Assembly: GCA_022241785.1 (NCBI GenBank)
Contig: JAKOMP010000005.1
Span: 62,001 to 126,000, forward strand
Direction: 5' to 3'
DNA: 64,000 nt
Source: Cyanocohniella sp. LLY
GTDB taxonomy: Bacteria > Cyanobacteriota > Cyanobacteriia > Cyanobacteriales > Nostocaceae
The stretch's first letter is position 1; every line of letters begins with the position of its first letter. The notes beneath the pieces were generated by a model, which saw nothing but the letters and a program-made list of their open reading frames with translations, was not told the DNA's origin and made no database searches. Of this stretch, positions 1 to 64,000 are shown piece by piece. The translations under genes and the position numbers were made by a program.

Positions 1-2
1 GG

Positions 3-1181
3 TTATTTAGTTGGTCAATTATTGGTAGTTTTTTAGGCTGGCGATGGCGACATCCTTTGTTATTGCTAGTAGTGGGAGGTACAACCTTAGGCGGCTTGGT
101 GGCCATCTGCACTGGTGTATTATTTCTCCAAGCTGGTTGGATACCCCTGATTCCCCCGGCGATCGCTTTAGTGATGAGTGGGTTGGGTACGATAATTTAC
201 ACTACCTACCAAACTCAGCAGCAAACGCGGGTAATTATGTTACAAGTTGAACAACAACAAGAAGCAATTGAACAGTTAAATATTTTATTAAAAGATACTA
301 CAACTACAGCAATTCATGACGTACATTTTCATACTGCATCTACAACCACAACCCCAGGAAAAATAACTGGGGATTTACTATTGGGTGGACGTTACCAAAT
401 ATCTAAAGTGCTGGGTGCGGGCGGATTTGGTCGGACTTATTTGGCAAAAGATACTCAGCGTCCAGGGCATCCAATTTGTGTAGTTAAACAGTTAATGCCA
501 GCACGTCGAGATACAAGATTTTTGTCAGTTGCGCGGAGGTTATTTAAAACTGAAGCAGAAATTTTAGAAGTGTTAGGAAAACATCAGCAAATTCCCGAAT
601 TGCTAGCTTATTTTGAAGTTAATGAAGAATTTTATTTAGTCCAAGAATACATTTCTGGACATACTCTGAATGAAGAATTGCCTCCCGCGGAGATTGTCAA
701 GAATGAATCTGGTGTCATAGATATGCTCAAAGGAATTTTAGAAGTTCTGGTATTTGTGCATGAACATCGAGTCATTCATCGTGATCTTAAACCAACTAAT
801 ATTATTAGATGTGCTGAAGATAATCGACTAGTATTAATTGATTTTGGTGCAGTTAAATTAATCCAACCGCCGACTAGTGAAGAAACAGAATTAGCAACAG
901 TCGCTATTGGTACACGGGGTTATGCACCACCAGAGCAATTTGCTGGTCATCCCCGCTTATCTAGTGATATTTATGCTTTGGGAATGATAGGTATTCAAGC
1001 TATTACGGGAATACCACCTCAAGAACTTCAATTAAATTCAGATACAGGCAATGTTATGTGGCGACAAACAGTACAAGTTAGTGATGAATTAGCCGAAATT
1101 TTAGACAAAATGGTACGTTATAATTTTAGCGATCGCTATCAATCAGCCGCAGCCGTACTTCAAGATTTAAATCAAATTTAG
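3..1181 (+). CDS. Membrane serine/threonine protein kinase, C-terminal part (5' end outside window)
   Basis: The frame is open to the left edge, so the gene starts upstream; a TTG at 57 is probably not the true start. The first ~70 visible residues hold hydrophobic membrane segments. They are followed by a short Gln-rich stretch and a complete Hanks-type kinase domain: glycine loop GAGGFGRTY, the Lys in CVVKQL, catalytic HRDLKPTN, DFGAVK, and the GTRGYAPPEQ activation segment. The membrane hairpins directly before the kinase are typical of cyanobacterial CHASE2-domain kinases, so an extracytoplasmic CHASE2 sensor is expected just upstream (inference). It would phosphorylate cytosolic Ser/Thr targets in response to an external signal. 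The gene is followed by a convergent acetyltransferase gene. Confidence 0.9.
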   Translation, partial: LFSWSIIGSFLGWRWRHPLLLLVVGGTTLGGLVAICTGVLFLQAGWIPLIPPAIALVMSGLGTIIYTTYQTQQQTRVIMLQVEQQQEAIEQLNILLKDTTTTAIHDVHFHTASTTTTPGKITGDLLLGGRYQISKVLGAGGFGRTYLAKDTQRPGHPICVVKQLMPARRDTRFLSVARRLFKTEAEILEVLGKHQQIPELLAYFEVNEEFYLVQEYISGHTLNEELPPAEIVKNESGVIDMLKGILEVLVFVHEHRVIHRDLKPTNIIRCAEDNRLVLIDFGAVKLIQPPTSEETELATVAIGTRGYAPPEQFAGHPRLSSDIYALGMIGIQAITGIPPQELQLNSDTGNVMWRQTVQVSDELAEILDKMVRYNFSDRYQSAAAVLQDLNQI

Positions 1182-1194
1182 CTAAAACATAAAT

Positions 1195-1638
1195 TTACTG
1201 ATTGCAATTGATCCATTTTGTCAATAAGTAACGGTCATGGTCTTTATATCCTGCTTTTCGATATACAGACTGAGCTATAGTATTAGTTTTTTCTACCTCT
1301 AAATGTAATGCTTTGATTCCTTTTTGCTCACATATCCTTTCGCACAATTGTAAACTTTGTTTACCGAGTCCTTGCCGACGATATTTTTCTTGTAGATAAA
1401 GCTCATCAACAAACGCATCACGTCCATGAAACTCTAAACTATAACCAAATGTAAGAACAACATATCCAACTACATCTTCACCACAGTAGATGAGATGAAT
1501 TATTCCCAAAGTATCATTATTTAATATCTCATCTAGAGATTTGCGAGCTACCTGTTCATCGAACTTGAGACGTTCATGGACATAAAACTCTTGCATCATC
1601 TCAATTAACAAATCAATATCTGTACTTTTTGCCAACAC
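1195..1638 (-). CDS. GNAT family N-acetyltransferase
   Basis: A 147-residue single-domain GNAT protein. The acetyl-CoA binding signature is visible as RRQGLGKQSL (Q/RxxGxG/A) after the beta-strand region VDELYLQEKYR, followed by ALHLEVEKTNTIAQSVYRKAGY, a classical motif B. It would transfer an acetyl group from acetyl-CoA to an unidentified amine. The chosen GTG start at 1638 has GGAG nine bases upstream and an in-frame stop two codons before it; the TTG in the next codon is an alternative. The start overlaps a poorly supported plus-strand ORF. Substrate cannot be inferred. Confidence 0.85.
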   Translation of the reverse strand: MLAKSTDIDLLIEMMQEFYVHERLKFDEQVARKSLDEILNNDTLGIIHLIYCGEDVVGYVVLTFGYSLEFHGRDAFVDELYLQEKYRRQGLGKQSLQLCERICEQKGIKALHLEVEKTNTIAQSVYRKAGYKDHDRYLLTKWINCNQ

Positions 1639-1958
1639 ATTCTAATTCTCCAGATATTTACTCAATTTTGAATCAAACTCAACGCTTGCGAGTTAGTGAT
1701 GGAAAAATTAAATTTATTTTAGATGATTGCCCGAAGGGACTTCCAATTAAAAAAATAATCAGTCACTGTGTAGGCAGGGGAGCAGGGGAGCAGGGGAGCA
1801 GGGGGAAAAGAAAAGAAAAATATCACCTGAATAAATTGAGTAATTTATTCTCTGGAAGTCCCGAACGCTTCCACATTGCTGATGAAGAAGTTATTCAGGG
1901 TACGCCTTTACCACCAATGAGCATCTCCTCACTGCATTTATACTGTTGTTTACAGTGA
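1629..1958 (+). pseudogene. Short unrecognised ORF interrupted by a MITE-like element
   Basis: An open frame starting at TTG 1629 whose first ~34 residues (through KFILDDCP) look protein-like but match no family I recognise. The middle (about 1736-1862) is a small inverted-repeat element with G-rich low-complexity DNA, which produces an artificial GRGAGEQGSRG stretch. After the element the frame continues (FHIADEEVIQ) to a stop at 1958. I read this as a small gene broken by insertion, but it could be non-coding. It overlaps the GNAT start by 10 bases on the other strand. Confidence 0.25.
1736..1862. mobile_element. MITE-like element with terminal inverted repeats gggacttcca/tggaagtccc
   Basis: About 127 bp bounded by GGGACTTCCA (1736-1745) and TGGAAGTCCC (1853-1862), a 10-bp perfect terminal inverted repeat. 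CCCGAA occurs at both edges (1730-1735 and 1860-1865), compatible with a short target duplication, although the right copy shares bases with the repeat. The interior has AT-rich arms and a (gcaggggag)n tract and encodes nothing. A diverged left half recurs at 3156. Confidence 0.5.
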
Positions 1959-1969
1959 GGTAGTATAAA

Positions 1970-3082
1970 TTATGCCCAGCGTAGTATGGCAGCCATTGGT
2001 TGAAGTTCCTTAGGGAATTCTTCTTCTGCGCGTACTCCCAATACTTCACCTCCGTTTTCTATGACTCGAATCAAAATTTCATTGATCACATCATAAGTTT
2101 CGGCACTGCGAGTATCACTGAGTGTCACTTCACCCATAGCTGAGAGAGTACCATACTGTACGGCATCAACTTCGACTAGTAGATGACTAACTTGACCATG
2201 AGTAACAAGCTTGGCGATGGTAGCTAAATCAGTGACCGACCGAGATTCGCTCTCACGCTGATAGTAAAGGTCAATCCACTGCTGAATCCGTTCTTGACGC
2301 AATTCCTGAACAATGGGAGAGACAGCTTGTTTAATTTCCTCTTCTGGTAAGCCTTCCGTACTACCATCAATTCCTTGATCAGCTAGCATATCGTAGCTAT
2401 TCAAAGGTTTATACATGGATTGAAATTCTTGAGTAGTTGCCAAAATCAACGGCATATCACTACCGCTAACAACTGGTCGAACTGCGCTTTCTATGGCCCG
2501 TAAAAATTGTTTTTGCAATATTCTTGCTCCTTCATCGCCTTGGAGTTTGCCAGCAGGAGCGCGATCGCGTTGTAAAGTGATGCGAGTAACATCGCTAAAA
2601 TCGGCGGGTAAATCTGCTACATCCAATGGTTCTAATTCTTGAGTGGCTGTAAATTCGTATAGTGTCACCGACTTTTGAGAAATAGCTAATACGTAAGCCG
2701 ACATTGGTTGCAAAGCTGACATTAACGGCTTAAGATAAAAGCGATCGCTCACCTCTGCTGATTCTTCTACAGCGTAGGCCAGACGATAAGTTTTAATTGA
2801 TTCAGGCGTGACTAATATCCCCAACCCATGCGCTTGGAATTGCCAAAAATTGTCATCTGCTTGCAATTCTTCCAAATAATCTGTCATCGCCTCTATTTGT
2901 CGCTTATCGGCGATGGTTTCTGCTTGCTCCATTGCTGCTTTCGTTAAATTTTTTAACACAATGCGATCAGCTTGAGCATCTTGAGTCAAGGGAGTTGTCG
3001 GTAAATAAATCGACAAACAAACCCCACGCTGGGCTGCCAGTTTTAAAAATTGTTTTTCTTTAATCGTATCCTTGTACAGCAT
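1970..3082 (-). CDS. baeRF-like (AOC03_06830 type) ribosome hibernation factor
   Basis: A soluble ~370-residue protein beginning MLYKDTIKEKQFLKLAAQRG with the family-typical SIYLPTTPL motif, matching the bacterial homologues of archaeal/eukaryotic release factor 1 (COG1503-like, baeRF) now annotated as ribosome hibernation factors. The last domain (SHLLVEVDAVQYG ... YDVINEILIRVIENGGEVLGV) resembles the eRF1 domain 3/L7Ae-like fold. I chose the ATG at 3082 because the family N-terminus aligns there; an in-frame ATG at 3118 would add 12 unlikely residues. Expected role (family knowledge, not shown here): binding idle 70S ribosomes under stress. A single gene with no obvious operon partner. Confidence 0.7.
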   Translation of the reverse strand: MLYKDTIKEKQFLKLAAQRGVCLSIYLPTTPLTQDAQADRIVLKNLTKAAMEQAETIADKRQIEAMTDYLEELQADDNFWQFQAHGLGILVTPESIKTYRLAYAVEESAEVSDRFYLKPLMSALQPMSAYVLAISQKSVTLYEFTATQELEPLDVADLPADFSDVTRITLQRDRAPAGKLQGDEGARILQKQFLRAIESAVRPVVSGSDMPLILATTQEFQSMYKPLNSYDMLADQGIDGSTEGLPEEEIKQAVSPIVQELRQERIQQWIDLYYQRESESRSVTDLATIAKLVTHGQVSHLLVEVDAVQYGTLSAMGEVTLSDTRSAETYDVINEILIRVIENGGEVLGVRAEEEFPKELQPMAAILRWA

Positions 3083-3155
3083 GTTTTCTCTTTCTCTTGA
3101 TGACTGGCACTCAGGCATTTTATGGTGTGACTGTACACACTGACATCCTCCCTAG

Positions 3156-3235
3156 GGGACTTCCAACTAAATAAATATTCCACTAATAGGTAAGCGGGGA
3201 GCAGGGAGCAAAGAAAGCGGGGGGAAATACTATGG
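3156..3235. repeat. Partial copy of the gggacttcca element with G-rich tail
   Basis: GGGACTTCCAACTAAATAAA at 3156 mirrors the left end of the element at 1736 (GGGACTTCCAATTAAAAAAA), and both continue into 'cact..' and a gggagcaggg tract. No right-hand inverted repeat is visible, so this copy looks truncated. It sits between the divergent baeRF-like and VOC genes. The sequence tgacatcctccc just before it resembles the reversed end of IS200/IS605 elements. Confidence 0.4.
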
Positions 3236-3282
3236 TTTTATACCTATAAACATAATTAATTTTGAATTTGGAGCGATGCGAC

Positions 3283-4311
3283 GTGACTCAGGAGCAAGCA
3301 GCTGCAATTACGGGTATTTATGAAGTGTGTATTGGTGTTCCCGACCCAATTTTTGCAATTCAATATTGGGATCAATTTGGCTATCGTATTGGTCAAGTGG
3401 GTGAATTACCCGCAGATGCCGCCTATCAATTATACGGGGTGAATTCTGCTTTACGTTCGATTCGCCTTTATCACCAAAATGCAGATCATGGTTTGATTCG
3501 GTTGATGGTGTGGCAAAATCCGACAAATCAAGGGCTAGGTTTAGCATCGATGAAAGTTAAAGGAAATCGCTGGGCGACTACTTTAACGGCTGATGTGTTA
3601 ACTATTTTAAATCACGCAGAGGATGCAAAAGCCGGAAATTGGGCGATTAAATATACCAATCCTCACTGGGAAGTCATCTACAATAAAGAACGCAAAAGCC
3701 GCCCTTTCACCGATCCTGCGGTGGGAGTGAGAGAAATGCTACTACTGCAACCTTTAACTCGACAGGTTTTATTTCAAAGGTTTGGCTATTCACTGCCGAA
3801 TTATGGGCAAATCAATGATCATGCTGCTTTCAAAACTAGCCAATTTACCCACATGGGGATGATTGTGCAAGACGACAGTAAGCAAATCTTGAAATTTTAT
3901 GAAGAAGTGTTGGGTTTACTGCGTGTACGTGATGATGTCGAAACTAGTTATGAATCTTCACCAGCCGGTCGTGAGCTGTTTGACCTCAAACCAGGGGAAA
4001 AGTTTATTGTCACGGCTTTTGATGATCCTCGTTCTTCGGCGACTGACTTGATGGCTGCGCGTAGTGGCAGACTATATATAATTCGCTTTCCCGAAGCTAT
4101 TGATTTAGCATCCCGGTTTGAAGCATCGCAACCAGGCTGCTTGGGGATGTCACTCTACACCTACCGTATCCGGGGGATAGAAGAATATTGCGATCGCATT
4201 CAAGCAAGTTCCGCACAAAAGTATACAAATATCGTGGAAAATGAATTTAGAGAAAAGAGTTTCTCCTTTGTCGCACCGGATGGCTATTTCTGGAATTTGC
4301 TAGAAGGATAA
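3283..4311 (+). CDS. VOC (glyoxalase/dioxygenase superfamily) protein, two modules
   Basis: About 342 residues with two vicinal-oxygen-chelate-like modules. The N-terminal one starts at IYEVCIGVPDPIFAIQYWDQFGYRIGQ. The second starts at FTHMGMIVQDDSKQILKFYEEVLGLLRVRDDVE and ends in FSFVAPDGYFWNLLEG, the classical VOC C-terminal metal/substrate strand. Members bind a divalent metal and act on varied small molecules; the substrate is unknown. GTG 3283 is the preferred start because GGAG lies nine bases upstream (3270-3273); a TTG at 3262 is also in frame. It is followed after 110 bp by a secreted protein gene on the same strand. Confidence 0.7.
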   Translation: MTQEQAAAITGIYEVCIGVPDPIFAIQYWDQFGYRIGQVGELPADAAYQLYGVNSALRSIRLYHQNADHGLIRLMVWQNPTNQGLGLASMKVKGNRWATTLTADVLTILNHAEDAKAGNWAIKYTNPHWEVIYNKERKSRPFTDPAVGVREMLLLQPLTRQVLFQRFGYSLPNYGQINDHAAFKTSQFTHMGMIVQDDSKQILKFYEEVLGLLRVRDDVETSYESSPAGRELFDLKPGEKFIVTAFDDPRSSATDLMAARSGRLYIIRFPEAIDLASRFEASQPGCLGMSLYTYRIRGIEEYCDRIQASSAQKYTNIVENEFREKSFSFVAPDGYFWNLLEG

Positions 4312-4421
4312 CTGCCATAAGCATTGGACATTTTCATTTCTGTCCCATGTCAGCGACCTCAACCCGGAAGGTACATCGAAATAGTTGAAGAAGTACCAGT
4401 AACTGATAACAAATTTTGCCA

Positions 4422-4964
4422 ATGAGAACCTGGACTGCAACAGTTTTACTAACTTTTTCTGGGCTGATATCTGGGTTCATAGCTTCTGAACCTATCAATG
4501 CTACTTTGGCTGTAACAGATAACGTCCTAGTATCTTCTTCTGTAATCTCTCAGTCTCCTACCAGACCAATTACTGTCAGCAAAGCTGAGTTTGGTGTGCT
4601 GAGAACTGACTCTCAGGGTCAAGATAGCTTTACTCGTACCAACAGAGTCATCTTAAATCAGACTGGCAAATACGGGTGGCGGATTCAACTCAAGGGCTAC
4701 CAAGGTGAAGTAACCTGGCGAGAAGTCCTGCAATTGCCAAAACCTCCACAAACATGGGCTACTGAAGATGGTGAAAATTTTTCATTATCTCAAGATGGGA
4801 TTGAAGCTGTAACGACGCGTACACAATTCACTTCAGATGGTGTGATTGAAAATTTTTGGACAATTGTTCCCGGAGACCCCAACGGTAAACATAGAATACA
4901 GGTTTTTATTGACAACCTTTTGGTTGCTACTTTCGATTTTGAGATGATTTCCTTGAGAAACTAA
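4422..4964 (+). CDS. Secreted protein of unknown function
   Basis: A 180-residue protein with a clear N-terminal signal sequence (MRTWTATVLLTFSGLISGFIA) and a mature part rich in beta-strand pattern (YGWRIQLKGYQGEVTWREVLQLP; KHRIQVFIDNLLVATFDFEMI). No catalytic motif is evident. The pattern suggests a small beta-sandwich exported to the periplasm or surface (inference). ATG 4422 is preferred over the TTG two codons upstream because it starts the signal peptide cleanly. I do not recognise the family. Confidence 0.65.
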   Translation: MRTWTATVLLTFSGLISGFIASEPINATLAVTDNVLVSSSVISQSPTRPITVSKAEFGVLRTDSQGQDSFTRTNRVILNQTGKYGWRIQLKGYQGEVTWREVLQLPKPPQTWATEDGENFSLSQDGIEAVTTRTQFTSDGVIENFWTIVPGDPNGKHRIQVFIDNLLVATFDFEMISLRN

Positions 4965-5387
4965 TCAGGCTAATGATTTACAGATGGCATCTCTAAAATT
5001 GCTAAATTCTTCTCATTATTTTATCAACTTCTAGTGGCGTGGCAAGGCTAAAATGTGGCATTAAATGTAGGTTGGGTTAAGCGTAGCGCAACCCAACATT
5101 AATCTGAGAAACTCAACAGGGATATTGGTGTTGGGTTTCCTGGTGTGAAAAGCTTAAAATGTTTGGTTCATCAGATGGAAAAACAAAATTCAATCATGAT
5201 CATTGATTATTTAACCTAACAAATTAGACTAGACGCGCTACTACAATTTTTTTTGCACTATTTTAGCTGTGTCAGTCCACTAGGCTTGTACTAAAATACT
5301 TCTCCCCATCTCCCCTCTCTCCACCAAAAGGAGCGTTACAGTAAAATTCGCATATTTATATAACTTGGAGATTATCAAAGTTCTCTT
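4965..5387. other. Intergenic region with palindromic repeat
   Basis: No gene seen. It contains the cyanobacterial palindrome gttgggtt-N11-aacccaac (5071-5097, with gcgtagcg in the loop) and a second gttgggttt nearby at about 5131. Both are typical dispersed repeats rather than terminators because no T run follows. Confidence 0.5.
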
Positions 5388-6131
5388 ATGACAAAGCTTT
5401 CTCCAAATTTTTTTCTATTTATTTTTATAGTTATTATTAGTTTTTTAGCTGTATCTTTTTCAGCTTGGTTATCTCCTCAACCATTTATTTTCAAAGCTTT
5501 TGGACTAGATGATATTATCCAGTCACTTCTTTTCTTATTTTTTATTTCCTTGTTATTAGAACGCTTTTTAGAAGTTTTCATTACTACTTGGCGAGGAAAT
5601 AAAGCTGCACAACTAGATATTATAATTCAGCAACAAAAGTGGTTAATATCCGAAAAAAGAAGATTTATCGCCGAACAAGACCAGCCAAAACCAGTTAATT
5701 TCTTAGAATCAAATCAATTTAATGATTTACCACCAGAGGGAGTTAGCTTAGAACAGCATATTATTCAAAGATTTATTCAAAGCCAAAAACAATATAACCC
5801 GCAAATCGAAGATTTAAATACAATAATCAATGAACTCAATGAACAGGAGCGTAAAAAAGTAGCATACAAATCTGATACAAGAATTATTGCTTTATGGACA
5901 TCTTTATTATTTGGTTTTTTATTGAGTGGCATCGGTATTCGCTCAATTGAGCCACTTGTCGTTATTGATTTAAATAGTCCTATACAAATAATTATTTTTC
6001 GTTGTTTAGATGCTTTATTAACAGGTGGAGTAATTTCTGGAGGTAGTGAGGGGATTCATAAGCTCATCCAAGTATTTATCAATTTTATGGAAGCTACTTC
6101 TAGACAAATTAAAAATCAGAGATTTTCTTGA
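5388..6131 (+). CDS. Membrane protein of unknown function
   Basis: 247 residues. Two N-terminal transmembrane helices (about residues 8-30 and 42-58) are followed by a long charged, coiled-coil-like region (about 70-160) and two more hydrophobic segments (about 165-185 and 195-220). The arrangement suggests a membrane-anchored protein with a cytoplasmic helical domain. It has no enzymatic motif and I do not recognise the family. AT-rich codon use is somewhat stronger than in neighbours. Confidence 0.65.
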   Translation: MTKLSPNFFLFIFIVIISFLAVSFSAWLSPQPFIFKAFGLDDIIQSLLFLFFISLLLERFLEVFITTWRGNKAAQLDIIIQQQKWLISEKRRFIAEQDQPKPVNFLESNQFNDLPPEGVSLEQHIIQRFIQSQKQYNPQIEDLNTIINELNEQERKKVAYKSDTRIIALWTSLLFGFLLSGIGIRSIEPLVVIDLNSPIQIIIFRCLDALLTGGVISGGSEGIHKLIQVFINFMEATSRQIKNQRFS

Positions 6132-6259
6132 ATCAAAACTTTCAATCATGCGTGAACATCAAAAACGCGGGGTTATGCACTCTGCTCGCCAAATGTCACT
6201 CATTAGCAAACTGCGGAGTATCTTAAAGATAGAGGTTTGATAATTGTCGAGTAGCAATC

Positions 6260-6574
6260 ATGAATACACAGGAGTTCCTGCGATTGATTGAGAAGCAGCG
6301 CTCATGCCCCCAGACACTACCAAAAGCGCTGCAAGCAATGTGGTACGAAAAACAAGGTAATTGGGACAAAGCCCATGAAATAGTCCAAAATGCCAGTGAT
6401 GCTGATAGTGCCTGGGTTCATGCCTACTTACACCGCCAAGAAGGTGATTTGAGCAATGCCCGTTACTGGTACAAAAAAAGCAATCTGCCAGAATTTTTGG
6501 GGGATATTAACCAAGAATGGGAAGAGATTACATCTTGTTTATTGCAAAAGGCCAACACAAATCATGGATGCTGA
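6260..6574 (+). CDS. Small TPR-like protein, coupled to a pentapeptide-repeat gene
   Basis: A 104-residue soluble protein. The sequence alternates helical pairs such as KALQAMWYEKQGNWDKAHEI and SAWVHAYLHRQEGDLSNARYWYKKS, resembling one or two degenerate tetratricopeptide-like helix hairpins. Similar small proteins are widespread in cyanobacteria, usually annotated as hypothetical. Its 3' end overlaps the start of the next gene by 11 bases, which suggests translational coupling and a shared role, not known. Confidence 0.7.
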   Translation: MNTQEFLRLIEKQRSCPQTLPKALQAMWYEKQGNWDKAHEIVQNASDADSAWVHAYLHRQEGDLSNARYWYKKSNLPEFLGDINQEWEEITSCLLQKANTNHGC

Positions 6575-6932
6575 AGAACTGAAGCGACGTTATGCTGCTG
6601 GAGAAAGATATTTTCCAGGAGTCAATTTAATTGCAGCTAAACTGATAGCAGCCTACTTACCGGGAATTAATTTGTGGGGCGCAGATTTGAGTGCGGCTAA
6701 TTTAGCTAAAGCTAAACTTTGGGGTGCAGACTTAAGTAGGGCTAACCTAGCCAATGCAAATTTGACTAAAGCGAACTTGTGCGGTGTGAAACTGCATGAG
6801 GCAAATCTCAGGGGAGCCAAACTTAATTTAGCCAAGTTGTATGGAGCAGATTTGAGTGGGGCTTACTATGATGAAAGCACAAAGTTTTCTAGAGGTTTTG
6901 ACCCCCAAAGTAAAAATATGCAAAAATTTTAA
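6564..6932 (+). CDS. Pentapeptide-repeat protein
   Basis: 122 residues. After MDAEELKRRYAAGERYFPGVNL come about 13 pentapeptides of the A(N/D)Lxx type (ADLSAANLAKAKLWGADLSR), which fold as a right-handed quadrilateral beta-helix. The N-terminal 'LKRRYAAGER.F' cap is typical of cyanobacterial members. ATG 6564 is chosen because repeats and cap begin there; upstream codons in this frame belong to the overlapping gene. Function of the family is mostly unknown. Confidence 0.85.
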   Translation: MDAEELKRRYAAGERYFPGVNLIAAKLIAAYLPGINLWGADLSAANLAKAKLWGADLSRANLANANLTKANLCGVKLHEANLRGAKLNLAKLYGADLSGAYYDESTKFSRGFDPQSKNMQKF

Positions 6933-6972
6933 CTGCATATTTGTTTGCTTTTACTTTAGGGATACTACTCTA

Positions 6973-7788
6973 TTAAAACTCCTGTATTTCAGGCAACGGA
7001 AATATTTCGCCAGCTAAATAAGCCGGAAAATGCTTTTGGAAGTAGAGCCAAGATGTCATATCTTCCCCATCTAAAAAAGCTGTTGGGGCTTGCTGATACA
7101 CAGGAACACGGGTATTAATTTCATCTTGAAGTAACTGGGGTAAATCAGTAAAACCATTGACTTTACTACCAGATGCACTGTAGATGAGATAACCCAGGCG
7201 ATCGCCCATCTTCATCCAGGGCAGCCATTGACCAATTCTATCCCAACTAAGTCTGAGTTGAGACACAGAAACCAGTTCTGAGTTAAATAAATCGGCAGTG
7301 GGTACAGCTAGTTTGAAAAGTTCCGTCGCCTGATATGTGGGATATGGGCTGTATTCAGCAAATTTGGCATCTTCTGCCAACGGATTCGGATATGTGGGAA
7401 AAATATCGAAAACAAAGGTTGTCGTATCTCCGTCCACTTGGGCGGGGAACTTGCCTGCAAACTGTCCCTGCACAGGATTGTTGGCAACGTGCATCACAGG
7501 CACCATTTCACCTGTCCAGGGGTTTTCCCATTTCCTTAAAATCTCATTTGTCTGTGGGTTCAGGTAATAAGTCAGTTCCCTAGAAGTAAAATTCCAACTA
7601 CCCTCTGCTGTAGGAATACATCTACTAACACTGACTCCTGACATTTTAAATAAAAGTTTTCTCTTCTCGCCAGGAATAAAGCTGTAAATCTTACCTGTCC
7701 AGATTAAAAATGTAGATTGGGTAGGGTCAAGGGAAGATCGAGTTTTCACCCATTGCAAGGCATCTAATTCTTGGACTTGGGCAACCAT
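6973..7788 (-). CDS. DUF1838 family protein
   Basis: A 271-residue soluble protein with the DUF1838 look: an N-terminal SLDPTQSTFLIWTGKIYSFIPG strand pair, FTSRELTYYLNPQTNEILRKWENPWTG, a central GDRLGYLIYSASG and DEINTRVPVYQQAP near the end. No catalytic residues are established for the family. The ATG at 7788 is followed by VAQVQELDALQWVKTR, consistent with family N-termini. A 200-bp AT- and C-rich stretch separates it from tRNA-Glu on the same strand. Confidence 0.75.
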   Translation of the reverse strand: MVAQVQELDALQWVKTRSSLDPTQSTFLIWTGKIYSFIPGEKRKLLFKMSGVSVSRCIPTAEGSWNFTSRELTYYLNPQTNEILRKWENPWTGEMVPVMHVANNPVQGQFAGKFPAQVDGDTTTFVFDIFPTYPNPLAEDAKFAEYSPYPTYQATELFKLAVPTADLFNSELVSVSQLRLSWDRIGQWLPWMKMGDRLGYLIYSASGSKVNGFTDLPQLLQDEINTRVPVYQQAPTAFLDGEDMTSWLYFQKHFPAYLAGEIFPLPEIQEF

Positions 7789-7992
7789 AGCTTGTCTCCT
7801 TAGTCATTGGTTATCCCCCTCATCCCTCTCATCTTCCTCACTCCTTACACCTATGAGAAACTAGGGACTGGGGATCTGGGGCAATGCGGACAGGGGACGG
7901 GATTTTTGATATATAACTAATCAGCCTCCTCTAGATGCATAACTGTCTAGAAAAGGCTGATAACACAAAGTAATTTAATTTTATCCTTGAAA

Positions 7993-8065
7993 TACCCCCA
8001 GGGGAATTCGAATCCCCGTCGCCTCCGTGAAAGGGAGGTGTCCTAGGCCTCTAGACGATGGGGGC
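7993..8065 (-). tRNA. tRNA-Glu (UUC)
   Basis: The reverse strand reads GCCCCCATCGTCTAGAGGCC at its 5' end, forms a full cloverleaf, has the anticodon TTC at 8031-8029, a T arm with GATTCGAAT, and ends in TGGGGGT-A. The acceptor stem GCCCCCA/TGGGGGT pairs perfectly and CCA is not encoded. 73 nt. In cyanobacteria glutamyl-tRNA also feeds tetrapyrrole synthesis. Confidence 0.97.
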
Positions 8066-8627
8066 GTAAGACTCAGACCTTTTATAAAATAACGAATTTC
8101 CCCATCGATGTCAACAACTTTGACAAAAAAAATTTTAGCAGATCAAATTGGCAGCAAGATCTTAGGGGAATGAGGGAGATGAGTAAGAAAAATTTTGCTC
8201 CAGATAAAAGTACTTCACCCCTGCCTTTTCTTCTCCTGTTTTTAGAGAACAATCTGTGTTGGTGAATTTGTGCCTCCAGTACACAATGCCTGAGCATAGG
8301 GAGCTATTAATTTAGCTGTGGAATTTTTTTTGGTGTTTGATACTAGTAATGCATCACACAAACATTGCGTAACAGCTTACCACTCCCGCTTTCCCGGATT
8401 GGCTTCACTCAGCAATTTTGGGGTTAGTGAAATATTAGCAAGTGGTTCCCGCTCCAATACCATGCAATGTAGCAGCAAACGTTGCAAAATAGAGTATTAT
8501 CCGAAACCACGTATGAAAAAAACTCTGAACTTAGCTGGGGACAGAGGATGTGATGTTGTACTCTGTAGAGGTAATATTTACTATTCTTTACAAAGGATTT
8601 TGAAATACATAGCTCAAAATCTACAAC
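8066..8627. other. Intergenic region without supported gene
   Basis: Open frames on both strands here have no recognisable protein character and overlap each other. I see no convincing RNA gene. The last 200 bases are the probable promoter region of the antiporter gene. Confidence 0.4.
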
Positions 8628-10547
8628 ATGGAAGCATCTTTTGAAATCACCCTCCAAATGGTGAGCGTTGTTGTTGCAGGTATTAGCGCCCAAGTGCTGG
8701 CTGCATTCTTCCGCTTACCTAGCATTGTTTTGTTACTGTTACTAGGCATTGTGCTTGGCTCCGATGGGCTGGGCGTGTTGCACCCTCACATGCTAGGTCC
8801 AGGATTGGAAGTAATTGTTGCCCTAGCCACGGCAATTATTTTGTTTGAAGGCGGACTCAACCTGGATTTGCGAGAGTTGGGCAAAGTTTCTTTGAGCTTG
8901 CAATTGCTTGTAACTCTAGGAACATTAATTACACTCATTGGCGGTAGTATGGCAGCCCACTGGCTGGGCGAATTTCCTTGGAATATAGCTTTTCTCTATG
9001 CCTCTATCGTCGTGGTTACAGGGCCCACGGTCATCAGTCCCCTGCTCAAACAAATTAATGTAGATCGACAAGTAGCGACGATCTTAGAAGGGGAAGGAGT
9101 TTTAATCGACCCGGTGGGGGCGATCCTCGCCTTTGTGGTGTTAGATACGATTATGAACGGCGATGCCGACCCCGTTAATGCTATCGTCGGTTTACTAATG
9201 CGTTTGGGAATTGGTGGAGCCATTGGTGCTGCTGGCGGCTACTTGATGAGCTTGATTTTCAAACGCGCCAATTTTATGTCATCCGAGTTAAAAAATTTGG
9301 TGGTATTGGCGATTCTTTGGGGTCTGTTTTCGTTAGCGCAGACGATCCGCAGTGAATCGGGAGTCATGACTACAGTCATAGCCGGTGCAGTGTTTGCCAA
9401 CTCTTCGGTGCCAGAAGAACGCTTATTACGGAGTTTTAAAGGGCAACTGACAATTCTCAGCGTCTCGGTGCTATTTATTCTGCTAGCGGCTGATTTATCT
9501 ATTGCTAGTGTGTTTGCCTTGGGTTGGGGCAGTTTATTTACTGTTTTGGTATTAATGTTCGTCGTGCGCCCGATCAACATTCTCTGCTGTACTTGGAACA
9601 GTGACTTGAATTGGCGACAGAAATTGTTTTTAAGCTGGGTGGCGCCGAGGGGAATTGTTTCGGCATCTGTGGCGTCTTTGTTTGCGATTTCGTTGACACA
9701 GCGGGGGATTAACGGTGGTGATGCTATTAAAGCTTTAGTCTTTTTGACAATCATCACAACTGTGGTTTGCCAAGGGTTAACGGCTGGCCAAATTGCTAAG
9801 TGGCTACGCATCACCTCTGAGGATGTTACAGGGGCGGTAATTGTCGGTTGTAATCCCTTGAGTTTGTTAATTGCTCGCTTCTTCCAGGAACGGGGAGAAA
9901 CAGTGGTGATGATTGACACTGATGCAGAACGGTGTGCAAAAGCGGCAGAGCAAGATATTCGGGTGATTTCTAGTAGTGCCCTGGAAGTGAGTGTTTTGGA
10001 GGAAGCTGGATTGGCTTCTTTGGGAACTTTTTTGGCGATGACCAGCAATGGTGAAGTGAATTTTGTTTTAGCTCAAAGAGCATCTGAAGAATTTAATCCA
10101 CCCCGGGTTTTAGCTGTTTTCCCCCGTGACCCCCAAACTAATTCCAGTTCTCAGAATAAAGTTCACCAAGCCTTTGCTACAGATGTAGGAATTAAGACTT
10201 GGAATGAATACATTAACGATGGCAGAGTAAAGTTAGGGACAACTACAATTAATGACGCGGAACTTTCTAGCCAAAAAAATCGCGTTCAAGAAAAGATTCG
10301 GACTGGGGAATTGATTCCACTGCTAGTAGAACGAGCAGAACGCTTACAGGTAATGCCAGCTAATCAAGAATGGCAAGTAGGCGATCGCATTATTTATTTA
10401 TTGCATGACCCCAGACCTAATCTGTTAAAACGGCTCTCTGGTAGTAGCCAATCAACTCGCCTGGCTCTGGAAACTTTACCAGAAGTTGAAGAAGTTCCAT
10501 TGGCGAAATTATCTCAATTGTTCACCAGTGAAGCATCGGAGAGTTGA
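8628..10547 (+). CDS. Na+/H+ antiporter (CPA family) with C-terminal TrkA-N domain
   Basis: 639 residues. Residues ~1-385 form about 12 transmembrane helices with CPA1-type features (LLLLLGIVLGSDGLGVLHP; ILFEGGLNLDL; the half-membrane motif VVTGPTVISPLL; EGEGVLIDPVGAILAF with the acidic pair region). From ~400 a TrkA-N/RCK domain follows (GAVIVGCNPLSLLIARFFQERGETVVMIDTD, a Rossmann GxG-like motif) and a TrkA-C-like segment near the end. It should exchange Na+ or K+ for H+ at the cytoplasmic membrane under nucleotide or redox gating. The 3' end overlaps the convergent cytochrome gene by 34 bp. Confidence 0.92.
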   Translation: MEASFEITLQMVSVVVAGISAQVLAAFFRLPSIVLLLLLGIVLGSDGLGVLHPHMLGPGLEVIVALATAIILFEGGLNLDLRELGKVSLSLQLLVTLGTLITLIGGSMAAHWLGEFPWNIAFLYASIVVVTGPTVISPLLKQINVDRQVATILEGEGVLIDPVGAILAFVVLDTIMNGDADPVNAIVGLLMRLGIGGAIGAAGGYLMSLIFKRANFMSSELKNLVVLAILWGLFSLAQTIRSESGVMTTVIAGAVFANSSVPEERLLRSFKGQLTILSVSVLFILLAADLSIASVFALGWGSLFTVLVLMFVVRPINILCCTWNSDLNWRQKLFLSWVAPRGIVSASVASLFAISLTQRGINGGDAIKALVFLTIITTVVCQGLTAGQIAKWLRITSEDVTGAVIVGCNPLSLLIARFFQERGETVVMIDTDAERCAKAAEQDIRVISSSALEVSVLEEAGLASLGTFLAMTSNGEVNFVLAQRASEEFNPPRVLAVFPRDPQTNSSSQNKVHQAFATDVGIKTWNEYINDGRVKLGTTTINDAELSSQKNRVQEKIRTGELIPLLVERAERLQVMPANQEWQVGDRIIYLLHDPRPNLLKRLSGSSQSTRLALETLPEVEEVPLAKLSQLFTSEASES

Positions 10548-11158
10548 ATTTTGGCATCCGTGGCGGCTTCTGCATACATTTGCTGTTCTTGCCAGATCAG
10601 GGCAGATAAATGTACCACAGCCAAAACAATGGCAATTACCGAAATAATATAGCTGTTGATGGTGTAAAGGTGTTCCACAGTGATGGTGTTAATGGCTCCA
10701 CCACCTGTGAGAATATCTCGGAGTTGTCCACCGATGAAAGGAATGGCTTCGATGGTTCCTAATTCAATGCTAAAACGCCAGTATCCTTCTTGAGTCCAGT
10801 CTAAAAGCATGGCTGTCCAATCTAAGGCGATCGCACTTAAAGTAAACAAAATTCCACTAATCCACGCAGCCAGCCAACTTTTACTAAATTGCCGACCTAA
10901 AAACATCACCACAATTTGAATTAGGGCAACCACAATGACGGCATTACCCGCCAGATCATGGGTTCTGCGGAACAACCAGCCGTATGGTATCTGTGTATTA
11001 ATCGTTTTCAACGATCTATAAGCACCACCTGCTGTTGGTTCGTAGTAAAAAGAAAGTAAAATTCCCGTAGTGATATAAATTAAGCACAGGGTGACAATGG
11101 CAACGGCTAAAATCGTCGCTAATCGTCGCAAAATTCGATCAAACTGGGTGCTTTGCAT
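10514..11158 (-). CDS. Cytochrome b6-like protein (cytochrome b N-terminal domain) with altered haem ligands
   Basis: 214 residues with four transmembrane helices and clear cytochrome b6 homology: GILLSFYYEP, GWLFRRTH, LLDWTQEGYWRF, IEAIPFIGG. Aligned with PetB, of the four bis-histidine haem ligands H67 (b6 H86) and H183 (H202) are kept, but Q81 replaces H100 and N168 replaces H187. Each haem would thus lose one ligand; H163, five residues before N168, might substitute. The Cys for haem c_n (C35 in b6) is Ile. It is not the photosynthetic PetB; the role is unknown, possibly an alternative membrane redox protein or one with an altered cofactor. It is convergent with, and overlaps, the antiporter gene. 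Confidence 0.8.
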   Translation of the reverse strand: MQSTQFDRILRRLATILAVAIVTLCLIYITTGILLSFYYEPTAGGAYRSLKTINTQIPYGWLFRRTHDLAGNAVIVVALIQIVVMFLGRQFSKSWLAAWISGILFTLSAIALDWTAMLLDWTQEGYWRFSIELGTIEAIPFIGGQLRDILTGGGAINTITVEHLYTINSYIISVIAIVLAVVHLSALIWQEQQMYAEAATDAKIQLSDASLVNN

Positions 11159-11258
11159 AATTCACCCCTCCTGTTTGGAGTTAAGTATGTATTTTTATTA
11201 CGATCTTAACCAAGAAATATTAATATATTTTACTTTTCTCAGAGAAAGATAAATTTTT

Positions 11259-11954
11259 CTAAAGTAAATATTGCCTCCAAGCTTGTAATGGTTCTGGTGA
11301 GCCATACCAAATACCAGGACTTCTGGGAGAATGTCGCACTCCAGCAATCACAATGTTTTCTGCCCCTTCTAGATGAGCGGCGGCAATGGGTGTAATCCCA
11401 TCACCCCAGGTGTTACCCTGACCACAGGTTAATTGATAACTGCTGTAAGCTAACCAACAGCCAGGTTTTCTCGCACCAAAGATGGTTTTCCCGGCGACGC
11501 AAACGTAACGCAAGTCTTTGTAAAATGCCCCAGGGTAGTTATTGGTGACAAAATCCAGATTCCAGCGAGTCCAACGTTCTTGGCTGATATGGGGTGTACC
11601 TAGAGTAATCAGGCTAGCCACCAAAGGATAAGCTTTCCAGCAAGAGGATATCACCTGACCACGCGCTGCATAAGGCTGTTCTCCCAAGTAAATCCGGGAA
11701 ATCCAACCTCCTGCTGAGTGACCAATTAAGTTGACTTGAGTAGAGTTATGTTGCTGTAACATCTGTTTTACTGTGCGGTCAATTTGCTGCACAATCGATG
11801 TTACAGGTCTGCCACCAATAGTAGGTAACCAATCACGCCTCCTGAGGGGTACTGTAATTGTGGGGATACCCAACTGCAACAGAGATTGTTCTAGTTGACG
11901 GTAGGCGATCGCAGTTTCTAAATATCCAGGCACAATGATTGTAGGTAATGGCAT
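11259..11954 (-). CDS. Lipase-like alpha/beta hydrolase
   Basis: About 231 residues. The start MPLPTIIVPGYLE gives the first beta-strand with an oxyanion-hole-type HG-like PGY motif, and NLIGHSAGGWISRIYLG carries the nucleophile elbow G-H-S-A-G. Later, SLITLGTPH and GDGITPIAAAHLEGAENIVIAGVRHSP provide plausible Asp/His members of the triad. This pattern matches cyanobacterial class-2-like lipases/esterases. No signal peptide is seen. ATG 11954 is preferred to the TTG at 11966 because it directly precedes the first strand. Substrate unknown. Confidence 0.8.
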   Translation of the reverse strand: MPLPTIIVPGYLETAIAYRQLEQSLLQLGIPTITVPLRRRDWLPTIGGRPVTSIVQQIDRTVKQMLQQHNSTQVNLIGHSAGGWISRIYLGEQPYAARGQVISSCWKAYPLVASLITLGTPHISQERWTRWNLDFVTNNYPGAFYKDLRYVCVAGKTIFGARKPGCWLAYSSYQLTCGQGNTWGDGITPIAAAHLEGAENIVIAGVRHSPRSPGIWYGSPEPLQAWRQYLL

Positions 11955-12467
11955 TTTGGCAGACAAAGAGGTAGGGCAAGGAAAAATATGAAAGCAAAAG
12001 ACATTTCCCGAAAAATAGCCAATTTCGCTACATTTAGCAACTTATTTGATGTGGTAGAATCGAGTTTAACTATATTCTGTTCTCAATCATCAGCTGCATA
12101 TCCTCTATAGGAACGTGACTGAAGAAAAGATAGTTGGCTAATACAACCAGCAACACTCAACAGATTTATAGTTATACATTGAGACTGATGCGATCTCCAC
12201 CAGTGGCAACTATCCTAGATTCCAGTCCGCATTGTGCAACTCCTCATAGAAACCGCAATTCAACAGAATCATTTTTCAATACCTCTTTAGCAAGTGCAAT
12301 TTTATTGATTGCTTCACTGAAAAATTAGAAACCTGAAATCAGCCTATACTGTCGTTTTTAATTACCAGCGTAGGTAGTTATGATTTTTAAAGAGACGCAT
12401 CTCTTGTAATCAAGATAAAATTGCTTTGCTAGTCAACTGCAACCGAGCCGAGTGAACGATAACAGCT
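11955..12467. other. Intergenic region, nothing certain
   Basis: About 500 bp between divergent genes. One 64-codon frame at 12134-12328 lacks recognisable protein features. A small aagaga/tctctt-type hairpin lies near 12391-12408. No RNA gene or promoter could be assigned with confidence. Confidence 0.35.
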
Positions 12468-13898
12468 ATGACTTACGTCTCCCTGCTAAAAAATATACCA
12501 GAAATTTTAAGCCAGCCCACTGGGATAGCAGCTCTAGCCTCTCTTGGTATTCATGGGGCTATTGCATTGATTGTACCCTTGATGCCTGTGGATTCTGAGC
12601 AAGCTCAAAAATCAACATTACCAAAGTCAGTCGGTATCTTGGAATTAAGCCAAGCTGACCAAAACCGTCTGCCACAAATCCCAGGTACATCTCAATCGCC
12701 AGTTGGTCTGCAACCACAATTACCTGTACAACCAGGATTTTCCTTCCAACCACAGTTGCCCATGCAGCCGCAACAGCTGCCGCCAAACCTGGATACTCAA
12801 AGAGCAACATTGCCACCATTGCCACCATCGCTGTATACGCAGCAGCCATTGCCACCAATTGTCACCAGGCCTAACGTCTATCGCAATCCCTCTAATGCTA
12901 CGGCTTCTTTACCTGAAAGACAGCCTGCGGCTACACCTCCAAGGGAAGAATTGCAATTTGATACCTCTGGTTTCAACGCGGCTGATAAAAAGTTCACCCC
13001 ATCAGCTCCTGTGTTTAATGCTGATGACATTAGAGTAGCTGTCCAACCACTACCTGTAAACAGATTACCAGAAGTAAATGCGGCAGCAAGACCTAGTGAC
13101 TTACCAAATACCCCACCACCACCACCGATAACAGCGACTACTCCCCCACCTCCAACTCCGCAGCCTAGTAATAATGCAGAGCAACTTGCCAGAAATCAGG
13201 CATTAATAGCGCGTATCCAACAAACGCCACAAGCTGGAGATGAACTAAATCTAGCTAATGAAAGTATCCCGAAATGGCAGCAGGGAGCTGCACCTAAAAC
13301 ACCTGAGTTGCCCTTAGCGCCAGTTAAGGAGCCACAGACTGAGCAAACACTAGTAGCTAAACTCACCTCATACGAAGACTTGAGAGCAGCAATTCAGCAA
13401 GAATACCCCGGCGCCACACAAAAAGCAGTTATTCGAGAAACTGTGGCGACAAACAAGCCCAGTGCTGAAGGTACAGTTTCGGGTTTCTTGGTGGTAGATA
13501 GTGATGGTAAAGTTTTAGACATTAAATTCCAAGACAAGTCGGTTTCTCCGGAATTGCAAGTCAAGACCAGAGAATATTTTAATACTAAGTCTCCCAAGGC
13601 AGATCAACAAATCAGTAGTTATCCATTTAACCTGCGTTTTGAAAATAACGGTAATACTGCTGAGACTACTCCACAGCAGACACCCGCAGCGGCTAAACCA
13701 GCACCCGCACCGGCTGCTAATGTCCAACCATTGCCAGATTTTCAAATCAGAACTGAAAATCCAGCACCTGCGCCGGTTGTGATTCCCCAAACATCATCGG
13801 CAGAGGAAACCAATAGCAATCAGCTATCTTCTTCGGGAGAAGGTAGTGAAAAACTTATACAAAGATTGCGTCAATCGAGAGAACAAAAACCAGAGTAA
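12468..13898 (+). CDS. Proline-rich TonB-like membrane-anchored protein
   Basis: 476 residues. An N-terminal hydrophobic segment (TGIAALASLGIHGAIALIVPL) has the Ser/His-containing TonB-like anchor pattern. It is followed by a long Pro/Gln-rich region (repeated QPQLP, PPPPPITATTPPPPTP) suited to spanning the periplasm. A domain near residues 310-390 (GTVSGFLVVDSDGKVLDIKF ... SPELQVKTREYF) resembles the TonB C-terminal fold, and a second Pro/Ala-rich tail ends the protein. I infer an energy-transducer-like or envelope-spanning protein. No ExbB/ExbD or receptor gene is adjacent, so this is tentative. Confidence 0.55.
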   Translation: MTYVSLLKNIPEILSQPTGIAALASLGIHGAIALIVPLMPVDSEQAQKSTLPKSVGILELSQADQNRLPQIPGTSQSPVGLQPQLPVQPGFSFQPQLPMQPQQLPPNLDTQRATLPPLPPSLYTQQPLPPIVTRPNVYRNPSNATASLPERQPAATPPREELQFDTSGFNAADKKFTPSAPVFNADDIRVAVQPLPVNRLPEVNAAARPSDLPNTPPPPPITATTPPPPTPQPSNNAEQLARNQALIARIQQTPQAGDELNLANESIPKWQQGAAPKTPELPLAPVKEPQTEQTLVAKLTSYEDLRAAIQQEYPGATQKAVIRETVATNKPSAEGTVSGFLVVDSDGKVLDIKFQDKSVSPELQVKTREYFNTKSPKADQQISSYPFNLRFENNGNTAETTPQQTPAAAKPAPAPAANVQPLPDFQIRTENPAPAPVVIPQTSSAEETNSNQLSSSGEGSEKLIQRLRQSREQKPE

Positions 13899-13939
13899 GG
13901 AATGAGGGAGTTGGGAATCGGGAGTCAGGAGTCGGGGAA

Positions 13940-14164
13940 AAAGGCCAGGTTTCATCGAAACTCCTGGGTCTGAAACCCCGTACTTTTAACCCGGCTTTAC
14001 GTGGTAAAGTGAAAACTCTGTACCGAGGGACATCCGGGAATTTAAGTCTGTGGAGCAAACATAAGACCGAAAAACCTTCGGGGTGGAGGCAGTTACTAGG
14101 AAGCAGAAATCTAAGTCGTGAGGCTTAGAGAATCCTTGTGCCTTTAGGTCAAGGAGTATGTCAA
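13940..14164 (+). mobile_element. IS200/IS605-family right-end remnant (omega-RNA-like region)
   Basis: The stretch ends with hairpin CCTTG-N10-CAAGG (14134-14154) followed by AGTATGTCAA, the usual right-end signature of IS200/IS605 elements, where TCAA is the cleavage tetranucleotide. Upstream a ~55-codon frame ends at the TAG at 14126-14128 and encodes LWSKHKTEKPSGWRQLLGSR, similar in style to the tail end of tnpB. In complete elements this part is transcribed as the guide (omega) RNA. No tnpA or full tnpB is present. Exact left boundary uncertain. Confidence 0.5.
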
Positions 14165-14210
14165 GTCCAGTTCCCATTACCCCTTAGCCCTGAGTTTCCC
14201 AGTCCCTCTT

Positions 14211-14549
14211 TCACCAGCCTTGTTCGGCTTTTTGGAAAATGTAAGCAGCTACTTGTAGGATTTCTTCAGTAGTTAACTTGTTTTTAAAGGCGGGCATGGC
14301 ATTTTTGCCATTTTTTACTTGATAGATAATTGCCTGGATAGAGTCGGTGTTGTAATTATCCAGATATTTAGATAATGCCTCTTTTTTCAAGGTTTTCTGG
14401 GGAATGAGGACGTTGCCACCGCCTATATGGCAAGAAGCACAGTTGGCGTTGAAGATTTTAGCAGCGTTGACTGTTTCGGTAGCTAGGGCGGGGGGAATGA
14501 CTATTAATTGCCATAGAGCAAACAGTACTATTAACAAAAATCTTCTCAA
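14211..14549 (-). CDS. petJ: Cytochrome c6-family protein
   Basis: A class I c-type cytochrome of 112 residues. A signal peptide ([23 protein letters not shown]) precedes a ~89-residue mature protein with the haem site CASCH, the '[15 protein letters not shown]' c6 N-terminus, the methionine ligand in [10 protein letters not shown] and the C-terminal helix [17 protein letters not shown]. It would carry electrons in the thylakoid lumen between cytochrome b6f and photosystem I or the terminal oxidase. TTG 14549 is chosen because GAGGAG lies six bases upstream and a signal peptide begins there. It is 14 bp downstream of the TldD gene on the same strand. It could be one of the low-potential c6-like paralogues. 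Confidence 0.85.
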
Positions 14550-14563
14550 TATCTTCTCCTCAT

Positions 14564-15958
14564 TCAAGTTTCTCCGCCAACTACTACATCTCGAATTCGC
14601 AGACTGGGGCCACCACAACCTACAGGTAAGCCGTTCTGTCCACCTTTGCCACAACCACCGGATTCATCCCAGTAAAAGTCATTACCGATGGCTTCAATAT
14701 CTGCCAGGGTTTGAAAAACATTACCGGAAAGTGTCACATCCCTGACGGGTTCAGCAATTTTGCCGTTTCTAATCATCCATGCTTCCCCAGCACTAAAGGT
14801 GAACATTTCGCCATTGGTCATGCCACCTAGCCAATTACGGGCATATACTCCGGTTTTTATACCTGTGAATAAGTCAGCAACTGGCGTTTTTCCTCGCTCA
14901 ATCCAGGTGTTTGTCATCCGGACAATGGGGTTATAGTGATAATCAAGACAACGAGCATTGCCTGTGGGTGTCTCATCTAATTTGCCTGCGGTTTCCCGTG
15001 AATGCAAGCGTCCTACCAAAATGCCATCTTTAATTAATTGGGTAGTGGTGGCTGGTGTACCTTCATCGTCGTAAAAATAGCTGCCGCGATGTCCTTCTGG
15101 GGCTGCACCATCAAAAATTTGCAGTTCTTCTGGGCCAAATCGCCGGCCAATGGTCATGACTTCTAGCAAGTCTGGGTTTTCGTAGGCCATATCGGCTTCG
15201 GAAAGATGCCCAAAGGCTTCGTGAACAAATAAACCCGTGAGAATTGGGTCAATAACTACGGTGTAAGTATTGCCTTTGACAGATGGTAGCGATAAAGCAG
15301 CGATCGCTCTTTGGGCGGAACTAACAACTTGTTCATCTAACGCAGTCAAATCTTCGTATGCTTTGCGAGAACCAGTGGTTTCCCTACCAGTTTGCACAGT
15401 TTCGCCGTTTCTGGCTGTGGCGGCAAAGCGCATTTCCATATCCACCCAAGATTGCTCAATTAGAGTCCCTTCTGAGGTGGCAATAATCACTTTTTGAGCG
15501 CTGTCACCGTAGCGGACTGAAGTTGTCGTGATGCGATGGTCAAAGCTTTTGAGTAAATCAGTATAGCGATCGCATAATTCTTTTTTCTGCCACAGGGGAA
15601 TTTTTCGGGGGTTAGTACCTGTCAGGGGTAGTTCGCAGATTGCTTGTACTGGGTCAATGGGAGCTAGTAAAGTTTCTTCATCACCAACCATGCGGGCGGC
15701 GGCGATCGCTTCTTCGATACGCTCTTTAATTGTCCCCAGTTGGTTAAAACTGCTTAATCCCCATCCACCTTTATAACAAGCGCGAATGTGTCCACCAATG
15801 GAAATGCCTTCACTCAGAGTTTCCACCTTGTCACCGCGCAACAAGATATCAGTCGCTTCTGATTGTTCAAGGCGAATCATCAGATAATCTACACGCGATG
15901 AGTAGCCAGTGATGAGGTCAGATAGTAAGTTTTGGACGTCAGCAAGTGTAGTCGGCAT
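14564..15958 (-). CDS. tldD: TldD-type metalloprotease (TldD/PmbA family)
   Basis: 464 residues. The HExxxH-type zinc motif is visible as [12 protein letters not shown] near residue 235, and the family's C-terminal Cys/Gly-rich signature CGKGGQ...GCGGPSLRI is intact. The N-terminal domain starts [16 protein letters not shown]. TldD forms a heterodimer with PmbA/TldE and processes peptides in the cytosol, for example RiPP precursors and CcdA in other bacteria (family knowledge). The partner is not in this window. A cytochrome c6 gene follows 14 bp downstream, suggesting cotranscription. Confidence 0.92.
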
Positions 15959-16021
15959 TTTTAGGTAGTCACCATGTCGAACTCCATTTATTTTGCAATT
16001 AATTGGGCCCTATATGCCAGC

Positions 16022-16156
16022 GCCGTGTGAAAAAGCAGGGGGCAGGGAGCAGGCAGGGGGCAGGGGGCAGGGAGCAGGGGGCAGGGAGCAGGGGGCAGGC
16101 GGGCAGGAGGTAGGGGAGAAAAACCGCCCACAATTCCACTCGGCTTTAAACCTTAT
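16022..16156. repeat. G-rich tandem low-complexity repeat with conserved flanks
   Basis: A tract of (gcagggg/ggcagggagca)n about 75 bp long. It is preceded by gtgaaaaagcaggg and followed by cccacaattccactcgg and ctttaaaccttatt. The same flanks recur at 54925-55138, so this is a dispersed element. It lies upstream of tldD. Confidence 0.6.
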
Positions 16157-16486
16157 TCAATTATTGGCAGTCTCGGAAAAATAGATGGCTATAGATTGAG
16201 GATTTTTTTCAACCACTATAGGCTCTCCCCTGACTGCTCCATGAGTAAGAGTACAAATTTTATACACATTTTCACAATCAAAGATTGCTAAGACTAACTC
16301 TTTTCCTGTTAGGTAATGAGATGGTAAAGTTTTTCCAACCTCGCATTCCACATTTATCTGTTGATCATGCCAACGTAATTTCCAAATCCGCTTTTCAGTA
16401 ATTGGTGCTTGGGCAAACTTCGCAATATTTTTATAGACATCTTCGGCTCTAGTATGGTCGTTGGCGGCGGGAATAAAAAATTGCAT
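16157..16486 (-). CDS. Small conserved hypothetical protein
   Basis: 109 residues from ATG 16486 (MQFFIPAANDHTRAEDVYKN), with a compact soluble alpha/beta look: KIAKFAQAP, RIWKLRWHDQQINVECEVGK, LVLAIFDCENVYKICT. I recognise no domain. An in-frame ATG at 16522 would add 12 residues (MLFNSYSLLPKP) that do not look structural. The neighbouring DNA on both sides is repeat-rich. Confidence 0.55.
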   Translation of the reverse strand: MQFFIPAANDHTRAEDVYKNIAKFAQAPITEKRIWKLRWHDQQINVECEVGKTLPSHYLTGKELVLAIFDCENVYKICTLTHGAVRGEPIVVEKNPQSIAIYFSETANN

Positions 16487-16539
16487 AGGTTTTGGTAATA
16501 AGGAATATGAATTAAATAACATGCAAGTCTAGTTTTTGA

Positions 16540-16608
16540 CCTCACCCCGCCTTTGACTTGCGTCATAGTCTCCCCTGTCCTTGCCAAGGAGAGGGGTTGG
16601 GGGTGAGG
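16540..16608. repeat. Inverted repeat cctcacccc/ggggtgagg
   Basis: Arms CCTCACCCC (16540-16548) and GGGGTGAGG (16600-16608), with an inner ctcccct/aggggag-like pairing, form a long imperfect hairpin. Related 'aaggggttgggg' sequences occur at 44963-44990 and, reversed, at 54896-54920. It is a dispersed cyanobacterial palindrome with no T run. Confidence 0.55.
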
Positions 16609-16663
16609 TTCTGTCTTTTATTAAATCCGCATTCCTAAGTTACTTGATCAAAATTTAGTTTAC

Positions 16664-17434
16664 CTACCAAGGTAACTTACTGCCATCCCATGAAAAAAAC
16701 TGACCACTGTCGCCTTCTTGAAGTTGTTCGATGACACTAAGTAATTGAGTTACTGTACGTTCCACTGAAAATAGTTTTTCTGGTGGTACATTGCTTTGGA
16801 AGGGACGGGAAAGACGTGTATCTGTTGTTCCTGGATGCAAAGTTACGACTAATGTTTGAGGAGAGCTTCTTTTATACTCAATTGCAGCTGTTCGCATAAA
16901 CATATTTAGCGCCGCTTTAGAAGCGCGATAGCCATACCAACCACCTAATTGATTGTCACCAATACTACCTATTTTTGCCGAAATACTAGCAAATACGCTA
17001 GGCTCACGATGACGAAATAATGGTAACAAATGTTTAGCTAGCAGCACTGAGCCAATACTATTAATTTGAAAGTAACGGAGTAAATTTTCGGAATCAATTT
17101 GCCTTAAGTTTTTTTCAGGTTGTAAGTTGCCTTCATGCAATAGTCCTACACAGTTAATCACTAGGTGCAATTTATTAATTTCGTTTTTAATCTCTTGGAT
17201 AACGGCAACGATTTGAGCTTCTTCAGTAATATCCATTGATAAACAAATTAGTTTACCAGCATATTTTTTGGCTAAGGTTATTAGTTCTCCTGCTGACTCA
17301 ATTTGACGATAGGTTGCATAAATTTTGGTAATTCTTGAATCATCTAGCAATTTCTGGACAAAACCTAGACCAATGCCTTGACTGGCTCCAATAATTAAGG
17401 CATTAACATTATTAATTTCATCTATGAAAGACAT
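16664..17434 (-). CDS. SDR family oxidoreductase (C-factor-like)
   Basis: 256 residues with a Rossmann fold. The nucleotide loop is ALIIGASQGIGLGFV (TGxxxGxG type with A for T), the NxxG-equivalent strand is LVINCVGLLHEG, and catalytic Tyr/Lys lie in YGYRASKAALN with Ser in SISAKIGS. The C-terminal part (LHPGTTDTRLSRPF ... GQFFSWDGSKLPW) matches C-factor/CsgA-like SDRs. NAD(P)H-dependent reduction of an unknown carbonyl is expected. Monocistronic by position. Confidence 0.85.
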   Translation of the reverse strand: MSFIDEINNVNALIIGASQGIGLGFVQKLLDDSRITKIYATYRQIESAGELITLAKKYAGKLICLSMDITEEAQIVAVIQEIKNEINKLHLVINCVGLLHEGNLQPEKNLRQIDSENLLRYFQINSIGSVLLAKHLLPLFRHREPSVFASISAKIGSIGDNQLGGWYGYRASKAALNMFMRTAAIEYKRSSPQTLVVTLHPGTTDTRLSRPFQSNVPPEKLFSVERTVTQLLSVIEQLQEGDSGQFFSWDGSKLPW

Positions 17435-17573
17435 ATGTTTAATTTTAGATAAATAGCGTAGATATATTTAAATATATCAATTTTAAATGATTCATAAACA
17501 AAAAGATATGCGATTTTTTAAATTAAGTTAATTATCCGGGCTTCTTAGTATTGGCACAATTTAAAATCCCCAA

Positions 17574-18965
17574 CTATTTGCCAATACAAAATTTACTAAA
17601 AATTCTATCTAGTACTGATTCTGTAACTTGTTCTCCAGTAATCTCTCCCAAGGCATTAATTGCACCACGTAAGTCAATTGTCCAGAAATCAAGGGGTAAT
17701 TGATCAGCAATAGTTACTTGTACTTGATCTAAACATATTTTAGCTTGAGTTAATGCTGCTGCTTGTCTTTGGTTAATGGCTAAATCCATATCGGCAACTT
17801 GTACTTTTTCGGTTTGCATTATTTCTAAAATTGCTGTTTCTAAGCTATCAATACCTTGATTTTTTGCCGCTGCTGTGGTGACAATTTGGTTAATTTGCTG
17901 AGGATATGCCAAAGATGTCATAGATGCGGGTTCGATCAAGTCAATTTTATTAATGACTAAAATTAACGGACGATGTTGTACCTGTGTATAAATTTCTTGG
18001 TCGCCTTCAGTCCAACCTGCGGCAGCATCAATAGTCAACAGTACTAAATCGGCAGCACTGGCAGCACGGCGCGATCGCTCGACGCCAATTTTTTCTACTT
18101 GGTCGATTGTTTCCCGAATGCCTGCTGTATCTAGCACTTGCACGGGAATCCCCCCCACCACTAGCTGAGATTCCACTACATCGCGGGTGGTACCGGGTAA
18201 ATCAGTAACTATGGCGCGATCGCTCTGACTCCAAGCATTCAATAAGCTGGATTTGCCTACATTTGGTCGCCCGACAATGGCCACTTTTAAACCTGTCCGC
18301 AGCAGTTCGCCTTTGTCTTTAGTGGCTAATAATTTGGTAATTTCTGCGGCAATTTTATCGATATCTGATATTATGACTTTACTATCCAGCGGTGGTAAGT
18401 CTTCCTCAAAGTCAATTCGGGCTTCAATTTCCGCCAAAATATCCAAACAGTTGGCGCGTAACTGTCTGATAGGATGAGCTAATTTTCCTTGTAAACCAAC
18501 TAAAGCTGTTTGGGCTGCTTGAGGCGATCGCGCTCCTACTAAATCGGCTATGCTTTCAGCTTGGGTCAAATCTAATCGCCCATTCAAAAACGCCCGGAGA
18601 GTGAATTCTCCTGGTTGAGCTAGCCTAGAGCCTGCTTCTAAACACAGTTGTAATACCTGCTGTACTGCTATAATTCCCCCGTGGCAATGAAATTCCACCA
18701 CATCTTCACGGGTGTAAGAACGGGGTGCTTGCATAATTAATAACAAAGCTTCATCCACCAATTGTTGTGTTTGGGGATGACGAATATAACCGTAAAGAAT
18801 GCGATGACTTTCCCAAACTTGATTTCCAGGGGCGTAAAAAAGAGCTTGAGCGATGGCCATTGCTTGGTCACCAGACACCCGCACAATACTCACACTACCC
18901 TGTTGGGGAATCACAGCAGTTGCGATGGCAGCGATGGTTCCAGTAATGGCTAAGAGTTCCGACAT
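17574..18965 (-). CDS. mnmE: tRNA uridine-5-carboxymethylaminomethyl modification GTPase MnmE
   Basis: 463 residues, the usual length. The N-terminal tetrahydrofolate-binding domain ([26 protein letters not shown]) is followed by helices and an inserted Ras-like G domain: P-loop [13 protein letters not shown]3 DTAGIRE, and G4 NKID. The C-terminus ends in the invariant FCIGK with the functional Cys. With MnmG it modifies U34 of tRNAs reading A/G-ending codons. It is divergent from a small ORF at 19111. Confidence 0.97.
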
Positions 18966-19110
18966 GAGCGCCTTTTTGAGAAAAACATTGCTATATGTAT
19001 GCTTTTAGCGTAGCAGGAGTTTTATCATGGTCAATTAAGTGGTGATGGGGTAATGAGGGATTTAACCCAATGACCAATGAATAAATTATTTTAAGAGAGA
19101 GGAATTCACT

Positions 19111-19311
19111 GTGGAGCAGAAAATTAATTGCGCCGAAGCCTGCATTAATGGTTGTGTCTTAGGAGATAAATGCCCCAATATCGAGTTTAGAGAAGCCACA
19201 TCTAAATTTATTGAGGAGACTTCTTTAGACAAAATGCTGGAAATAGCGGAAGAACGCCTGCGGAAAAAAATGACAGAACCGCCTAAATGGGTTTTTCCGG
19301 AAGATTCTTAA
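19111..19311 (+). CDS. Small conserved cyanobacterial protein
   Basis: 66 residues starting at GTG 19111 (GAGAGGAA lies about ten bases upstream). It has four Cys residues in CAEACINGCVLGDKC, which might bind a metal, followed by an acidic amphipathic helix (FIEETSLDKMLEIAEERLRKK) and PPKWVFPED. Short proteins of this kind are conserved in cyanobacteria without assigned function. It is divergent from mnmE and convergent with the GST gene. Confidence 0.65.
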   Translation: MEQKINCAEACINGCVLGDKCPNIEFREATSKFIEETSLDKMLEIAEERLRKKMTEPPKWVFPEDS

Positions 19312-19342
19312 ATAAGGGAGTGGGGAGTGGGGATTAAATAAA

Positions 19343-19364
19343 AACCCCACGGGTCAGTGGGGTT
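19343..19364 (-). terminator. Intrinsic terminator of the GST gene
   Basis: AACCCCAC-N6-GTGGGGTT forms an 8-bp stem. On the minus strand it is followed by a T-rich run (TTTATTTA), placing it just after the stop of the GST gene. On the plus strand it could also reduce read-through from 19311. Confidence 0.75.
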
Positions 19365-19382
19365 AGTGGAGTTCTAGTTTCC

Positions 19383-20021
19383 TTATATACTCTTGGCAAA
19401 GTCGTATTTGCCTCCACGTTCAAGGGCGCGTTTGTAAGCAGGTCGTGCATGGATGCGGTCGATAAATTGCTGAATTTTTGGTCGGTTTTCTACCTGTTGG
19501 GTTTGCATAACGCCAATTTCCAGAGGAAAGCTCATTTGGATATCGGCAGCGGTGAATTCTTCGCCTGTAAACCACGTACTCTTACCAAGTTCACCTTCTA
19601 TGTAATCAAAGTGAAGCTTGATTTGGGGTGCGATAAATGCGTCATCGGCGCTGCTGTCCCCTGTCCCAAAACGGTTAAAGATGAGGTTCATAACCAGAGG
19701 TGGCATTGCCGAACCTTCGGCGTAATGCAGCCAATACGTGTAACGCAGACGCTCTGGTGTACCGGATTCTGGCATTAGCCGACCATTGCCGTAGCGCTCT
19801 ACTATGTATTCGATGATAGCGCCCGACTCAGCAATAGTTTTTTCTGCATCTGTGATTACTGGTGACTTGCCAAGGGGATGGACTTCGTGCAGCGATTTTG
19901 GTGCCAGCATCGTCTTGGAGTCGCGTTCATAAAACTTGATCTCGTATTCAATACCTAATTCTTCAAGTAGCCATAGTACACGCTGTGAGCGCGAGTTGTT
20001 GAGATGATGGACAACGATCAT
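19383..20021 (-). CDS. Glutathione S-transferase family protein
   Basis: 212 residues with an N-terminal thioredoxin-like domain (MIVVHHLNNSRSQRVLWLLEELGIEYEIKFY), the cis-Pro region HPLGKSPVITD and the glutathione-binding ESGAIIEYIVERY. An all-alpha C-terminal domain follows (FTAADIQMSFPLE, the N-capping box). The Asn-Ser-Arg-Ser-Gln stretch holds the probable catalytic Ser. Expected to conjugate or reduce electrophiles in the cytosol. It has its own terminator downstream. Confidence 0.92.
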   Translation of the reverse strand: MIVVHHLNNSRSQRVLWLLEELGIEYEIKFYERDSKTMLAPKSLHEVHPLGKSPVITDAEKTIAESGAIIEYIVERYGNGRLMPESGTPERLRYTYWLHYAEGSAMPPLVMNLIFNRFGTGDSSADDAFIAPQIKLHFDYIEGELGKSTWFTGEEFTAADIQMSFPLEIGVMQTQQVENRPKIQQFIDRIHARPAYKRALERGGKYDFAKSI

Positions 20022-20145
20022 AATAGCTACTTTTTGTTATCTGCTTTTGCTCATCTCAAAGTATCATTAGTTTGCCCACTCTTCATCTATCTGCTGGTTT
20101 GTCTTGGGTGTTAAGTAGATTAAGCGATTAGTATATGTACGTAAC

Positions 20146-21126
20146 TTATCGCGTTTGAAAGATGTTTTGCACCATTTTTTTATCTGCACTCCCAGCCGCT
20201 TGATCTAATTCGGCAATCTCACTAGCGTTTAACTGCCAACCTAAAGCACCAATATTCTGCTGTGCTTGTTCTACACTCTTAGCACCGGGGATAGGGATGG
20301 TTCCCTTGCAAATGCACCAGTTAATTGCTACTTGGGACATGGTTTTTTGCCGAGATGCGGCTATCTCTCTTAAACATTCTAAGAGCGATCGCACTCCCGG
20401 TAATAGCTGTCTAAACAATAAACCCCGGATGCCTTTGGGGAAAGGGCCTGTTTCTGAATATTTGCCGGTTAAGATGCCCAATGCCAACGGACTATAAGCA
20501 ATTAGCTTGATTCCCAATTGATCACAAACGTCTTTTAAACCAAGTTCCGTTACAGGATATGTGGATAGCAAAGAGTACTGTACTTGCAGGCTGGTAATGG
20601 GTACTCCGCGCTCAGAAAACTTTTTATACACGTATTCCAGCCGTTTCGGGCCGTAGTTAGATAAGCCAACGCCTTTGACTAATCCTTGTTCGTAAAGGTC
20701 AGCTAAACCATCCAGCAAGCCTGATTCTTGCCAAGGCGCATAATTGGCTGTTGACCAGTGCATTTGGACTAAATCGACATTTCTACCCAAACGTTGAGAT
20801 GAGGACTGACAAGCCTTTACCATTGATTTACGTGTCCATCTCCAAGGGTAAGCAGCCAGCTTAGTAGCAATGCAGATATTGTCTTGATTTACACCTTGGT
20901 ATTCTTGAGAAAATTTGCCTAAAAGTTTTTCGCTGCGACCATTTAAGCGGCCTGTGCCGTAAGAATCACCTGTATCAAATAAAGTTACACCGTTGCTAAC
21001 ACACAGATTAAATACGGATTGTAACTGGTCATCCATGCTTTCATCGTATCCCCAAAGTAATTGGTTACCCCAGGCCCAAGTTCCACAGCCCATGCTGGGG
21101 AGAGATAGTTCTTGGCTATTTTGCAT
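20146..21126 (-). CDS. Aldo/keto reductase
   Basis: 326 residues with a TIM-barrel AKR pattern: GCGTWAWG, the catalytic Asp-Tyr region LFDTGDSYGTGRLNGRSEKLLG, Lys in CIATKLAAYPWRW, His in LVQMHWS, and the NADPH-binding end IPIPGAKSVEQAQQN. Cyanobacterial plant-type relatives are NADPH-dependent reductases of unknown substrate. It lies five bp downstream of the alpha/beta hydrolase gene on the same strand, so the two are likely one transcription unit. Confidence 0.92.
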   Translation of the reverse strand: MQNSQELSLPSMGCGTWAWGNQLLWGYDESMDDQLQSVFNLCVSNGVTLFDTGDSYGTGRLNGRSEKLLGKFSQEYQGVNQDNICIATKLAAYPWRWTRKSMVKACQSSSQRLGRNVDLVQMHWSTANYAPWQESGLLDGLADLYEQGLVKGVGLSNYGPKRLEYVYKKFSERGVPITSLQVQYSLLSTYPVTELGLKDVCDQLGIKLIAYSPLALGILTGKYSETGPFPKGIRGLLFRQLLPGVRSLLECLREIAASRQKTMSQVAINWCICKGTIPIPGAKSVEQAQQNIGALGWQLNASEIAELDQAAGSADKKMVQNIFQTR

Positions 21127-21131
21127 ATTTA

Positions 21132-22061
21132 TTAAAGTTGAGAGTTGTTTGATAACTGGCTGATGAAAGGTGCGATCGCCTGCACAAATTCAGTAGTAGA
21201 CTCGTAGGGTAAAACGTTGCGGCCTGGTAATTTAATTCCCTGACCTTGCGGTAAACAAGCAAGATAATCGGCTAAACTTTCATCTGGTGTTTCTTGTTTA
21301 CCTTCTTTGCTAATACTGGATGCGGTTTCTCCCACTACTACTAGTGTTGGTTGCTGAATAGAAGCCAGATAAATACTATAATTTTGTCGCCAAAATCCAG
21401 CCAAAAACGAAAACACGGCATGGCGACTGGCAGGATTTTCTGCACCTGCTTCTAACATAGTTAACCACTCACGGTCTACAGCCAGTTCTGAACCAAAAAG
21501 TTGACGCGTGGAGAAAGAACGCAAAAATTTTTCTGTCCGTGCATAGCGATAAAAAGGTTTACCAAAAGGTGAATCAAATAAATTCCACAATATTTTTTGC
21601 TGCCATGCTGATGACTCTTTGATAATCACTGGCCAAGCGGGAGGCCCAGCCAAAATAAGTCCAGCAATTGAATTTAATTCTTTTTTAACTAATTCAATGG
21701 CAACTGGTAGTAAAGCACCTTGTACTATGACAACAACAGGTTTTTGTATTTCTGTTTGTAAAAAGTAAGATAATTGCTCTGCCCAATCTTTCGGTGTATA
21801 AGCTACATGGGGCATATCACTTTCGCCACACCCTAACAAATCGGGATTGTAAATGGTGTTTTTGTGACCTGCTGTATACCATTGCGTGCGGAATCTTTGC
21901 CAAAATTGCCGCGATAAACCCACACCAATGGGATGAATTAAAAGTAAGGGAATACCCTCACCTTGAGAACTATGTGGTTGATGCGTTTCGTAGGCACAGC
22001 GATAATTTTGCCAGGTGTAAAACTGGGTAGGAGAGATGGTGATATTAGGTGTATTACTCAT
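21132..22061 (-). CDS. Alpha/beta-hydrolase-fold protein lacking the nucleophile serine
   Basis: 309 residues. The fold is clear: LLLIHPIGVGLSRQFW (oxyanion-hole HPIG), NPDLLGCGESDMPHVAYTPKDWAEQL, and the late LPGRNVLPYESTTEFVQAIAPFI. The nucleophile elbow, however, reads VIVQGALLPVAIELV, where G-x-S-x-G is expected, so no Ser, Asp or Cys sits there. It may be a non-hydrolytic member or use another residue. It is upstream of, and probably cotranscribed with, the aldo/keto reductase. Confidence 0.8.
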   Translation of the reverse strand: MSNTPNITISPTQFYTWQNYRCAYETHQPHSSQGEGIPLLLIHPIGVGLSRQFWQRFRTQWYTAGHKNTIYNPDLLGCGESDMPHVAYTPKDWAEQLSYFLQTEIQKPVVVIVQGALLPVAIELVKKELNSIAGLILAGPPAWPVIIKESSAWQQKILWNLFDSPFGKPFYRYARTEKFLRSFSTRQLFGSELAVDREWLTMLEAGAENPASRHAVFSFLAGFWRQNYSIYLASIQQPTLVVVGETASSISKEGKQETPDESLADYLACLPQGQGIKLPGRNVLPYESTTEFVQAIAPFISQLSNNSQL

Positions 22062-22088
22062 ATTAAGTATTTATTTTTTCTAGAAAAC

Positions 22089-22913
22089 CTAAAACATTAT
22101 TTGGGGATGAATTAACTTATATCCAGCTTTTTTAATTTTTTGATTAGAAACTTTGGCGTTATGGGGGCGGTTACTTTTGGTCGTATGATCCCATTTTACC
22201 TTAGGCAAATTATGTTTTTCAAATAATCTATCAAGTAGTTCTTTACTGGTAAGGTAAGCATCATCAACCAGGTTATAAATACCTTGCAAGTGTTGCTGAC
22301 GCACAAATTCTATAGCCCCAACAATATCATCTAGATGAATCCAATTATTTATTTGCTCGCCATTACCGGGACGGGTTGTACCAGGAGCTTGTTTAAATAT
22401 TTTTATTAGTTCTCTGTTAGGGCCATAAATGCCCCCCAACCTTAAAATACAAACGCGGAGCTTTTCACTAGATGCAGCTAACAATACTTCCTCTGTTGCT
22501 TTGAGAATTTTTCCATTATCATTTGTTGGTATAGCTGCGGTATCTTCATCTACCCAATCACCATTTTTATCACCATAAACTGAATGACTGCCTGTATATA
22601 TCAGTTGTTTAATACTAGGAATTTGTGGTAAAATATCAACTAAAGTTTTGGCAGTATTTAAATAAGTTTCTTCATATAAATTTGCTCCTTTTGCACCTAC
22701 ACACAAAAGCACAATATCCTGATTTTGTAAGACCAATTTTAATTTTTCTGGGTCATTCCCTGGAGCAACGAAAACTTTTTGAGCGACTGCTTGTAGTGTA
22801 GGAACGCGCTCAGGGGTAGTTGTGGTAGCGGTGATCATAAAAGTCATTTTGCGCTGCCAATACTGAGCAACTGTATAACCGACATAACCACAACCAATAA
22901 TGGCAATATTCAT
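22089..22913 (-). CDS. NAD-dependent epimerase/SDR family protein (YeeZ-like)
   Basis: 274 residues. The N-terminal Rossmann motif MNIAIIGCGYVGYTVAQYWQ (GxGxxG) and an extended-SDR-like YTGSHSVYGDKNGDWVDE with RLGGIYGPNRELI match atypical extended SDRs such as E. coli YeeZ. C-terminal YNLVDDAYLTSKELLDRLFE is typical. It probably reduces or epimerises a nucleotide-linked or other small metabolite; the substrate is unknown. Its start is 27 bp upstream of the hydrolase start region on the same strand, suggesting a three-gene unit with 21132 and 20146. Confidence 0.8.
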   Translation of the reverse strand: MNIAIIGCGYVGYTVAQYWQRKMTFMITATTTTPERVPTLQAVAQKVFVAPGNDPEKLKLVLQNQDIVLLCVGAKGANLYEETYLNTAKTLVDILPQIPSIKQLIYTGSHSVYGDKNGDWVDEDTAAIPTNDNGKILKATEEVLLAASSEKLRVCILRLGGIYGPNRELIKIFKQAPGTTRPGNGEQINNWIHLDDIVGAIEFVRQQHLQGIYNLVDDAYLTSKELLDRLFEKHNLPKVKWDHTTKSNRPHNAKVSNQKIKKAGYKLIHPQIMF

Positions 22914-22998
22914 AAATGAAATAGATGTTTCCAGTTAAGAGTAAAGACATGATTAATTATGTCTCTACATTAACTTTACTGTACTTACGTATATTTTT

Positions 22999-23694
22999 TT
23001 AACTATGGATGGCGCCATCAGGCATAATTGCACCACTCAAGTTAGCTCCAATCAATTTTACCAGTAGGCGATCGCCTGAACGAATCCGCGCTCCTGTAAA
23101 GTCGGCTCCGCGCAAGTCAGCGCCACTGAGATCCGCACCAATCAAGTTAGCAGAACGCAAGTTAGCTTCTCTCATATCAGCCAGTAGTAAGTTGGCTCTA
23201 AACAAATTTGCTTCTGACAAATTCGCCCCTCTGAGTATGACTTTATGCATAAAAGTGTCACTGAGATCAGCACCACTCAAGTTAGCGTAGCTTAAGTTTC
23301 TGCCAGATAAATCTTTGTTGCTTAAATTAGACTTACTAAAGTCTTTACCACTCAAATCTTGGTTTTGCTTGGGTGGGTTGTATGTACTTTCAGGGGTTTT
23401 TTTGGATTGTGGTTGTGGAGTCCGTCGAGGCTGGGGCGCATGATAACTAGCATAACTAGTCTGTTGCTTGGTATAACTAGTCTGTTGCTTGCCATTTAAT
23501 GATCGTAATTGATCACGGGCTTCATTAATTGCTTTCAGCTTTTCTTGGGCTTTTTTGTGTAAGCGAACATTGTCTAGAGGAATGCGATCTGGATGCCAGA
23601 CAAAAACCAAGTCTTTATAAGCTTGATTTACTTCCTCAAGTGTTGCTCCAGGGTCTAATTCCAATACTCTATAATACTGCTCCAGATCGCTCAT
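22999..23694 (-). CDS. J-domain and pentapeptide-repeat fusion protein
   Basis: 231 residues. Residues 1-65 are a J domain (YYRVLELDPGATLEEVNQAYKDLVFVWHPDR with the HPD triad). A Gln/Pro/Ser-rich linker follows, including a tandem duplication of TKQQTSY encoded by a near-perfect DNA repeat. From ~115 to the end come about 20 pentapeptides (LSGKDFSKSNLSNKDLSGRN). The J domain should stimulate an Hsp70 (DnaK), and the beta-helix may select or localise clients (inference). Such fusions occur in several cyanobacteria. Confidence 0.88.
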   Translation of the reverse strand: MSDLEQYYRVLELDPGATLEEVNQAYKDLVFVWHPDRIPLDNVRLHKKAQEKLKAINEARDQLRSLNGKQQTSYTKQQTSYASYHAPQPRRTPQPQSKKTPESTYNPPKQNQDLSGKDFSKSNLSNKDLSGRNLSYANLSGADLSDTFMHKVILRGANLSEANLFRANLLLADMREANLRSANLIGADLSGADLRGADFTGARIRSGDRLLVKLIGANLSGAIMPDGAIHS

Positions 23695-24159
23695 AAGACG
23701 TTTAGGTGGATAATCAAATTAATTATGAGTGATGCAGCCTTTTATCGGCTTAATTCTTGAAAAAATATCTTTGTTATTTAGATCATATATAACTCGGAAA
23801 TTTTCCATTGAATTGGTAATCACAAATTTGTTGGCTACTGACACTTTGCTGCTATTGGGGTTCCATGACTTAGGCTGTCACTTTGACTAGAAACATGGGG
23901 ATTGACAATTTTTGTACTGATATTTAAATATTATACAGGCGTATTTTAAATAATTGAGCTTATCAGTAGCCTTGTTGTTGACAAGCTCAAACATGCTATA
24001 TCTTTTTGGTATACAACGAAATTACACTGCGATCGCCATGTTAAACGTGTAGTTTTGTATCAATAGAGGTTGTTTTTATTAAAACTTATGGGTGATCAAA
24101 CCTCACCTTTTAAGTCTTATTTTTGGTGTTGAGAGTTGTTAGTTTTATCTTTTAATTTG
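23695..24159. other. Intergenic region, no gene seen
   Basis: 465 bp of AT-rich DNA between two minus-strand genes. No ORF, RNA gene or clear inverted repeat was found beyond short palindromes; one HIP1-like gcgatcgc occurs near 24031. Confidence 0.4.
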
Positions 24160-24654
24160 CTATCGTCCCATCACTCCAGTTCTCCACCGATTTATGGCTC
24201 TCAAATATGCGACAACTGGTATTTGATAAACCTCAATAAAAATCCACCCAATAATTGATAAATGTGACAAAAAAGTTAGTATAGTCCAAATGTATGGTAT
24301 CCACGTAATGGGAGCATTGACACTTGGCGGAAAATAGTAAGCTACAATGCCAATTAAAGTTGTTGGTAGCAAAACAAAACTAATGGCGGCGAGTACATAA
24401 CCCCAACCCAATTCCACACCTTCCAATTGCGCTTCTGTCCAATTAAAACCATTCCAGCGCCAAGTCAAGGGAGGTTGTCGAGAAGGCATCTTGATTTGTT
24501 GTTGCTCTGGGTTAACGGTAAAAATTTCATGGCAGAAGTCACAACCCATAGCCTCCATCATAGGCATTTGAGAAATTTTACCTATGCGACATACGGGACA
24601 TGGGTAATCTCCTTTAATGTCGAAAGATGTGCTTAATATTTTGGAACTGGGCAT
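24160..24654 (-). CDS. Zinc-ribbon membrane protein of unknown function
   Basis: 164 residues. N-terminal CPVC...CDFC forms a zinc-ribbon-like knuckle pair (about residues 19-40), followed by TWRWNGFNWTEAQLEGVELGWGY and two to three hydrophobic segments (GYVLAAISFVLLPTTLIGIVAYYF; ITWIPYIWTILTFLSHLSIIGWIFI). ATG 24654 starts MPSSKIL; a TTG two codons upstream is less likely. Conserved in cyanobacteria, no known function. Confidence 0.65.
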   Translation of the reverse strand: MPSSKILSTSFDIKGDYPCPVCRIGKISQMPMMEAMGCDFCHEIFTVNPEQQQIKMPSRQPPLTWRWNGFNWTEAQLEGVELGWGYVLAAISFVLLPTTLIGIVAYYFPPSVNAPITWIPYIWTILTFLSHLSIIGWIFIEVYQIPVVAYLRAINRWRTGVMGR

Positions 24655-25007
24655 AATCAAACTATATTGCGCTTAAGAGTTAATCGGTTCAAGGCAAAAT
24701 AAGCTACAAATCATCTGATTTATCGAATTTTTCAGTATTCATCACTGATGATTCTGATTATTGTTTACCAACTACGCCTAAATACTATTTTTAGATTTGA
24801 GATTTTGCGTATCGCTAAGGCTGCGCTTACCACATAGTGTGCCGTAGGCATAAGCTCCGAAAATCGCGTAGCGTGTCGAAGACATAAAGTTGCGTGGGCG
24901 GGTTTTCCGACTTGAGCAAACTTTTCCAGACAGATTTTAAACTGGGAATCACCTTCTGAGTCCAGATTTGTCAAGAGTTTATCGTTTTTTTAGGGATTTT
25001 GCTGGTA
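24655..25007. other. Intergenic region with palindromic dispersed repeat
   Basis: Contains short palindromic repeats of the gcgtagcgtg/gccgtaggcat type around 24805-24905, as seen elsewhere in Nostocales genomes. Minus-strand frames here and at 25030-25224 look accidental. The aroF promoter follows. Confidence 0.4.
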
Positions 25008-25036
25008 TTGACGCTGGCGATACCTTCTGCTAATGT
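25008..25036 (+). promoter_or_regulatory. Probable sigma70-type promoter of the aroF leader
   Basis: TTGACG (25008-25013), a 17-bp spacer, then TAATGT (25031-25036). The expected start near 25043 would place the first leader ORF about 40 nt into the transcript. No other promoter of similar quality lies between here and aroF. Confidence 0.6.
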
Positions 25037-25083
25037 GGCTTTATTAGAAGTGTATATTCAATTATTAACTCAACACTACACAA

Positions 25084-25140
25084 ATGTTCAGCAACAAGCA
25101 TTACTTTTATTTTTGGCGCCAGGCGGTTCACGGGCAGTGA
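25084..25140 (+). CDS. Aromatic leader peptide 1 of the aroF attenuator
   Basis: An 18-codon ORF, MFSNKHYFYFWRQAVHGQ, with five consecutive aromatic codons Tyr-Phe-Tyr-Phe-Trp (25102-25116). An in-frame TAA at 25066 bounds it upstream. It has no strong Shine-Dalgarno, which is common in cyanobacteria. Its last codons contain the 5' arm of an antiterminator (25124-25135). By analogy with trp and phe leaders, a ribosome stalled at the aromatic codons would leave that arm free, while one reaching the TGA would cover it. Role inferred from sequence only. Confidence 0.7.
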   Translation: MFSNKHYFYFWRQAVHGQ

Positions 25141-25204
25141 ATTAAGTTTCCTCATGGAAGCCGCCCAGTGAACCGTAGAGAAGACTCTGCGGTTTTTGTT
25201 TTTT
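25124..25204 (+). promoter_or_regulatory. Attenuator 1: antiterminator and intrinsic terminator
   Basis: Antiterminator: 25124-25135 (CGGTTCACGGGC) pairs with 25163-25175 (GCCCAGTGAACCG), 12 bp with one bulged A. Terminator: 25173-25180 (CCGTAGAG) pairs with 25185-25192 (CTCTGCGG) around loop AAGA, extendable by two A-T pairs, followed by TTTTTGTTTTTT (25193-25204). The two structures share 25171-25175 and cannot coexist. Confidence 0.7.
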
Positions 25205-25222
25205 AAGGAGCAAAATTTCATC

Positions 25223-25288
25223 ATGACGAACTATTTCGGTAACTGGTTTTATAGCTTTTACTTTTGGCCCAGCGCAAATTCCGGGTAA
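25223..25288 (+). CDS. Aromatic leader peptide 2 of the aroF attenuator
   Basis: A 21-codon ORF with AAGGAG twelve bases upstream (25205-25210). Residues 4-15 read YFGNWFYSFYFW, so nine of twelve codons are Tyr, Phe or Trp, a composition not expected by chance. The TAA stop is at 25286-25288, and the codons just before it (25279-25285, TTCCGGG) are the 5' arm of a second antiterminator. The FYFW end and following DNA resemble leader 1, suggesting a duplicated module. Function by inference: sensing charged tRNA for Phe, Tyr and Trp. Confidence 0.8.
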   Translation: MTNYFGNWFYSFYFWPSANSG

Positions 25289-25347
25289 ATAGCGTCATGT
25301 TGATAAATTCACAACGCGCCCGGAACTTTGAAGTTTCGGGCTTTTTT
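25279..25347 (+). promoter_or_regulatory. Attenuator 2: antiterminator and intrinsic terminator
   Basis: Antiterminator: TTCCGGG (25279-25285) pairs perfectly with CCCGGAA (25319-25325). Terminator: 25318-25327 (GCCCGGAACT) pairs with 25332-25341 around a 4-nt loop (TTGA), ten pairs including one G-U, followed by six T (25342-25347). The terminator's 5' arm is the antiterminator's 3' arm, so they are mutually exclusive. Confidence 0.8.
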
Positions 25348-25351
25348 AATG

Positions 25352-25486
25352 GAGAAATGAGGGGAGAAGAAGCCGGGGAGCAGCACTTCGGCTACGCTCA
25401 GTGGACGGGAGCAGGGGAGAAGTTTCTTCCCCAATCCCCTTGTCCCCTTGTCCCCAATCCCCTTGTCCCCAATCCCCAGTACCCAA
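25352..25486. repeat. G-rich then C-rich low-complexity tract in the aroF 5' leader
   Basis: gggagaag-type G-rich sequence (25360-25422) followed by a (ccccttgt/ccccaatc)n tract (25430-25486). The two halves are partly complementary and could fold. It lies between the second terminator and the aroF ribosome binding site, so it should be in the mature mRNA leader. Confidence 0.5.
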
Positions 25487-25502
25487 TCAGGAGAATCAAA
25501 CC

Positions 25503-26375
25503 ATGATTAACGCCAAACTTGCTTCACAATCTCATTCTGAACACCAGACAATCGTTAAAATCTCAGAAACAGTTGCTTTCGGTGGTAATGAACTGGTGAT
25601 TATCGGTGGCCCTTGCACTGTGGAAAGTTTAGAACAAATGCAGATGGTTGCGGAAACTTTATCTGCTGCACCTGTACAAGCTTTACGCGGTGGTGTTTAT
25701 AAACCCCGGACTTCTCCTTACGCTTTCCAAGGTATGGGTGAAGCCGGATTGGATGTTTTGGCAAAGGTGCGATCGCAGTACAATATTCCTGTTGTCACCG
25801 AAGTGATGTCAATTTCCCAAATACCAGTAGTGGCGGCTCATGCTGATATGCTGCAAGTGGGTAGCCGCAATATGCAAAACTTCGATTTACTGAAGGCTTT
25901 GGGTGAAGCTGGTAAGCCTATTTTACTCAAGCGTGGTTTAGCCTCAACTATTGAAGAGTTCGTCATGGCAGCCGAATATATTTTAAGTCACGGCAATCCA
26001 GATGTGGTGATGTGCGAACGAGGTATCCGCAGCTTTGATAATTACACCCGCAACGTTTTAGATTTAGGGGCTGTGGCTGCACTCAAGCAAATCACTCACT
26101 TACCTGTGATTGTAGATCCTTCCCATGCTGTGGGCAAACGGGAACTTGTCGCACCTCTAGCGAAGGCGGCTGTGGCTTGTGGGGCTGATGGTTTAATTAT
26201 TGAGTGTCACCCTGAACCAGAAAAATCTGTTTCTGATGCACGTCAGGCACTTTCTTTAGAAGATATGCTGAGTTTGGTAGATAGTTTAAAGCCTGTAGCA
26301 GTTGCTGTAGGACGGAGTATAGCCATTAAAACTGGGGTGGATGTTAAATCTGCCCCTATTTTTTGTGCTGCTTAA
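25503..26375 (+). CDS. aroF: 3-deoxy-7-phosphoheptulonate (DAHP) synthase, KDO8P-synthase-like class I-beta
   Basis: 290 residues. Condenses phosphoenolpyruvate and erythrose 4-phosphate, the first step of the shikimate pathway. Motifs: [13 protein letters not shown] (metal Cys), [35 protein letters not shown] and [15 protein letters not shown], the Bacillus/Thermotoga-type AroF set without a chorismate mutase domain. The ATG at 25503 is chosen over an in-frame upstream TTG (25401) because AGGAGA precedes it and the preceding codons are low-complexity repeat. Expression is probably controlled by the tandem attenuators at 25084-25347, 155 nt upstream. Confidence 0.95.
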
Positions 26376-26489
26376 GTTTTTGGCGATAAGCCGAAGGCTT
26401 GACGCTACGCGTATCGCATTTACCCAGGATATAACAAGGGGGATGCGATCGCCCTATAAAAGCAAACTATCTCACAATGACTTAGTTTA

Positions 26490-26564
26490 GACCAATTCGC
26501 AATTGCGAATTGCGTTCGCGTAGCGTTTCCGAAGGAAATACTACGAATTGCGAATTGTTAGGTC
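26490..26564. repeat. Inverted repeat caattcgcaatt...aattgcgaattg
   Basis: Left arm from 26490 (gaccaattcgcaattgcgaa) and right arm 26543-26564 (cgaattgcgaattgttaggtc region) are inverted copies around a gcgttcgcgtagcg core. It lies between aroF and the convergent antiporter gene, and its right edge touches the antiporter stop codon. A palindromic dispersed element. Confidence 0.6.
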
Positions 26565-28644
26565 AAAGATGCGCCTCTCCCAACAACACAATAGAACATG
26601 TCAATTCTGCAATCACTTCGGTTGTTACTTGGCTAACAGCTAATCCACCTGTAGTGCGATAACGGACGGAACGTAACACTGCTAAATCAAATGCTTCAGC
26701 TTCCCGAATTATCGCTTTAGCAACATCATCATCTATAATAATTTGAATATTTGTTTTCACTTGTAACTGACTTTTAGCAACAATCTCCGACAACTGAGTG
26801 GTAAATTGTTCTACTAAATTAGAGGGAGTATTCCGATTGCATACATGTATTAGCACCACTTCTGCCTGATTGACATCAGCCAACATTTCCGCAAACCGCC
26901 AAGCGCTGATGGTTTGTGGCCTTAAGTCTCCAATTGGTACCAGAATTTTTTTGATTGTTTTGGGACTACTAACTAAACGTGTTACTGCTACCGGACAGTG
27001 AGAAGACCAAAAAACACTATCAATGACATTACCAAACAAGCGCGCCCGTAAGCCTGTAGTGCGAGACCAACCCATGACTATCAAACTAGCATTTTGTTCT
27101 CGGCTGGTGCGACTAATTGCTAAAGCTATATCATCATCAATGCGAATTGCCGTTGACACTTGCACATGAAATTCTTGACTGATTTGTTTCGCTAACTTTA
27201 ATCGTTGCTGACTTTGGTGAAGTGCTATCCCTAATTGGGGATCATCCATGTGAACATGGGCTTTACTAACAGCTAAAGGTACAATTTTTCCAGATTGATG
27301 ATGAGCTATTAAAGCTGCTAATTCTATTAAATAAACCTGGGTTTGTGGGTTATATATTGGTACTACTATAGTAAATGAATTTTGGGCTTTTTCTAGCGGC
27401 TGACCTTCATAACTTTCCCACCAAGTTGAAAGACTTTCTGTTTCAAAATCTGTCTGAGGCATTTGTAATAAGGCGGCAAATCTGGCTGTGATTAATGGCC
27501 CCAAAATAGAAGTTACCAACATGAGGACAATGACACTATTTAAAACATTCTCCCCAATTAACCTTTCACCCGCAGGATTTAAGGTTTGATAGCCAACCAA
27601 GGCAGCTGCTAATGTCGCTGCTACCTGTGGTAGTGATAAAGACCACATTGTCAGCATTTCTACATTGCTGTAGCGATAAACTAGCTTTGCTAACAATGCA
27701 GCTATAAATTTACTACCAATCAAAGCTGTGACGATTACCACTGTCAGCCAAACTGAACTGAGGGTTTTGATAAATGCCGGAATATTAATTAATAATCCCA
27801 TGTCTACAAAGAAACAAGGGATAAATAAAACGCTACCAATAAATTCAATTTTCTCTTTAACTGGGCTGCGTCCGACAACATCGTTGACTGCTAAACCCGC
27901 TAAAAATGCCCCAACAATTTTTTCTACTCCGACTATTTGCGCTCCTACAGATGCCAAAAATAATGCTAATAATATAAATAAAAACTGGTTGCTTTGTTCA
28001 TCCCCAGAACGGCGAAAAAATTCTTTACCCGCCCAGTCAAATCCAAATAGTACCAATACAGAGTAAATTGCTAACCCACCTAACAAAGTTATTAAACTTA
28101 TAGTTGTAAATTCTCCTTGATGGATTCCCACGCAAATTGCTAGGACTAATAAAGCGCCTGTATCAGTAAAAATTGTAGCCCCAACTGTCACTGTTACAGC
28201 TTCATTCATCACCACTCCCAGACGACTGACAATGGGATATGCTAAGAGCGTATGGGATGCTAGCAAAGAACCAATGAGTACGGAAGCATTCCAACCAAAA
28301 TCGAAGAACCTGCCTACACAAATGCCTGAAATTAATGGTATTAAGAATGTAAAAGTTCCGAAACCAATAGATTTATTTTTAGTTTTGCGAAACTGTTTCA
28401 GGTCAATTTCTAACCCAGCGACAAACATCAGATACACTTTACCGATATCTGAGAGTAGTCTCACAGTATCAGAGTTAGAATCTAAAAGCCTTAGACCATT
28501 TTGCCCTAGTACCACACCCGCCACTAGTAAGCCCACTAACCCAGGTATTCTAAACCGCTCAAATATAGGCGGTACAGTGAAAATTACCGTGAGGAGAATT
28601 GTAAAGGCAATAATTGGACTGTCGATGAGTACGTTTGATGTCAT
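26563..28644 (-). CDS. Cation:proton antiporter (CPA2) with C-terminal universal-stress domains
   Basis: 693 residues. Residues ~1-400 form 11-12 transmembrane helices of the Kef/NapA-like CPA2 family (PPIFERFRIPGLVGLLVAGVVLGQNGL; FVAGLEIDLKQFRK; GATIFTDTGALLVLAI with the TD motif). From ~420 on, two USP-like modules follow (FTIVVPIYNPQTQ ... LIVMGWSRTTGLRARLFGNVIDSVFWSSHCPVAV; KKILVPIGDL ... ). It should exchange Na+/K+ for H+, with nucleotide-type regulation through the USP domains (inference). Confidence 0.9.
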   Translation of the reverse strand: MTSNVLIDSPIIAFTILLTVIFTVPPIFERFRIPGLVGLLVAGVVLGQNGLRLLDSNSDTVRLLSDIGKVYLMFVAGLEIDLKQFRKTKNKSIGFGTFTFLIPLISGICVGRFFDFGWNASVLIGSLLASHTLLAYPIVSRLGVVMNEAVTVTVGATIFTDTGALLVLAICVGIHQGEFTTISLITLLGGLAIYSVLVLFGFDWAGKEFFRRSGDEQSNQFLFILLALFLASVGAQIVGVEKIVGAFLAGLAVNDVVGRSPVKEKIEFIGSVLFIPCFFVDMGLLINIPAFIKTLSSVWLTVVIVTALIGSKFIAALLAKLVYRYSNVEMLTMWSLSLPQVAATLAAALVGYQTLNPAGERLIGENVLNSVIVLMLVTSILGPLITARFAALLQMPQTDFETESLSTWWESYEGQPLEKAQNSFTIVVPIYNPQTQVYLIELAALIAHHQSGKIVPLAVSKAHVHMDDPQLGIALHQSQQRLKLAKQISQEFHVQVSTAIRIDDDIALAISRTSREQNASLIVMGWSRTTGLRARLFGNVIDSVFWSSHCPVAVTRLVSSPKTIKKILVPIGDLRPQTISAWRFAEMLADVNQAEVVLIHVCNRNTPSNLVEQFTTQLSEIVAKSQLQVKTNIQIIIDDDVAKAIIREAEAFDLAVLRSVRYRTTGGLAVSQVTTEVIAELTCSIVLLGEAHL

Positions 28645-29179
28645 TTTGATTCGATAGAGCTAAATGAGTAAATTAATTATGTATAATTTATGTGAACATT
28701 GTTTATTGGTTGCCAAAAGATAATTTAAATAAAAACGTCCCAATTCATCACTGTGTATTGTGATTTCACGATAATCTATTAATTTATTTTTTGATATATC
28801 TAAAAATGAGTTTTAAATAGCTACAATAATATGCTTGCATTTTATGATTCTATCTCAAAAACCAGGCGAAAAAAGCGTACCGATAACAACAAACCTTGAG
28901 GTTTTCTCAGAAAGGTAAGTGAAATAGCAAAATTTTAACTAAAATTAACCCAGCTTTTTCAGTAATGACCTGTCAGTGCTTTTTGATGTTTAGCCAGTGA
29001 AAAGCCCAGAATATCATTCCTTAAAGCCATAAAATAAGAGATAATCAAGTATTATCTATAAGTAACTGCTATGGTGTGAGTAAAAGAGGAATCTCCTAAA
29101 GAAAATCTGCAAGAGTATTCTCGGCAGTTACTATTAATGATAATTTTAAACATTGGGAACCCTTAAAAATCAAACTTTT
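28645..29179. other. Divergent intergenic region (antiporter / chlM)
   Basis: 535 bp, AT-rich, must carry both promoters. I could not assign -35/-10 elements or a riboswitch with confidence. Short inverted repeats occur (for example attgtgatttcacgataat near 28760) but nothing matching a known RNA family. Confidence 0.4.
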
Positions 29180-29866
29180 ATGAACGTAGCCGACGATAAA
29201 ACCATTGTCCGTGAGTATTTTAATTCCACAGGTTTCGACCGTTGGCGGCGAATTTACGGCGATGGTGAAGTCAATAAAGTCCAGCTAGACATCCGCAATG
29301 GACACCAGCAAACCGTAGATACAGTTATTGGCTGGCTGAAAGATGATGCTAATTTAGCAGAACTTTCAATTTGTGATGCAGGTTGTGGTGTGGGTAGTCT
29401 CAGTATCCCCCTAGCGACAGATGGCGCTAAGGTCTATGCCAGCGATATTTCTGAAAAAATGTTATCAGAAGGCAAAGATAGAGCCTTAGCAGCCTTGGGA
29501 AATGCCGAAAATCCCACTTTTGCTGTCCAGGATTTGGAATCTTTGAGTGGTAAATACCATACTGTAATTTGTTTGGATGTTCTCTTCCACTACCCGCAAG
29601 AAAAAGCCGATGAGATGATTTCTCACCTTTGTTCTTTGGCGGAATCACGGATGATTATCAGTTTTGCGCCCAAGACTTGTGCCTTGAGTATACTCAAGAA
29701 AATTGGTAGTTTCTTTCCTGGCCCCAGTAAAACAACTCGCGCCTATTTACACCGCGAGGCTGATGTGCTAAGAATCCTGGAAAGTAACGGTTTTGCCATT
29801 CAACGCCAAGCAATGACTAAGACTCGCTTTTATTACTCCCGGATACTGGAAGCTACGCGTAAATGA
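29180..29866 (+). CDS. chlM: Magnesium protoporphyrin IX methyltransferase
   Basis: 228 residues. SAM-dependent methylation of Mg-protoporphyrin IX in chlorophyll synthesis. Motif I is SICDAGCGVGSLSIPLA, followed by VYASDISEKML, and the family-specific YFNSTGFDRWRRIYGDGEVNKVQLDIR at the N-terminus and KTRFYYSRILEA at the end. The ATG at 29180 begins MNVADDKTIVREYF; an in-frame TTG at 29153 is less likely. Acts at the thylakoid or cytoplasmic membrane surface with Mg-chelatase. It is followed by a small membrane protein gene 45 bp downstream. Confidence 0.96.
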   Translation: MNVADDKTIVREYFNSTGFDRWRRIYGDGEVNKVQLDIRNGHQQTVDTVIGWLKDDANLAELSICDAGCGVGSLSIPLATDGAKVYASDISEKMLSEGKDRALAALGNAENPTFAVQDLESLSGKYHTVICLDVLFHYPQEKADEMISHLCSLAESRMIISFAPKTCALSILKKIGSFFPGPSKTTRAYLHREADVLRILESNGFAIQRQAMTKTRFYYSRILEATRK

Positions 29867-29910
29867 AGTTAAAATTGCGGCAAGGTAATTAAATATACTC
29901 TGCCGCAAGT

Positions 29911-30365
29911 ATGAAAATCATTAAAAAAATTTCTGCTGGTTTCATGCTTTCTTTAGGATTTTTATGTTTGCTGGTTAGCTTCAGCACGTTATCTGATTTA
30001 ACCGCCGAAGATAAAACTCCAGAAGAAAAAGCAGAGGCGCAAAGTGCTTTTTGGGGAGGAATAGTCTTTGGTGTACCATTAACAGCAGGCGGAGGATATA
30101 TATTTTGGGGTTTGCGTCAAAAACATCAACAAGAGTTAAGCGATCGCCTGGATACTATTTTTTATCAAATGCTCAAAGCCAATAATGGTAAAATTACTGT
30201 CTTACAGTTGGCGATGGAAGCAAAGCTACCAGGAAAACAAGCCAAAGAATATTTAAATCAAAAATCCCATAAATCAAAAATCCCATAAATCAAAAATCCC
30301 AAGAATTTAACGCCACTTTTGAACCCAGTGAGCAGGGTGACATTAGTTACCTGTTTCATATTTGA
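29911..30365 (+). pseudogene. Small membrane protein gene frameshifted by a 16-bp tandem triplication
   Basis: The frame from ATG 29911 encodes one or two N-terminal membrane helices (MKIIKKISAGFMLSLGFLCLL; GGIVFGVPLTAGGGYIFWGLR) and a winged-helix-like tail, paralogous to the next gene. After KEYLNQKS the reading frame enters three copies of a 16-bp repeat (30255-30302) and stops at 30286-30288. Removing two copies restores the frame: the protein then continues QEFNATFEPSEQGDISYLFH to a stop at 30363-30365, matching the paralogue's EFNANFQVSEEGGVSYHFDI. As written the product is 125 residues, truncated by about 25. Confidence 0.75.
30255..30302 (+). repeat. 16-bp tandem repeat, three units
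   Basis: AAATCAAAAATCCCAT occurs at 30255-30270 and 30271-30286, then with one final base change at 30287-30302. Two extra units add 32 bp, not a multiple of three, and break the host gene. A typical product of slipped-strand replication. Confidence 0.95.
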
Positions 30366-30456
30366 ACTTAATTCGCCACAATCACCAGTTTTTAATGGAA
30401 GCTTTTACCAAGTAAGGTTAAAATCACAAGCAAAGTTTAAAATCTGAAGTGAAATT

Positions 30457-30942
30457 ATGAAGACTGCTGAAAAATTGGCTGCGGGTTGGCTTTTAACACT
30501 CGGATTTATGTTTTTGACATTATCAGTCTCGGCTAGTATGGAGAGAAAATCTATTGTCAAGCCTATTTCTACAGCAACCAATGAGGCTTCAGTAGACTTT
30601 CCCAATCAGCCAGCTTTTGATCACTTTGGTAATGTTGCGAGAAACGGTATAATTTTTGGCGTTCCCACCATCTTGCTGGGCGGTTGGATGAGCTTAGGGT
30701 TGTATCGTCAAAGCAAGAATGAAAAAAAGGTACTTCAGCAACAATTAAGCGATCGCCTGCAAACTACGTTTTACAATATGCTGCAAGAAAACAAAGGGCG
30801 TGTCACCGTTTTAACCTTTGCGATGCATTCTCAACTACCCGCAGCCGATGCTAGAGAATATTTAGATTTAAAAGCTAAAGAATTTAATGCAAATTTTCAA
30901 GTTAGCGAAGAGGGCGGCGTATCATATCATTTTGATATCTAA
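30457..30942 (+). CDS. Small membrane protein, paralogue of the preceding gene
   Basis: 161 residues. Shares with the 29911 gene the N-terminal helix pattern (MKTAEKLAAGWLLTLGFMFLTLSV), a second helix (NGIIFGVPTILLGGWMSLGLYRQ), and a soluble tail (LSDRLQTTFYNMLQENKGRVTVLTFAMHSQLPAADAREYL) that looks like a winged helix. The tail resembles DNA-binding or protein-binding domains, but no specific family is recognised. It probably faces the cytosol. It arose by tandem duplication. Confidence 0.7.
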   Translation: MKTAEKLAAGWLLTLGFMFLTLSVSASMERKSIVKPISTATNEASVDFPNQPAFDHFGNVARNGIIFGVPTILLGGWMSLGLYRQSKNEKKVLQQQLSDRLQTTFYNMLQENKGRVTVLTFAMHSQLPAADAREYLDLKAKEFNANFQVSEEGGVSYHFDI

Positions 30943-30960
30943 GATCAATCTTAGTGAGAA

Positions 30961-31341
30961 ATGGCGCAAATTTTTGTCAGCATAGCTGCCGTTTTTGGTG
31001 GTTTATCGGTAGCCGCAGGTGCTTTCGCTTCTCATGCCTTGCGGGAAAAAATCAGTGAGCGATCGCTCGAAATTTTTGACACTGGCGCTCGCTACCAAAT
31101 GTACCATGCTCTAGCACTTTTGTTAGTAGCTCTATTAATTAGTCGCACTGAGTCTCCTCAACCTGCTTTAGTAGCCAGTGGTTGGCTATTTATTGTTGGC
31201 ATTGCGATTTTCTCTGGTAGCTTATATGCCTTGAGTTTAACTGGTGTGAAAATTTTAGGTGCCATTACACCTATTGGTGGTGCTGCTTTTTTGGCTGGTT
31301 GGGGTGCTTTAGCTATTGCAGCTGGCAATTTGAAGTTATGA
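30961..31341 (+). CDS. DUF423 family membrane protein
   Basis: 126 residues with four transmembrane helices and the family signature GAFASHALREKISERSLEIFDTGARYQMYHALALLL. Homologues include E. coli YgdD and eukaryotic TMEM256. Function unknown. It starts 19 bp after the preceding gene, so likely belongs to the same transcript. Confidence 0.93.
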   Translation: MAQIFVSIAAVFGGLSVAAGAFASHALREKISERSLEIFDTGARYQMYHALALLLVALLISRTESPQPALVASGWLFIVGIAIFSGSLYALSLTGVKILGAITPIGGAAFLAGWGALAIAAGNLKL

Positions 31342-31348
31342 AAAAATA

Positions 31349-31367
31349 GGGTGGGAAGTTCCCACCC
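31349..31367 (-). terminator. Intrinsic terminator of rpe
   Basis: GGGTGGG-N5-CCCACCC stem. On the minus strand it is followed by TATTTTTTC, so it terminates rpe. It also lies just past the DUF423 stop on the other strand. Confidence 0.7.
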
Positions 31368-31405
31368 ACTTCTATTTCTGGCGTTTGATTAATCAAATAT
31401 CTAAC

Positions 31406-32113
31406 TTAAACCTTGGCTAATTCTGGTGCAGGCCGCTTACTGTTGCGAATGTTGGTAATCGCTTCAGCATAGTCTTTGGCGTTAAATACAGCGGAACCAG
31501 CAACAATTGCATTAGCTCCTGCTTCCAAAACCTGCCAAGTATTATTCGCTTTTAAGCCTCCATCCACTTCAATCCAGGGATCAAGACCGCGTTCGTCACA
31601 CATTTGACGCAATTTCCGAATTTTGGGTAGGACGCCAGGAATAAAGCTTTGGCCACCAAAGCCAGGGTTGACGCTCATAATTAATACTAAGTCGCACAGT
31701 TCGAGAACGTATTCAATTAGCTCTAAAGGAGTACCAGGGTTAAGAACAACTCCAGCTTTTTTGCCTAGTTCTTTAATTTGTCCTAAAGTGCGGTGCAGGT
31801 GGGGCGAAGCGTTATGCTCGCAATGTACAGAAATAATATCAGCACCCGCTTTCGCAAAACCTTCTACATACTTTTCTGGTTCCACAATCATCAAGTGGAC
31901 ATCCAGTGGCTTGGTTGTCACTGGGCGAATTGCCTCCACAACCAGAGGACCTATCGTAATGTTAGGTACAAAACGACCATCCATTACATCAACGTGAATC
32001 CAATCGGCTCCAGCTGCATCTATGGCACGAATTTCATCGCCCAGACGACTAAAGTCGGCTGATAGGATAGATGGAGAAATCACAATGGGCTTTTGAGATG
32101 AATTTTGGGTCAT
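31406..32113 (-). CDS. rpe: Ribulose-phosphate 3-epimerase
   Basis: 235 residues, the usual length. Interconverts ribulose 5-phosphate and xylulose 5-phosphate in the Calvin and pentose phosphate cycles. TIM-barrel motifs: [67 protein letters not shown] and [11 protein letters not shown], containing the metal-binding His/Asp residues. Monocistronic with its own terminator. Confidence 0.98.
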
Positions 32114-32288
32114 GGTTAGTGGGTTTTAAAGCGTTCTCGTCTGTAAACATTGTAACAAAACATTGAGCAATTGCTGATCACTTTGATCCCAACTTGTTAA
32201 GGATGCAAAGGAAATACTCCCACACAGGGAAGCAGACAAAATTATCTTGATAAACAATTACTAATAACTAATAATTAACTATTAAACA

Positions 32289-33896
32289 ATGAGCAAAAAA
32301 CTAAGCTGGATAATTTGGGGATTGAGTGCTTCTTGTTTGAGTGTGCCTGTACTTGCTTCAGCTTTGCAAAGTTCTTTAGGGACTAATGGTATTGATGCTC
32401 TGAAGTTACATCAAGCTCCTTATAATTTACTTGGTCGCAAGATTGCTATTGGTCAAGTAGAAATTGGACGACCGGGAATGTTTGGTTGGGATAAAGCAGT
32501 CTCGAAAAATCGTGCCATATCTTTAGCAGCTGTTTTTTTACGCAATGAACCAGCTAAATCCAACAGCGGTGTTGATTCCCATGCCTACAATGTAGCTGGT
32601 GTGATGGTCAGTCAAGATAAAGCTTTTCCTGGAGTTGCCCCAGAAGCTAAACTATATTCTTCGGCTGTGGGTTCTACAAGAAATATGGGACAGCCTGAAG
32701 AGTGTTTATCAGCGCAACATATAGCTTTACAAAATGGTGGTGATGTCCGCGCTATTAACTTTAGCTTTGGTGAACCTCTCAGCCGTGATCCTCGCACAGA
32801 TGCGGTTTTGGACGGTAAGGCTTTACTGACTTTGTGTATTGACTGGTCGAGTCGCGTTCATGATGTTTTGTATGCGATCGCAGGCAATCAAGGTAAAGGT
32901 GGTATTCCCATTCCTACAGACAATTTTAATGGCATGAACGTGGCTTTTTCATCCCGCCGAGGCAATATTTATAATAAAGTTGACGTTTCTAATTTGGCGG
33001 GGCCTAATTACGGAGCAACAGCTAGGTTAACGGGGAAGGAGTTTAATATTGATGGTCGTCCTTCTATCAGTTTGGTAGCACCGGGTAGCAACATTCCCAT
33101 GCTCAATCCCGATGGTAAGTTGAATAAGGTCACAGGTACAAGCTTTGCGGCTCCTCAAGTGACAGCTACTGTGGCTTTGTTGCAAGAATTTGGTGACCAA
33201 CAGCTACGAAAAAACCAACCAAATTGGAGTCTTGATGCTCGTCGTCAGCAAGTAATGAAAGCTGTCTTGCTAAATTCAGCCGACAAAATCACCGATAAAG
33301 GTGATGGCTTGCATTTGGGAATGACCCGAACACTTATTGATAAACAAAATCAAGACTGGCTCGATTCTGATGCTTACCAAGACCCTAAAATTCCCTTAGA
33401 CCCGCAAATGGGTACAGGTCATTTAAATGCTTATCGTGCTTATCAACAATTTAGCGCGGGTCAATGGAAACCATCTCAGACAGTCCCCGCTCAGGGTTGG
33501 GATTATGGCACTGTGAATGTAGGGTCAACGGTTGATTATATGTTAGCCGAACCGTTAAAACAGGGCAGTTTTGTCAGTATTACTCTCAATTGGCATCGCT
33601 TGGTAGAGCTAAATGATACCAATAAGAATCAAAAATATGATCTAAAAGAGCAGTTTAGCGATCGCGGCTTAAATAATCTCGATCTCTACTTGGTTAGGTC
33701 TGATGATGATAACCCATACCTTGGGGCTGTATGCTCTTCAGTCAGTGAAATCGATAATGTCGAACACATATTCTGCCCTGTGCCTGATACTGGTAACTAT
33801 AAAATCCGTGTCCAATTTCGTGAACAGGTTAATGAAGCAACTCAAACTTACGGTTTGGCTTGGTGGAGTGTGACTCAATCTGCCTCACCTGAGTAA
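32289..33896 (+). CDS. Exported subtilisin-like (S8) serine peptidase with Asp-to-Glu at the first triad position
   Basis: 535 residues. A signal peptide (MSKKLSWIIWGLSASCLSVPVLA) precedes an S8 domain: His98 in SHAYNVAGVMVS, the oxyanion Asn200 in AIAGNQGKG, and Ser285 in GTSFAAPQV. The strand that normally carries the catalytic Asp (V-I-D-T-G) reads QVEIG, with Glu58. The C-terminal ~130 residues (WDYGTVNVGSTVDYMLAEPL ... YKIRVQFREQV) look like a beta-sandwich domain. It is probably periplasmic or secreted; activity depends on whether Glu58 can replace Asp. Confidence 0.85.
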   Translation: MSKKLSWIIWGLSASCLSVPVLASALQSSLGTNGIDALKLHQAPYNLLGRKIAIGQVEIGRPGMFGWDKAVSKNRAISLAAVFLRNEPAKSNSGVDSHAYNVAGVMVSQDKAFPGVAPEAKLYSSAVGSTRNMGQPEECLSAQHIALQNGGDVRAINFSFGEPLSRDPRTDAVLDGKALLTLCIDWSSRVHDVLYAIAGNQGKGGIPIPTDNFNGMNVAFSSRRGNIYNKVDVSNLAGPNYGATARLTGKEFNIDGRPSISLVAPGSNIPMLNPDGKLNKVTGTSFAAPQVTATVALLQEFGDQQLRKNQPNWSLDARRQQVMKAVLLNSADKITDKGDGLHLGMTRTLIDKQNQDWLDSDAYQDPKIPLDPQMGTGHLNAYRAYQQFSAGQWKPSQTVPAQGWDYGTVNVGSTVDYMLAEPLKQGSFVSITLNWHRLVELNDTNKNQKYDLKEQFSDRGLNNLDLYLVRSDDDNPYLGAVCSSVSEIDNVEHIFCPVPDTGNYKIRVQFREQVNEATQTYGLAWWSVTQSASPE

Positions 33897-34227
33897 TTTC
33901 GCCCTTGTACACAGAGGTTTTTACGTGAACCAGTCGTCATAAATATAAGTATTGTTTTATACATTTTATGTAATAATGCTTATAAACAGTTCTAAATAAC
34001 ACAGTTAGTGATGAATCATTTGTCACTAGTGTCAGTTAGTAAAGTGTCATGAATAAAATGTTTCATTTGATCCTAGAAGAGATACCATTGGTATAAGTGC
34101 AAGGAGTGTTACCACATCACTCAATGTTTGTTACAAGTTATTCTGGCAATACTTCTGATTCCAGCGGTGTTGCAAATTCAGAAATGTGGCATCAAACCAG
34201 TGATTTGGTAAAATCCAATACGAAAGG

Positions 34228-34261
34228 GCGCTTAATATGCAACTATATTAAGTGCTTTTTT
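34228..34261 (+). terminator. Strong intrinsic terminator
   Basis: GCGCTTAATAT (34228-34238) pairs with ATATTAAGTGC (34245-34255), 11 bp including one G-U, followed by six T. It lies 330 bp past the peptidase stop, so it more likely ends an independent short transcript. Confidence 0.75.
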
Positions 34262-34464
34262 GTGTATAAAAATAAATAAACGTTTTTTATTGGGAAGTCT
34301 CGTAATTCATACCGAGTTGCAGTCAAAGATAGTAACTGAGGCTGGGAGTAGGGAGTAGGCTTCGCCGTGAGCGTCAGCCGTTAGCGTAGCTTCCCGAAGG
34401 GTACGGGAGTAGGGAGTAGAAATATTATGTTTGAACGCAACTTAGTATCATCAATCGAAATAAA

Positions 34465-34489
34465 AAAAGCCAGAGAGAATCCGGCTTTT
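34465..34489 (-). terminator. Intrinsic terminator after the HhH gene
   Basis: AAAAGCC (34465-34471) pairs with GGCTTTT (34483-34489). On the minus strand it continues into a T run, directly after the stop of the HhH gene. Confidence 0.7.
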
Positions 34490-34503
34490 CCCGATGAAGG
34501 TGA

Positions 34504-35049
34504 TTAAAATCTCAGAAAATACATAAGTTGAGCGATCGCATCACCAGGTAATTCCAATCTTTTTTGAAAATCCACTAAATTACGATAAGGCCCGGCTGAT
34601 AAACGATTTTGGACTACTGCTTGAGCAATGGAAATATCCATAAAGGGAATTGTGGCTAACTGTTCGGCTGTTGCTGTGTTTGGGTTAATTAACTGGGTAG
34701 GACGCTCTAGAGATTCGTGGTCATAATAAATAAAAATGAGTAGTGGGTTTAATGGTTCTAGTCGCTGGGGTGGTATGGCTAAAGCCGCAGCCACATCTTC
34801 AATGCAGTGATATTTAACGCCTGAATGGGAAAGTTCCACAAGCGATCGCGCTTGATGAATGGATAACCCCGGTAATCGTAACCAATCATCCACAGTTGCT
34901 TGATTCGCATCAATGCGGATACCCAGTTGTGCAGCTAGCTGAATTTCGTCCCCAGACTGTAGTCTATAGTAGGGGTCATTGAGGAGTTTGGCGCGGAGTT
35001 TTTGCAACTTGGAATTTAAAGGTAGCCAGTTCATCATTTTTGCTTGCAT
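34504..35049 (-). CDS. Helix-hairpin-helix (ComEA-like) protein
   Basis: 181 residues with two HhH-type regions: LGIRIDANQATVDDWLRLPGLSIHQARSLVEL (about residues 40-70) and LINPNTATAEQLATIPFMDISIAQAVVQNR (about 120-150), the latter with the ComEA/T2SK-like 'INPNTATAEQL' signature. No signal peptide or transmembrane segment, unlike classical ComEA, so a cytosolic non-specific DNA-binding role is more likely (inference). The ATG at 35049 overlaps the stop of the upstream TM2 gene as TGATG, indicating translational coupling. Confidence 0.8.
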   Translation of the reverse strand: MQAKMMNWLPLNSKLQKLRAKLLNDPYYRLQSGDEIQLAAQLGIRIDANQATVDDWLRLPGLSIHQARSLVELSHSGVKYHCIEDVAAALAIPPQRLEPLNPLLIFIYYDHESLERPTQLINPNTATAEQLATIPFMDISIAQAVVQNRLSAGPYRNLVDFQKRLELPGDAIAQLMYFLRF

Positions 35050-35423
35050 CAAGAAATTTGGTCTAGCAGCTGGCGGCGCTTTTGTTCAAATTCATATTCC
35101 GAAATTAGTCCATCTTGGCGGAGTGCATCTAATTCACGCAAAGCCTCAGCAATTCCACTTACCTGATTACCCACAGGCTGGACATTCTTGATTACTGACT
35201 TACCCAGATTGAAGTGACGATCAAAAGCTTCTTCATCTTGGGCTAAATACCAAACTCCTTCAATGGCACTAGCCACCTTGGGGATAGGTGTCCAGGAAAG
35301 CAAGACATATAATATACCCCACAACGGCTGCCCTAAATAAAACTTATGTAACCCGGAAATTGTCAGCGTACCGGATAAAGCTAAAATTGCAGCCACACTT
35401 CGACTTTTGCGTTTAGTCAACAT
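35049..35423 (-). CDS. TM2-domain protein with SHOCT-like C-terminus
   Basis: 124 residues. Two hydrophobic helices around the TM2/NINE pattern (AAILALSGTLTISGLHKFYLGQPLWGILYVLLSW), followed by a linker and a C-terminal amphipathic segment ALRELDALRQDGLISEYEFEQKRRQLL, a SHOCT-type short domain. Membrane protein of unknown function. Its stop overlaps the next gene's start. Confidence 0.85.
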   Translation of the reverse strand: MLTKRKSRSVAAILALSGTLTISGLHKFYLGQPLWGILYVLLSWTPIPKVASAIEGVWYLAQDEEAFDRHFNLGKSVIKNVQPVGNQVSGIAEALRELDALRQDGLISEYEFEQKRRQLLDQIS

Positions 35424-35492
35424 ATTCCCAATTAAAATACCACTATCTCATTTCTAAGATAAGACAGCGATCGCCGCAAAACATCCGCTTAG

Positions 35493-35678
35493 TCATGATG
35501 AGGCTATTCTTTTCCTTAACTCAATTTCCAACTGTTCACCTGTACTAACTACTACCCTATTGGGTTTAGCTCTCATAATCGTGAGGTAATGCTGAAAAGC
35601 TGCTTCATCTTGAGGGTGAAGCTTGACATATTCCCTTAATTCTGATTCGGTTAATTCTCGATAATTTGAATTACTCAT
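35493..35678 (-). CDS. Small protein (DUF6887-like), second of a pair
   Basis: 61 residues, MSNSNYRELTESELREYVKLHPQDEAAFQHYL, mostly helical and acidic. It overlaps the upstream gene by four bases (ATGA). From memory this pair resembles the DUF6887/DUF6888 gene pairs common in cyanobacteria. Biochemical role unknown; the paired architecture is reminiscent of toxin-antitoxin loci, but no toxin motif is visible. Confidence 0.6.
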   Translation of the reverse strand: MSNSNYRELTESELREYVKLHPQDEAAFQHYLTIMRAKPNRVVVSTGEQLEIELRKRIASS

Positions 35679-35851
35679 TGTATAATTTCTTCACCGTTAC
35701 TTAAAATTTCTACCTGAATTGTTTGACCTATAAGTACAACTATCCTCTGCGATCGCGTGTCATATCTGGTTAGCTCAATTGTTTGTAGCAGGTTGCTGAC
35801 GCGCACACATAAATCGTAGAAAGCCTTTAATTGTTCAATTGTAGGTTCCAT
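35675..35851 (-). CDS. Small protein (DUF6888-like), first of a pair
   Basis: 58 residues from ATG 35851 (MEPTIEQLKAFYDLCVRVSNLLQTIELTRYD), with a C-terminal beta pattern RIVVLIGQTIQVEILSNGEEI. A TTG three codons upstream is less likely. Translationally coupled to the next gene by ATGA. Function unknown. Confidence 0.6.
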   Translation of the reverse strand: MEPTIEQLKAFYDLCVRVSNLLQTIELTRYDTRSQRIVVLIGQTIQVEILSNGEEIIQ

Positions 35852-35878
35852 TGTATACAATCCTTACCCTCGTCTTCC

Positions 35879-36172
35879 CTACTCCCCATTCCCTCCCATA
35901 ACAGCGATTTCCGCTTTAACTACGGAAGGATCAATTGTAATTTCAATTTGAAAACCTAACTTTTGACGATGGGGATTGACGGGAAAAACAGTCCCACCAA
36001 AAGGATTACTAATTAAATTCCACAGGAAAGTACGCCCCACACTATCAGGCTTTTCACTAGCACAGATGACAGCTATAGTTTGTGGGGCAAAGATAGCATC
36101 CAGCGGATTGATTTTCTCAGCCTTTAAGATATCATAGGCGCGATGGCTGATGGGTTTAAGAGGTTTTTGCAT
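35879..36172 (-). pseudogene. Truncated acetate-CoA ligase/acyltransferase, N-terminal CoA-binding fragment
   Basis: 97 codons. Residues ~1-70 (AYDILKAEKINPLDAIFAPQTIAVICASEKPDSVGRTFLWNLISNPFGGTVFPVNPHRQ) match the start of ADP-forming acetyl-CoA synthetase/Pat-type proteins, which normally exceed 700 residues. After PVNPHRQ the homology stops and ~25 unrelated residues follow before the stop. In hox regions of other Nostocales a full-length gene of this type is reported nearby (recollection). It is a remnant overlapping the 3' end of hoxW by 17 bases. Confidence 0.7.
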
Positions 36173-36659
36173 CAACTTCACTTGTATTTATTGGTGGAAC
36201 TTCTACCCAGAGGTTTCTTGCCTGATCGAGAATTTGGATAATTTTTATTAAGGCGATCGCCTTACCAGTTTCGGCAATTTGGGAGATGCGATCGCCTACT
36301 TCAAAGTTAATCCCGGGTACTGTCACCCACCAAGCACAAGGACAATGACCATAAAGGGCTTGAGTTAGGGCTAAAAGTGATTGGGGATCGCTTGTATGTC
36401 CAGTCATGGCATAATCAGCGGCAGGTAAAAGCGACTGTATTCGCACATCAAATTTGTCTACTGGTAAATAAGCATCAACAAAAAGTACTAATTCAGCATT
36501 GGCTAAATTTGTCGCCATGTCAGGGGTAAGTTGATGAACTGCTAAGGATTTCACTGTTGATAAACCCCAACCAGCTATTTCATGAGCTATTCGTTTTCCA
36601 ATACCGTCATCGCTACGTAAATCGTTGCCATAACCAATTACTAAAACAGTCTTATCCAT
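36156..36659 (-). CDS. hoxW: Hydrogenase maturation endopeptidase HoxW
   Basis: 167 residues from ATG 36659 (MDKTVLVIGYGNDLRSDDGIGKRIA). It has the HycI/HyaD-type protease motif GYGNDLRSDDG, the metal-binding acidic residue in VLFVDAY and the family HTSDPQSLLAL. It cleaves the C-terminal extension of HoxH after nickel insertion. An upstream in-frame ATG (36695) would add twelve residues and is unlikely. It is separated from hoxH by plus-strand genes and follows a conserved hypothetical gene by 42 bp. Confidence 0.93.
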   Translation of the reverse strand: MDKTVLVIGYGNDLRSDDGIGKRIAHEIAGWGLSTVKSLAVHQLTPDMATNLANAELVLFVDAYLPVDKFDVRIQSLLPAADYAMTGHTSDPQSLLALTQALYGHCPCAWWVTVPGINFEVGDRISQIAETGKAIALIKIIQILDQARNLWVEVPPINTSEVDAKTS

Positions 36660-36701
36660 TTTTCTCGTAGCTTTAGAACCAATAACAATTTGCAAAAAAA
36701 A

Positions 36702-37949
36702 CTAGTCTCTAGCCCCTATTTCCAATAATCCCTGCTTCCTCACTGGACGTGTCACCGCAGCATCTTGATAAATTTCGGCTTTCAAGGGGCCATAAATTAA
36801 CTCGTACCAAGCATGTCCGACTTTGGCGTCAAAGCCTTCTGGGTGACCGCGCATGAACATATGCAGACATTTAGCAGACTGTCCCGGTAATAATTGCCAG
36901 GAGAAACAACTGGGATTACCTTCATAGGGGTGGGCGATCGCTTCAATATGCAAATTCGTCGCCAAACCGTACGCTGCATAAGGAGGGGCTGTGGAACCAA
37001 CGGCAAACCAATCGGGTACAGGAAATACTTGTTCGATATCTTGGGTTTGTCCCATGTTCATATGAGCAAAGTAATGTAGTCCAAAGGGGAGATTCACTAT
37101 TTCTGGAGTATTACCTATCCTGTCTTCTTCAGCTTTGGGTTTACCTTTAACAAATAGTTCTTCAATTAAATAGTCTGCACCAGCGTACAAGCTAATTACC
37201 CGGTAAAGTTCGCAAATTAAATGACGATTTTTACCTGTAACTGGGTCTGCACCCATATAATCAAAGGGTTCTGAAGCAATGGTAATACTCGCTCTCACTG
37301 GCCCTTGAGATTGAGAAACTAGCCGATAAGCATGATTGAACAAAAAAACTTGATAATAAGGTGATTTGGGATGAGAAGACCCTGGTAATTGCAGTTCACT
37401 TACCTGCATACAACGTTTTTCGGGGTCTTGACCTAACCATTCCCCTTTCGCCGCCAAAAACGGATCGAGTATTTCTTGGTGGTCAAGCTGGACACTGCTG
37501 GCTGAACCAGAAAACCAGTTGCGACCATTATCTTCGGGTGCAGGTATTAAATTAAACCAAACTATTAAACGGTTATTAACTAACCTGACTCCTCGTTCTC
37601 GCCCATCTGAACCATAGACTACTTCTATATTCGGCTCAACCACGCTCATTTGCTGCGGCTTTCCCCGGTCTACTCGCAAGAAAGTTGACACCAGGACTTC
37701 ATCTGCGGAACCTGGGGGTATAGGATTTGACAATTCTAGAACCAAAGTATCACGGGTAGGATCTTCTGGGTCGATGCGGTCGATTTGTTGATTTATGGGC
37801 GTATGTGCAAGGTCACGCAAATCACTAATTACCAGTTCATTTGCTGGAATTTGAAACTGTTGAGCAACGGCTTGCCAGGGTATATTAATACAACCAGTTC
37901 GCCAATAATTGGCAGAATTAAAAACAGCTAATAAATTAAGGGATGACAT
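36702..37949 (-). CDS. Conserved hypothetical protein upstream of hoxW
   Basis: 415 residues, soluble, no signal peptide. Beta-rich composition (RGVRLVNNRLIVWFNLIP; SITIASEPFDYMG; YLIEELFVKGKP), no catalytic motif recognised. Same strand as hoxW and 42 bp before it, so likely cotranscribed, but a hydrogenase role is unproven. It starts MSSLNLLAVFNSANYWRTGCINIPW. Confidence 0.7.
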   Translation of the reverse strand: MSSLNLLAVFNSANYWRTGCINIPWQAVAQQFQIPANELVISDLRDLAHTPINQQIDRIDPEDPTRDTLVLELSNPIPPGSADEVLVSTFLRVDRGKPQQMSVVEPNIEVVYGSDGRERGVRLVNNRLIVWFNLIPAPEDNGRNWFSGSASSVQLDHQEILDPFLAAKGEWLGQDPEKRCMQVSELQLPGSSHPKSPYYQVFLFNHAYRLVSQSQGPVRASITIASEPFDYMGADPVTGKNRHLICELYRVISLYAGADYLIEELFVKGKPKAEEDRIGNTPEIVNLPFGLHYFAHMNMGQTQDIEQVFPVPDWFAVGSTAPPYAAYGLATNLHIEAIAHPYEGNPSCFSWQLLPGQSAKCLHMFMRGHPEGFDAKVGHAWYELIYGPLKAEIYQDAAVTRPVRKQGLLEIGARD

Positions 37950-38221
37950 ACGTCTACCCTCCTTGGTATTTGTTATGGGACTGAAAATTTTATGATTGTG
38001 ATTGGTTAAGATGGCTTCGTATTTGAAATTACTAAAAAAGTTTGAGGAACTTGTGAGGAAAAAGCAAAACCAGAAAAATAAATTTATATTAGTTATGTTT
38101 GTGTTGGAGACATTACCAGTTTTATGATGAGTTTGTTTGCTGGTTCACTAGAGAATGCTTCTATTGATATGTTGATGGATAGAAACCTGCTCTACAAACA
38201 TCAAAAGGTATGGATTGATAT

Positions 38222-38611
38222 ATGTCTGAAGTAAATTCACAAAATATTATTAATACAGTAGCTACTCTTGTAGAGAGATACGCTGAGGGTCAACGTGATT
38301 TTAGTCGAGTGGAACTAGGTAAAGCAGATTTGTTAGGTGTCAATTTGAAAGGGTGTGATTTAAGCTACGCAGACTTAAGTGAAGCCAATCTCCAGGGTAC
38401 TAATTTGCGGGGAACTGACTTGAGTTTTGCCGATTTGAGTCAAGCTAATCTCCAAGATGCTGATTTACGCGGAGCATTATTAATGTCAGCTAACCTGAGA
38501 AATGCCAATCTGCAAGGAACAAAGCTAGAAAAAGCCGACTGCGATCGCAATACCCATTTTCCCCCAGATTTTGACTTGGTTCAAGCGGGTGTCCAGATAC
38601 AAGAAGGGTAG
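38222..38611 (+). CDS. Pentapeptide-repeat protein
   Basis: 129 residues. An N-terminal helix region (INTVATLVERYAEGQRDFSRVELGKADL) is followed by about 13 A(D/N)LxG/xx pentapeptides (LSYADLSEANLQGTNLRGTD) and a short tail. Right-handed beta-helix fold expected; function unknown. A 270-bp AT-rich divergent region separates it from the 37949 gene. Confidence 0.85.
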   Translation: MSEVNSQNIINTVATLVERYAEGQRDFSRVELGKADLLGVNLKGCDLSYADLSEANLQGTNLRGTDLSFADLSQANLQDADLRGALLMSANLRNANLQGTKLEKADCDRNTHFPPDFDLVQAGVQIQEG

Positions 38612-38728
38612 GGAATATGAGTTAGACAGATTTTGGTATTAGCCGCAAATGTTAATTTTGCTATGGCTTAGTCTTGTGAGGCTTATGATGATGGCGTTAA
38701 AAATATACACTCGCACCCTGAGCAATGT

Positions 38729-39550
38729 ATGACCGAAGAAAATAACAATACTCCGCAATTTTTGCGTGATTTGCCACCACCGTTTGAACCGCTGCAATCT
38801 TTTTTGGCAAAAAATCTACTACCCTACATCAAAATTACTGAAAAAGATGTTGGCAATCTTAATTCTGATTTAACCGGAGATCCATTACATCTGTGGCAAA
38901 GTAAAATTGGCGGTCATCCCTATCTTCCTGAAGGAACCAATTACCCTGTTGATGGACAAACAGGTGAGATGATGATGTTTCTCATGCAGGTAAATTGTAC
39001 CGATTTACCACAGATTGAGGGTTTTCATCTACCCCAACAGGGAATTATCCAATTTTATTCAGGGTTAGATGTTCCCATGTGTGAACTTAGTCCTGAGAAA
39101 CACCGCATCCTCTATTTTCCTGAAGTTTTTCAGGATAAAAGCAAGTTAGTCACTGATTTTAGTTTTACAGAAAACATCCGCGAAAACCACGAATGGTATG
39201 ACCAGATTTATGCTTTAGAATTTTCCGTGGAGCAAGATTTATTCTGGGAGGATCGATATTCGGATGAACAAATCGATATTCCTGACGACCTGATGGACAT
39301 CGCTGAGGATTTCAATACCTGGCTTTCAGACTATGATGATGATAATAAAACGGCAGGCCTTGGTAACAAATTGGGTGGATATGTATATCTCGATTCTTGT
39401 GAAGTAGATATAGAAGGAGCTAAAGGAAGATTGCTGTTACAACTTAAACATCCATTCAACTCTGATGATCACTTTTACTTTTTTATCGAAGATAGTGATT
39501 TAATAAACCTAAATTTTAGCAAAGTTGGCTCTTGTTTTTGGCGTATGTGA
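38729..39550 (+). CDS. YwqG family (DUF1963) protein
   Basis: 273 residues with DUF1963 features: SKIGGHPYLPEGTNYP near the N-terminus, MMMFLMQVNCTDLPQ, IIQFYSGLD, KLGGYVYLDSC and the closing HFYFFIEDSDLINLNFSKVGSCFW. Soluble, acidic. Function unknown. It precedes the reductase-like gene on the same strand by 54 bp. Confidence 0.85.
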   Translation: MTEENNNTPQFLRDLPPPFEPLQSFLAKNLLPYIKITEKDVGNLNSDLTGDPLHLWQSKIGGHPYLPEGTNYPVDGQTGEMMMFLMQVNCTDLPQIEGFHLPQQGIIQFYSGLDVPMCELSPEKHRILYFPEVFQDKSKLVTDFSFTENIRENHEWYDQIYALEFSVEQDLFWEDRYSDEQIDIPDDLMDIAEDFNTWLSDYDDDNKTAGLGNKLGGYVYLDSCEVDIEGAKGRLLLQLKHPFNSDDHFYFFIEDSDLINLNFSKVGSCFWRM

Positions 39551-39604
39551 GAGAAACTTCCAGATATAACTTGTAGTAATCTGGCAGCATAGGAAATACA
39601 AATC

Positions 39605-40132
39605 ATGCGAAAAATTAGATTGTTCATCGCCTCCAGTCTGGATGGATATATTGCCAGGACTTCGGGAGAGGTCGATTGGTTATTCACAGATCAAGACTAC
39701 GGTTATACTGAGTTTTACGAACAAATTGATACTTTAATTATGGGTGGTAAAACTTATCACCAAATACTTGGTTGGGGAGAATACCCATATCCAGGGAAAA
39801 AATGCTTTGTATTCTCGCAAACTCTACAAGGGCAAAAAGACAATAATGTAGAATTTGTTGGCGGTGATTTAACAGAGTTTATCAAAAAACTACAACAATC
39901 TAGCGGACGTGATATTTGGCTAGTTGGCGGAGGACAAGTAGTTAATTATTTGATGAAACACCATTTTATCGATGAACTAATTTTAGCAATTCACCCCATT
40001 ATTCTAGGCAATGGTATTCCTTTATTTGCCCAAGATGCCAACTTAGAAACAACTCTTCAGTTGAAAGATATCAAAACCTACCCAACTGGATTATTACAAG
40101 TTTTTTATGATTTAAAAACAAATTCTCATTAG
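39605..40132 (+). CDS. Dihydrofolate reductase/RibD C-terminal-like protein
   Basis: 175 residues. DHFR-fold motifs: IRLFIASSLDGYIARTSGEVDWL, LIMGGKTYHQIL (MGRxTY-like), IWLVGGGQVVNYLM (GG nucleotide loop) and ILAIHPIILGNGIPLF. This matches the YwjB/YyaP-type RibD_C group, an NADPH-dependent reductase with unknown substrate rather than FolA. A MITE-like repeat follows. Confidence 0.9.
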   Translation: MRKIRLFIASSLDGYIARTSGEVDWLFTDQDYGYTEFYEQIDTLIMGGKTYHQILGWGEYPYPGKKCFVFSQTLQGQKDNNVEFVGGDLTEFIKKLQQSSGRDIWLVGGGQVVNYLMKHHFIDELILAIHPIILGNGIPLFAQDANLETTLQLKDIKTYPTGLLQVFYDLKTNSH

Positions 40133-40138
40133 AATAGG

Positions 40139-40262
40139 ACTTACGTAAACAAAATTCCTCATTGCGACCGTTCGCACAGCGTCTCCCTTAGGAGAAGGGA
40201 AGCAATCCCAGAGTTTTAGGCGATTACTCGTAATGACGTCATTACGTTAATTTTGCGTAAGT
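40139..40262. mobile_element. MITE-like element with acttacg.../...cgtaagt ends
   Basis: About 124 bp bounded by ACTTACGTAAACAAAATT (40139-40156) and AATTTTGCGTAAGT (40249-40262), inverted copies apart from a small indel. The inner sequence includes aggagaagg and gacgtc palindromes and no ORF. It sits between convergent genes, right before the hoxH stop. Confidence 0.6.
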
Positions 40263-40289
40263 GCTATAGAAATTAAGCCGACTGGAAAT

Positions 40290-41756
40290 TTATTGTTTGG
40301 TGTTTCCTTCTCGCCATACTTGATTGACAACATCGCCATCAGCCGAAATTAATTGAATATGTAAAGGCATTTGTCCAGCTGCATGAGTTGAACAACTTAA
40401 ACAAGGATCAAAGGCTCGGATTCCAGCCTCTACACGATTGAGCATTCCTTCCAGAATTTCTGTACCCTGAATAAAGTGACGGGCAATTTGGGCAACTGTG
40501 CGGTTCATTGCCAAATTATTCTGGCCTGTGGCAATAATCAAATTAACCTTTTGCATTAAGCCGTTTTCATCAACTTGATAATGATGAAATAACGTACCGC
40601 GTGGTGCTTCACTAACACCAACCCCTTCTAATTGATTAATTCCCGCTTCCGCCCGCAGTCGTGTTGCAAGTAAATCTGGATCATCTAATAAGATTTCCAC
40701 TTGCTCAATACACGCCAAAATTTCAATCAAGCGGGCGTAATGATAGCAAAATGATGATGTCACTGTATCGTGAAAGCGCTGACGAAATTCTCGCAATTCC
40801 TGATCAGCCAACGGTGTACCAATATGACTGCAAATATTCAGCCTAGCTAGAGGTCCTACCCGATACATCCCACTTTGTAAACGACAATGATCATTGTGGT
40901 CAGGATAACCCAAAGGTCGATAATAGGGAGATTTTAAGTAAGAATCTGATTGTACAGCTTCGCCGATAAATTCTTGATAACGTGTAGGGTCAAGTTGATC
41001 GGCAATGATATTACCTGCACTATCAACAAAGCGAATGCGTCCGTCGTAAGTTTCCCATAAACCCTCAGGAGTAACTAACCCCATAAATAAACTAGGAAAG
41101 TTACCAAAGGTTTGGGCTTCTTGTTCATAATCTTGGAGTAAGGTTTTAAATTTAGCCAACGCATTCAACACTGTGGTGCGTACTTCGGAAATGCGGTTGT
41201 AAAGATGGGTACGATTTTCTAGAGATAAAGCTTCTCGCACTCCCCCAGGAACAGCCCAAGATGGATGTATTTTCTGTCCTCCCAATAACTCAATAATTTC
41301 TTGTCCAAACTGACGCAAGCGAATACCACCACGAGCAAATTCTGGATCGGCTGCAATTAACCCAAAGACATTACGCTTTTGGGGGTTACTATCCATACCC
41401 AACAATAAATCTGGGGCGCTGAGGTGAAAGAAACTTAAAGCATGAGACTGGATAATTTGCCCCAAATTCATCAATCGGCGGAGTTTAGTAGCAGCCGGAG
41501 GTATAGTAACCGCCAAAATGCGATCGCCTGCTTTAGCCGAAGCCAACAAATGACTCACTGGACAAATACCACAAACCCGCGCCGTAATACCTGGCATTTC
41601 CCACAGTGGACGACCCTCACAAAACTTTTCAAACCCGCGAAATTCGGTAACATGAAACCGCGCATCACTTACTTGTCCAGCATCATCGAGGTAAATACTA
41701 ATTTTGGCGTGACCTTCAATGCGGGTAACGGGGTCGATGATAATTCGTTTAGACAT
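40290..41756 (-). CDS. hoxH: Bidirectional [NiFe] hydrogenase large subunit HoxH
   Basis: 488 residues. Both nickel-binding Cys pairs are intact: [10 protein letters not shown] near residue 62 and DPCLSCSTH near the end. The C-terminus [12 protein letters not shown]... after the His is the extension removed by HoxW. N-terminal [20 protein letters not shown] is typical. With HoxY it forms the H2-activating module of the NAD(P)-linked hydrogenase in the cytosol or at the membrane. It is preceded by CBS and membrane protein genes on the same strand. Confidence 0.98.
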
Positions 41757-41767
41757 ACTCCCCTTAT

Positions 41768-42382
41768 TTACATGTCATAAATTCTGGCTTCTAAGGCTTC
41801 TGGATACTCGTCGCAGTAATCTTCAAAGGCGGTTGTATAAATTTTTTCAGATCGTTGGTGTGCCATTTCTGATTGCAGTTCTTCGATGACATCCCAGGCG
41901 GCGGCGCATTCTTCGGAATGGACACCTTTTTGAGCGCAAACAGCACGGGCTTTTTTGATTTCGTCTTGTAGCTGTTGCTCTAACAATATTGAGTGGGGTT
42001 GTTCTAAAAAATCACTCTGCGCCACAATATCTGTGAGTGAAATTATACCTAGTAATTCACCCTGAATCACTGGCGCTCTGTGTAAATGATGGTCAGCAAA
42101 TAATCTGGCTACATATTCCAAACCGAGGTCAGGATTAATGGCGATACAAGGTTTGGTCATGACTTCATATATACGGACTTTGCCAGGATCTTTACCGTAG
42201 GCAATGACTTTATATACAATATCGCTCTCACTAATAATGCCGTAAGCATCTTGTTTGTGACGACGATCTACAATGAGCGATCGCCAGTCTCTAGCCCGCA
42301 TTAATTTCACAGCCTCGGCTACTGTCGCTGAACTACGAATCGTGGCAACATCTTTAGTCATAATGTCAGATGCTTTCAACAT
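41768..42382 (-). CDS. CBS-domain protein within the hox cluster
   Basis: 204 residues from ATG 42382 (GGAGAG four bases upstream). Two CBS motifs: [37 protein letters not shown] and [36 protein letters not shown], binding adenosine nucleotides. A C-terminal helical region ([43 protein letters not shown]) follows, resembling the CP12-like tail found fused to CBS pairs in cyanobacteria, with two Cys that may form a redox switch. Ends eleven bases before hoxH. Possibly an energy-status regulator (inference). Confidence 0.85.
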
Positions 42383-42459
42383 AATACTCTCCAAATTTCT
42401 TATAAAGCGATTACATGTGATAAATTTGCCAAATCAAACTTGATGACTTTAATTAGTAA

Positions 42460-42912
42460 CTAAAAATGCGATGTTTCTAAATTTCTGGGTATTTGATTAT
42501 CTCTATTTTGTGACCGCATCCATTGAAAAGCAGCAACATTTAACAATAATCCAACTATCAATAAAACTACCATCAAGGCTATCTGATACCAGAGAAGTGG
42601 CTGGACAAATAAATCTAAAATCACATGTAGTAAGTTCATGATGCTGTAAAACACAGTTAAGCCAAAATGAATAATTCGATAACGCTTTGAATCGTTGAAG
42701 GCTGTGGCAATAATGGCTAGCATTGGCAACACAAAAAAGCCCAACATCAACCACATAATCCCAGAAATATCATTAATATTTGTAGCTGGTTGAGATTCAA
42801 TCACAGGTAAACCGTGAAAAAGCGGTATGAGATTTAGTTGTGTATGAAACAGTATTCCTAGTAGAAATACTGTCCAAAGAGCCATGATTTTTTCCCGATG
42901 ATTAATTGCCAT
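42460..42912 (-). CDS. Four-helix membrane protein between hoxY and the CBS gene
   Basis: 150 residues with four hydrophobic helices (IMALWTVFLLGILFHTQLNLIPL; IMWLMLGFFVLPMLAIIATAF; IIHFGLTVFYSIMNLLHVILDLF; YQIALMVVLLIVGLLLNVAAF). Several His residues in or near helices. Unnamed ORFs are known at this place in other heterocystous hox clusters. Function unknown; membrane anchoring or accessory role possible. Confidence 0.7.
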   Translation of the reverse strand: MAINHREKIMALWTVFLLGILFHTQLNLIPLFHGLPVIESQPATNINDISGIMWLMLGFFVLPMLAIIATAFNDSKRYRIIHFGLTVFYSIMNLLHVILDLFVQPLLWYQIALMVVLLIVGLLLNVAAFQWMRSQNRDNQIPRNLETSHF

Positions 42913-42983
42913 AACTGCTTCTAGAATTATTTTGTGATTGCCACACCTTCAACTTAGATAAAGAATTTGAGTAACTTGTGAAG

Positions 42984-43529
42984 TTAACCAAACTTGATAA
43001 ATTCACGTCCTTCGAGCCGTGGTATTTCGCCCTTTAACAGTGGTTCCAATGTAGCTTTAATGCGAGTGGCTGAGGGTGGACAACCGGGTAAATAAATATC
43101 AACTGGGACTACGCTATGTACTGGTGTCACGCGATCTAGTAAGGTGGGCACAATACCTGGTTCTTGGGGAACTTGAGGATGAATATCCACTGCTTCTATG
43201 TAACAACGCTGAAGCACAGGTTCAGCACTACCTAAAGGATTACGTAAAGCCGTGACATTGCCAGTTACAGCACAATCACCAAAGGAAACCAATATTTGGG
43301 AACGTTCCCGCACAATCTGAATCATTTGCAGGTGTTCTTCATTGGCGATCGCACCTTCTACTAAAACCACATCCACACCTTGGGGATATTCTTTAATATC
43401 GGCGAAGGGACTATAAACCAAATCCACCTGTGCAGCTAAATCAATCAGCCATTCGTCCAAGTCGAGAAAGGACATATGACAGCCAGAACAGCCACCTAAC
43501 CATACTGTTGCTAATTTCAAACGAGCCAT
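42984..43529 (-). CDS. hoxY: Bidirectional [NiFe] hydrogenase small subunit HoxY
   Basis: 181 residues from ATG 43529 (MARLKLATVWLGGCSGCHMS). Four Cys for the proximal [4Fe-4S] cluster are visible: CSGC near the start, GDCAVTGNV in the middle and LPGCPPS near the end. Partner of HoxH. An in-frame upstream ATG (43568) would add 13 residues translated from an aattcgc repeat, so it is rejected. Confidence 0.97.
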   Translation of the reverse strand: MARLKLATVWLGGCSGCHMSFLDLDEWLIDLAAQVDLVYSPFADIKEYPQGVDVVLVEGAIANEEHLQMIQIVRERSQILVSFGDCAVTGNVTALRNPLGSAEPVLQRCYIEAVDIHPQVPQEPGIVPTLLDRVTPVHSVVPVDIYLPGCPPSATRIKATLEPLLKGEIPRLEGREFIKFG

Positions 43530-43532
43530 AAT

Positions 43533-43620
43533 AATTCGCAATTCGCAATTCGCAATTTCCAGAATCAAATTCCCCTCATTTCCCTACTCCCCACTCCCCA
43601 CTCCCCACTCCCTACTCCCC
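43533..43620. repeat. aattcgc triplet repeat and C-rich cccactc tandem tract
   Basis: Three aattcgc units (43533-43557) abut hoxY, then a C-rich (ccccactc)n tract runs to 43620, overlapping the 3' end of the DUF3122 gene. Slippage-prone; the same unit type appears at 26490-26564. Confidence 0.6.
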
Positions 43621-44145
43621 ATTCCCCATCACCAATTGCCATTCTTGAACTACAGATTGAGGAACTGAGATGTTGATCAAGTTTTTACCAGGTAAAGGTA
43701 AACTCAGCATTAGTGGCTCAGTTGGTAGTTGGGGTAAGATGTCTTTGAAGTCATATTGACCGATGGTGGGTGCTGGTGCTTCGTCTAAGAAAACATCGTT
43801 AGCAGTTAAGACTTTACCTGTGGAAGTAGTGATTTTTAAGGGTTGGGGATGAATCAGTTCTGCATAACCGGGAAACCCCACTAGTCGCAGGTTTACAGTT
43901 GTTGCTTGACCTGGGTAAACTTGCTTAAATAAAACCACCTGCCAAACATTGCCTGATTGATCGTCTAATTTTGTCTGTGCGCGATAAACTAGTTCTCCGG
44001 GTGCTGGTTCTAACTTGTTGACAGCAGCAATAACTGTCTGGGATGTGAGACTTCCTAAACCGAAGAATATATATGTAGTCAATATTGCCAGCAGTAGTAG
44101 CCACCAAAATATTTTTTGGATAAATGGGATACGTCGGCGAAACAT
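43612..44145 (-). CDS. DUF3122-like exported protein between hoxU and hoxY
   Basis: 177 residues. An N-terminal hydrophobic helix (KIFWWLLLLAILTTYIFFGLG) acts as anchor or signal, followed by a beta-rich domain (YRAQTKLDDQSGNVWQVVLFKQVYPGQATTVNLRLVGFPGYAEL) matching the DUF3122 pattern as I recall it. Located 15 bp after hoxU. Its last codons run into a C-rich repeat (MGNGE end). Role in hydrogenase function unknown. Confidence 0.7.
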   Translation of the reverse strand: MFRRRIPFIQKIFWWLLLLAILTTYIFFGLGSLTSQTVIAAVNKLEPAPGELVYRAQTKLDDQSGNVWQVVLFKQVYPGQATTVNLRLVGFPGYAELIHPQPLKITTSTGKVLTANDVFLDEAPAPTIGQYDFKDILPQLPTEPLMLSLPLPGKNLINISVPQSVVQEWQLVMGNGE

Positions 44146-44160
44146 TGGGTTGATCTCCTG

Positions 44161-44877
44161 TTAAAAATTCCATTGTTGTTTTTCCCTGGCGGTAACGAGA
44201 AAATCGAGTGTGGCGCGATCGCGTTTCATTTCGCCGACACTGGAACCTTTGTAAAAAATTGCCCCTGTCGGACAAGCATTAACGCATTTACCGCAGGAAG
44301 TACAAGTTGAGGAAGTTCCCCAAGGCTGATTTAAATCGGTAATTACATGAGAGTTTGTCCCCCTACCCGCCATATCCCAAGTATGAGCGCCTTCGATTTC
44401 GTCACAAACCCGGACACAACGTGTACAAAGAACACAACGGTTGTGATCAATACCAAAGCGATCGTGAGAAATATCAACTTGGCGATGGGGGAAATGGTAC
44501 TCTAAACGCACATGATCCATGCCCATTTCAATAGCTAAGTCTTGCAGTTCACAATTGCCATTAGCTACACACACCGCACAAATGTGATTACCTTCAGCAA
44601 ACAGCATTTCCACAATAGTGCGCCGATATCTTTGCAGGCGATCGCTCGTTGTCTTCACTTCCATACCTTCAGTAACTTTCGTCACACAGGCTGGTTGGAG
44701 TTTACTACTCCCGGCAATTTCCACTAAACACAACCGACAAGCACCCACATCCCCCACACCCTCTAAATGACACAATGTAGGAATATGAATACCAGCATCC
44801 TCAGCCGCTTCCAGTAAAGTTTCCTCTTCACGGGCGCTGATTAATTGACCATCTATTGTCAAAGTCTTTACAGTCAT
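44161..44877 (-). CDS. hoxU: Bidirectional hydrogenase diaphorase subunit HoxU
   Basis: 238 residues, homologous to the N-terminus of NuoG. An N-terminal [2Fe-2S] ferredoxin fold ([18 protein letters not shown] ... QPACVT), the [13 protein letters not shown] motif with preceding His, and two [4Fe-4S] motifs ([11 protein letters not shown] and [11 protein letters not shown]) are complete. It relays electrons between HoxF and HoxY. Located downstream of hoxF after a 154-bp repeat-containing gap. Confidence 0.97.
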
Positions 44878-45031
44878 AAATATAGTAATTCGTAATTAAA
44901 ATAACGTGAGTTCGTCAACAGCCTATTAGTTTCGTACCATGTGATGAATTTTTTGCCCCTTCCTTTGTAGGGAAGGGGTTGGGGTTAGGTTCTGTCGAAC
45001 TGACGTTAAAATAATCTCCAATTCCCATTTC
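44878..45031. repeat. gaaggggttggggtt repeat between hoxF and hoxU
   Basis: Contains aaggggttggggttaggttc flanked by gtagggaagg, a dispersed repeat of the same family as at 16540-16608 and 54896-54920. It separates hoxF from hoxU and may form an mRNA hairpin. Confidence 0.5.
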
Positions 45032-46666
45032 CTAATCCCTAATCAACGCCAAATACTCATCTCGGAAATAGCGCAAAGTACTAAATACCGGATTGGGTGC
45101 AGACTGTCCTAAACCGCATAAACTGGTGTTTTGTACCATGTCACACAGTTCTTCTAGTAGTTCCAAGTCAGCTACTGATGCTTTGCCTTCACGAATCTTG
45201 GTTAGTAGTCCATGTAACTGCACAGTGCCAACTCGGCAGGGAATACACTTACCACAGGATTCATCCATGCAAAACTCCATGAAGAACCGGGCGACATCCA
45301 CCATATTGGTACTTTGATCCATAACAATCATGCCACCGGAACCCATGATAGAACCGAGGTTGCTCAAGGATTCATAATCTACAGGTGTCTCAAAAGCTGA
45401 TGCGGGAATACATCCCCCAGAAGGGCCTCCTGTTTGTACGGCTTTGGTGATCCCGTCATCTGGGACACCGCCGCCCATTTCTTCGACAATCTGCCGTAAA
45501 GAAGTACCCATTGGCACTTCAATTAAACCTGTATTGCGAACTTTACCAGCTAGGGCAAAAACTTTTGTACCTTTGCTTTTTTCTGTACCGATACTGGCAA
45601 ACCAGTCAGCGCCTTTGCGAATAATGGGTGCAATATTGGCGAAGGTTTCCACGTTGTTAATTAAGGTAGGATGACCCCACAAACCAGATTCAGCCGGATA
45701 GGGGGGACGGGGATGAGGAGTACCACGTTTTCCTTCAATGGAAGCCATGAGGGCAGTTTCTTCACCGCAAACATAAGCCCCAGCACCGATGCGGATATCA
45801 ATTTTAAAATCAAAGGGAGACTCAAAAATTTGACTGCCTAACATACCCAAGTGTTGAGCTTGGCGAATGGCAGTTTGCAGACGATTGATCGCAATGGGAT
45901 ATTCTGCCCGAATATAAATATAACCTTGACTGGCACCCACAGCGTAGGCGGCGATCGCCATGCCTTCTAAAACGCGATGAGGGTCACTTTCCATGACACT
46001 CCGATCCATAAATGCACCAGGATCTCCTTCATCAGCGTTACAGATCACAAATTTACGCTCACCTTTGGCTTTAGCAACAGTCGCCCACTTCAAACCTGTG
46101 GGATAACCAGCACCGCCACGTCCTCTTAAACCACTACGGGTAATTGTATCTACCACCTCACTGGGAGTCATCTCCCGCAGCACATGATAAAGAGCTTGAT
46201 AACCCTCGGCCGCAATATAAGCTTGAATGCGTTCTGGATCAATTTTGCCGCTATTTTCCAACACAATGGGCATCTGTCCCGCAAAAAATGGCCGCGTCAG
46301 ACTTCCCTGTTGTACAGTTGCTGCTTGTCCATGCAGAGTAGCAATAATTGCAGGTGCATCCTCTGGGGTGACTTTTTCGTACAATTGGGAATCTTTAGAG
46401 GCGGATGGGGAAGCATTCTCTATTTTTTCCCCAGTCCCCACTTCCACTTCCACCAATGGCCCTTGACAACACAAGCGCATACAACCAACACCGGAAACTT
46501 GGACTGTTTCCGCCAATTCTGCTGCTTTAACAGCTGCTTCTAGTTGTTGTTTCACCGCTTGGGAGTTAGCCGATAAGCAACCAGCCGCGATGCAACAACG
46601 AATCTGCACAGGTTTTTGCTGGAAACCTTCTTTTTGGGCTATTTCTAGTAATTCAGTCAGTTCCAT
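45032..46666 (-). CDS. hoxF: Bidirectional hydrogenase diaphorase subunit HoxF
   Basis: 544 residues, homologous to NuoE-NuoF. Residues ~20-110: thioredoxin-like [2Fe-2S] domain ([11 protein letters not shown] ... CMRLCCQGP). Then the NAD(H) and FMN sites ([35 protein letters not shown]) and a C-terminal [4Fe-4S] site ([13 protein letters not shown] ... [12 protein letters not shown]). It oxidises or reduces NAD(P)H. Start overlaps the end of hoxE by 14 bases, so translation is probably coupled. Confidence 0.98.
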
Positions 46667-47168
46667 CTTTGAGCCATCCTTGGATGCGATCGCTAACTGA
46701 TTCTGGGGTTTGATATCCTAAGACTGTGCCGTCGAATACTACCGCTGGTGCGCTTCCACAGGCACCTAAGCACCTTGATGTCAGTAGTGAAAGTTGACCA
46801 TTTTCCGTGGTTTCACCAGCTTTGATGTGAGTCTCTTGTTCTAGCTGGGACAAGATGGCTGTAGCACCTTTGACATAACAAGCTGTACCTGTACACACCA
46901 CACAAGTATGAACTCCTGGGGGTGCGAGGGAAAATAAGTGATAGAAAGTGGCTACACCATAAACTCGACTGGGTGGTAATTTTAACTTATGGGCAATTTC
47001 CAGTAATAAATCGGTTTCTAAGTAGCCAAAGAGTTCTTGGGCTTTATGGAGAATTTCAATTAAAGCGTTTTGCTGATACTGATGACGCTTGATGGTAACG
47101 TCTAGTATTTTCCAGCGTTTATCGGATTTGGCTGGAGCATGATTTGGGGGGAGAGCCGTTTTCATCAC
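46653..47168 (-). CDS. hoxE: Bidirectional hydrogenase subunit HoxE
   Basis: 171 residues, NuoE-like. The four [2Fe-2S] ligands lie in [10 protein letters not shown] and [11 protein letters not shown]. An N-terminal helical part ([27 protein letters not shown]) is typical. Probably links the diaphorase to ferredoxin or the membrane. First hox gene; preceded by a universal stress protein gene 20 bp upstream. It starts with two consecutive ATGs. Confidence 0.97.
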
Positions 47169-47188
47169 AATCTCGCATCTAAGTTGTT

Positions 47189-47731
47189 TTACTCACCTGA
47201 ACTGGCTAAAGTGGTAGATTTTGTGACAACTTTTTCTAAATCTTGATGCATAATTGGGCGTTGGACAATATGAACCGAACAAGGTGCGTGATGGACAACA
47301 TAGCTACTCACACTACCCAGTAACATTTCTGCTAGGCCAGAGCGACCATGACGGCCCATAATAATGAGGTCAGCACCCCAATTAATCGCTAATTTGCAGA
47401 TTGTGCGACCAGGATCACCAAGGGGTTGAGCAAATTCTGTGGTAATTCCTACTGTATTGGCTTGGGCGCTGAAAGATTGGAGCATTTGTAAACTTTCTTG
47501 TTTCAAGCTATTCCACTGTTGTTGGTATAACTCGAAATTTTGACCATTCAGACGGGGATAGTAGTCCATGTTGTATAACATAGGTAAATAGGAACTACCT
47601 CCTTCTTCTGGAGCGAGAACATGTAATAGTAATAAGTGGGCTTGTGTTAATTTAGCTAAATTTAATGCTTGCTCAAAAACTTGTTGACCCATCTCTGAGC
47701 GATCCAATGCAACGAGAATTTTTTTTAGCAT
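47189..47731 (-). CDS. Universal stress protein
   Basis: 180 residues with the UspA fold: KKILVALDRSEMGQQVFEQAL at the start and the ATP-binding GRHGRSGLAEMLLGSVSSYVVHHAPCSVHIV near the end (G-x2-G-x9-G-S). It is 20 bp upstream of hoxE on the same strand, thus probably the first gene of the hox transcript, suggesting a link to redox or anaerobic stress (inference). Confidence 0.92.
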   Translation of the reverse strand: MLKKILVALDRSEMGQQVFEQALNLAKLTQAHLLLLHVLAPEEGGSSYLPMLYNMDYYPRLNGQNFELYQQQWNSLKQESLQMLQSFSAQANTVGITTEFAQPLGDPGRTICKLAINWGADLIIMGRHGRSGLAEMLLGSVSSYVVHHAPCSVHIVQRPIMHQDLEKVVTKSTTLASSGE

Positions 47732-48214
47732 ATAGACCTCTAGTTTTTACTGATAATTGAGTTTGTTAGTTTTTAGAAATAGAATTGACACAAATTGCCA
47801 AATCTACATCTGTCTTTTGGTAACTAGCTTCAAAAATTTTAGTAGTTGGCTTGTGTGATGTATCAAGCCCCCTCTCCCTACACTTAAAGTTATAGAACAA
47901 CAATTTGAGGAACTTGTGAAGATGGTAATCAGTTTTTAATGATTTATTTTTCCCTGTTGCCTGTTACTTACATCTACAAGCAATTGCATGGCTATATACT
48001 TTTTGAAAATTGATAAATTATCACATTTTGTTAATTAATTTAATTAATATTAATCATTGTTAAATAACTAGGCACAATTAAATATAAAATAAATTTTTGC
48101 TCGTAGTGAGCGATTTATCGCTCTCTTGCCAGGGTTTCAAGGGCTAGAGCCGCTGAATATGAACTCTTATTTTATTAAACTTTTGTACTTAAATAGAGAC
48201 TGGAATATATTTAT
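47732..48214. other. Divergent promoter region of usp-hox and the hybrid kinase
   Basis: 483 bp, AT-rich. Holds a dispersed repeat with gggctagagccgctga (about 48140-48155), also found at 55307-55322. In other cyanobacteria LexA and AbrB proteins bind hox promoters; I could not identify a convincing LexA box by eye. Confidence 0.4.
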
Positions 48215-51200
48215 ATGAGAATTTTAGTTGTTGAAGATGATGAGTTAAATTCTTATGTCCTGAGTGCCATTTTGAGCAACCAAAACTATGCAGTAGAAGT
48301 TGCTCATGATGGTGACATGGCTTGGGATTTAATTGAAACTTATGACTATGATTTAATTCTTTCAGACATAATGCTACCTAAGCTAGATGGCATTAGTCTT
48401 TGTCGTAAAATTCGTTCTAGTGGTCGGCAAATGCCTGTCCTGTTATTAACAGGGTGTAATAGCAGTCACGAAAAAGCCATTGGTCTAGATGCAGGTGCAG
48501 ATGACTATGTAGTCAAACCCTTTGAACAAGAAGAGTTAGTTGCTAGGGTACGGGCTTTATTACGTCGCAGCGGGACAACAGTACAACCAATATTAGAGTG
48601 GGGAAATTTACAGCTTGATCCTAGTAGTTGTGAAGTCCATTATGCAGACAATTTATTATCACTAACTCCCAAAGAATATGCACTATTAGAACTATTTTTG
48701 CGAAATAATCGCCGATTATTTAGCTGTGGCATGATTTTGGAACATTTATGGTCGTATGAAGACACCCCAGGAGAAGAAGCAGTTCGCACGCATATTAAAG
48801 GATTACGGCAAAAACTTAAAGCTGTGGGAGCGCCCGGTGATTTAATTGAAACAGTATATGGAATTGGTTATCGACTCAAACAGCAGGAAGACGAAGCCAA
48901 GAAAAGCCAAGAAGTAGAACAGCCAAAAACTAAAAAATCTCAACCTCCACAAGAACTACCTACGCCAGAACAAACACTAGCTGCAATAGCCGGGATTTGG
49001 CAAAAATTTCAAGGGCGAGTAGATGAACAGGTGAGGATAATAGAGCAGGCGATCGCTTTAATTCAGACGGGTTTAGAATTGTCTGATATGCGTGAAAGAT
49101 TGTCGCCAGCAGTCAAAGAGGCACATACCTTGGCGGGGTCTTTAGGGACTTTTGGTTTACCTGAAGGCTCCAGGTTAGCACGTCAAATTGAGCAGTTATT
49201 GAAATCAAATCAACCCTGGCAACCCGATGAAATAACTAACTTACAAAATTGGGTAAAGCTACTACGCCAAGAAATCACCGCTAAGGCAGATTCAACCACA
49301 AATTTACCAACAACCGCAGCAGAACTGCCTGGGGATGGCACTTTAAAAAACAACTTAGCCCAAGCAGAAGCCAAAATCTTAGCTGTAGACGACGATCCAC
49401 AAATTCTCGCCTTGTTACAAACTTTACTTCCTCCTTGGGGATTGCAAGTAATTACCCTCAATGACCCACGCCAGTTTTGGGAAACCTTAACCACCGTAGC
49501 CCCAGACTTATTGATTTTAGACATAGAAATGCCTCATATCGGTGGTCTAGAACTTTGCCAGGAAGTACGTCATGATCCCAGTTGGAGTGAATTACCAATT
49601 TTATTTCTCACCGTTCACAGCGATGCCGAAATACTCAATCAAGTTTTTAGTGTTGGTGCAGATGACTTTGTTAACAAACCCATCATCGGGCCAGAACTAG
49701 TAACTCGTATTATCAATCGCTTAGAACGAGTCAAACTACTGCGTCGCGTCACCCAAAAAGTGGGGAGTGAGGGACAAGGGGGGCAAAGGGGACAAGGGGG
49801 ACAAGGGGACAAGAATGACTATGCTTCCCCATCTCCCTCATCAGCAATTAGCCGTGAAATTACTCAATATCACGAAATAGAGGCAGAAATCCGGCGGGTA
49901 AATCGTACACTTCAGACTTTGAGTAGTTGCAATCAAGAAATTATTCGAGCCACAGAAGAAAATAAGTTACTAGAAAAAATTTGCCAAGTTCTTGTGGAAA
50001 TCGGAGGGTATCGACTGGCTTGGGTTGGTTTTGCGGAAAATGATCCTGAAAAAAATATCCTTCCAGTTGCCCAAGCAGGCTATGAAGATGGATATTTGCA
50101 ATCTCTTAACCTCACTTGGTCGGATACCGTGAATGGACAAGGCCCCATAGGAACAGCTATTCGTACTAGTGAAATTTCCATTATTCAAAACATTGCTATT
50201 GATTCCAAGTATGAGATTTGGCGATGTCAGGCTAACCAGAGAGGCTATGCAGCATCAATTGCTTTACCTCTCAAAGCTGATGGTAAAGCTTTCGGTGCTT
50301 TGAGTATTTATGCTGGCGAACCAAATGCTTTTGATGCCGATGAAGTCAAACTGTTAGACGAACTAGGAGAAAATTTATCATATGGCATTGTCGCTTTGCG
50401 TAATCAACGCGATCGCGAACTACTGCAAAAAAATGGTCAATTAGCTGAAGCCGCATTACAGCAAGCTAATAATGAACTGGAATTAAGAGTAGCAGAGCGC
50501 ACAGCCGAGTTAGTAAATGTCAATCGCCAGTTGCAATCACAGCTGAATGAACGCCAGCGCATCGAAGAAATATTACGCATATCGCAAGTGCGATTGGCAC
50601 GAATTTTAGATATTGCTGATGATGCCATTATTTCTATTGATAGCAGCCAATGTATTACCTTGTTTAATCAAGGGGCCGAGAAGATTTTTGGCTACACTGC
50701 CCATGACATAATTGGGCAGAAGCTTGATGTGCTGTTACCTATGCGTTTTGCCGAGGCACACCGTCACCATGTAGTTGACTTTGGGCAATCACCCAGTTTA
50801 GCCCGTCGCATGGGAGAACGGCGAGAAATATTTGGTCGTCGTCAAGATGGAAGTGAATTTCCGGCGGAGGCTTCTATTTCTAAATTTCATTTAGGAAGCG
50901 AGTTTTTTTATACTGTAATATTACGTGATATTACAGAACGTAAGCAAATTGATCGGATGAAAGATGAGTTTGTTTCTGTTGTCAGTCATGAACTCCGCAC
51001 ACCTCTAACTTCAATTCACGGCTCTTTAGGAATGTTAGCCAGTGGCTTACTCAAGCCAGACTCGGCACAGGGCCAACGCCTATTGCAGATTGCTACCGAT
51101 AGTACTGAGCGTTTGGTACGTTTGATTAATGACATTCTGGATATCGAGCGCATTGAGTCAGGTAAGGTAAAAATGGAACACAAAACCTGTCACCTGGGCG

Positions 51201-51652
51201 AACTAATTAATTCAGCTGTCAGTCTCATGCAGCCCCTGGCCAATAAAGCAGAAGTTACTTTATCTATTTCTAGCTCACCCCTCCAGATATGGGCAGATCC
51301 AGATCGCATTGTCCAAACCTTGACTAATCTACTAAGTAATGCAATTAAATTTTCATCTCCTGGATCTCAAGTTTGGCTGACGACGCAACAGCAAGGGGAT
51401 GAGGTATTAGTAATCATTAAAGACACCGGACGTGGTATACCAACAGATAAGCTTGAAAGTATCTTTGAGCGCTTTCAGCAAGTTGATTCTTCAGATTCCC
51501 GCAACCATGATGGGACAGGTTTAGGCTTGGCAATTTGCCAAAGTATTGTGCAACAGCATGGCGGGCGCATCTGGGCAGAGAGTGTATTAGGTGAAGGTAG
51601 TACATTTTACTTGGCTTTACCTATTCTCAGTGCTGAGACCACAGCCAAATAA
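48215..51652 (+). CDS. Large hybrid regulator: REC, winged helix, Hpt, REC, GAF, PAS, histidine kinase
   Basis: 1145 residues. Order: REC1 (1-120, phospho-Asp51 in SDIMLP); OmpR-type winged helix (127-222, VYGIGYRL end); Hpt (about 260-350, His304 in EAHTLAGSLG); REC2 (387-505, Asp436 in LDIEMP); an in-frame G-rich linker insertion (about 516-533, from DNA 49761-49813); GAF (about 560-720); PAS (about 790-910); HisKA (SVVSHELRTPLTS); HATPase (NLLSNAIKFS; GTGLGLAICQSI). It joins sensing, phosphorelay and DNA-binding output in one cytosolic chain. It is divergent from usp-hox and 17 bp upstream of a lone REC gene. The target of the winged helix is unknown. Confidence 0.92.
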   Translation: MRILVVEDDELNSYVLSAILSNQNYAVEVAHDGDMAWDLIETYDYDLILSDIMLPKLDGISLCRKIRSSGRQMPVLLLTGCNSSHEKAIGLDAGADDYVVKPFEQEELVARVRALLRRSGTTVQPILEWGNLQLDPSSCEVHYADNLLSLTPKEYALLELFLRNNRRLFSCGMILEHLWSYEDTPGEEAVRTHIKGLRQKLKAVGAPGDLIETVYGIGYRLKQQEDEAKKSQEVEQPKTKKSQPPQELPTPEQTLAAIAGIWQKFQGRVDEQVRIIEQAIALIQTGLELSDMRERLSPAVKEAHTLAGSLGTFGLPEGSRLARQIEQLLKSNQPWQPDEITNLQNWVKLLRQEITAKADSTTNLPTTAAELPGDGTLKNNLAQAEAKILAVDDDPQILALLQTLLPPWGLQVITLNDPRQFWETLTTVAPDLLILDIEMPHIGGLELCQEVRHDPSWSELPILFLTVHSDAEILNQVFSVGADDFVNKPIIGPELVTRIINRLERVKLLRRVTQKVGSEGQGGQRGQGGQGDKNDYASPSPSSAISREITQYHEIEAEIRRVNRTLQTLSSCNQEIIRATEENKLLEKICQVLVEIGGYRLAWVGFAENDPEKNILPVAQAGYEDGYLQSLNLTWSDTVNGQGPIGTAIRTSEISIIQNIAIDSKYEIWRCQANQRGYAASIALPLKADGKAFGALSIYAGEPNAFDADEVKLLDELGENLSYGIVALRNQRDRELLQKNGQLAEAALQQANNELELRVAERTAELVNVNRQLQSQLNERQRIEEILRISQVRLARILDIADDAIISIDSSQCITLFNQGAEKIFGYTAHDIIGQKLDVLLPMRFAEAHRHHVVDFGQSPSLARRMGERREIFGRRQDGSEFPAEASISKFHLGSEFFYTVILRDITERKQIDRMKDEFVSVVSHELRTPLTSIHGSLGMLASGLLKPDSAQGQRLLQIATDSTERLVRLINDILDIERIESGKVKMEHKTCHLGELINSAVSLMQPLANKAEVTLSISSSPLQIWADPDRIVQTLTNLLSNAIKFSSPGSQVWLTTQQQGDEVLVIIKDTGRGIPTDKLESIFERFQQVDSSDSRNHDGTGLGLAICQSIVQQHGGRIWAESVLGEGSTFYLALPILSAETTAK
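49761..49813 (+). repeat. In-frame ggggacaa low-complexity tract inside the kinase gene
   Basis: A run of (gggacaagg)n about 53 bp long encodes Gly/Gln/Arg-rich linker residues (EGQGGQRGQGGQGDK). This repeat type is otherwise intergenic in the window (for example 58492-58515), so it appears to have entered a linker between REC2 and GAF without breaking the frame. Confidence 0.7.
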
Positions 51653-51669
51653 AAATAGTTGAATGACCA

Positions 51670-52047
51670 ATGACAACAAAGCGAATTTTAGTAGTTGATA
51701 ACGAGCAATATATTCAAGAAGTAGCCAAGATTTGTCTAGAAACCGTTGCCGGCTGGGACGTGGTGACAGCAAGTTCTGGGAAAGAGGGTATAACTCAAGC
51801 CGAGGCTTGCCAACCAGATGCAATTTTGCTGGATGTAATGATGCCAGATATGGATGGTATTACTACCTTTGAACGACTACAGGCAAATCCAGCAACTAAA
51901 GGCATTCCGGTAATTTTATTAACTGCGAAAATTCAAAGTGTTGATCGTCACAGATATGCTCAGATGGGAATAACTACAGCGATCGCTAAACCGTTCAATC
52001 CTTTAGAATTAGCTGGTGAAGTGGCTACAGCACTGGGTTGGAACTAA
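51670..52047 (+). CDS. Single-domain response regulator (REC)
   Basis: 125 residues. Receiver motifs: acidic pair region ILVVDNEQYI (DN rather than DD), phospho-Asp in ILLDVMMPDMDG, Thr in VILLTAK and Lys in IAKPFNPLE. No output domain, so a diffusible phosphate shuttle. Starting 17 bp after the hybrid kinase, it is its likely partner. Confidence 0.92.
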   Translation: MTTKRILVVDNEQYIQEVAKICLETVAGWDVVTASSGKEGITQAEACQPDAILLDVMMPDMDGITTFERLQANPATKGIPVILLTAKIQSVDRHRYAQMGITTAIAKPFNPLELAGEVATALGWN

Positions 52048-52170
52048 AAAAACTAGCGGTTGGCTAAATGCTAGACAATTTAACCCATGTGATTATTAAA
52101 ACATGCATCGCGGAAGTGAAATTTCTCCAAACAAGTTAATCTAAATATTCCGTTGTGCTAATTCGTAATT

Positions 52171-52200
52171 CAGCAGGTCAGAGTTATCTGTAACCTGCTG
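52171..52200 (+). promoter_or_regulatory. Perfect hairpin upstream of dnaE
   Basis: CAGCAGGT (52171-52178) and ACCTGCTG (52193-52200) make an 8-bp perfect inverted repeat 45 bases before the dnaE ATG. No T run follows. It could be an operator or an mRNA leader hairpin; role not known. Confidence 0.4.
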
Positions 52201-52245
52201 GCTATATATTAGTACAATTGTATTATCTTGTGCAGGGAGCCGTAT

Positions 52246-54876
52246 ATGTCGTTTGTGCCATTACATATTCACAGTGACTATAGCTTGCTGGATGGGGCGA
52301 GTCAGCTACCAGAGTTGGTAGATCAAGCGATCGCTTTGGGAATGAAAGCGATCGCCCTCACTGATCATGGTGTCATGTATGGTGCTGTGGAATTAATTAA
52401 AATCTGTCGTAGTAAGAACATTAAGCCAATTATTGGCAATGAAATGTATATCATTAACGGCGATATCGAAAAGCAAGAACGCCGTCCTAAATATCATCAA
52501 GTTGTTTTAGCAAAAAATACCCAAGGTTATAAACACTTAGTTAAATTAACCACTATTTCCCACCTCCAAGGTGTACAAGGTAAAGGCATTTTTTCTCGTC
52601 CTTGTATTAATAAAGATTTACTCAAACAATATCGTGAAGGTTTAATTGTCACTAGTGCTTGTTTAGGTGGAGAAATTCCCCAAGCAATTCTTAGTGGTAG
52701 ACCAGATGCAGCGCGTAAAGTTGCCAAATGGTATAAAGATGTTTTTGGTGATGATTATTATTTAGAAATTCAAGACCACGGTTCCCAAGAAGACCGCATT
52801 GTTAATGTAGAAATCGTTAAAATTGCGCGGGAATTAGATATTAAAATTATTGCTACTAATGATTCTCATTTTATCTCTTGTTTCGATGTCGAAGCTCACG
52901 ACGCGTTATTATGTATTCAAACAGGCAAGCTAATTGTTGAAGATAATCGAATGCGTTATAGCGGCACAGAATATCTCAAATCTGCCGCCGAAATGCACCT
53001 GTTATTTCGTGACCATTTAACTGATGATGTGATTGCCGAAGCTGTAGCCACCACTGAAGAAGTAGCCGATAAAGTCGAGCCTTACAACATCATGGGTGAG
53101 CCGCAAATCCCTACACCACCCATTCCTTCCGGTCACACACCAGACACATACGCCGAAGAAGTTGCTTGGCAAGGATTATTAGACAGATTAAATCGCAAAT
53201 CTCGCAGTGAAGTCGATCCAGTCTACAAAGAAAGATTGGAATATGAATTAAAAATGTTGCAAAAAATGGGTTTTTCTACCTACTTTTTAGTAGTGTGGGA
53301 CTACATCAAATTTGCCAGAGATAATAATATTCCCGTGGGGCCTGGTCGTGGTTCGGCTGCTGGTTCCTTAGTTGCCTATGCCATGCGAATCACCAATATT
53401 GACCCAGTACATCATGGGTTACTATTCGAGCGATTCTTGAACCCAGAACGTAAATCAATGCCGGATATTGATACAGATTTCTGCATTGAAAAACGAGATA
53501 AAGTTATTGAATATGTAACTGAGAAATACGGCAAAGATCGAGTTGCTCAAATTATTACCTTTAACCGTTTAACTTCCAAAGCTGTTTTAAAAGATGTCGC
53601 CAGAGTGTTGAATATCCCTTATGGTGAATCCGACAAAATGGCGAAATTAATTCCCGTAGTGCGGGGTAAACCCACCAAACTGAAAGTAATGGTTTCTGAT
53701 GCCACCCCAGCACCAGAGTTTAAAGCAAAATATGATAATGAACCCCATGTTCGTCATTGGTTAGATATGGCAATGCGAATTGAAGGTACTAATAAAACCT
53801 TTGGTGTTCATGCAGCCGGAGTTGTGATTTCTGCTGATCCCCTCGATGAAATTGTCCCACTCCAAAGAAATAATGACGGCTCAGTGATTACCCAGTATTT
53901 CATGGAAGACTTGGAATCAATGGGTCTATTAAAAATGGACTTTTTGGGTTTGCGAAACCTGACATTAATTCAAAGAACAATTGACTTAATTGAACAAACC
54001 AGTGGCTATCGCATTGACCCAGATGAAATTACCAGTCAAGAAAGAAAATCACAAAAGATACTAGCTAAAGGTGAACATAGCACCTTACCTAAAGATGTCA
54101 AAAAATCCTATGAACTTTTAGAAGCCGGTGACTTAGAAGGGATATTTCAATTAGAATCTTCGGGAATGCGGCAAATAGTCCGAGATTTGAAACCTTCTAA
54201 TATCGAAGATATTTCTTCAATTTTGGCATTGTATCGACCAGGCCCTTTAGATGCAGGGCTAATTCCTAAGTTTATTAATCGTAAACATGGCAGAGAAACC
54301 ATAGAATATCAAAGTCCCATTCTCGAACCCGTCTTAAATGAAACCTATGGAATTATGGTTTATCAAGAGCAGATTATGAAAATTGCTCAAGATATGGCTG
54401 GATATTCTTTAGGACAAGCAGACTTGTTGCGTCGTGCAATGGGTAAAAAGAAAGTTGCAGAAATGCAAAAACAGCGAGAAAAATTTGTCGATGGTGCGGC
54501 AAAAAATGGTGTAAAAAAACAAGTAGCTGATGAATTATTTGAGCAAATGTTGAAGTTTGCCGAATATTGCTTGAGTTATGACACGGAAATATTAACAGTA
54601 GAATATGGCTTGATTCCCATTGGGGAGATTGTAGAAAAAAATATTCAATGTAGTGTGTACAGTGTTGATAGTAATGGGAATGTCTACACTCAACCTATTG
54701 CCCAATGGCACAATCGCGGACAACAAGAAGTATTTGAGTATGCTTTAGAAGATGGTTCAATAATTCGGGCGACAAAAGACCATAAATTTATGACTACTGA
54801 GGGACAAATGTTGCCAATTGATGAAATATTTGCCCGTGGTTTAGATTTAATGCAAGTTCATGGCTTACCAGAGTAA
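52246..54876 (+). CDS. dnaE: DNA polymerase III alpha subunit, N-terminal half fused to split intein N-part
   Basis: 876 residues: N-extein 1-774 and intein 775-876. The PHP domain begins at [22 protein letters not shown]. Polymerase motifs include [16 protein letters not shown] and PDIDTDFC, with the two catalytic Asp residues, and [11 protein letters not shown]. The N-extein ends MLKFAEY directly before intein Cys1. The mature polymerase needs the DnaE-C half, encoded elsewhere in the genome, and protein trans-splicing. ATG 52246 is preferred (AGGGAG six bases upstream) over an earlier TTG. Confidence 0.97.
54568..54873 (+). other. DnaE split intein, N-terminal part (Int-N)
   Basis: 102 residues. 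Cys1 in CLSYDTEI starts block A, and block B carries the T-x-x-H motif in ATKDHKFMT. It aligns over its length with the Nostoc punctiforme DnaE Int-N, with differences such as VEKNIQCSV and QVHGLPE at the C-terminus. No homing endonuclease. It associates with an Int-C encoded on another locus to splice DnaE. The gene stops right after it. Confidence 0.97.
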
Positions 54877-54924
54877 CCTGACGTCGCTTCGACGGAACCT
54901 AACCCCAACCCCTTCCCTAAACGG

Positions 54925-55139
54925 CGTGAAAAAGCAGGGGGGCAGGGGGCAGGGGAGAAAAACCACCCACAATGAGGAGCCACTGCAGTGGACGGGTTTC
55001 TCGACTTGAGCGGACTGGCGTCAAGTGGCGTTGGGGCTTCTCTACCAGACGCTGCGCGTAGCTTGCTTCTCCGTAGGAGTACAACCACCAGAGCAAGAGA
55101 GCTATCGCCCACAATTCCACTCGGCTTTAAACCTTATCT
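54925..55139. mobile_element. Dispersed gtgaaaaagcaggg...ctttaaaccttat element carrying a 133-bp insertion
   Basis: The outer parts match the element at 16022-16156. In this copy the sequence cccacaat is duplicated (54967-54974 and 55108-55115) around 133 bp of extra DNA, as expected for a later insertion with an 8-bp target duplication. The insert has palindromes (ccactgcagtgg) and no ORF. Confidence 0.55.
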
Positions 55140-55171
55140 TTTGGTAAATAATTAAAGGTTTGTAGTGAGTT

Positions 55172-55256
55172 AGCGCGGTCTACAGCCCTTCGGGCATCCT
55201 TCTCCCAAGGGGAGACGCCAAAGGCGAACGGCGGGGGGTTTCCCCCATGAGCGACT
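55172..55256 (+). repeat. 85-bp inverted repeat, left copy
   Basis: This sequence is the exact reverse complement of 58581-58665, so the pair flanks putA. It is GC-rich and contains nested palindromes (cccttcgggca; ccttctcccaaggggaga). It resembles dispersed Nostoc palindromic repeats. Confidence 0.9.
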
Positions 55257-55498
55257 AATGAACCCGTAGGGTGAGGACTTTAGTCCTCAAATAAGGGCTA
55301 GAGCCGCTGACTACGAAATGAATTTTAATTATTTTACATTGCTTAACATAGTTTGATTTTTTCTCGCCGACTTACTTACAACGATAGCTTTTAAATATGG
55401 TGACAGCGAAATGAAAGAGTCACAATAAGGGGGGATGAGGGAGGGAAAAACTAGTCCCGATTCCCCACAGCCTCTAAACCCCAAACAAGGAGTTATCA

Positions 55499-58480
55499 GT
55501 GGTAATACAAGTACAAACCAGCACTTACGAAGCTAAAACTCAAGAAATTGCTAAACAGCTTCTTTCTGCAACCCAGGAAAATCGGTCATTTTTAGGTTCC
55601 CTCCGCGACCAAATGCGCTGGGATGATAAATTACTCGCTTGGGCGATGAGTAATCCTGGATTGCGGGTGCAATTATTTCGCTTTATAGACACACTACCTG
55701 CTTTAGGCAGTAAGCCAGAAATTGCGGCGCATTTACAAGAATATTTAGGAGATGAGTCTGTCGAATTACCCGCAGCCCTCAAGGGAATGCTGAACTTTGC
55801 TAACCCTGATTCTATGCCGGGACAAGTTGCGGCGACTACTGTTTCTACAGCTGTGGAAACTTTGGCGCATAAATATATTTCTGGAGAAAATATTAAACAA
55901 GTCATCAAGACAGTTGAACGGCTGCGAAAAGAAAAAATGGCGTTCACTATCGATTTGCTGGGTGAGGCGGTAATTACTGAAGCTGAAGCGCAGTCTTATT
56001 TAGAACGCTATTTAGAATTAATGCAACAATTGGTGGAAGCGTCGAAAAATTGGTCTAAAATTCCGGCTATTGATGAGGCTGATGGCGAAGCGCTACCCAA
56101 GGTGCAGGTTTCTGTGAAGTTAACGGCGTTTTATTCGCAATTTGACCCGTTAGATGCTAAGGGTAGTGAGGAGCGAGTAAGCGATCGCATTCGCATTTTA
56201 TTACGTCGTGTGAAAGAGTTGGGCGCATCTGTGCATTTTGATATGGAACAGTATGCCTACAAGGATTTAACTCTGAATATTCTACAAAAGCTGTTGTTGG
56301 AAGACGAGTTTCGTCAACGCACAGATATTGGGATGACTATTCAAGCATATCTGCGTGATAGTTATGAGGATGCTAAAAATCTGATTGCTTGGTTGCAACA
56401 GCGTGGTTATCCCTTGACTATTCGGTTGGTGAAGGGGGCATATTGGGATCAAGAAACTATTAAGGCGGAACAAAAGCATTGGAAGCAGCCAGTTTATAAC
56501 GATAAGGCGGCTACAGATGCCAATTTTGAAGCTATTACTCAGTTGTTGCTAGAAAATCATCAATATCTATATGCTGCCATTGGTAGTCATAATGTGCGAT
56601 CGCAAGCTTTGGCTATTGCTATTGCCCAGAGTTTAAATGTCCCCCGGCGTAATTTTGAAATGCAGGTGTTGTATGGTATGGGGGATAAGCTGGCTAAGGC
56701 TTTGGTGGATCAGGGTTATCGGGTGAGGGTTTATTGTCCTTATGGTGAGTTGTTACCAGGGATGGCTTATCTGATTCGGCGGTTGTTGGAAAATACCGCT
56801 AATAGTTCGTTTTTACGGCAAAATTTGGAAAATCGTCCGGTTGAGGAGTTGTTGGCGCGGCCGGAGGTGGATTTAGCTCGCGCAAAGGCGCAAAGTCGCG
56901 GAGAAGAAGGGGGGTTTTTTGGTGCGGCGGATACGGATTATGCGGAAGTAGAGGAAATAAGGATTGCGGCTGAGGCTTTTCAATCTGTGCGTCAACAATT
57001 GGGTAAAACTTATCTTCCTTTGATTGATGGGGAGTATGTTGAGACTTCTGAGTCTGTTGATTCGCTGAATCCTTCTAATTTTAGTGAGGTGGTTGGTAAG
57101 GTTGGTTTGTTGAGTGTGGAACAGGCCCAACAGGCGATGCGGGCGGCTAAGGCGGCGTTTCCTGGTTGGCGGAAGACTCCTGTAAAGGAACGAGCTGGGG
57201 TGCTGCGAAAGGCGGCTGATTTGATGGAAGAACGTCGGGCTGAACTTTCGGCTTGGATTGTTTTGGAGGTGGGGAAACCAGTTAAGGAAGCAGATGGGGA
57301 GGTTTCTGAGGCGATAGATTTCTGTCGCTATTATGCTGAGGAAATGGAACGGTTGGATGCTGGTGTTGTTTATGACGTGGCGGGGGAAACTAATCGTTAT
57401 ATTTACCAGGCAAGGGGAATTGCTGTTGTGATTTCTCCTTGGAATTTTCCGTTGGCGATCGCCTGTGGAATGACTGTGGCTGCTTTGGTTGCGGGTAATT
57501 GTACTTTGCTCAAACCAGCGGAAACTTCTTCTGTGATTACTGCTAAGTTCACGGAGATTTTAGTAGAAGCTGGTATCCCCAAAGGTGTTTTTCAATACGT
57601 GCCTGGTAAGGGTTCTCAAGTTGGTGCTTATTTGGTAAATCATCCTGATACTCACATTATTGCTTTTACTGGTTCTCAGGAAGTTGGTTGTCGGATTTAT
57701 GCCGAAGCCGCTACTCTCAAGCCGGGACAAAAGCACATGAAGCGGGTAATTGCCGAAATGGGCGGGAAGAATGCCATTATCGTCGATGAAAGTGCTGATT
57801 TAGACCAAGCTGTTGTGGGGGTAGTGCAATCGGCGTTTGGTTACAGTGGACAAAAATGTTCTGCTTGTTCCAGGGTGATTGTAGTGCAACCGATTTATGA
57901 AGCCTTTGTGCGGCGGTTGGTTGAGGCGACAAAATCCTTAAATATTGGCGAGGCTGAGTTACCTAGTACCCAAGTTGGCCCGGTAATTGATGCCAATGCC
58001 CGCGATCGCATCCTTGAGTATATTGAAAAGGGTAAGGCTGAAGCGCAGTTAGCGTTGGCATTACCAGCACCAGAACAGGGGTATTTTATCGGCCCAGTCA
58101 TTTTTAGTGAAGTAGCACCAGACGCGATTATTGCCCAGCAAGAGATTTTTGGCCCTGTATTAGCAGTTACTAAAGTGAAAGATTTTGCCGAAGCTTTAGC
58201 CGTCGCCAATGGTACCAACTATGCCTTAACTGGGGGACTTTACTCGCGTACGCCTTCCCACATTCAACAAGCCCAGGAAGACTTTGAAATTGGTAATCTG
58301 TATATTAACCGCAATATTACAGGTGCTATAGTTGCCCGCCAACCCTTTGGAGGATTCAAACTTTCTGGTGTGGGTTCTAAAGCTGGAGGCCCTGATTATC
58401 TCTTGCAATTCCTTGAACCACGCACAATCACAGAAAATATTCAGCGCCAAGGTTTTGCACCCATTGAAGGGGCTGAGTAA
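55499..58480 (+). CDS. putA: Bifunctional proline dehydrogenase / L-glutamate gamma-semialdehyde dehydrogenase
   Basis: 993 residues. The PRODH barrel (about 115-430) oxidises proline with FAD: motifs FTIDLLGEAVIT, VHFDMEQYAYKDLTL, LVKGAYWDQE and YCPYGELLPGMAYLIRRLLEN. The ALDH domain (about 500-985) has the NAD-binding SPWNFPLAIACGM, catalytic Glu in AEMGGKNA, and catalytic Cys in SGQKCSACSRV. It converts proline to glutamate. No N-terminal DNA-binding domain, unlike E. coli PutA. GTG 55499 has AAGGAG seven bases upstream. Flanked by an 85-bp inverted repeat. Confidence 0.96.
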   Translation: MVIQVQTSTYEAKTQEIAKQLLSATQENRSFLGSLRDQMRWDDKLLAWAMSNPGLRVQLFRFIDTLPALGSKPEIAAHLQEYLGDESVELPAALKGMLNFANPDSMPGQVAATTVSTAVETLAHKYISGENIKQVIKTVERLRKEKMAFTIDLLGEAVITEAEAQSYLERYLELMQQLVEASKNWSKIPAIDEADGEALPKVQVSVKLTAFYSQFDPLDAKGSEERVSDRIRILLRRVKELGASVHFDMEQYAYKDLTLNILQKLLLEDEFRQRTDIGMTIQAYLRDSYEDAKNLIAWLQQRGYPLTIRLVKGAYWDQETIKAEQKHWKQPVYNDKAATDANFEAITQLLLENHQYLYAAIGSHNVRSQALAIAIAQSLNVPRRNFEMQVLYGMGDKLAKALVDQGYRVRVYCPYGELLPGMAYLIRRLLENTANSSFLRQNLENRPVEELLARPEVDLARAKAQSRGEEGGFFGAADTDYAEVEEIRIAAEAFQSVRQQLGKTYLPLIDGEYVETSESVDSLNPSNFSEVVGKVGLLSVEQAQQAMRAAKAAFPGWRKTPVKERAGVLRKAADLMEERRAELSAWIVLEVGKPVKEADGEVSEAIDFCRYYAEEMERLDAGVVYDVAGETNRYIYQARGIAVVISPWNFPLAIACGMTVAALVAGNCTLLKPAETSSVITAKFTEILVEAGIPKGVFQYVPGKGSQVGAYLVNHPDTHIIAFTGSQEVGCRIYAEAATLKPGQKHMKRVIAEMGGKNAIIVDESADLDQAVVGVVQSAFGYSGQKCSACSRVIVVQPIYEAFVRRLVEATKSLNIGEAELPSTQVGPVIDANARDRILEYIEKGKAEAQLALALPAPEQGYFIGPVIFSEVAPDAIIAQQEIFGPVLAVTKVKDFAEALAVANGTNYALTGGLYSRTPSHIQQAQEDFEIGNLYINRNITGAIVARQPFGGFKLSGVGSKAGGPDYLLQFLEPRTITENIQRQGFAPIEGAE

Positions 58481-58697
58481 TTAGGAACTGGGGACAAGGG
58501 GAAAGGGGACAAGGAGAAAATACTTCCTCATCTCCCCTGCTCCCCTTCGGGTGATGCCTCCGGCACGCTACGCGAACGCCAGTCGCTCATGGGGGAAACC
58601 CCCCGCCGTTCGCCTTTGGCGTCTCCCCTTGGGAGAAGGATGCCCGAAGGGCTGTAGACCGCGCTGGTCTCACCTGCTCCCTGCCCCCCTGCTTCTT
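58481..58697. repeat. Low-complexity tract and right copy of the 85-bp inverted repeat
   Basis: A (ggggacaag)n tract (about 58490-58515) and C-rich stretch precede the exact inverted copy (58581-58665) of 55172-55256. It lies between convergent genes; no terminator with a T run is visible. Confidence 0.8.
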
Positions 58698-59201
58698 TTA
58701 CTTCCGGCTACCGAACCACTTAGCTGCTGCAATACCGATAATCCCTGCAACAACGGGATTACTGAGGAATTTCATGATTGCTGGTTGTTCTGCCATGACA
58801 TCACGGAAGACATCAGGGTGATTATGATAGGCGAAAGCTGCGAGTTTGCTGACATCATCAGCACTCATGCGGCTAGCATGGTGAGTAGAAAGATTTAATT
58901 GTTGTTCTAAACGTTTTTCTTCTAAACCTCTGGATTTAAATTCTTTGAAAAAGGCTCTAGCAACATCATCCCGTTCATTGGGTTTAATTTGAGCGATCGC
59001 CTTTTGTAATTCCGGCTCCATTTGGCTGGCGGGAATTGGCGCTGAACTTACTGACTTACCAAATAAATGGCGTCTTTGATCTGGTGTTGTCCGTTGGGCA
59101 AAATCATCGAAGTTGTCATAGGAGACATCATCGAGAGATTCAGTACTACCCTGTGACAAATCATTCATGATTTGCCTTCTATATTCTTCGCTACTTGTCA
59201 C
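58698..59201 (-). CDS. Conserved hypothetical protein with C-terminal membrane-like segment
   Basis: 167 residues from GTG 59201 (AGGAG nine bases upstream). Acidic N-terminus (TESLDDVSYDNFDDFAQ), a helical middle part (KPNERDDVARAFFKEFKSRGLEEKRLEQQLNLS; MSADDVSKLAAFAYHNHPDVFRDVMAEQ) and a short Gly/Ala-rich hydrophobic end (PVVAGIIGIAAAKWFGSRK). Related to small cyanobacterial proteins of unknown function seen with stress genes. No domain named with confidence. Confidence 0.65.
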   Translation of the reverse strand: MTSSEEYRRQIMNDLSQGSTESLDDVSYDNFDDFAQRTTPDQRRHLFGKSVSSAPIPASQMEPELQKAIAQIKPNERDDVARAFFKEFKSRGLEEKRLEQQLNLSTHHASRMSADDVSKLAAFAYHNHPDVFRDVMAEQPAIMKFLSNPVVAGIIGIAAAKWFGSRK

Positions 59202-59264
59202 TTTACTTATCTCCTGAAATCAGGTCAAATTTTTTCGTCACGTGAAGGCTTGATTTTAATCAAA

Positions 59265-59702
59265 TTAGCTATATTGAATTTGATTACTTGCCCTGTCATA
59301 CTCAGTAGTCAAAATCAATTTTTTGTCGGGCCCGTATACCAAGACAGTTAAGTGTTGATCGGGAAAGTTTCTCTGAAAACCTTGAACTAAAGATTTTGCT
59401 AAAGTCCGCACTTCATTGGGGCGAACTTGAGAAGAAATAACCACACCTAGCTTATTGTTATCGCGCACATAAGCGTCTTTAACCAATCCCTTAGATGTTT
59501 GCACAACCCAGTCACCGAAATTTTGTCCAGTTTGGGTATTACCTCGCTGTAACTCTGCATAAGCTACATCACTACCTATTTGCGGGGCAACTGTGCGATC
59601 AGCTTGGGTAATAGTACCACTACCACAGGCTGTAGTTATTGTTAGCACCAAAATTAATATTAGAGTAGTCGCTATTTTACGACTCTGCTGAAGCAGATTC
59701 AT
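59265..59702 (-). CDS. Putative lipoprotein
   Basis: 145 residues. The N-terminus KIATTLILILVLTITTACGSG ends in a lipobox (ITTAC), so Cys26 is probably lipidated. Mature domain: alternating alpha/beta pattern (DWVVQTSKGLVKDAYVRDNNKLGVVISSQVRPNEVRTLAKSLVQGFQRNFPDQHLTVLVYGPDKKLILTTEYD). Function unknown. Lies 63 bp downstream of the next minus-strand start. Confidence 0.75.
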   Translation of the reverse strand: MNLLQQSRKIATTLILILVLTITTACGSGTITQADRTVAPQIGSDVAYAELQRGNTQTGQNFGDWVVQTSKGLVKDAYVRDNNKLGVVISSQVRPNEVRTLAKSLVQGFQRNFPDQHLTVLVYGPDKKLILTTEYDRASNQIQYS

Positions 59703-60063
59703 TTTTTCCCTCCCATCAAAGAATTGTTAACGGTTCTACCAATTTGTAATTTATAATTCAGAAAATTTAATTTCTCTGTTTCTTAATTTTGTATCGGTCA
59801 AATTTTTGGTTGCAAATTGGTATGAATTGTTGGACTCATATAAATAAGATGCAATACAACTCGCTGCTTATCTAAGTCCCTTGATTAACTGCAAAAAGCT
59901 ATTTATCTTTTCGCATATACTCAGTCTTAAGTAACCCCTAAATCCCTGGTTTCATAGGGATCAAGGGGGTTTAGCCGAGTTAATTTCTGTGGTTGTTATC
60001 TTGACAAAATTGTGTTGACTCTAATCACATCTTTAGCAATTTCGCCAAGTATCTAACATTTAC
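59703..60063. other. Intergenic region with imperfect hairpin
   Basis: 361 bp; holds the inverted repeat aacccctaaatccct / agggatcaagggggtt (about 59934-59972) without a T run. No gene recognised. Confidence 0.4.
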
Positions 60064-60246
60064 TTAGTCCAGTTTTTTCTTTACAGCATCTTTTACGTCT
60101 TCTACTCCGTGACGCACTTCGCTTTCGGCTTGTTTTGCTTTACCTTCAGCTTTATCTTCTGGATCTCCAGTAACATTTCCTAATGCTTCTTGAGCCTTGC
60201 CTTCAATATTTTTACCAGTGGCTTTGGCGCGATCTTCTATACTCAT
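60064..60246 (-). CDS. CsbD family stress protein
   Basis: 60 residues, very hydrophilic: MSIEDRAKATGKNIEGKAQEALGNVTGDPEDKAEGKAKQ, the CsbD signature (KGKAQEA.G..TGD...AEGK). General stress-induced small protein; likely cytosolic and unstructured. Monocistronic. Confidence 0.93.
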   Translation of the reverse strand: MSIEDRAKATGKNIEGKAQEALGNVTGDPEDKAEGKAKQAESEVRHGVEDVKDAVKKKLD

Positions 60247-60600
60247 ATTAGGCTCCTGATTTGATATAATATTAACTTCAAAGTTAATTCACAAACTTTG
60301 AAATCATTTGTTGTTACATTTACAAGGTAGCTTAACGTTTGGACTCAAGCCTTCCGCCATAAGACATATTAGTTCTCTATATAAAAAGAGATAAATCAAA
60401 AGCAAGTTAAATATTTCATTCTTTTTATTTTTTATAGTAAGAAAAATAAATAAGGACACACAGGATACTCATCATTCAAAATGAGATCATTTATTTTCTG
60501 ATATCCCTATTTAAAACTTAACTAGAACTTAAATATAGTCTTGACTTGTCAAGTCGTATCTTTCTAAAGAATTAAATGTTAGTGCAAGTATTGATTAAAA
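60247..60600. other. AT-rich intergenic region
   Basis: 354 bp without ORF or recognisable RNA, containing the promoter of the CsbD gene. No motif could be assigned with confidence. Confidence 0.35.
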
Positions 60601-60627
60601 AACCCAGTTCTGCTAGAGAACCAGGTT
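60601..60627 (-). terminator. Intrinsic terminator of the RPIG-repeat gene
   Basis: AACCCAGTTCT (60601-60611) pairs with AGAACCAGGTT (60617-60627) with two mismatched or wobble pairs. On the minus strand the hairpin is followed by TTTTTAAT, 30 bases after the gene's stop. Confidence 0.75.
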
Positions 60628-60657
60628 AATTTTAAGTTACGGTGATTACTTTTAGTA

Positions 60658-61125
60658 TTAATCTAGAAAACCCATCATGATTTCTGAATTATCAGTAACA
60701 TTTGATGCTACTGGGCGGTTACCCATTACGGAGTAGCTCTCAGAAACTACCAGTGAACTCGAACCAATGGGACGTATCCCCGACATGTTCATACTGTCAA
60801 CAATTTCAAATGTATGAGCGCCAATGGGACGAAGTCCCATGATGTTTACTGTCTCAACTACTTCCAGATTACTAATGCCAATAGGTCGGATTCCGGAAAT
60901 TGTCACTGTCCCAGCAAATTGTAAATCACTGCTGCCAATAGGACGCGCTCCAGCGACTACTAGTTTACCTTGCTCTTCATGCACTGGCAGATCAGCACCT
61001 TTTTCGACTTTCTTATCTGTATTCAAGCTATTATTCTTATTGTTTTCTTCCACTGTAGTTTCCCCTTTTAGCTTGGTATCCTTTTGTCGAGGACTGATTT
61101 CTTGACCAGTGCTGCTAATACTCAT
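60658..61125 (-). CDS. RPIG tandem-repeat protein of unknown function
   Basis: 155 residues. A charged, low-complexity N-terminal third (EISPRQKDTKLKGETTVEEN) is followed by five ~19-residue repeats whose core is G-x-RPIG: GARPIGSSDLQF, GIRPIGISNLEV, GLRPIGAHTFEI, GIRPIGSSSLVV and degenerate GNRPVASN. The periodic hydrophobics suggest a small beta-solenoid. No signal peptide. I do not recognise a named family. It has its own terminator and stands alone upstream of, and divergent from, uvrB. Confidence 0.75.
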   Translation of the reverse strand: MSISSTGQEISPRQKDTKLKGETTVEENNKNNSLNTDKKVEKGADLPVHEEQGKLVVAGARPIGSSDLQFAGTVTISGIRPIGISNLEVVETVNIMGLRPIGAHTFEIVDSMNMSGIRPIGSSSLVVSESYSVMGNRPVASNVTDNSEIMMGFLD

Positions 61126-61378
61126 AAACGGACACCTCTGGTTTATTAACTAAATTTTACAATAATTAAGGAAAAATGAATTTTTCTCCTTATACATCAA
61201 AGAGTTTAACCCTAAAAAACCTGATATGTATATAAACATTTTTTAAACTGATACATAAGTAAATATGAATAGTAAATTTTTGTAAAAAAATATTGCTGTT
61301 TATGAGTTTGATGATTCCATCTCAGCACAGGCGAGACAGTATCGCTACCATGAAATAGGGTATTTCCAATATAAGTGT

Positions 61379-63376
61379 ATGTCCGGATTTTGTCTTCAAG
61401 CTCCCTTTATTCCCACAGGCGATCAACCACAAGCGATCGCCCAATTATCTACAAGTATCCAGTCTGGCAACCGTTACCAAACTTTACTAGGAGCTACGGG
61501 AACAGGTAAGACATTTTCCATAGCCGCAGTCATTGAAAAAATCGGTAAGCCGACATTGGTACTAGCCCATAATAAAACTTTGGCGGCCCAACTGTGTAAC
61601 GAATTGCGAGAGTTCTTTCCTGAGAACGCAGTTGAATATTTTGTAAGCTACTACGACTACTATCAGCCAGAGGCGTATATTGCCGTTAGCGATACTTATA
61701 TTGAAAAAACAGCTTCAATTAATGATGAAATAGATATGTTGCGGCATTCAGCCACGCGATCGCTGTTTGAACGTCGTGATGTAATTGTGGTAGCTTCCAT
61801 TAGCTGCATCTATGGTTTGGGAATGCCAGCAGAATATCTCAAAGCTGCCATCCCCCTCCAGATAGGTATGGAGGTAAATCAACGCCAAATTTTAAGAGAT
61901 TTAGCATCTGTACAATACAACCGTAACGATATAGAAATGGGTCGGGGACGTTTTCGCGTCCGGGGTGATGTCTTAGAAATTGGCCCCGCCTACGAAGACC
62001 GAATTATTCGGGTAGAATTTTTTGGCGATGAAATCGATGCAATTCGCTATATTGATCCAGTAACAGGGGAAATTATCCGCAGTCTGGAAGCCGTGAATAT
62101 TTACCCAGCGCGTCACTTTGTCACCCCAGAGGAACGGTTAGAAATAGCTTGTGATGATATTGCTACCGAATTAAAGCAGCGAAAAGCCGAATTAGAGGAA
62201 ACCGGGAAATTATTAGAAGCACAACGCATAGACCAGCGGACACGCTATGACTTGGAAATGTTGCGTGAAGTTGGTTACTGTAACGGCGTTGAAAACTATT
62301 CCCGTCACTTAGCAGGAAGACAAGCGGGAGAACCACCAGAATGTTTAATTGATTATTTTCCCAAAGATTGGCTACTAGTTATAGACGAATCTCACGTTAC
62401 CGTACCGCAAATTCGCGGCATGTATAACGGCGACCAAGCCAGAAAAAAAGTGTTAATTGATCATGGATTTCGCCTTCCTAGTGCTGCTGATAACCGTCCT
62501 TTACAAGCAACAGAATTTTGGCAAAAAGTGAATCAATGTATTTTTGTTTCCGCCACACCAGGAACTTGGGAATTAGAAATATCTGAAGGACATATAGCCG
62601 AGCAAGTAATTCGACCCACTGGCGTAGTTGATCCAGAAATTTTTGTGCGTCCCACAGAAGGACAAGTTGATGATTTATTAGGCGAAATTAAAGACAGAGT
62701 TGACCGCCAAGAACGAGTGTTAATTACCACATTAACCAAGCGCATGGCGGAAGATTTAACTGAATATTTACAAGACCACAGTGTGCGGGTGCGCTATTTA
62801 CATTCCGAGATTAATTCCATTGAACGCATTGAAATTTTACAGGATTTGCGTGGGGGGAAATTTGATGTTTTGGTGGGGGTAAACTTGCTGCGGGAAGGTT
62901 TAGATTTACCAGAAGTTTCCCTAGTAGCAATTATGGATGCAGATAAAGAAGGCTTTTTACGCGCCGAACGTTCCTTAATTCAAACCATCGGTAGAGCAGC
63001 ACGTCACATCCGGGGACAAGCAATTTTGTACGCTGATAATATGACAAATAGCATGATTAAAGCTATTGAGGAAACAGACAGAAGGCGTGGTATTCAGATT
63101 GCTCACAACCGGATGCACGGGATTACACCCCAACCCATTGTCAAGAAATCAAGTAATGCCATTTTATCGTTCTTGGATGTTTCCCGGCGATTAAATGCCA
63201 GTGATTTGAAAGTGGTCGATGAACATATAGATGAATTACCACTAGAACACATTCCAGAGTTGATTGGCAAGTTAGAAGAACAGATGAAAGCCGCAGCGAA
63301 AAATTTAGAATTTGAGGAAGCCGCAAAATTGCGCGATCGCATTAAGCATCTGCGAGATAAAATGCTGGGACGTTAG
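61379..63376 (+). CDS. uvrB: Excinuclease ABC subunit B
   Basis: 665 residues, typical length. Helicase motif [13 protein letters not shown], beta-hairpin [11 protein letters not shown], motif [10 protein letters not shown] region QTIGRAARH, and a C-terminal UVR domain ([28 protein letters not shown]) that contacts UvrC. Acts in nucleotide excision repair with UvrA. The 3' end (GCGATCGCATTAAG...) is partly duplicated at the end of the window. Confidence 0.98.
63333..63360 (+). repeat. uvrB 3'-end direct repeat, first copy
   Basis: 28 bp within the UVR-domain codons. The same sequence with one C-to-T change is found at 63973-64000, after the Uma2 gene. Confidence 0.85.
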
Positions 63377-63386
63377 TTTGAACCTT

Positions 63387-63947
63387 ATGCTCACCAATAT
63401 TCGTCTAATTAGCGTTCAAGAATATCATCAAATGGCGGAAACAGGAATTTTTCATCCTGAAGAACGCTTAGAATTAATAGCGGGACAAATCATCAGAATG
63501 TCAGCAAAAGGAACTGCTCACGAGTCAGCCATTACCCGCACAGAAAGATTATTACGTCAACGATTGGGGGACAAAGTTTTATTAAGAATCCAGTCACCAG
63601 TGCAACTTGACGATTACTCGGAACCAGAACCAGATATTTCAGTCGTGAAGCTCAATCCCTTAGATTATGATGATCACCATCCCGACGCTTCCGAAGTTTT
63701 TTTACTGATCGAAATCGCTGATTCCAGTCTCAAGTACGATCGAGAAATTAAAGCGATGGCCTATGCTAAATCAGGTATTATTGATTACTGGATTTTAGAT
63801 GTCAATGGGCGCAAGTTGTATATGTATCGTCTTCCCACTCTCGACGGCTATCACAGTGAGAGCATACTTGCCGAAGATGTGACCATTTCACCTTTAGCCT
63901 TTCCTGACTGTGCCATCACTATTCGGGAATTATTGCGGCAAGTTTAA
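63387..63947 (+). CDS. Uma2 family endonuclease-like protein (DUF820)
   Basis: 186 residues from ATG 63387 (MLTNIRLISVQEYHQMAETGIFHPEERLELIAGQI). PD-(D/E)xK fold: PEPDISVVK, then LLIEIADSSLKYDREIKAMAYAKSGIIDYWILDVNGRKLYMY. Very abundant family in cyanobacteria, with predicted nuclease activity and unclear role, sometimes linked to transposons. It begins 10 bp after uvrB and is flanked by a duplication of the uvrB 3' end. Confidence 0.92.
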   Translation: MLTNIRLISVQEYHQMAETGIFHPEERLELIAGQIIRMSAKGTAHESAITRTERLLRQRLGDKVLLRIQSPVQLDDYSEPEPDISVVKLNPLDYDDHHPDASEVFLLIEIADSSLKYDREIKAMAYAKSGIIDYWILDVNGRKLYMYRLPTLDGYHSESILAEDVTISPLAFPDCAITIRELLRQV

Positions 63948-63972
63948 GAGAAATTAGTGTAGCATTCCATAG

Positions 63973-64000
63973 GCGATCGCATTAAGTATCTGCGAGATAA
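63973..64000 (+). repeat. uvrB 3'-end direct repeat, second copy (continues past window)
   Basis: 27 of 28 bases match uvrB codons at 63333-63360. Because the window ends here the full length of the duplication is unknown. Confidence 0.8.

Follow-up and report, generated by a model that had tools for sequence, protein, structure and literature searches.

What controls the aroF-like gene of this locus, and at what level does the control act? The gene encodes a class Ib DAHP synthase, which opens the pathway to the aromatic amino acids, and is preceded by two short reading frames rich in aromatic codons. We consider it very probable that these belong to two ribosome-mediated transcription attenuators, arranged in series before aroF and responding to the supply of charged Phe, Tyr and Trp tRNAs, and that the enzyme is probably made only when these three amino acids are short. 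The features of the region are listed below, with positions counted in the window (the whole 64-kb stretch of DNA that was analysed).

25008..25036, + strand: promoter-like site, TTGACG followed by the extended -10-like TGCTAATGT, 76 nt before leader 1
25084..25140, + strand: leader ORF 1, predicted translation MFSNKHYFYFWRQAVHGQ and stop
25124..25134, + strand: 5' arm of antiterminator 1, CGGTTCACGGG, within the leader codons and complementary to 25164-25175, with A25167 unpaired
25170..25195, + strand: terminator 1 hairpin, followed by TTGTTTTTT
25205..25210, + strand: Shine-Dalgarno-like AAGGAG of leader 2, 12 nt before its ATG and just past terminator 1
25223..25288, + strand: leader ORF 2, predicted translation MTNYFGNWFYSFYFWPSANSG and stop
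25279..25285, + strand: 5' arm of antiterminator 2, TTCCGGG, complementary to 25319-25325 and adjoining the stop codon
25318..25341, + strand: terminator 2 hairpin of 10 pairs with a loop of 4, followed by TTTTTT
25503..26375, + strand: aroF-like gene, class Ib DAHP synthase of 290 aa, catalytic barrel only (NCBIfam NF006421 and TIGR01361)

The original prediction concerned the second unit. Its most striking element, nine aromatic codons among the twelve at residues 4-15, is present in the translation of ORF 25223-25288, and the coordinates bear out the exact complementarity between TTCCGGG and CCCGGAA, the 5' arm of terminator 2 (25319-25325). On the other hand, the stop codon was wrongly placed three bases from the antiterminator arm; TAA at 25286-25288 directly abuts it. 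The ribosome site that had been called good does carry the AAGGAG motif, but its spacing to the ATG is long. The geometry, described as textbook, is so with regard to the two exclusive structures, but not in other respects: no clear pause hairpin (pairing of segments 1 and 2) was found in either attenuator, the stop lies against the arm, and codons 12-15 are modelled as termination. Attenuator 1, just upstream, has the same design, with a leader consensus near M..SNSYFYFWFRVVHRE in named relatives. Because the leader-2 ribosome site directly follows the T-run of terminator 1, the second switch would exist only on transcripts that have passed the first.

Comparison with relatives, which had been proposed as a check, was carried out on an orthologue set of 223 loci, consisting of the best 80 named loci and loci from further genomes; 220 of them had at least 250 bases upstream. 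These best 80 of at least 541 named relatives of the aroF protein were 79-88% identical to it and came mostly from Nostoc and other Nostocales. Any match at 1e-70, paralogues included, occurred in 247 of 292 further genomes of the phylum, and an aroF orthologue at 1e-112 in 140 of 388 genomes of the class. By reading and two rules, both attenuators were identified in 213 of the 220 upstream regions, a count of loci that are not independent, as some probably represent the same species twice (for example, the leaders of L055 and L091 are identical). This number comprises 209 loci recognised by rule (199 with two attenuators and 10 with three, the latter read by eye) and four recognised by reading (L074, L097, L147 and L190). 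Two different leaders were confirmed in all 199, and reading by eye covered 13 loci with unusual terminator strings. The leader-2 frame of L097 reaches its terminator without meeting a stop codon. Six of the remaining regions had one attenuator, either attenuator 1 (L105, L224, L225 and L226) or attenuator 2 (L109 and L222), and the last, L171, is cut off by a contig end inside attenuator 1. A single family (f46) accounts for L224-L226, and two further loci of this family, L264 and L265, likewise showed attenuator 1 only on reading; with five such loci, the f46 lineage thus seems to lack attenuator 2. In L266, a run of repeated CCCATCTAGTTCACCCAG-like units lies between the two attenuators.

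We then asked how often such an arrangement would be met by chance. When all six frames are considered, the real 64 kb contains one stop-free window with 9 of 12 aromatic codons. Of 100 dinucleotide-shuffled versions of the sequence, 1 had such a window and 19 had one with 8 of 12; the aromatic density alone is therefore only moderately significant. Two other stop-free windows with 8 of 12 aromatic codons are found in the 64-kb window, at 4378 and 48902 (minus strand). The combined automatic rule, that is, an aromatic ORF, a terminator and a complementary arm, picked out one or more attenuators in 218 of the 220 regions upstream of aroF; in the controls it did so in 35 of 440 shuffled sequences and in 3 of 220 taken from the opposite strand. 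At least two were detected in 196 of the 220 regions, against none of 440 dinucleotide shuffles and none of 220 opposite strands. Chance does not account for the combined anatomy, and the attenuator that had been noticed in this genome is real.

If the antiterminator and the terminator are exclusive alternatives, both should leave traces in the alignments. Reference sets of 77 and 92 mutually dissimilar loci were used, with L223 left out of the first and L158 and L168 of the second. The alignment for attenuator 1 (A3, 72 rows) was obtained from A1 (76 rows) by removing four misassigned rows, and that for attenuator 2 (A4, 82 rows) from A2 (90 rows) by removing eight, including the misassigned L059; the other seven (L153, L178, L183, L199, L200, L207 and L211) had arms outside the common columns. 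In A3, 89.6% of the cells of antiterminator 1 and 99.7% of those of terminator 1 were paired, with 72 and 14 double-change cells, respectively (shuffle means 23.8 and 1.8). In A4, where removal of the seven off-column rows could raise pairing, the corresponding values were 91.2% with 39 double-change cells for antiterminator 2 and 93.2% with 55 for terminator 2 (shuffle means 14.8 and 16.3). For each of the four structures, none of 500 shuffles, which ignore kinship, reached the observed double-change cells, paired percentage or covariation score, and in slid controls pairing dropped to 14-62%. Two other measures were matched by the shuffles: the count of antiterminator-2 pairs changed on both sides was reached by 258 of 500, and that of further pair types by 247 of 500 for terminator 2 and 124 of 500 for terminator 1. 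At columns 56, 110 and 127 of A4, the shared base changes along with both of its partners (TAT in 34 of the 82 rows, CGC in 12, and CGT, with a G-U pair, in 12), and such a three-way change is the pattern predicted by an exclusive switch. Covariation of both structures thus marks antiterminator and terminator as mutually exclusive in both attenuators, each of which has a predicted intrinsic terminator past its leader ORF and ahead of the gene.

Downstream of the leader-2 stop (25289-25310, and in the same place in A4) lies a GTCATG-like element, which was found by a loose pattern in 97 of 190 loci; it is complementary to the CATGAC-like start region of leader 2. The mean longest helix between the start and post-stop regions was 6.64 for leader 2 versus 6.11 (sd 0.07) over 30 partner swaps, and 5.91 versus 5.79 (sd 0.07) for leader 1, kinship being ignored in both cases. 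This helix is not relied on here, the signal being weak for leader 2 and not clear of the control for leader 1.

The leader peptides themselves were examined in the automatic calls, which gave 203 leader-1 and 200 leader-2 peptides in the 220 loci (one ORF of L136 is in both sets). F, Y and W were all present in 199 of 203 leader-1 and 192 of 200 leader-2 peptides, and both leaders of this genome have a run of codons for products of the pathway. The stop came seven codons past the final aromatic one in 133 of 203 leader-1 and 165 of 200 leader-2 peptides; the few distances of one or two codons are probably misassignments. Rates of change were measured with nucleotide anchors only, which placed 74 and 73 of 78 named loci (63 and 64 distinct) for leaders 1 and 2; the sequence pairs compared are not independent. 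In leader 1, pN was 0.040 and pS 0.288 in the aromatic block, 0.34 and 0.49 in the five codons before it, and 0.086 and 0.009 in the final four codons, where the arm lies. In leader 2, the aromatic block WFYGFYFW had a pN of 0.049 and a pS of 0.353 and the preceding codons 0.23 and 0.454, whereas the last two codons were nearly invariant (0.008 and 0). The pN/pS ratio was thus ∼0.14 in the aromatic block of both leaders, compared with 0.69 and 0.51 in the preceding codons. It follows that amino acids are kept where stalling is expected and nucleotides where pairing is expected: protein-level constraint is seen on the aromatic codons and not on those of the arm. Of the original claims, predicted stalling-dependent antitermination is the reading best supported by these comparisons, namely covariation, protein-level constraint and the spacing between the last aromatic codon and the stop.

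Conserved leader peptides could also act as peptides. TnaC-like sensing is the model for nascent-peptide arrest, in which the conserved peptides would stall the ribosome together with free aromatic amino acids, and the sign of the response would be reversed or different. The leader-2 core WFYGFYFWPR.SSG is indeed highly conserved among the named, mostly Nostocales loci. However, aromatic residues and lengths vary across families (for example, WFFSFFW, SWQFTFFFFT and NWYYGFFYTTG), unlike a fixed arrest motif, and the antiterminator arm accounts for the conserved residues at the C-terminus, with no protein-level constraint there in leader 1. We regard arrest as improbable. Control of translation, with the leaders acting mainly as uORFs or through reinitiation on aroF and the terminators being secondary, appears slightly less probable still. 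Short upstream ORFs can in general control translation of a downstream gene, but a median of 60 nt separates the end of terminator 2 from aroF, which mostly has its own Shine-Dalgarno-like site (155 of 203 loci), and both intrinsic terminators and their exclusive antiterminators show conservation and covariation. Least probable of all is a translation-independent RNA switch (riboswitch or T-box) to which the ORFs would be incidental, which the strong conservation of RNA structure would fit but which is opposed by the protein-level constraint on the aromatic block, by the codon-register spacing to the stop and by the lack of an Rfam match at the gathering score in the leader. At that score only a tRNA was found in the 64-kb window, the leader itself matching no family, and a search of 25000-25520 with E up to 10 gave weak matches only (trpB motif, 18.9 bits versus 59 needed). 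A T-box or another Rfam leader family, having no match at the gathering score, was rejected.

Ribosome-mediated attenuation, the reading we prefer, requires a promoter before leader 1 and translation of both leaders. In 194 of 203 loci, TTGAC was present in the 130 nt preceding leader 1, compared with 21 of 203 after letter shuffling, and when the loci were aligned on it a TGnTAnnnT pattern recurred (72-90% per position). The conserved promoter-like site lies 76 nt upstream of leader 1 in this genome and at a median of 73. A sigma-70 consensus scan of 24700-25520 did not list the site at 25008-25036 and gave one promoter-like match, on the minus strand. By a simple rule, no Shine-Dalgarno-like motif was detected before leader 1 in 191 of 203 loci or before leader 2 in 113 of 200. 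As leader 1 is mostly without such a motif, its initiation may be Shine-Dalgarno-independent. No match to Rho above the curated cut-off was found in this genome, which fits the use of intrinsic terminators.

On this basis, RNA polymerase would start at a single promoter upstream of leader 1, with a ribosome translating leader 1 behind it; coupling of ribosome and polymerase in cyanobacteria is assumed here. A shortage of charged tRNA for Phe, Tyr or Trp would stall the ribosome in the aromatic run, leaving the 3' end of the leader free to pair with the 5' side of terminator 1, and the polymerase would read on. With ample supply, the ribosome would reach the stop codon and cover the arm, allowing terminator 1 to form and presumably to end transcription. 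Transcripts that pass terminator 1 would then make the leader-2 ribosome site and meet the same decision at terminator 2, and aroF expression would be proportional to both escapes.

Folding models in which the footprint of the ribosome was masked give a rough picture, and they assume masking at the stop from the outset. In the equilibrium model of attenuator 2, stalls at codons 4-11 favoured the antiterminator (probability 0.91-0.97), and a ribosome at codon 12 to the stop favoured the terminator (0.97-0.99); codons 12-15, where termination is modelled, hold four of the nine aromatic codons of leader 2. With no ribosome, the antiterminator had a probability of 0.71 versus 0.28 for the terminator. 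In attenuator 1, the arm is imperfect in this strain, and in the equilibrium model the terminator led at every ribosome position tested (0.67 or more); before the 3' arm of the terminator has been made, the modelled antiterminator had a mean probability of 0.86 over the stalls. Across loci, the nascent-RNA model switched in the expected sense in 168 of 169 'att1' and 230 of 248 'att2' records, which is partly so by construction; these labels are loose, and the 'att2' set holds some attenuator-1 and spurious records. With full-length RNA, only 127 of the 248 loosely labelled 'att2' records reached an antiterminator probability above 0.5 at any stall.

Is the element particular to this gene? The attenuator-1 model matched in 86 of 242 genomes of the class, at one place in each and at a second, weak one (31 bits) in G289. 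Eighty of these 87 matches lay within 1 kb of one of 81 compared aroF places, a subset of the 140 chosen by eye. Among the other seven, three also precede aroF (L264, L265 and L266) and that of G378 ends at a contig end. Only one of the 81 places, in G322, was without a model match, and its leader 1 is divergent. The element is thus nearly private to aroF. In G030 (L263), a remnant of attenuator 1 stands before a broken aroF, and in G374 (L267) a remnant of 40 bits lies in decayed sequence with no aroF match; from these two cases, the attenuator 1 element seems to decay along with the gene. In the present genome, model R2 scored 95.8 bits at this locus and at most 23.9 elsewhere, and the two next-best R2 places (L270 and L271) had no aroF by tblastn. 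Model R1 matched one place in this genome with E up to 0.01, under the stricter filters as used above 40 genomes.

Further information came from the enzymes. In a Pfam search, the attenuated aroF product contained PF00793 and lacked PF18152, whereas both paralogues in the same genome (L002 and L003, on contigs C116 and C177) contained PF00793 together with this ferredoxin-like domain. No attenuator was found in the 750 bases searched for L002 and L003, which include ∼210 bases of the gene itself, or in the 750 bases searched for a distant relative, L112. The aroF protein aligns to 1rzm, which we take to be a regulated DAHP synthase, from residue 70 onward, and to 1zco, presumably an unregulated one, over most of its length. 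In the orthologues, the distance from the end of terminator 2 to aroF has a median of 60 nt (95th percentile 194), which is usually too short for a ferredoxin-like domain. An attenuated enzyme without this domain and a gap too short to encode it suggest that RNA control may stand in for allosteric control of this DAHP synthase. In this genome, short repeats of the CCCCTTGTCCCC/CCCCAATCCCC type fill part of the gap (25420-25490), and L046 has a GGGACTGGGGACT repeat there. A broader idea, that feedback control has moved from protein to RNA, two attenuators that multiply termination replacing the ferredoxin-like domain and the pair being retained with this aroF wherever it occurs across many families, is one to which we give somewhat less than even weight. 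If so, two attenuators, each responsive to Phe, Tyr and Trp alike, would form a deep and steep switch, and retention of the pair would imply that ribosome and polymerase are tightly coupled on short leaders in bacteria lacking Rho. In strains carrying this aroF, the pair would be a place at which aromatic flux is controlled, and its leaders could serve as a concrete reporter for transcription-translation coupling in cyanobacteria.

Among known systems, the trp and pheA attenuators of E. coli are the ribosome-mediated attenuators of amino acid operons that the aroF pair most obviously recalls: a leader ORF rich in product codons, an intrinsic terminator, an exclusive antiterminator and a gene of the same pathway. 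The aroF pair differs in that there are two in series, Phe, Tyr and Trp codons are mixed in each leader, the arm lies inside the last ORF codons, no clear 1:2 pause hairpin is seen, and the hosts are cyanobacteria. Furthermore, in the trp type the antiterminator is not known to be favoured without a ribosome, whereas the model of attenuator 2 favours it. A Tyr-tRNA attenuator of E. coli aroF was reportedly proposed by Camakaris in 1980, as cited in PMC2659441 and PMC8632094; it shares a DAHP synthase gene and an aromatic signal with the present pair, and on its description it is set apart by organism and enzyme. Ribosome-mediated attenuators of amino acid operons are described in PMC3641672 and PMC2659441, and attenuators in Actinobacteria and Shewanella in PMC1262725 and PMC2659441. 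Attenuators before tyrA were predicted from a database in PMC1173090, part of whose table contains no cyanobacterium, and a comparative paper of 2016 (PMC4833913) states that there were no reliable data on attenuation in cyanobacteria. No aromatic attenuation in cyanobacteria was found among the matches listed from the open PMC literature, while subscription papers and attenuator databases may hold predictions; the aroF pair would be a deeply conserved example of attenuation in this phylum. The uORFC-13-1 motif before aroF in Acholeplasma, known from 24 unique sequences, is a single putative uORF with, as reported in PMC8632094, at least one Phe codon. It shares with the present leaders a position before aroF, a terminator and a putative uORF containing Phe codon(s), and differs by description in being single, from another phylum and without mixed aromatic runs. 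Finally, the Salmonella mgtCBR leader (PMC3641672) has tandem attenuators that respond to ATP and proline, with hairpins unlike intrinsic terminators. The likeness lies in two leader ORFs and two attenuators in one leader, but the signals differ: both aroF leaders hold F, Y and W, and the pair appears to read the same three amino acids twice, at intrinsic terminators. It would thus be a case in which both attenuators of a tandem respond to one and the same set of signals.
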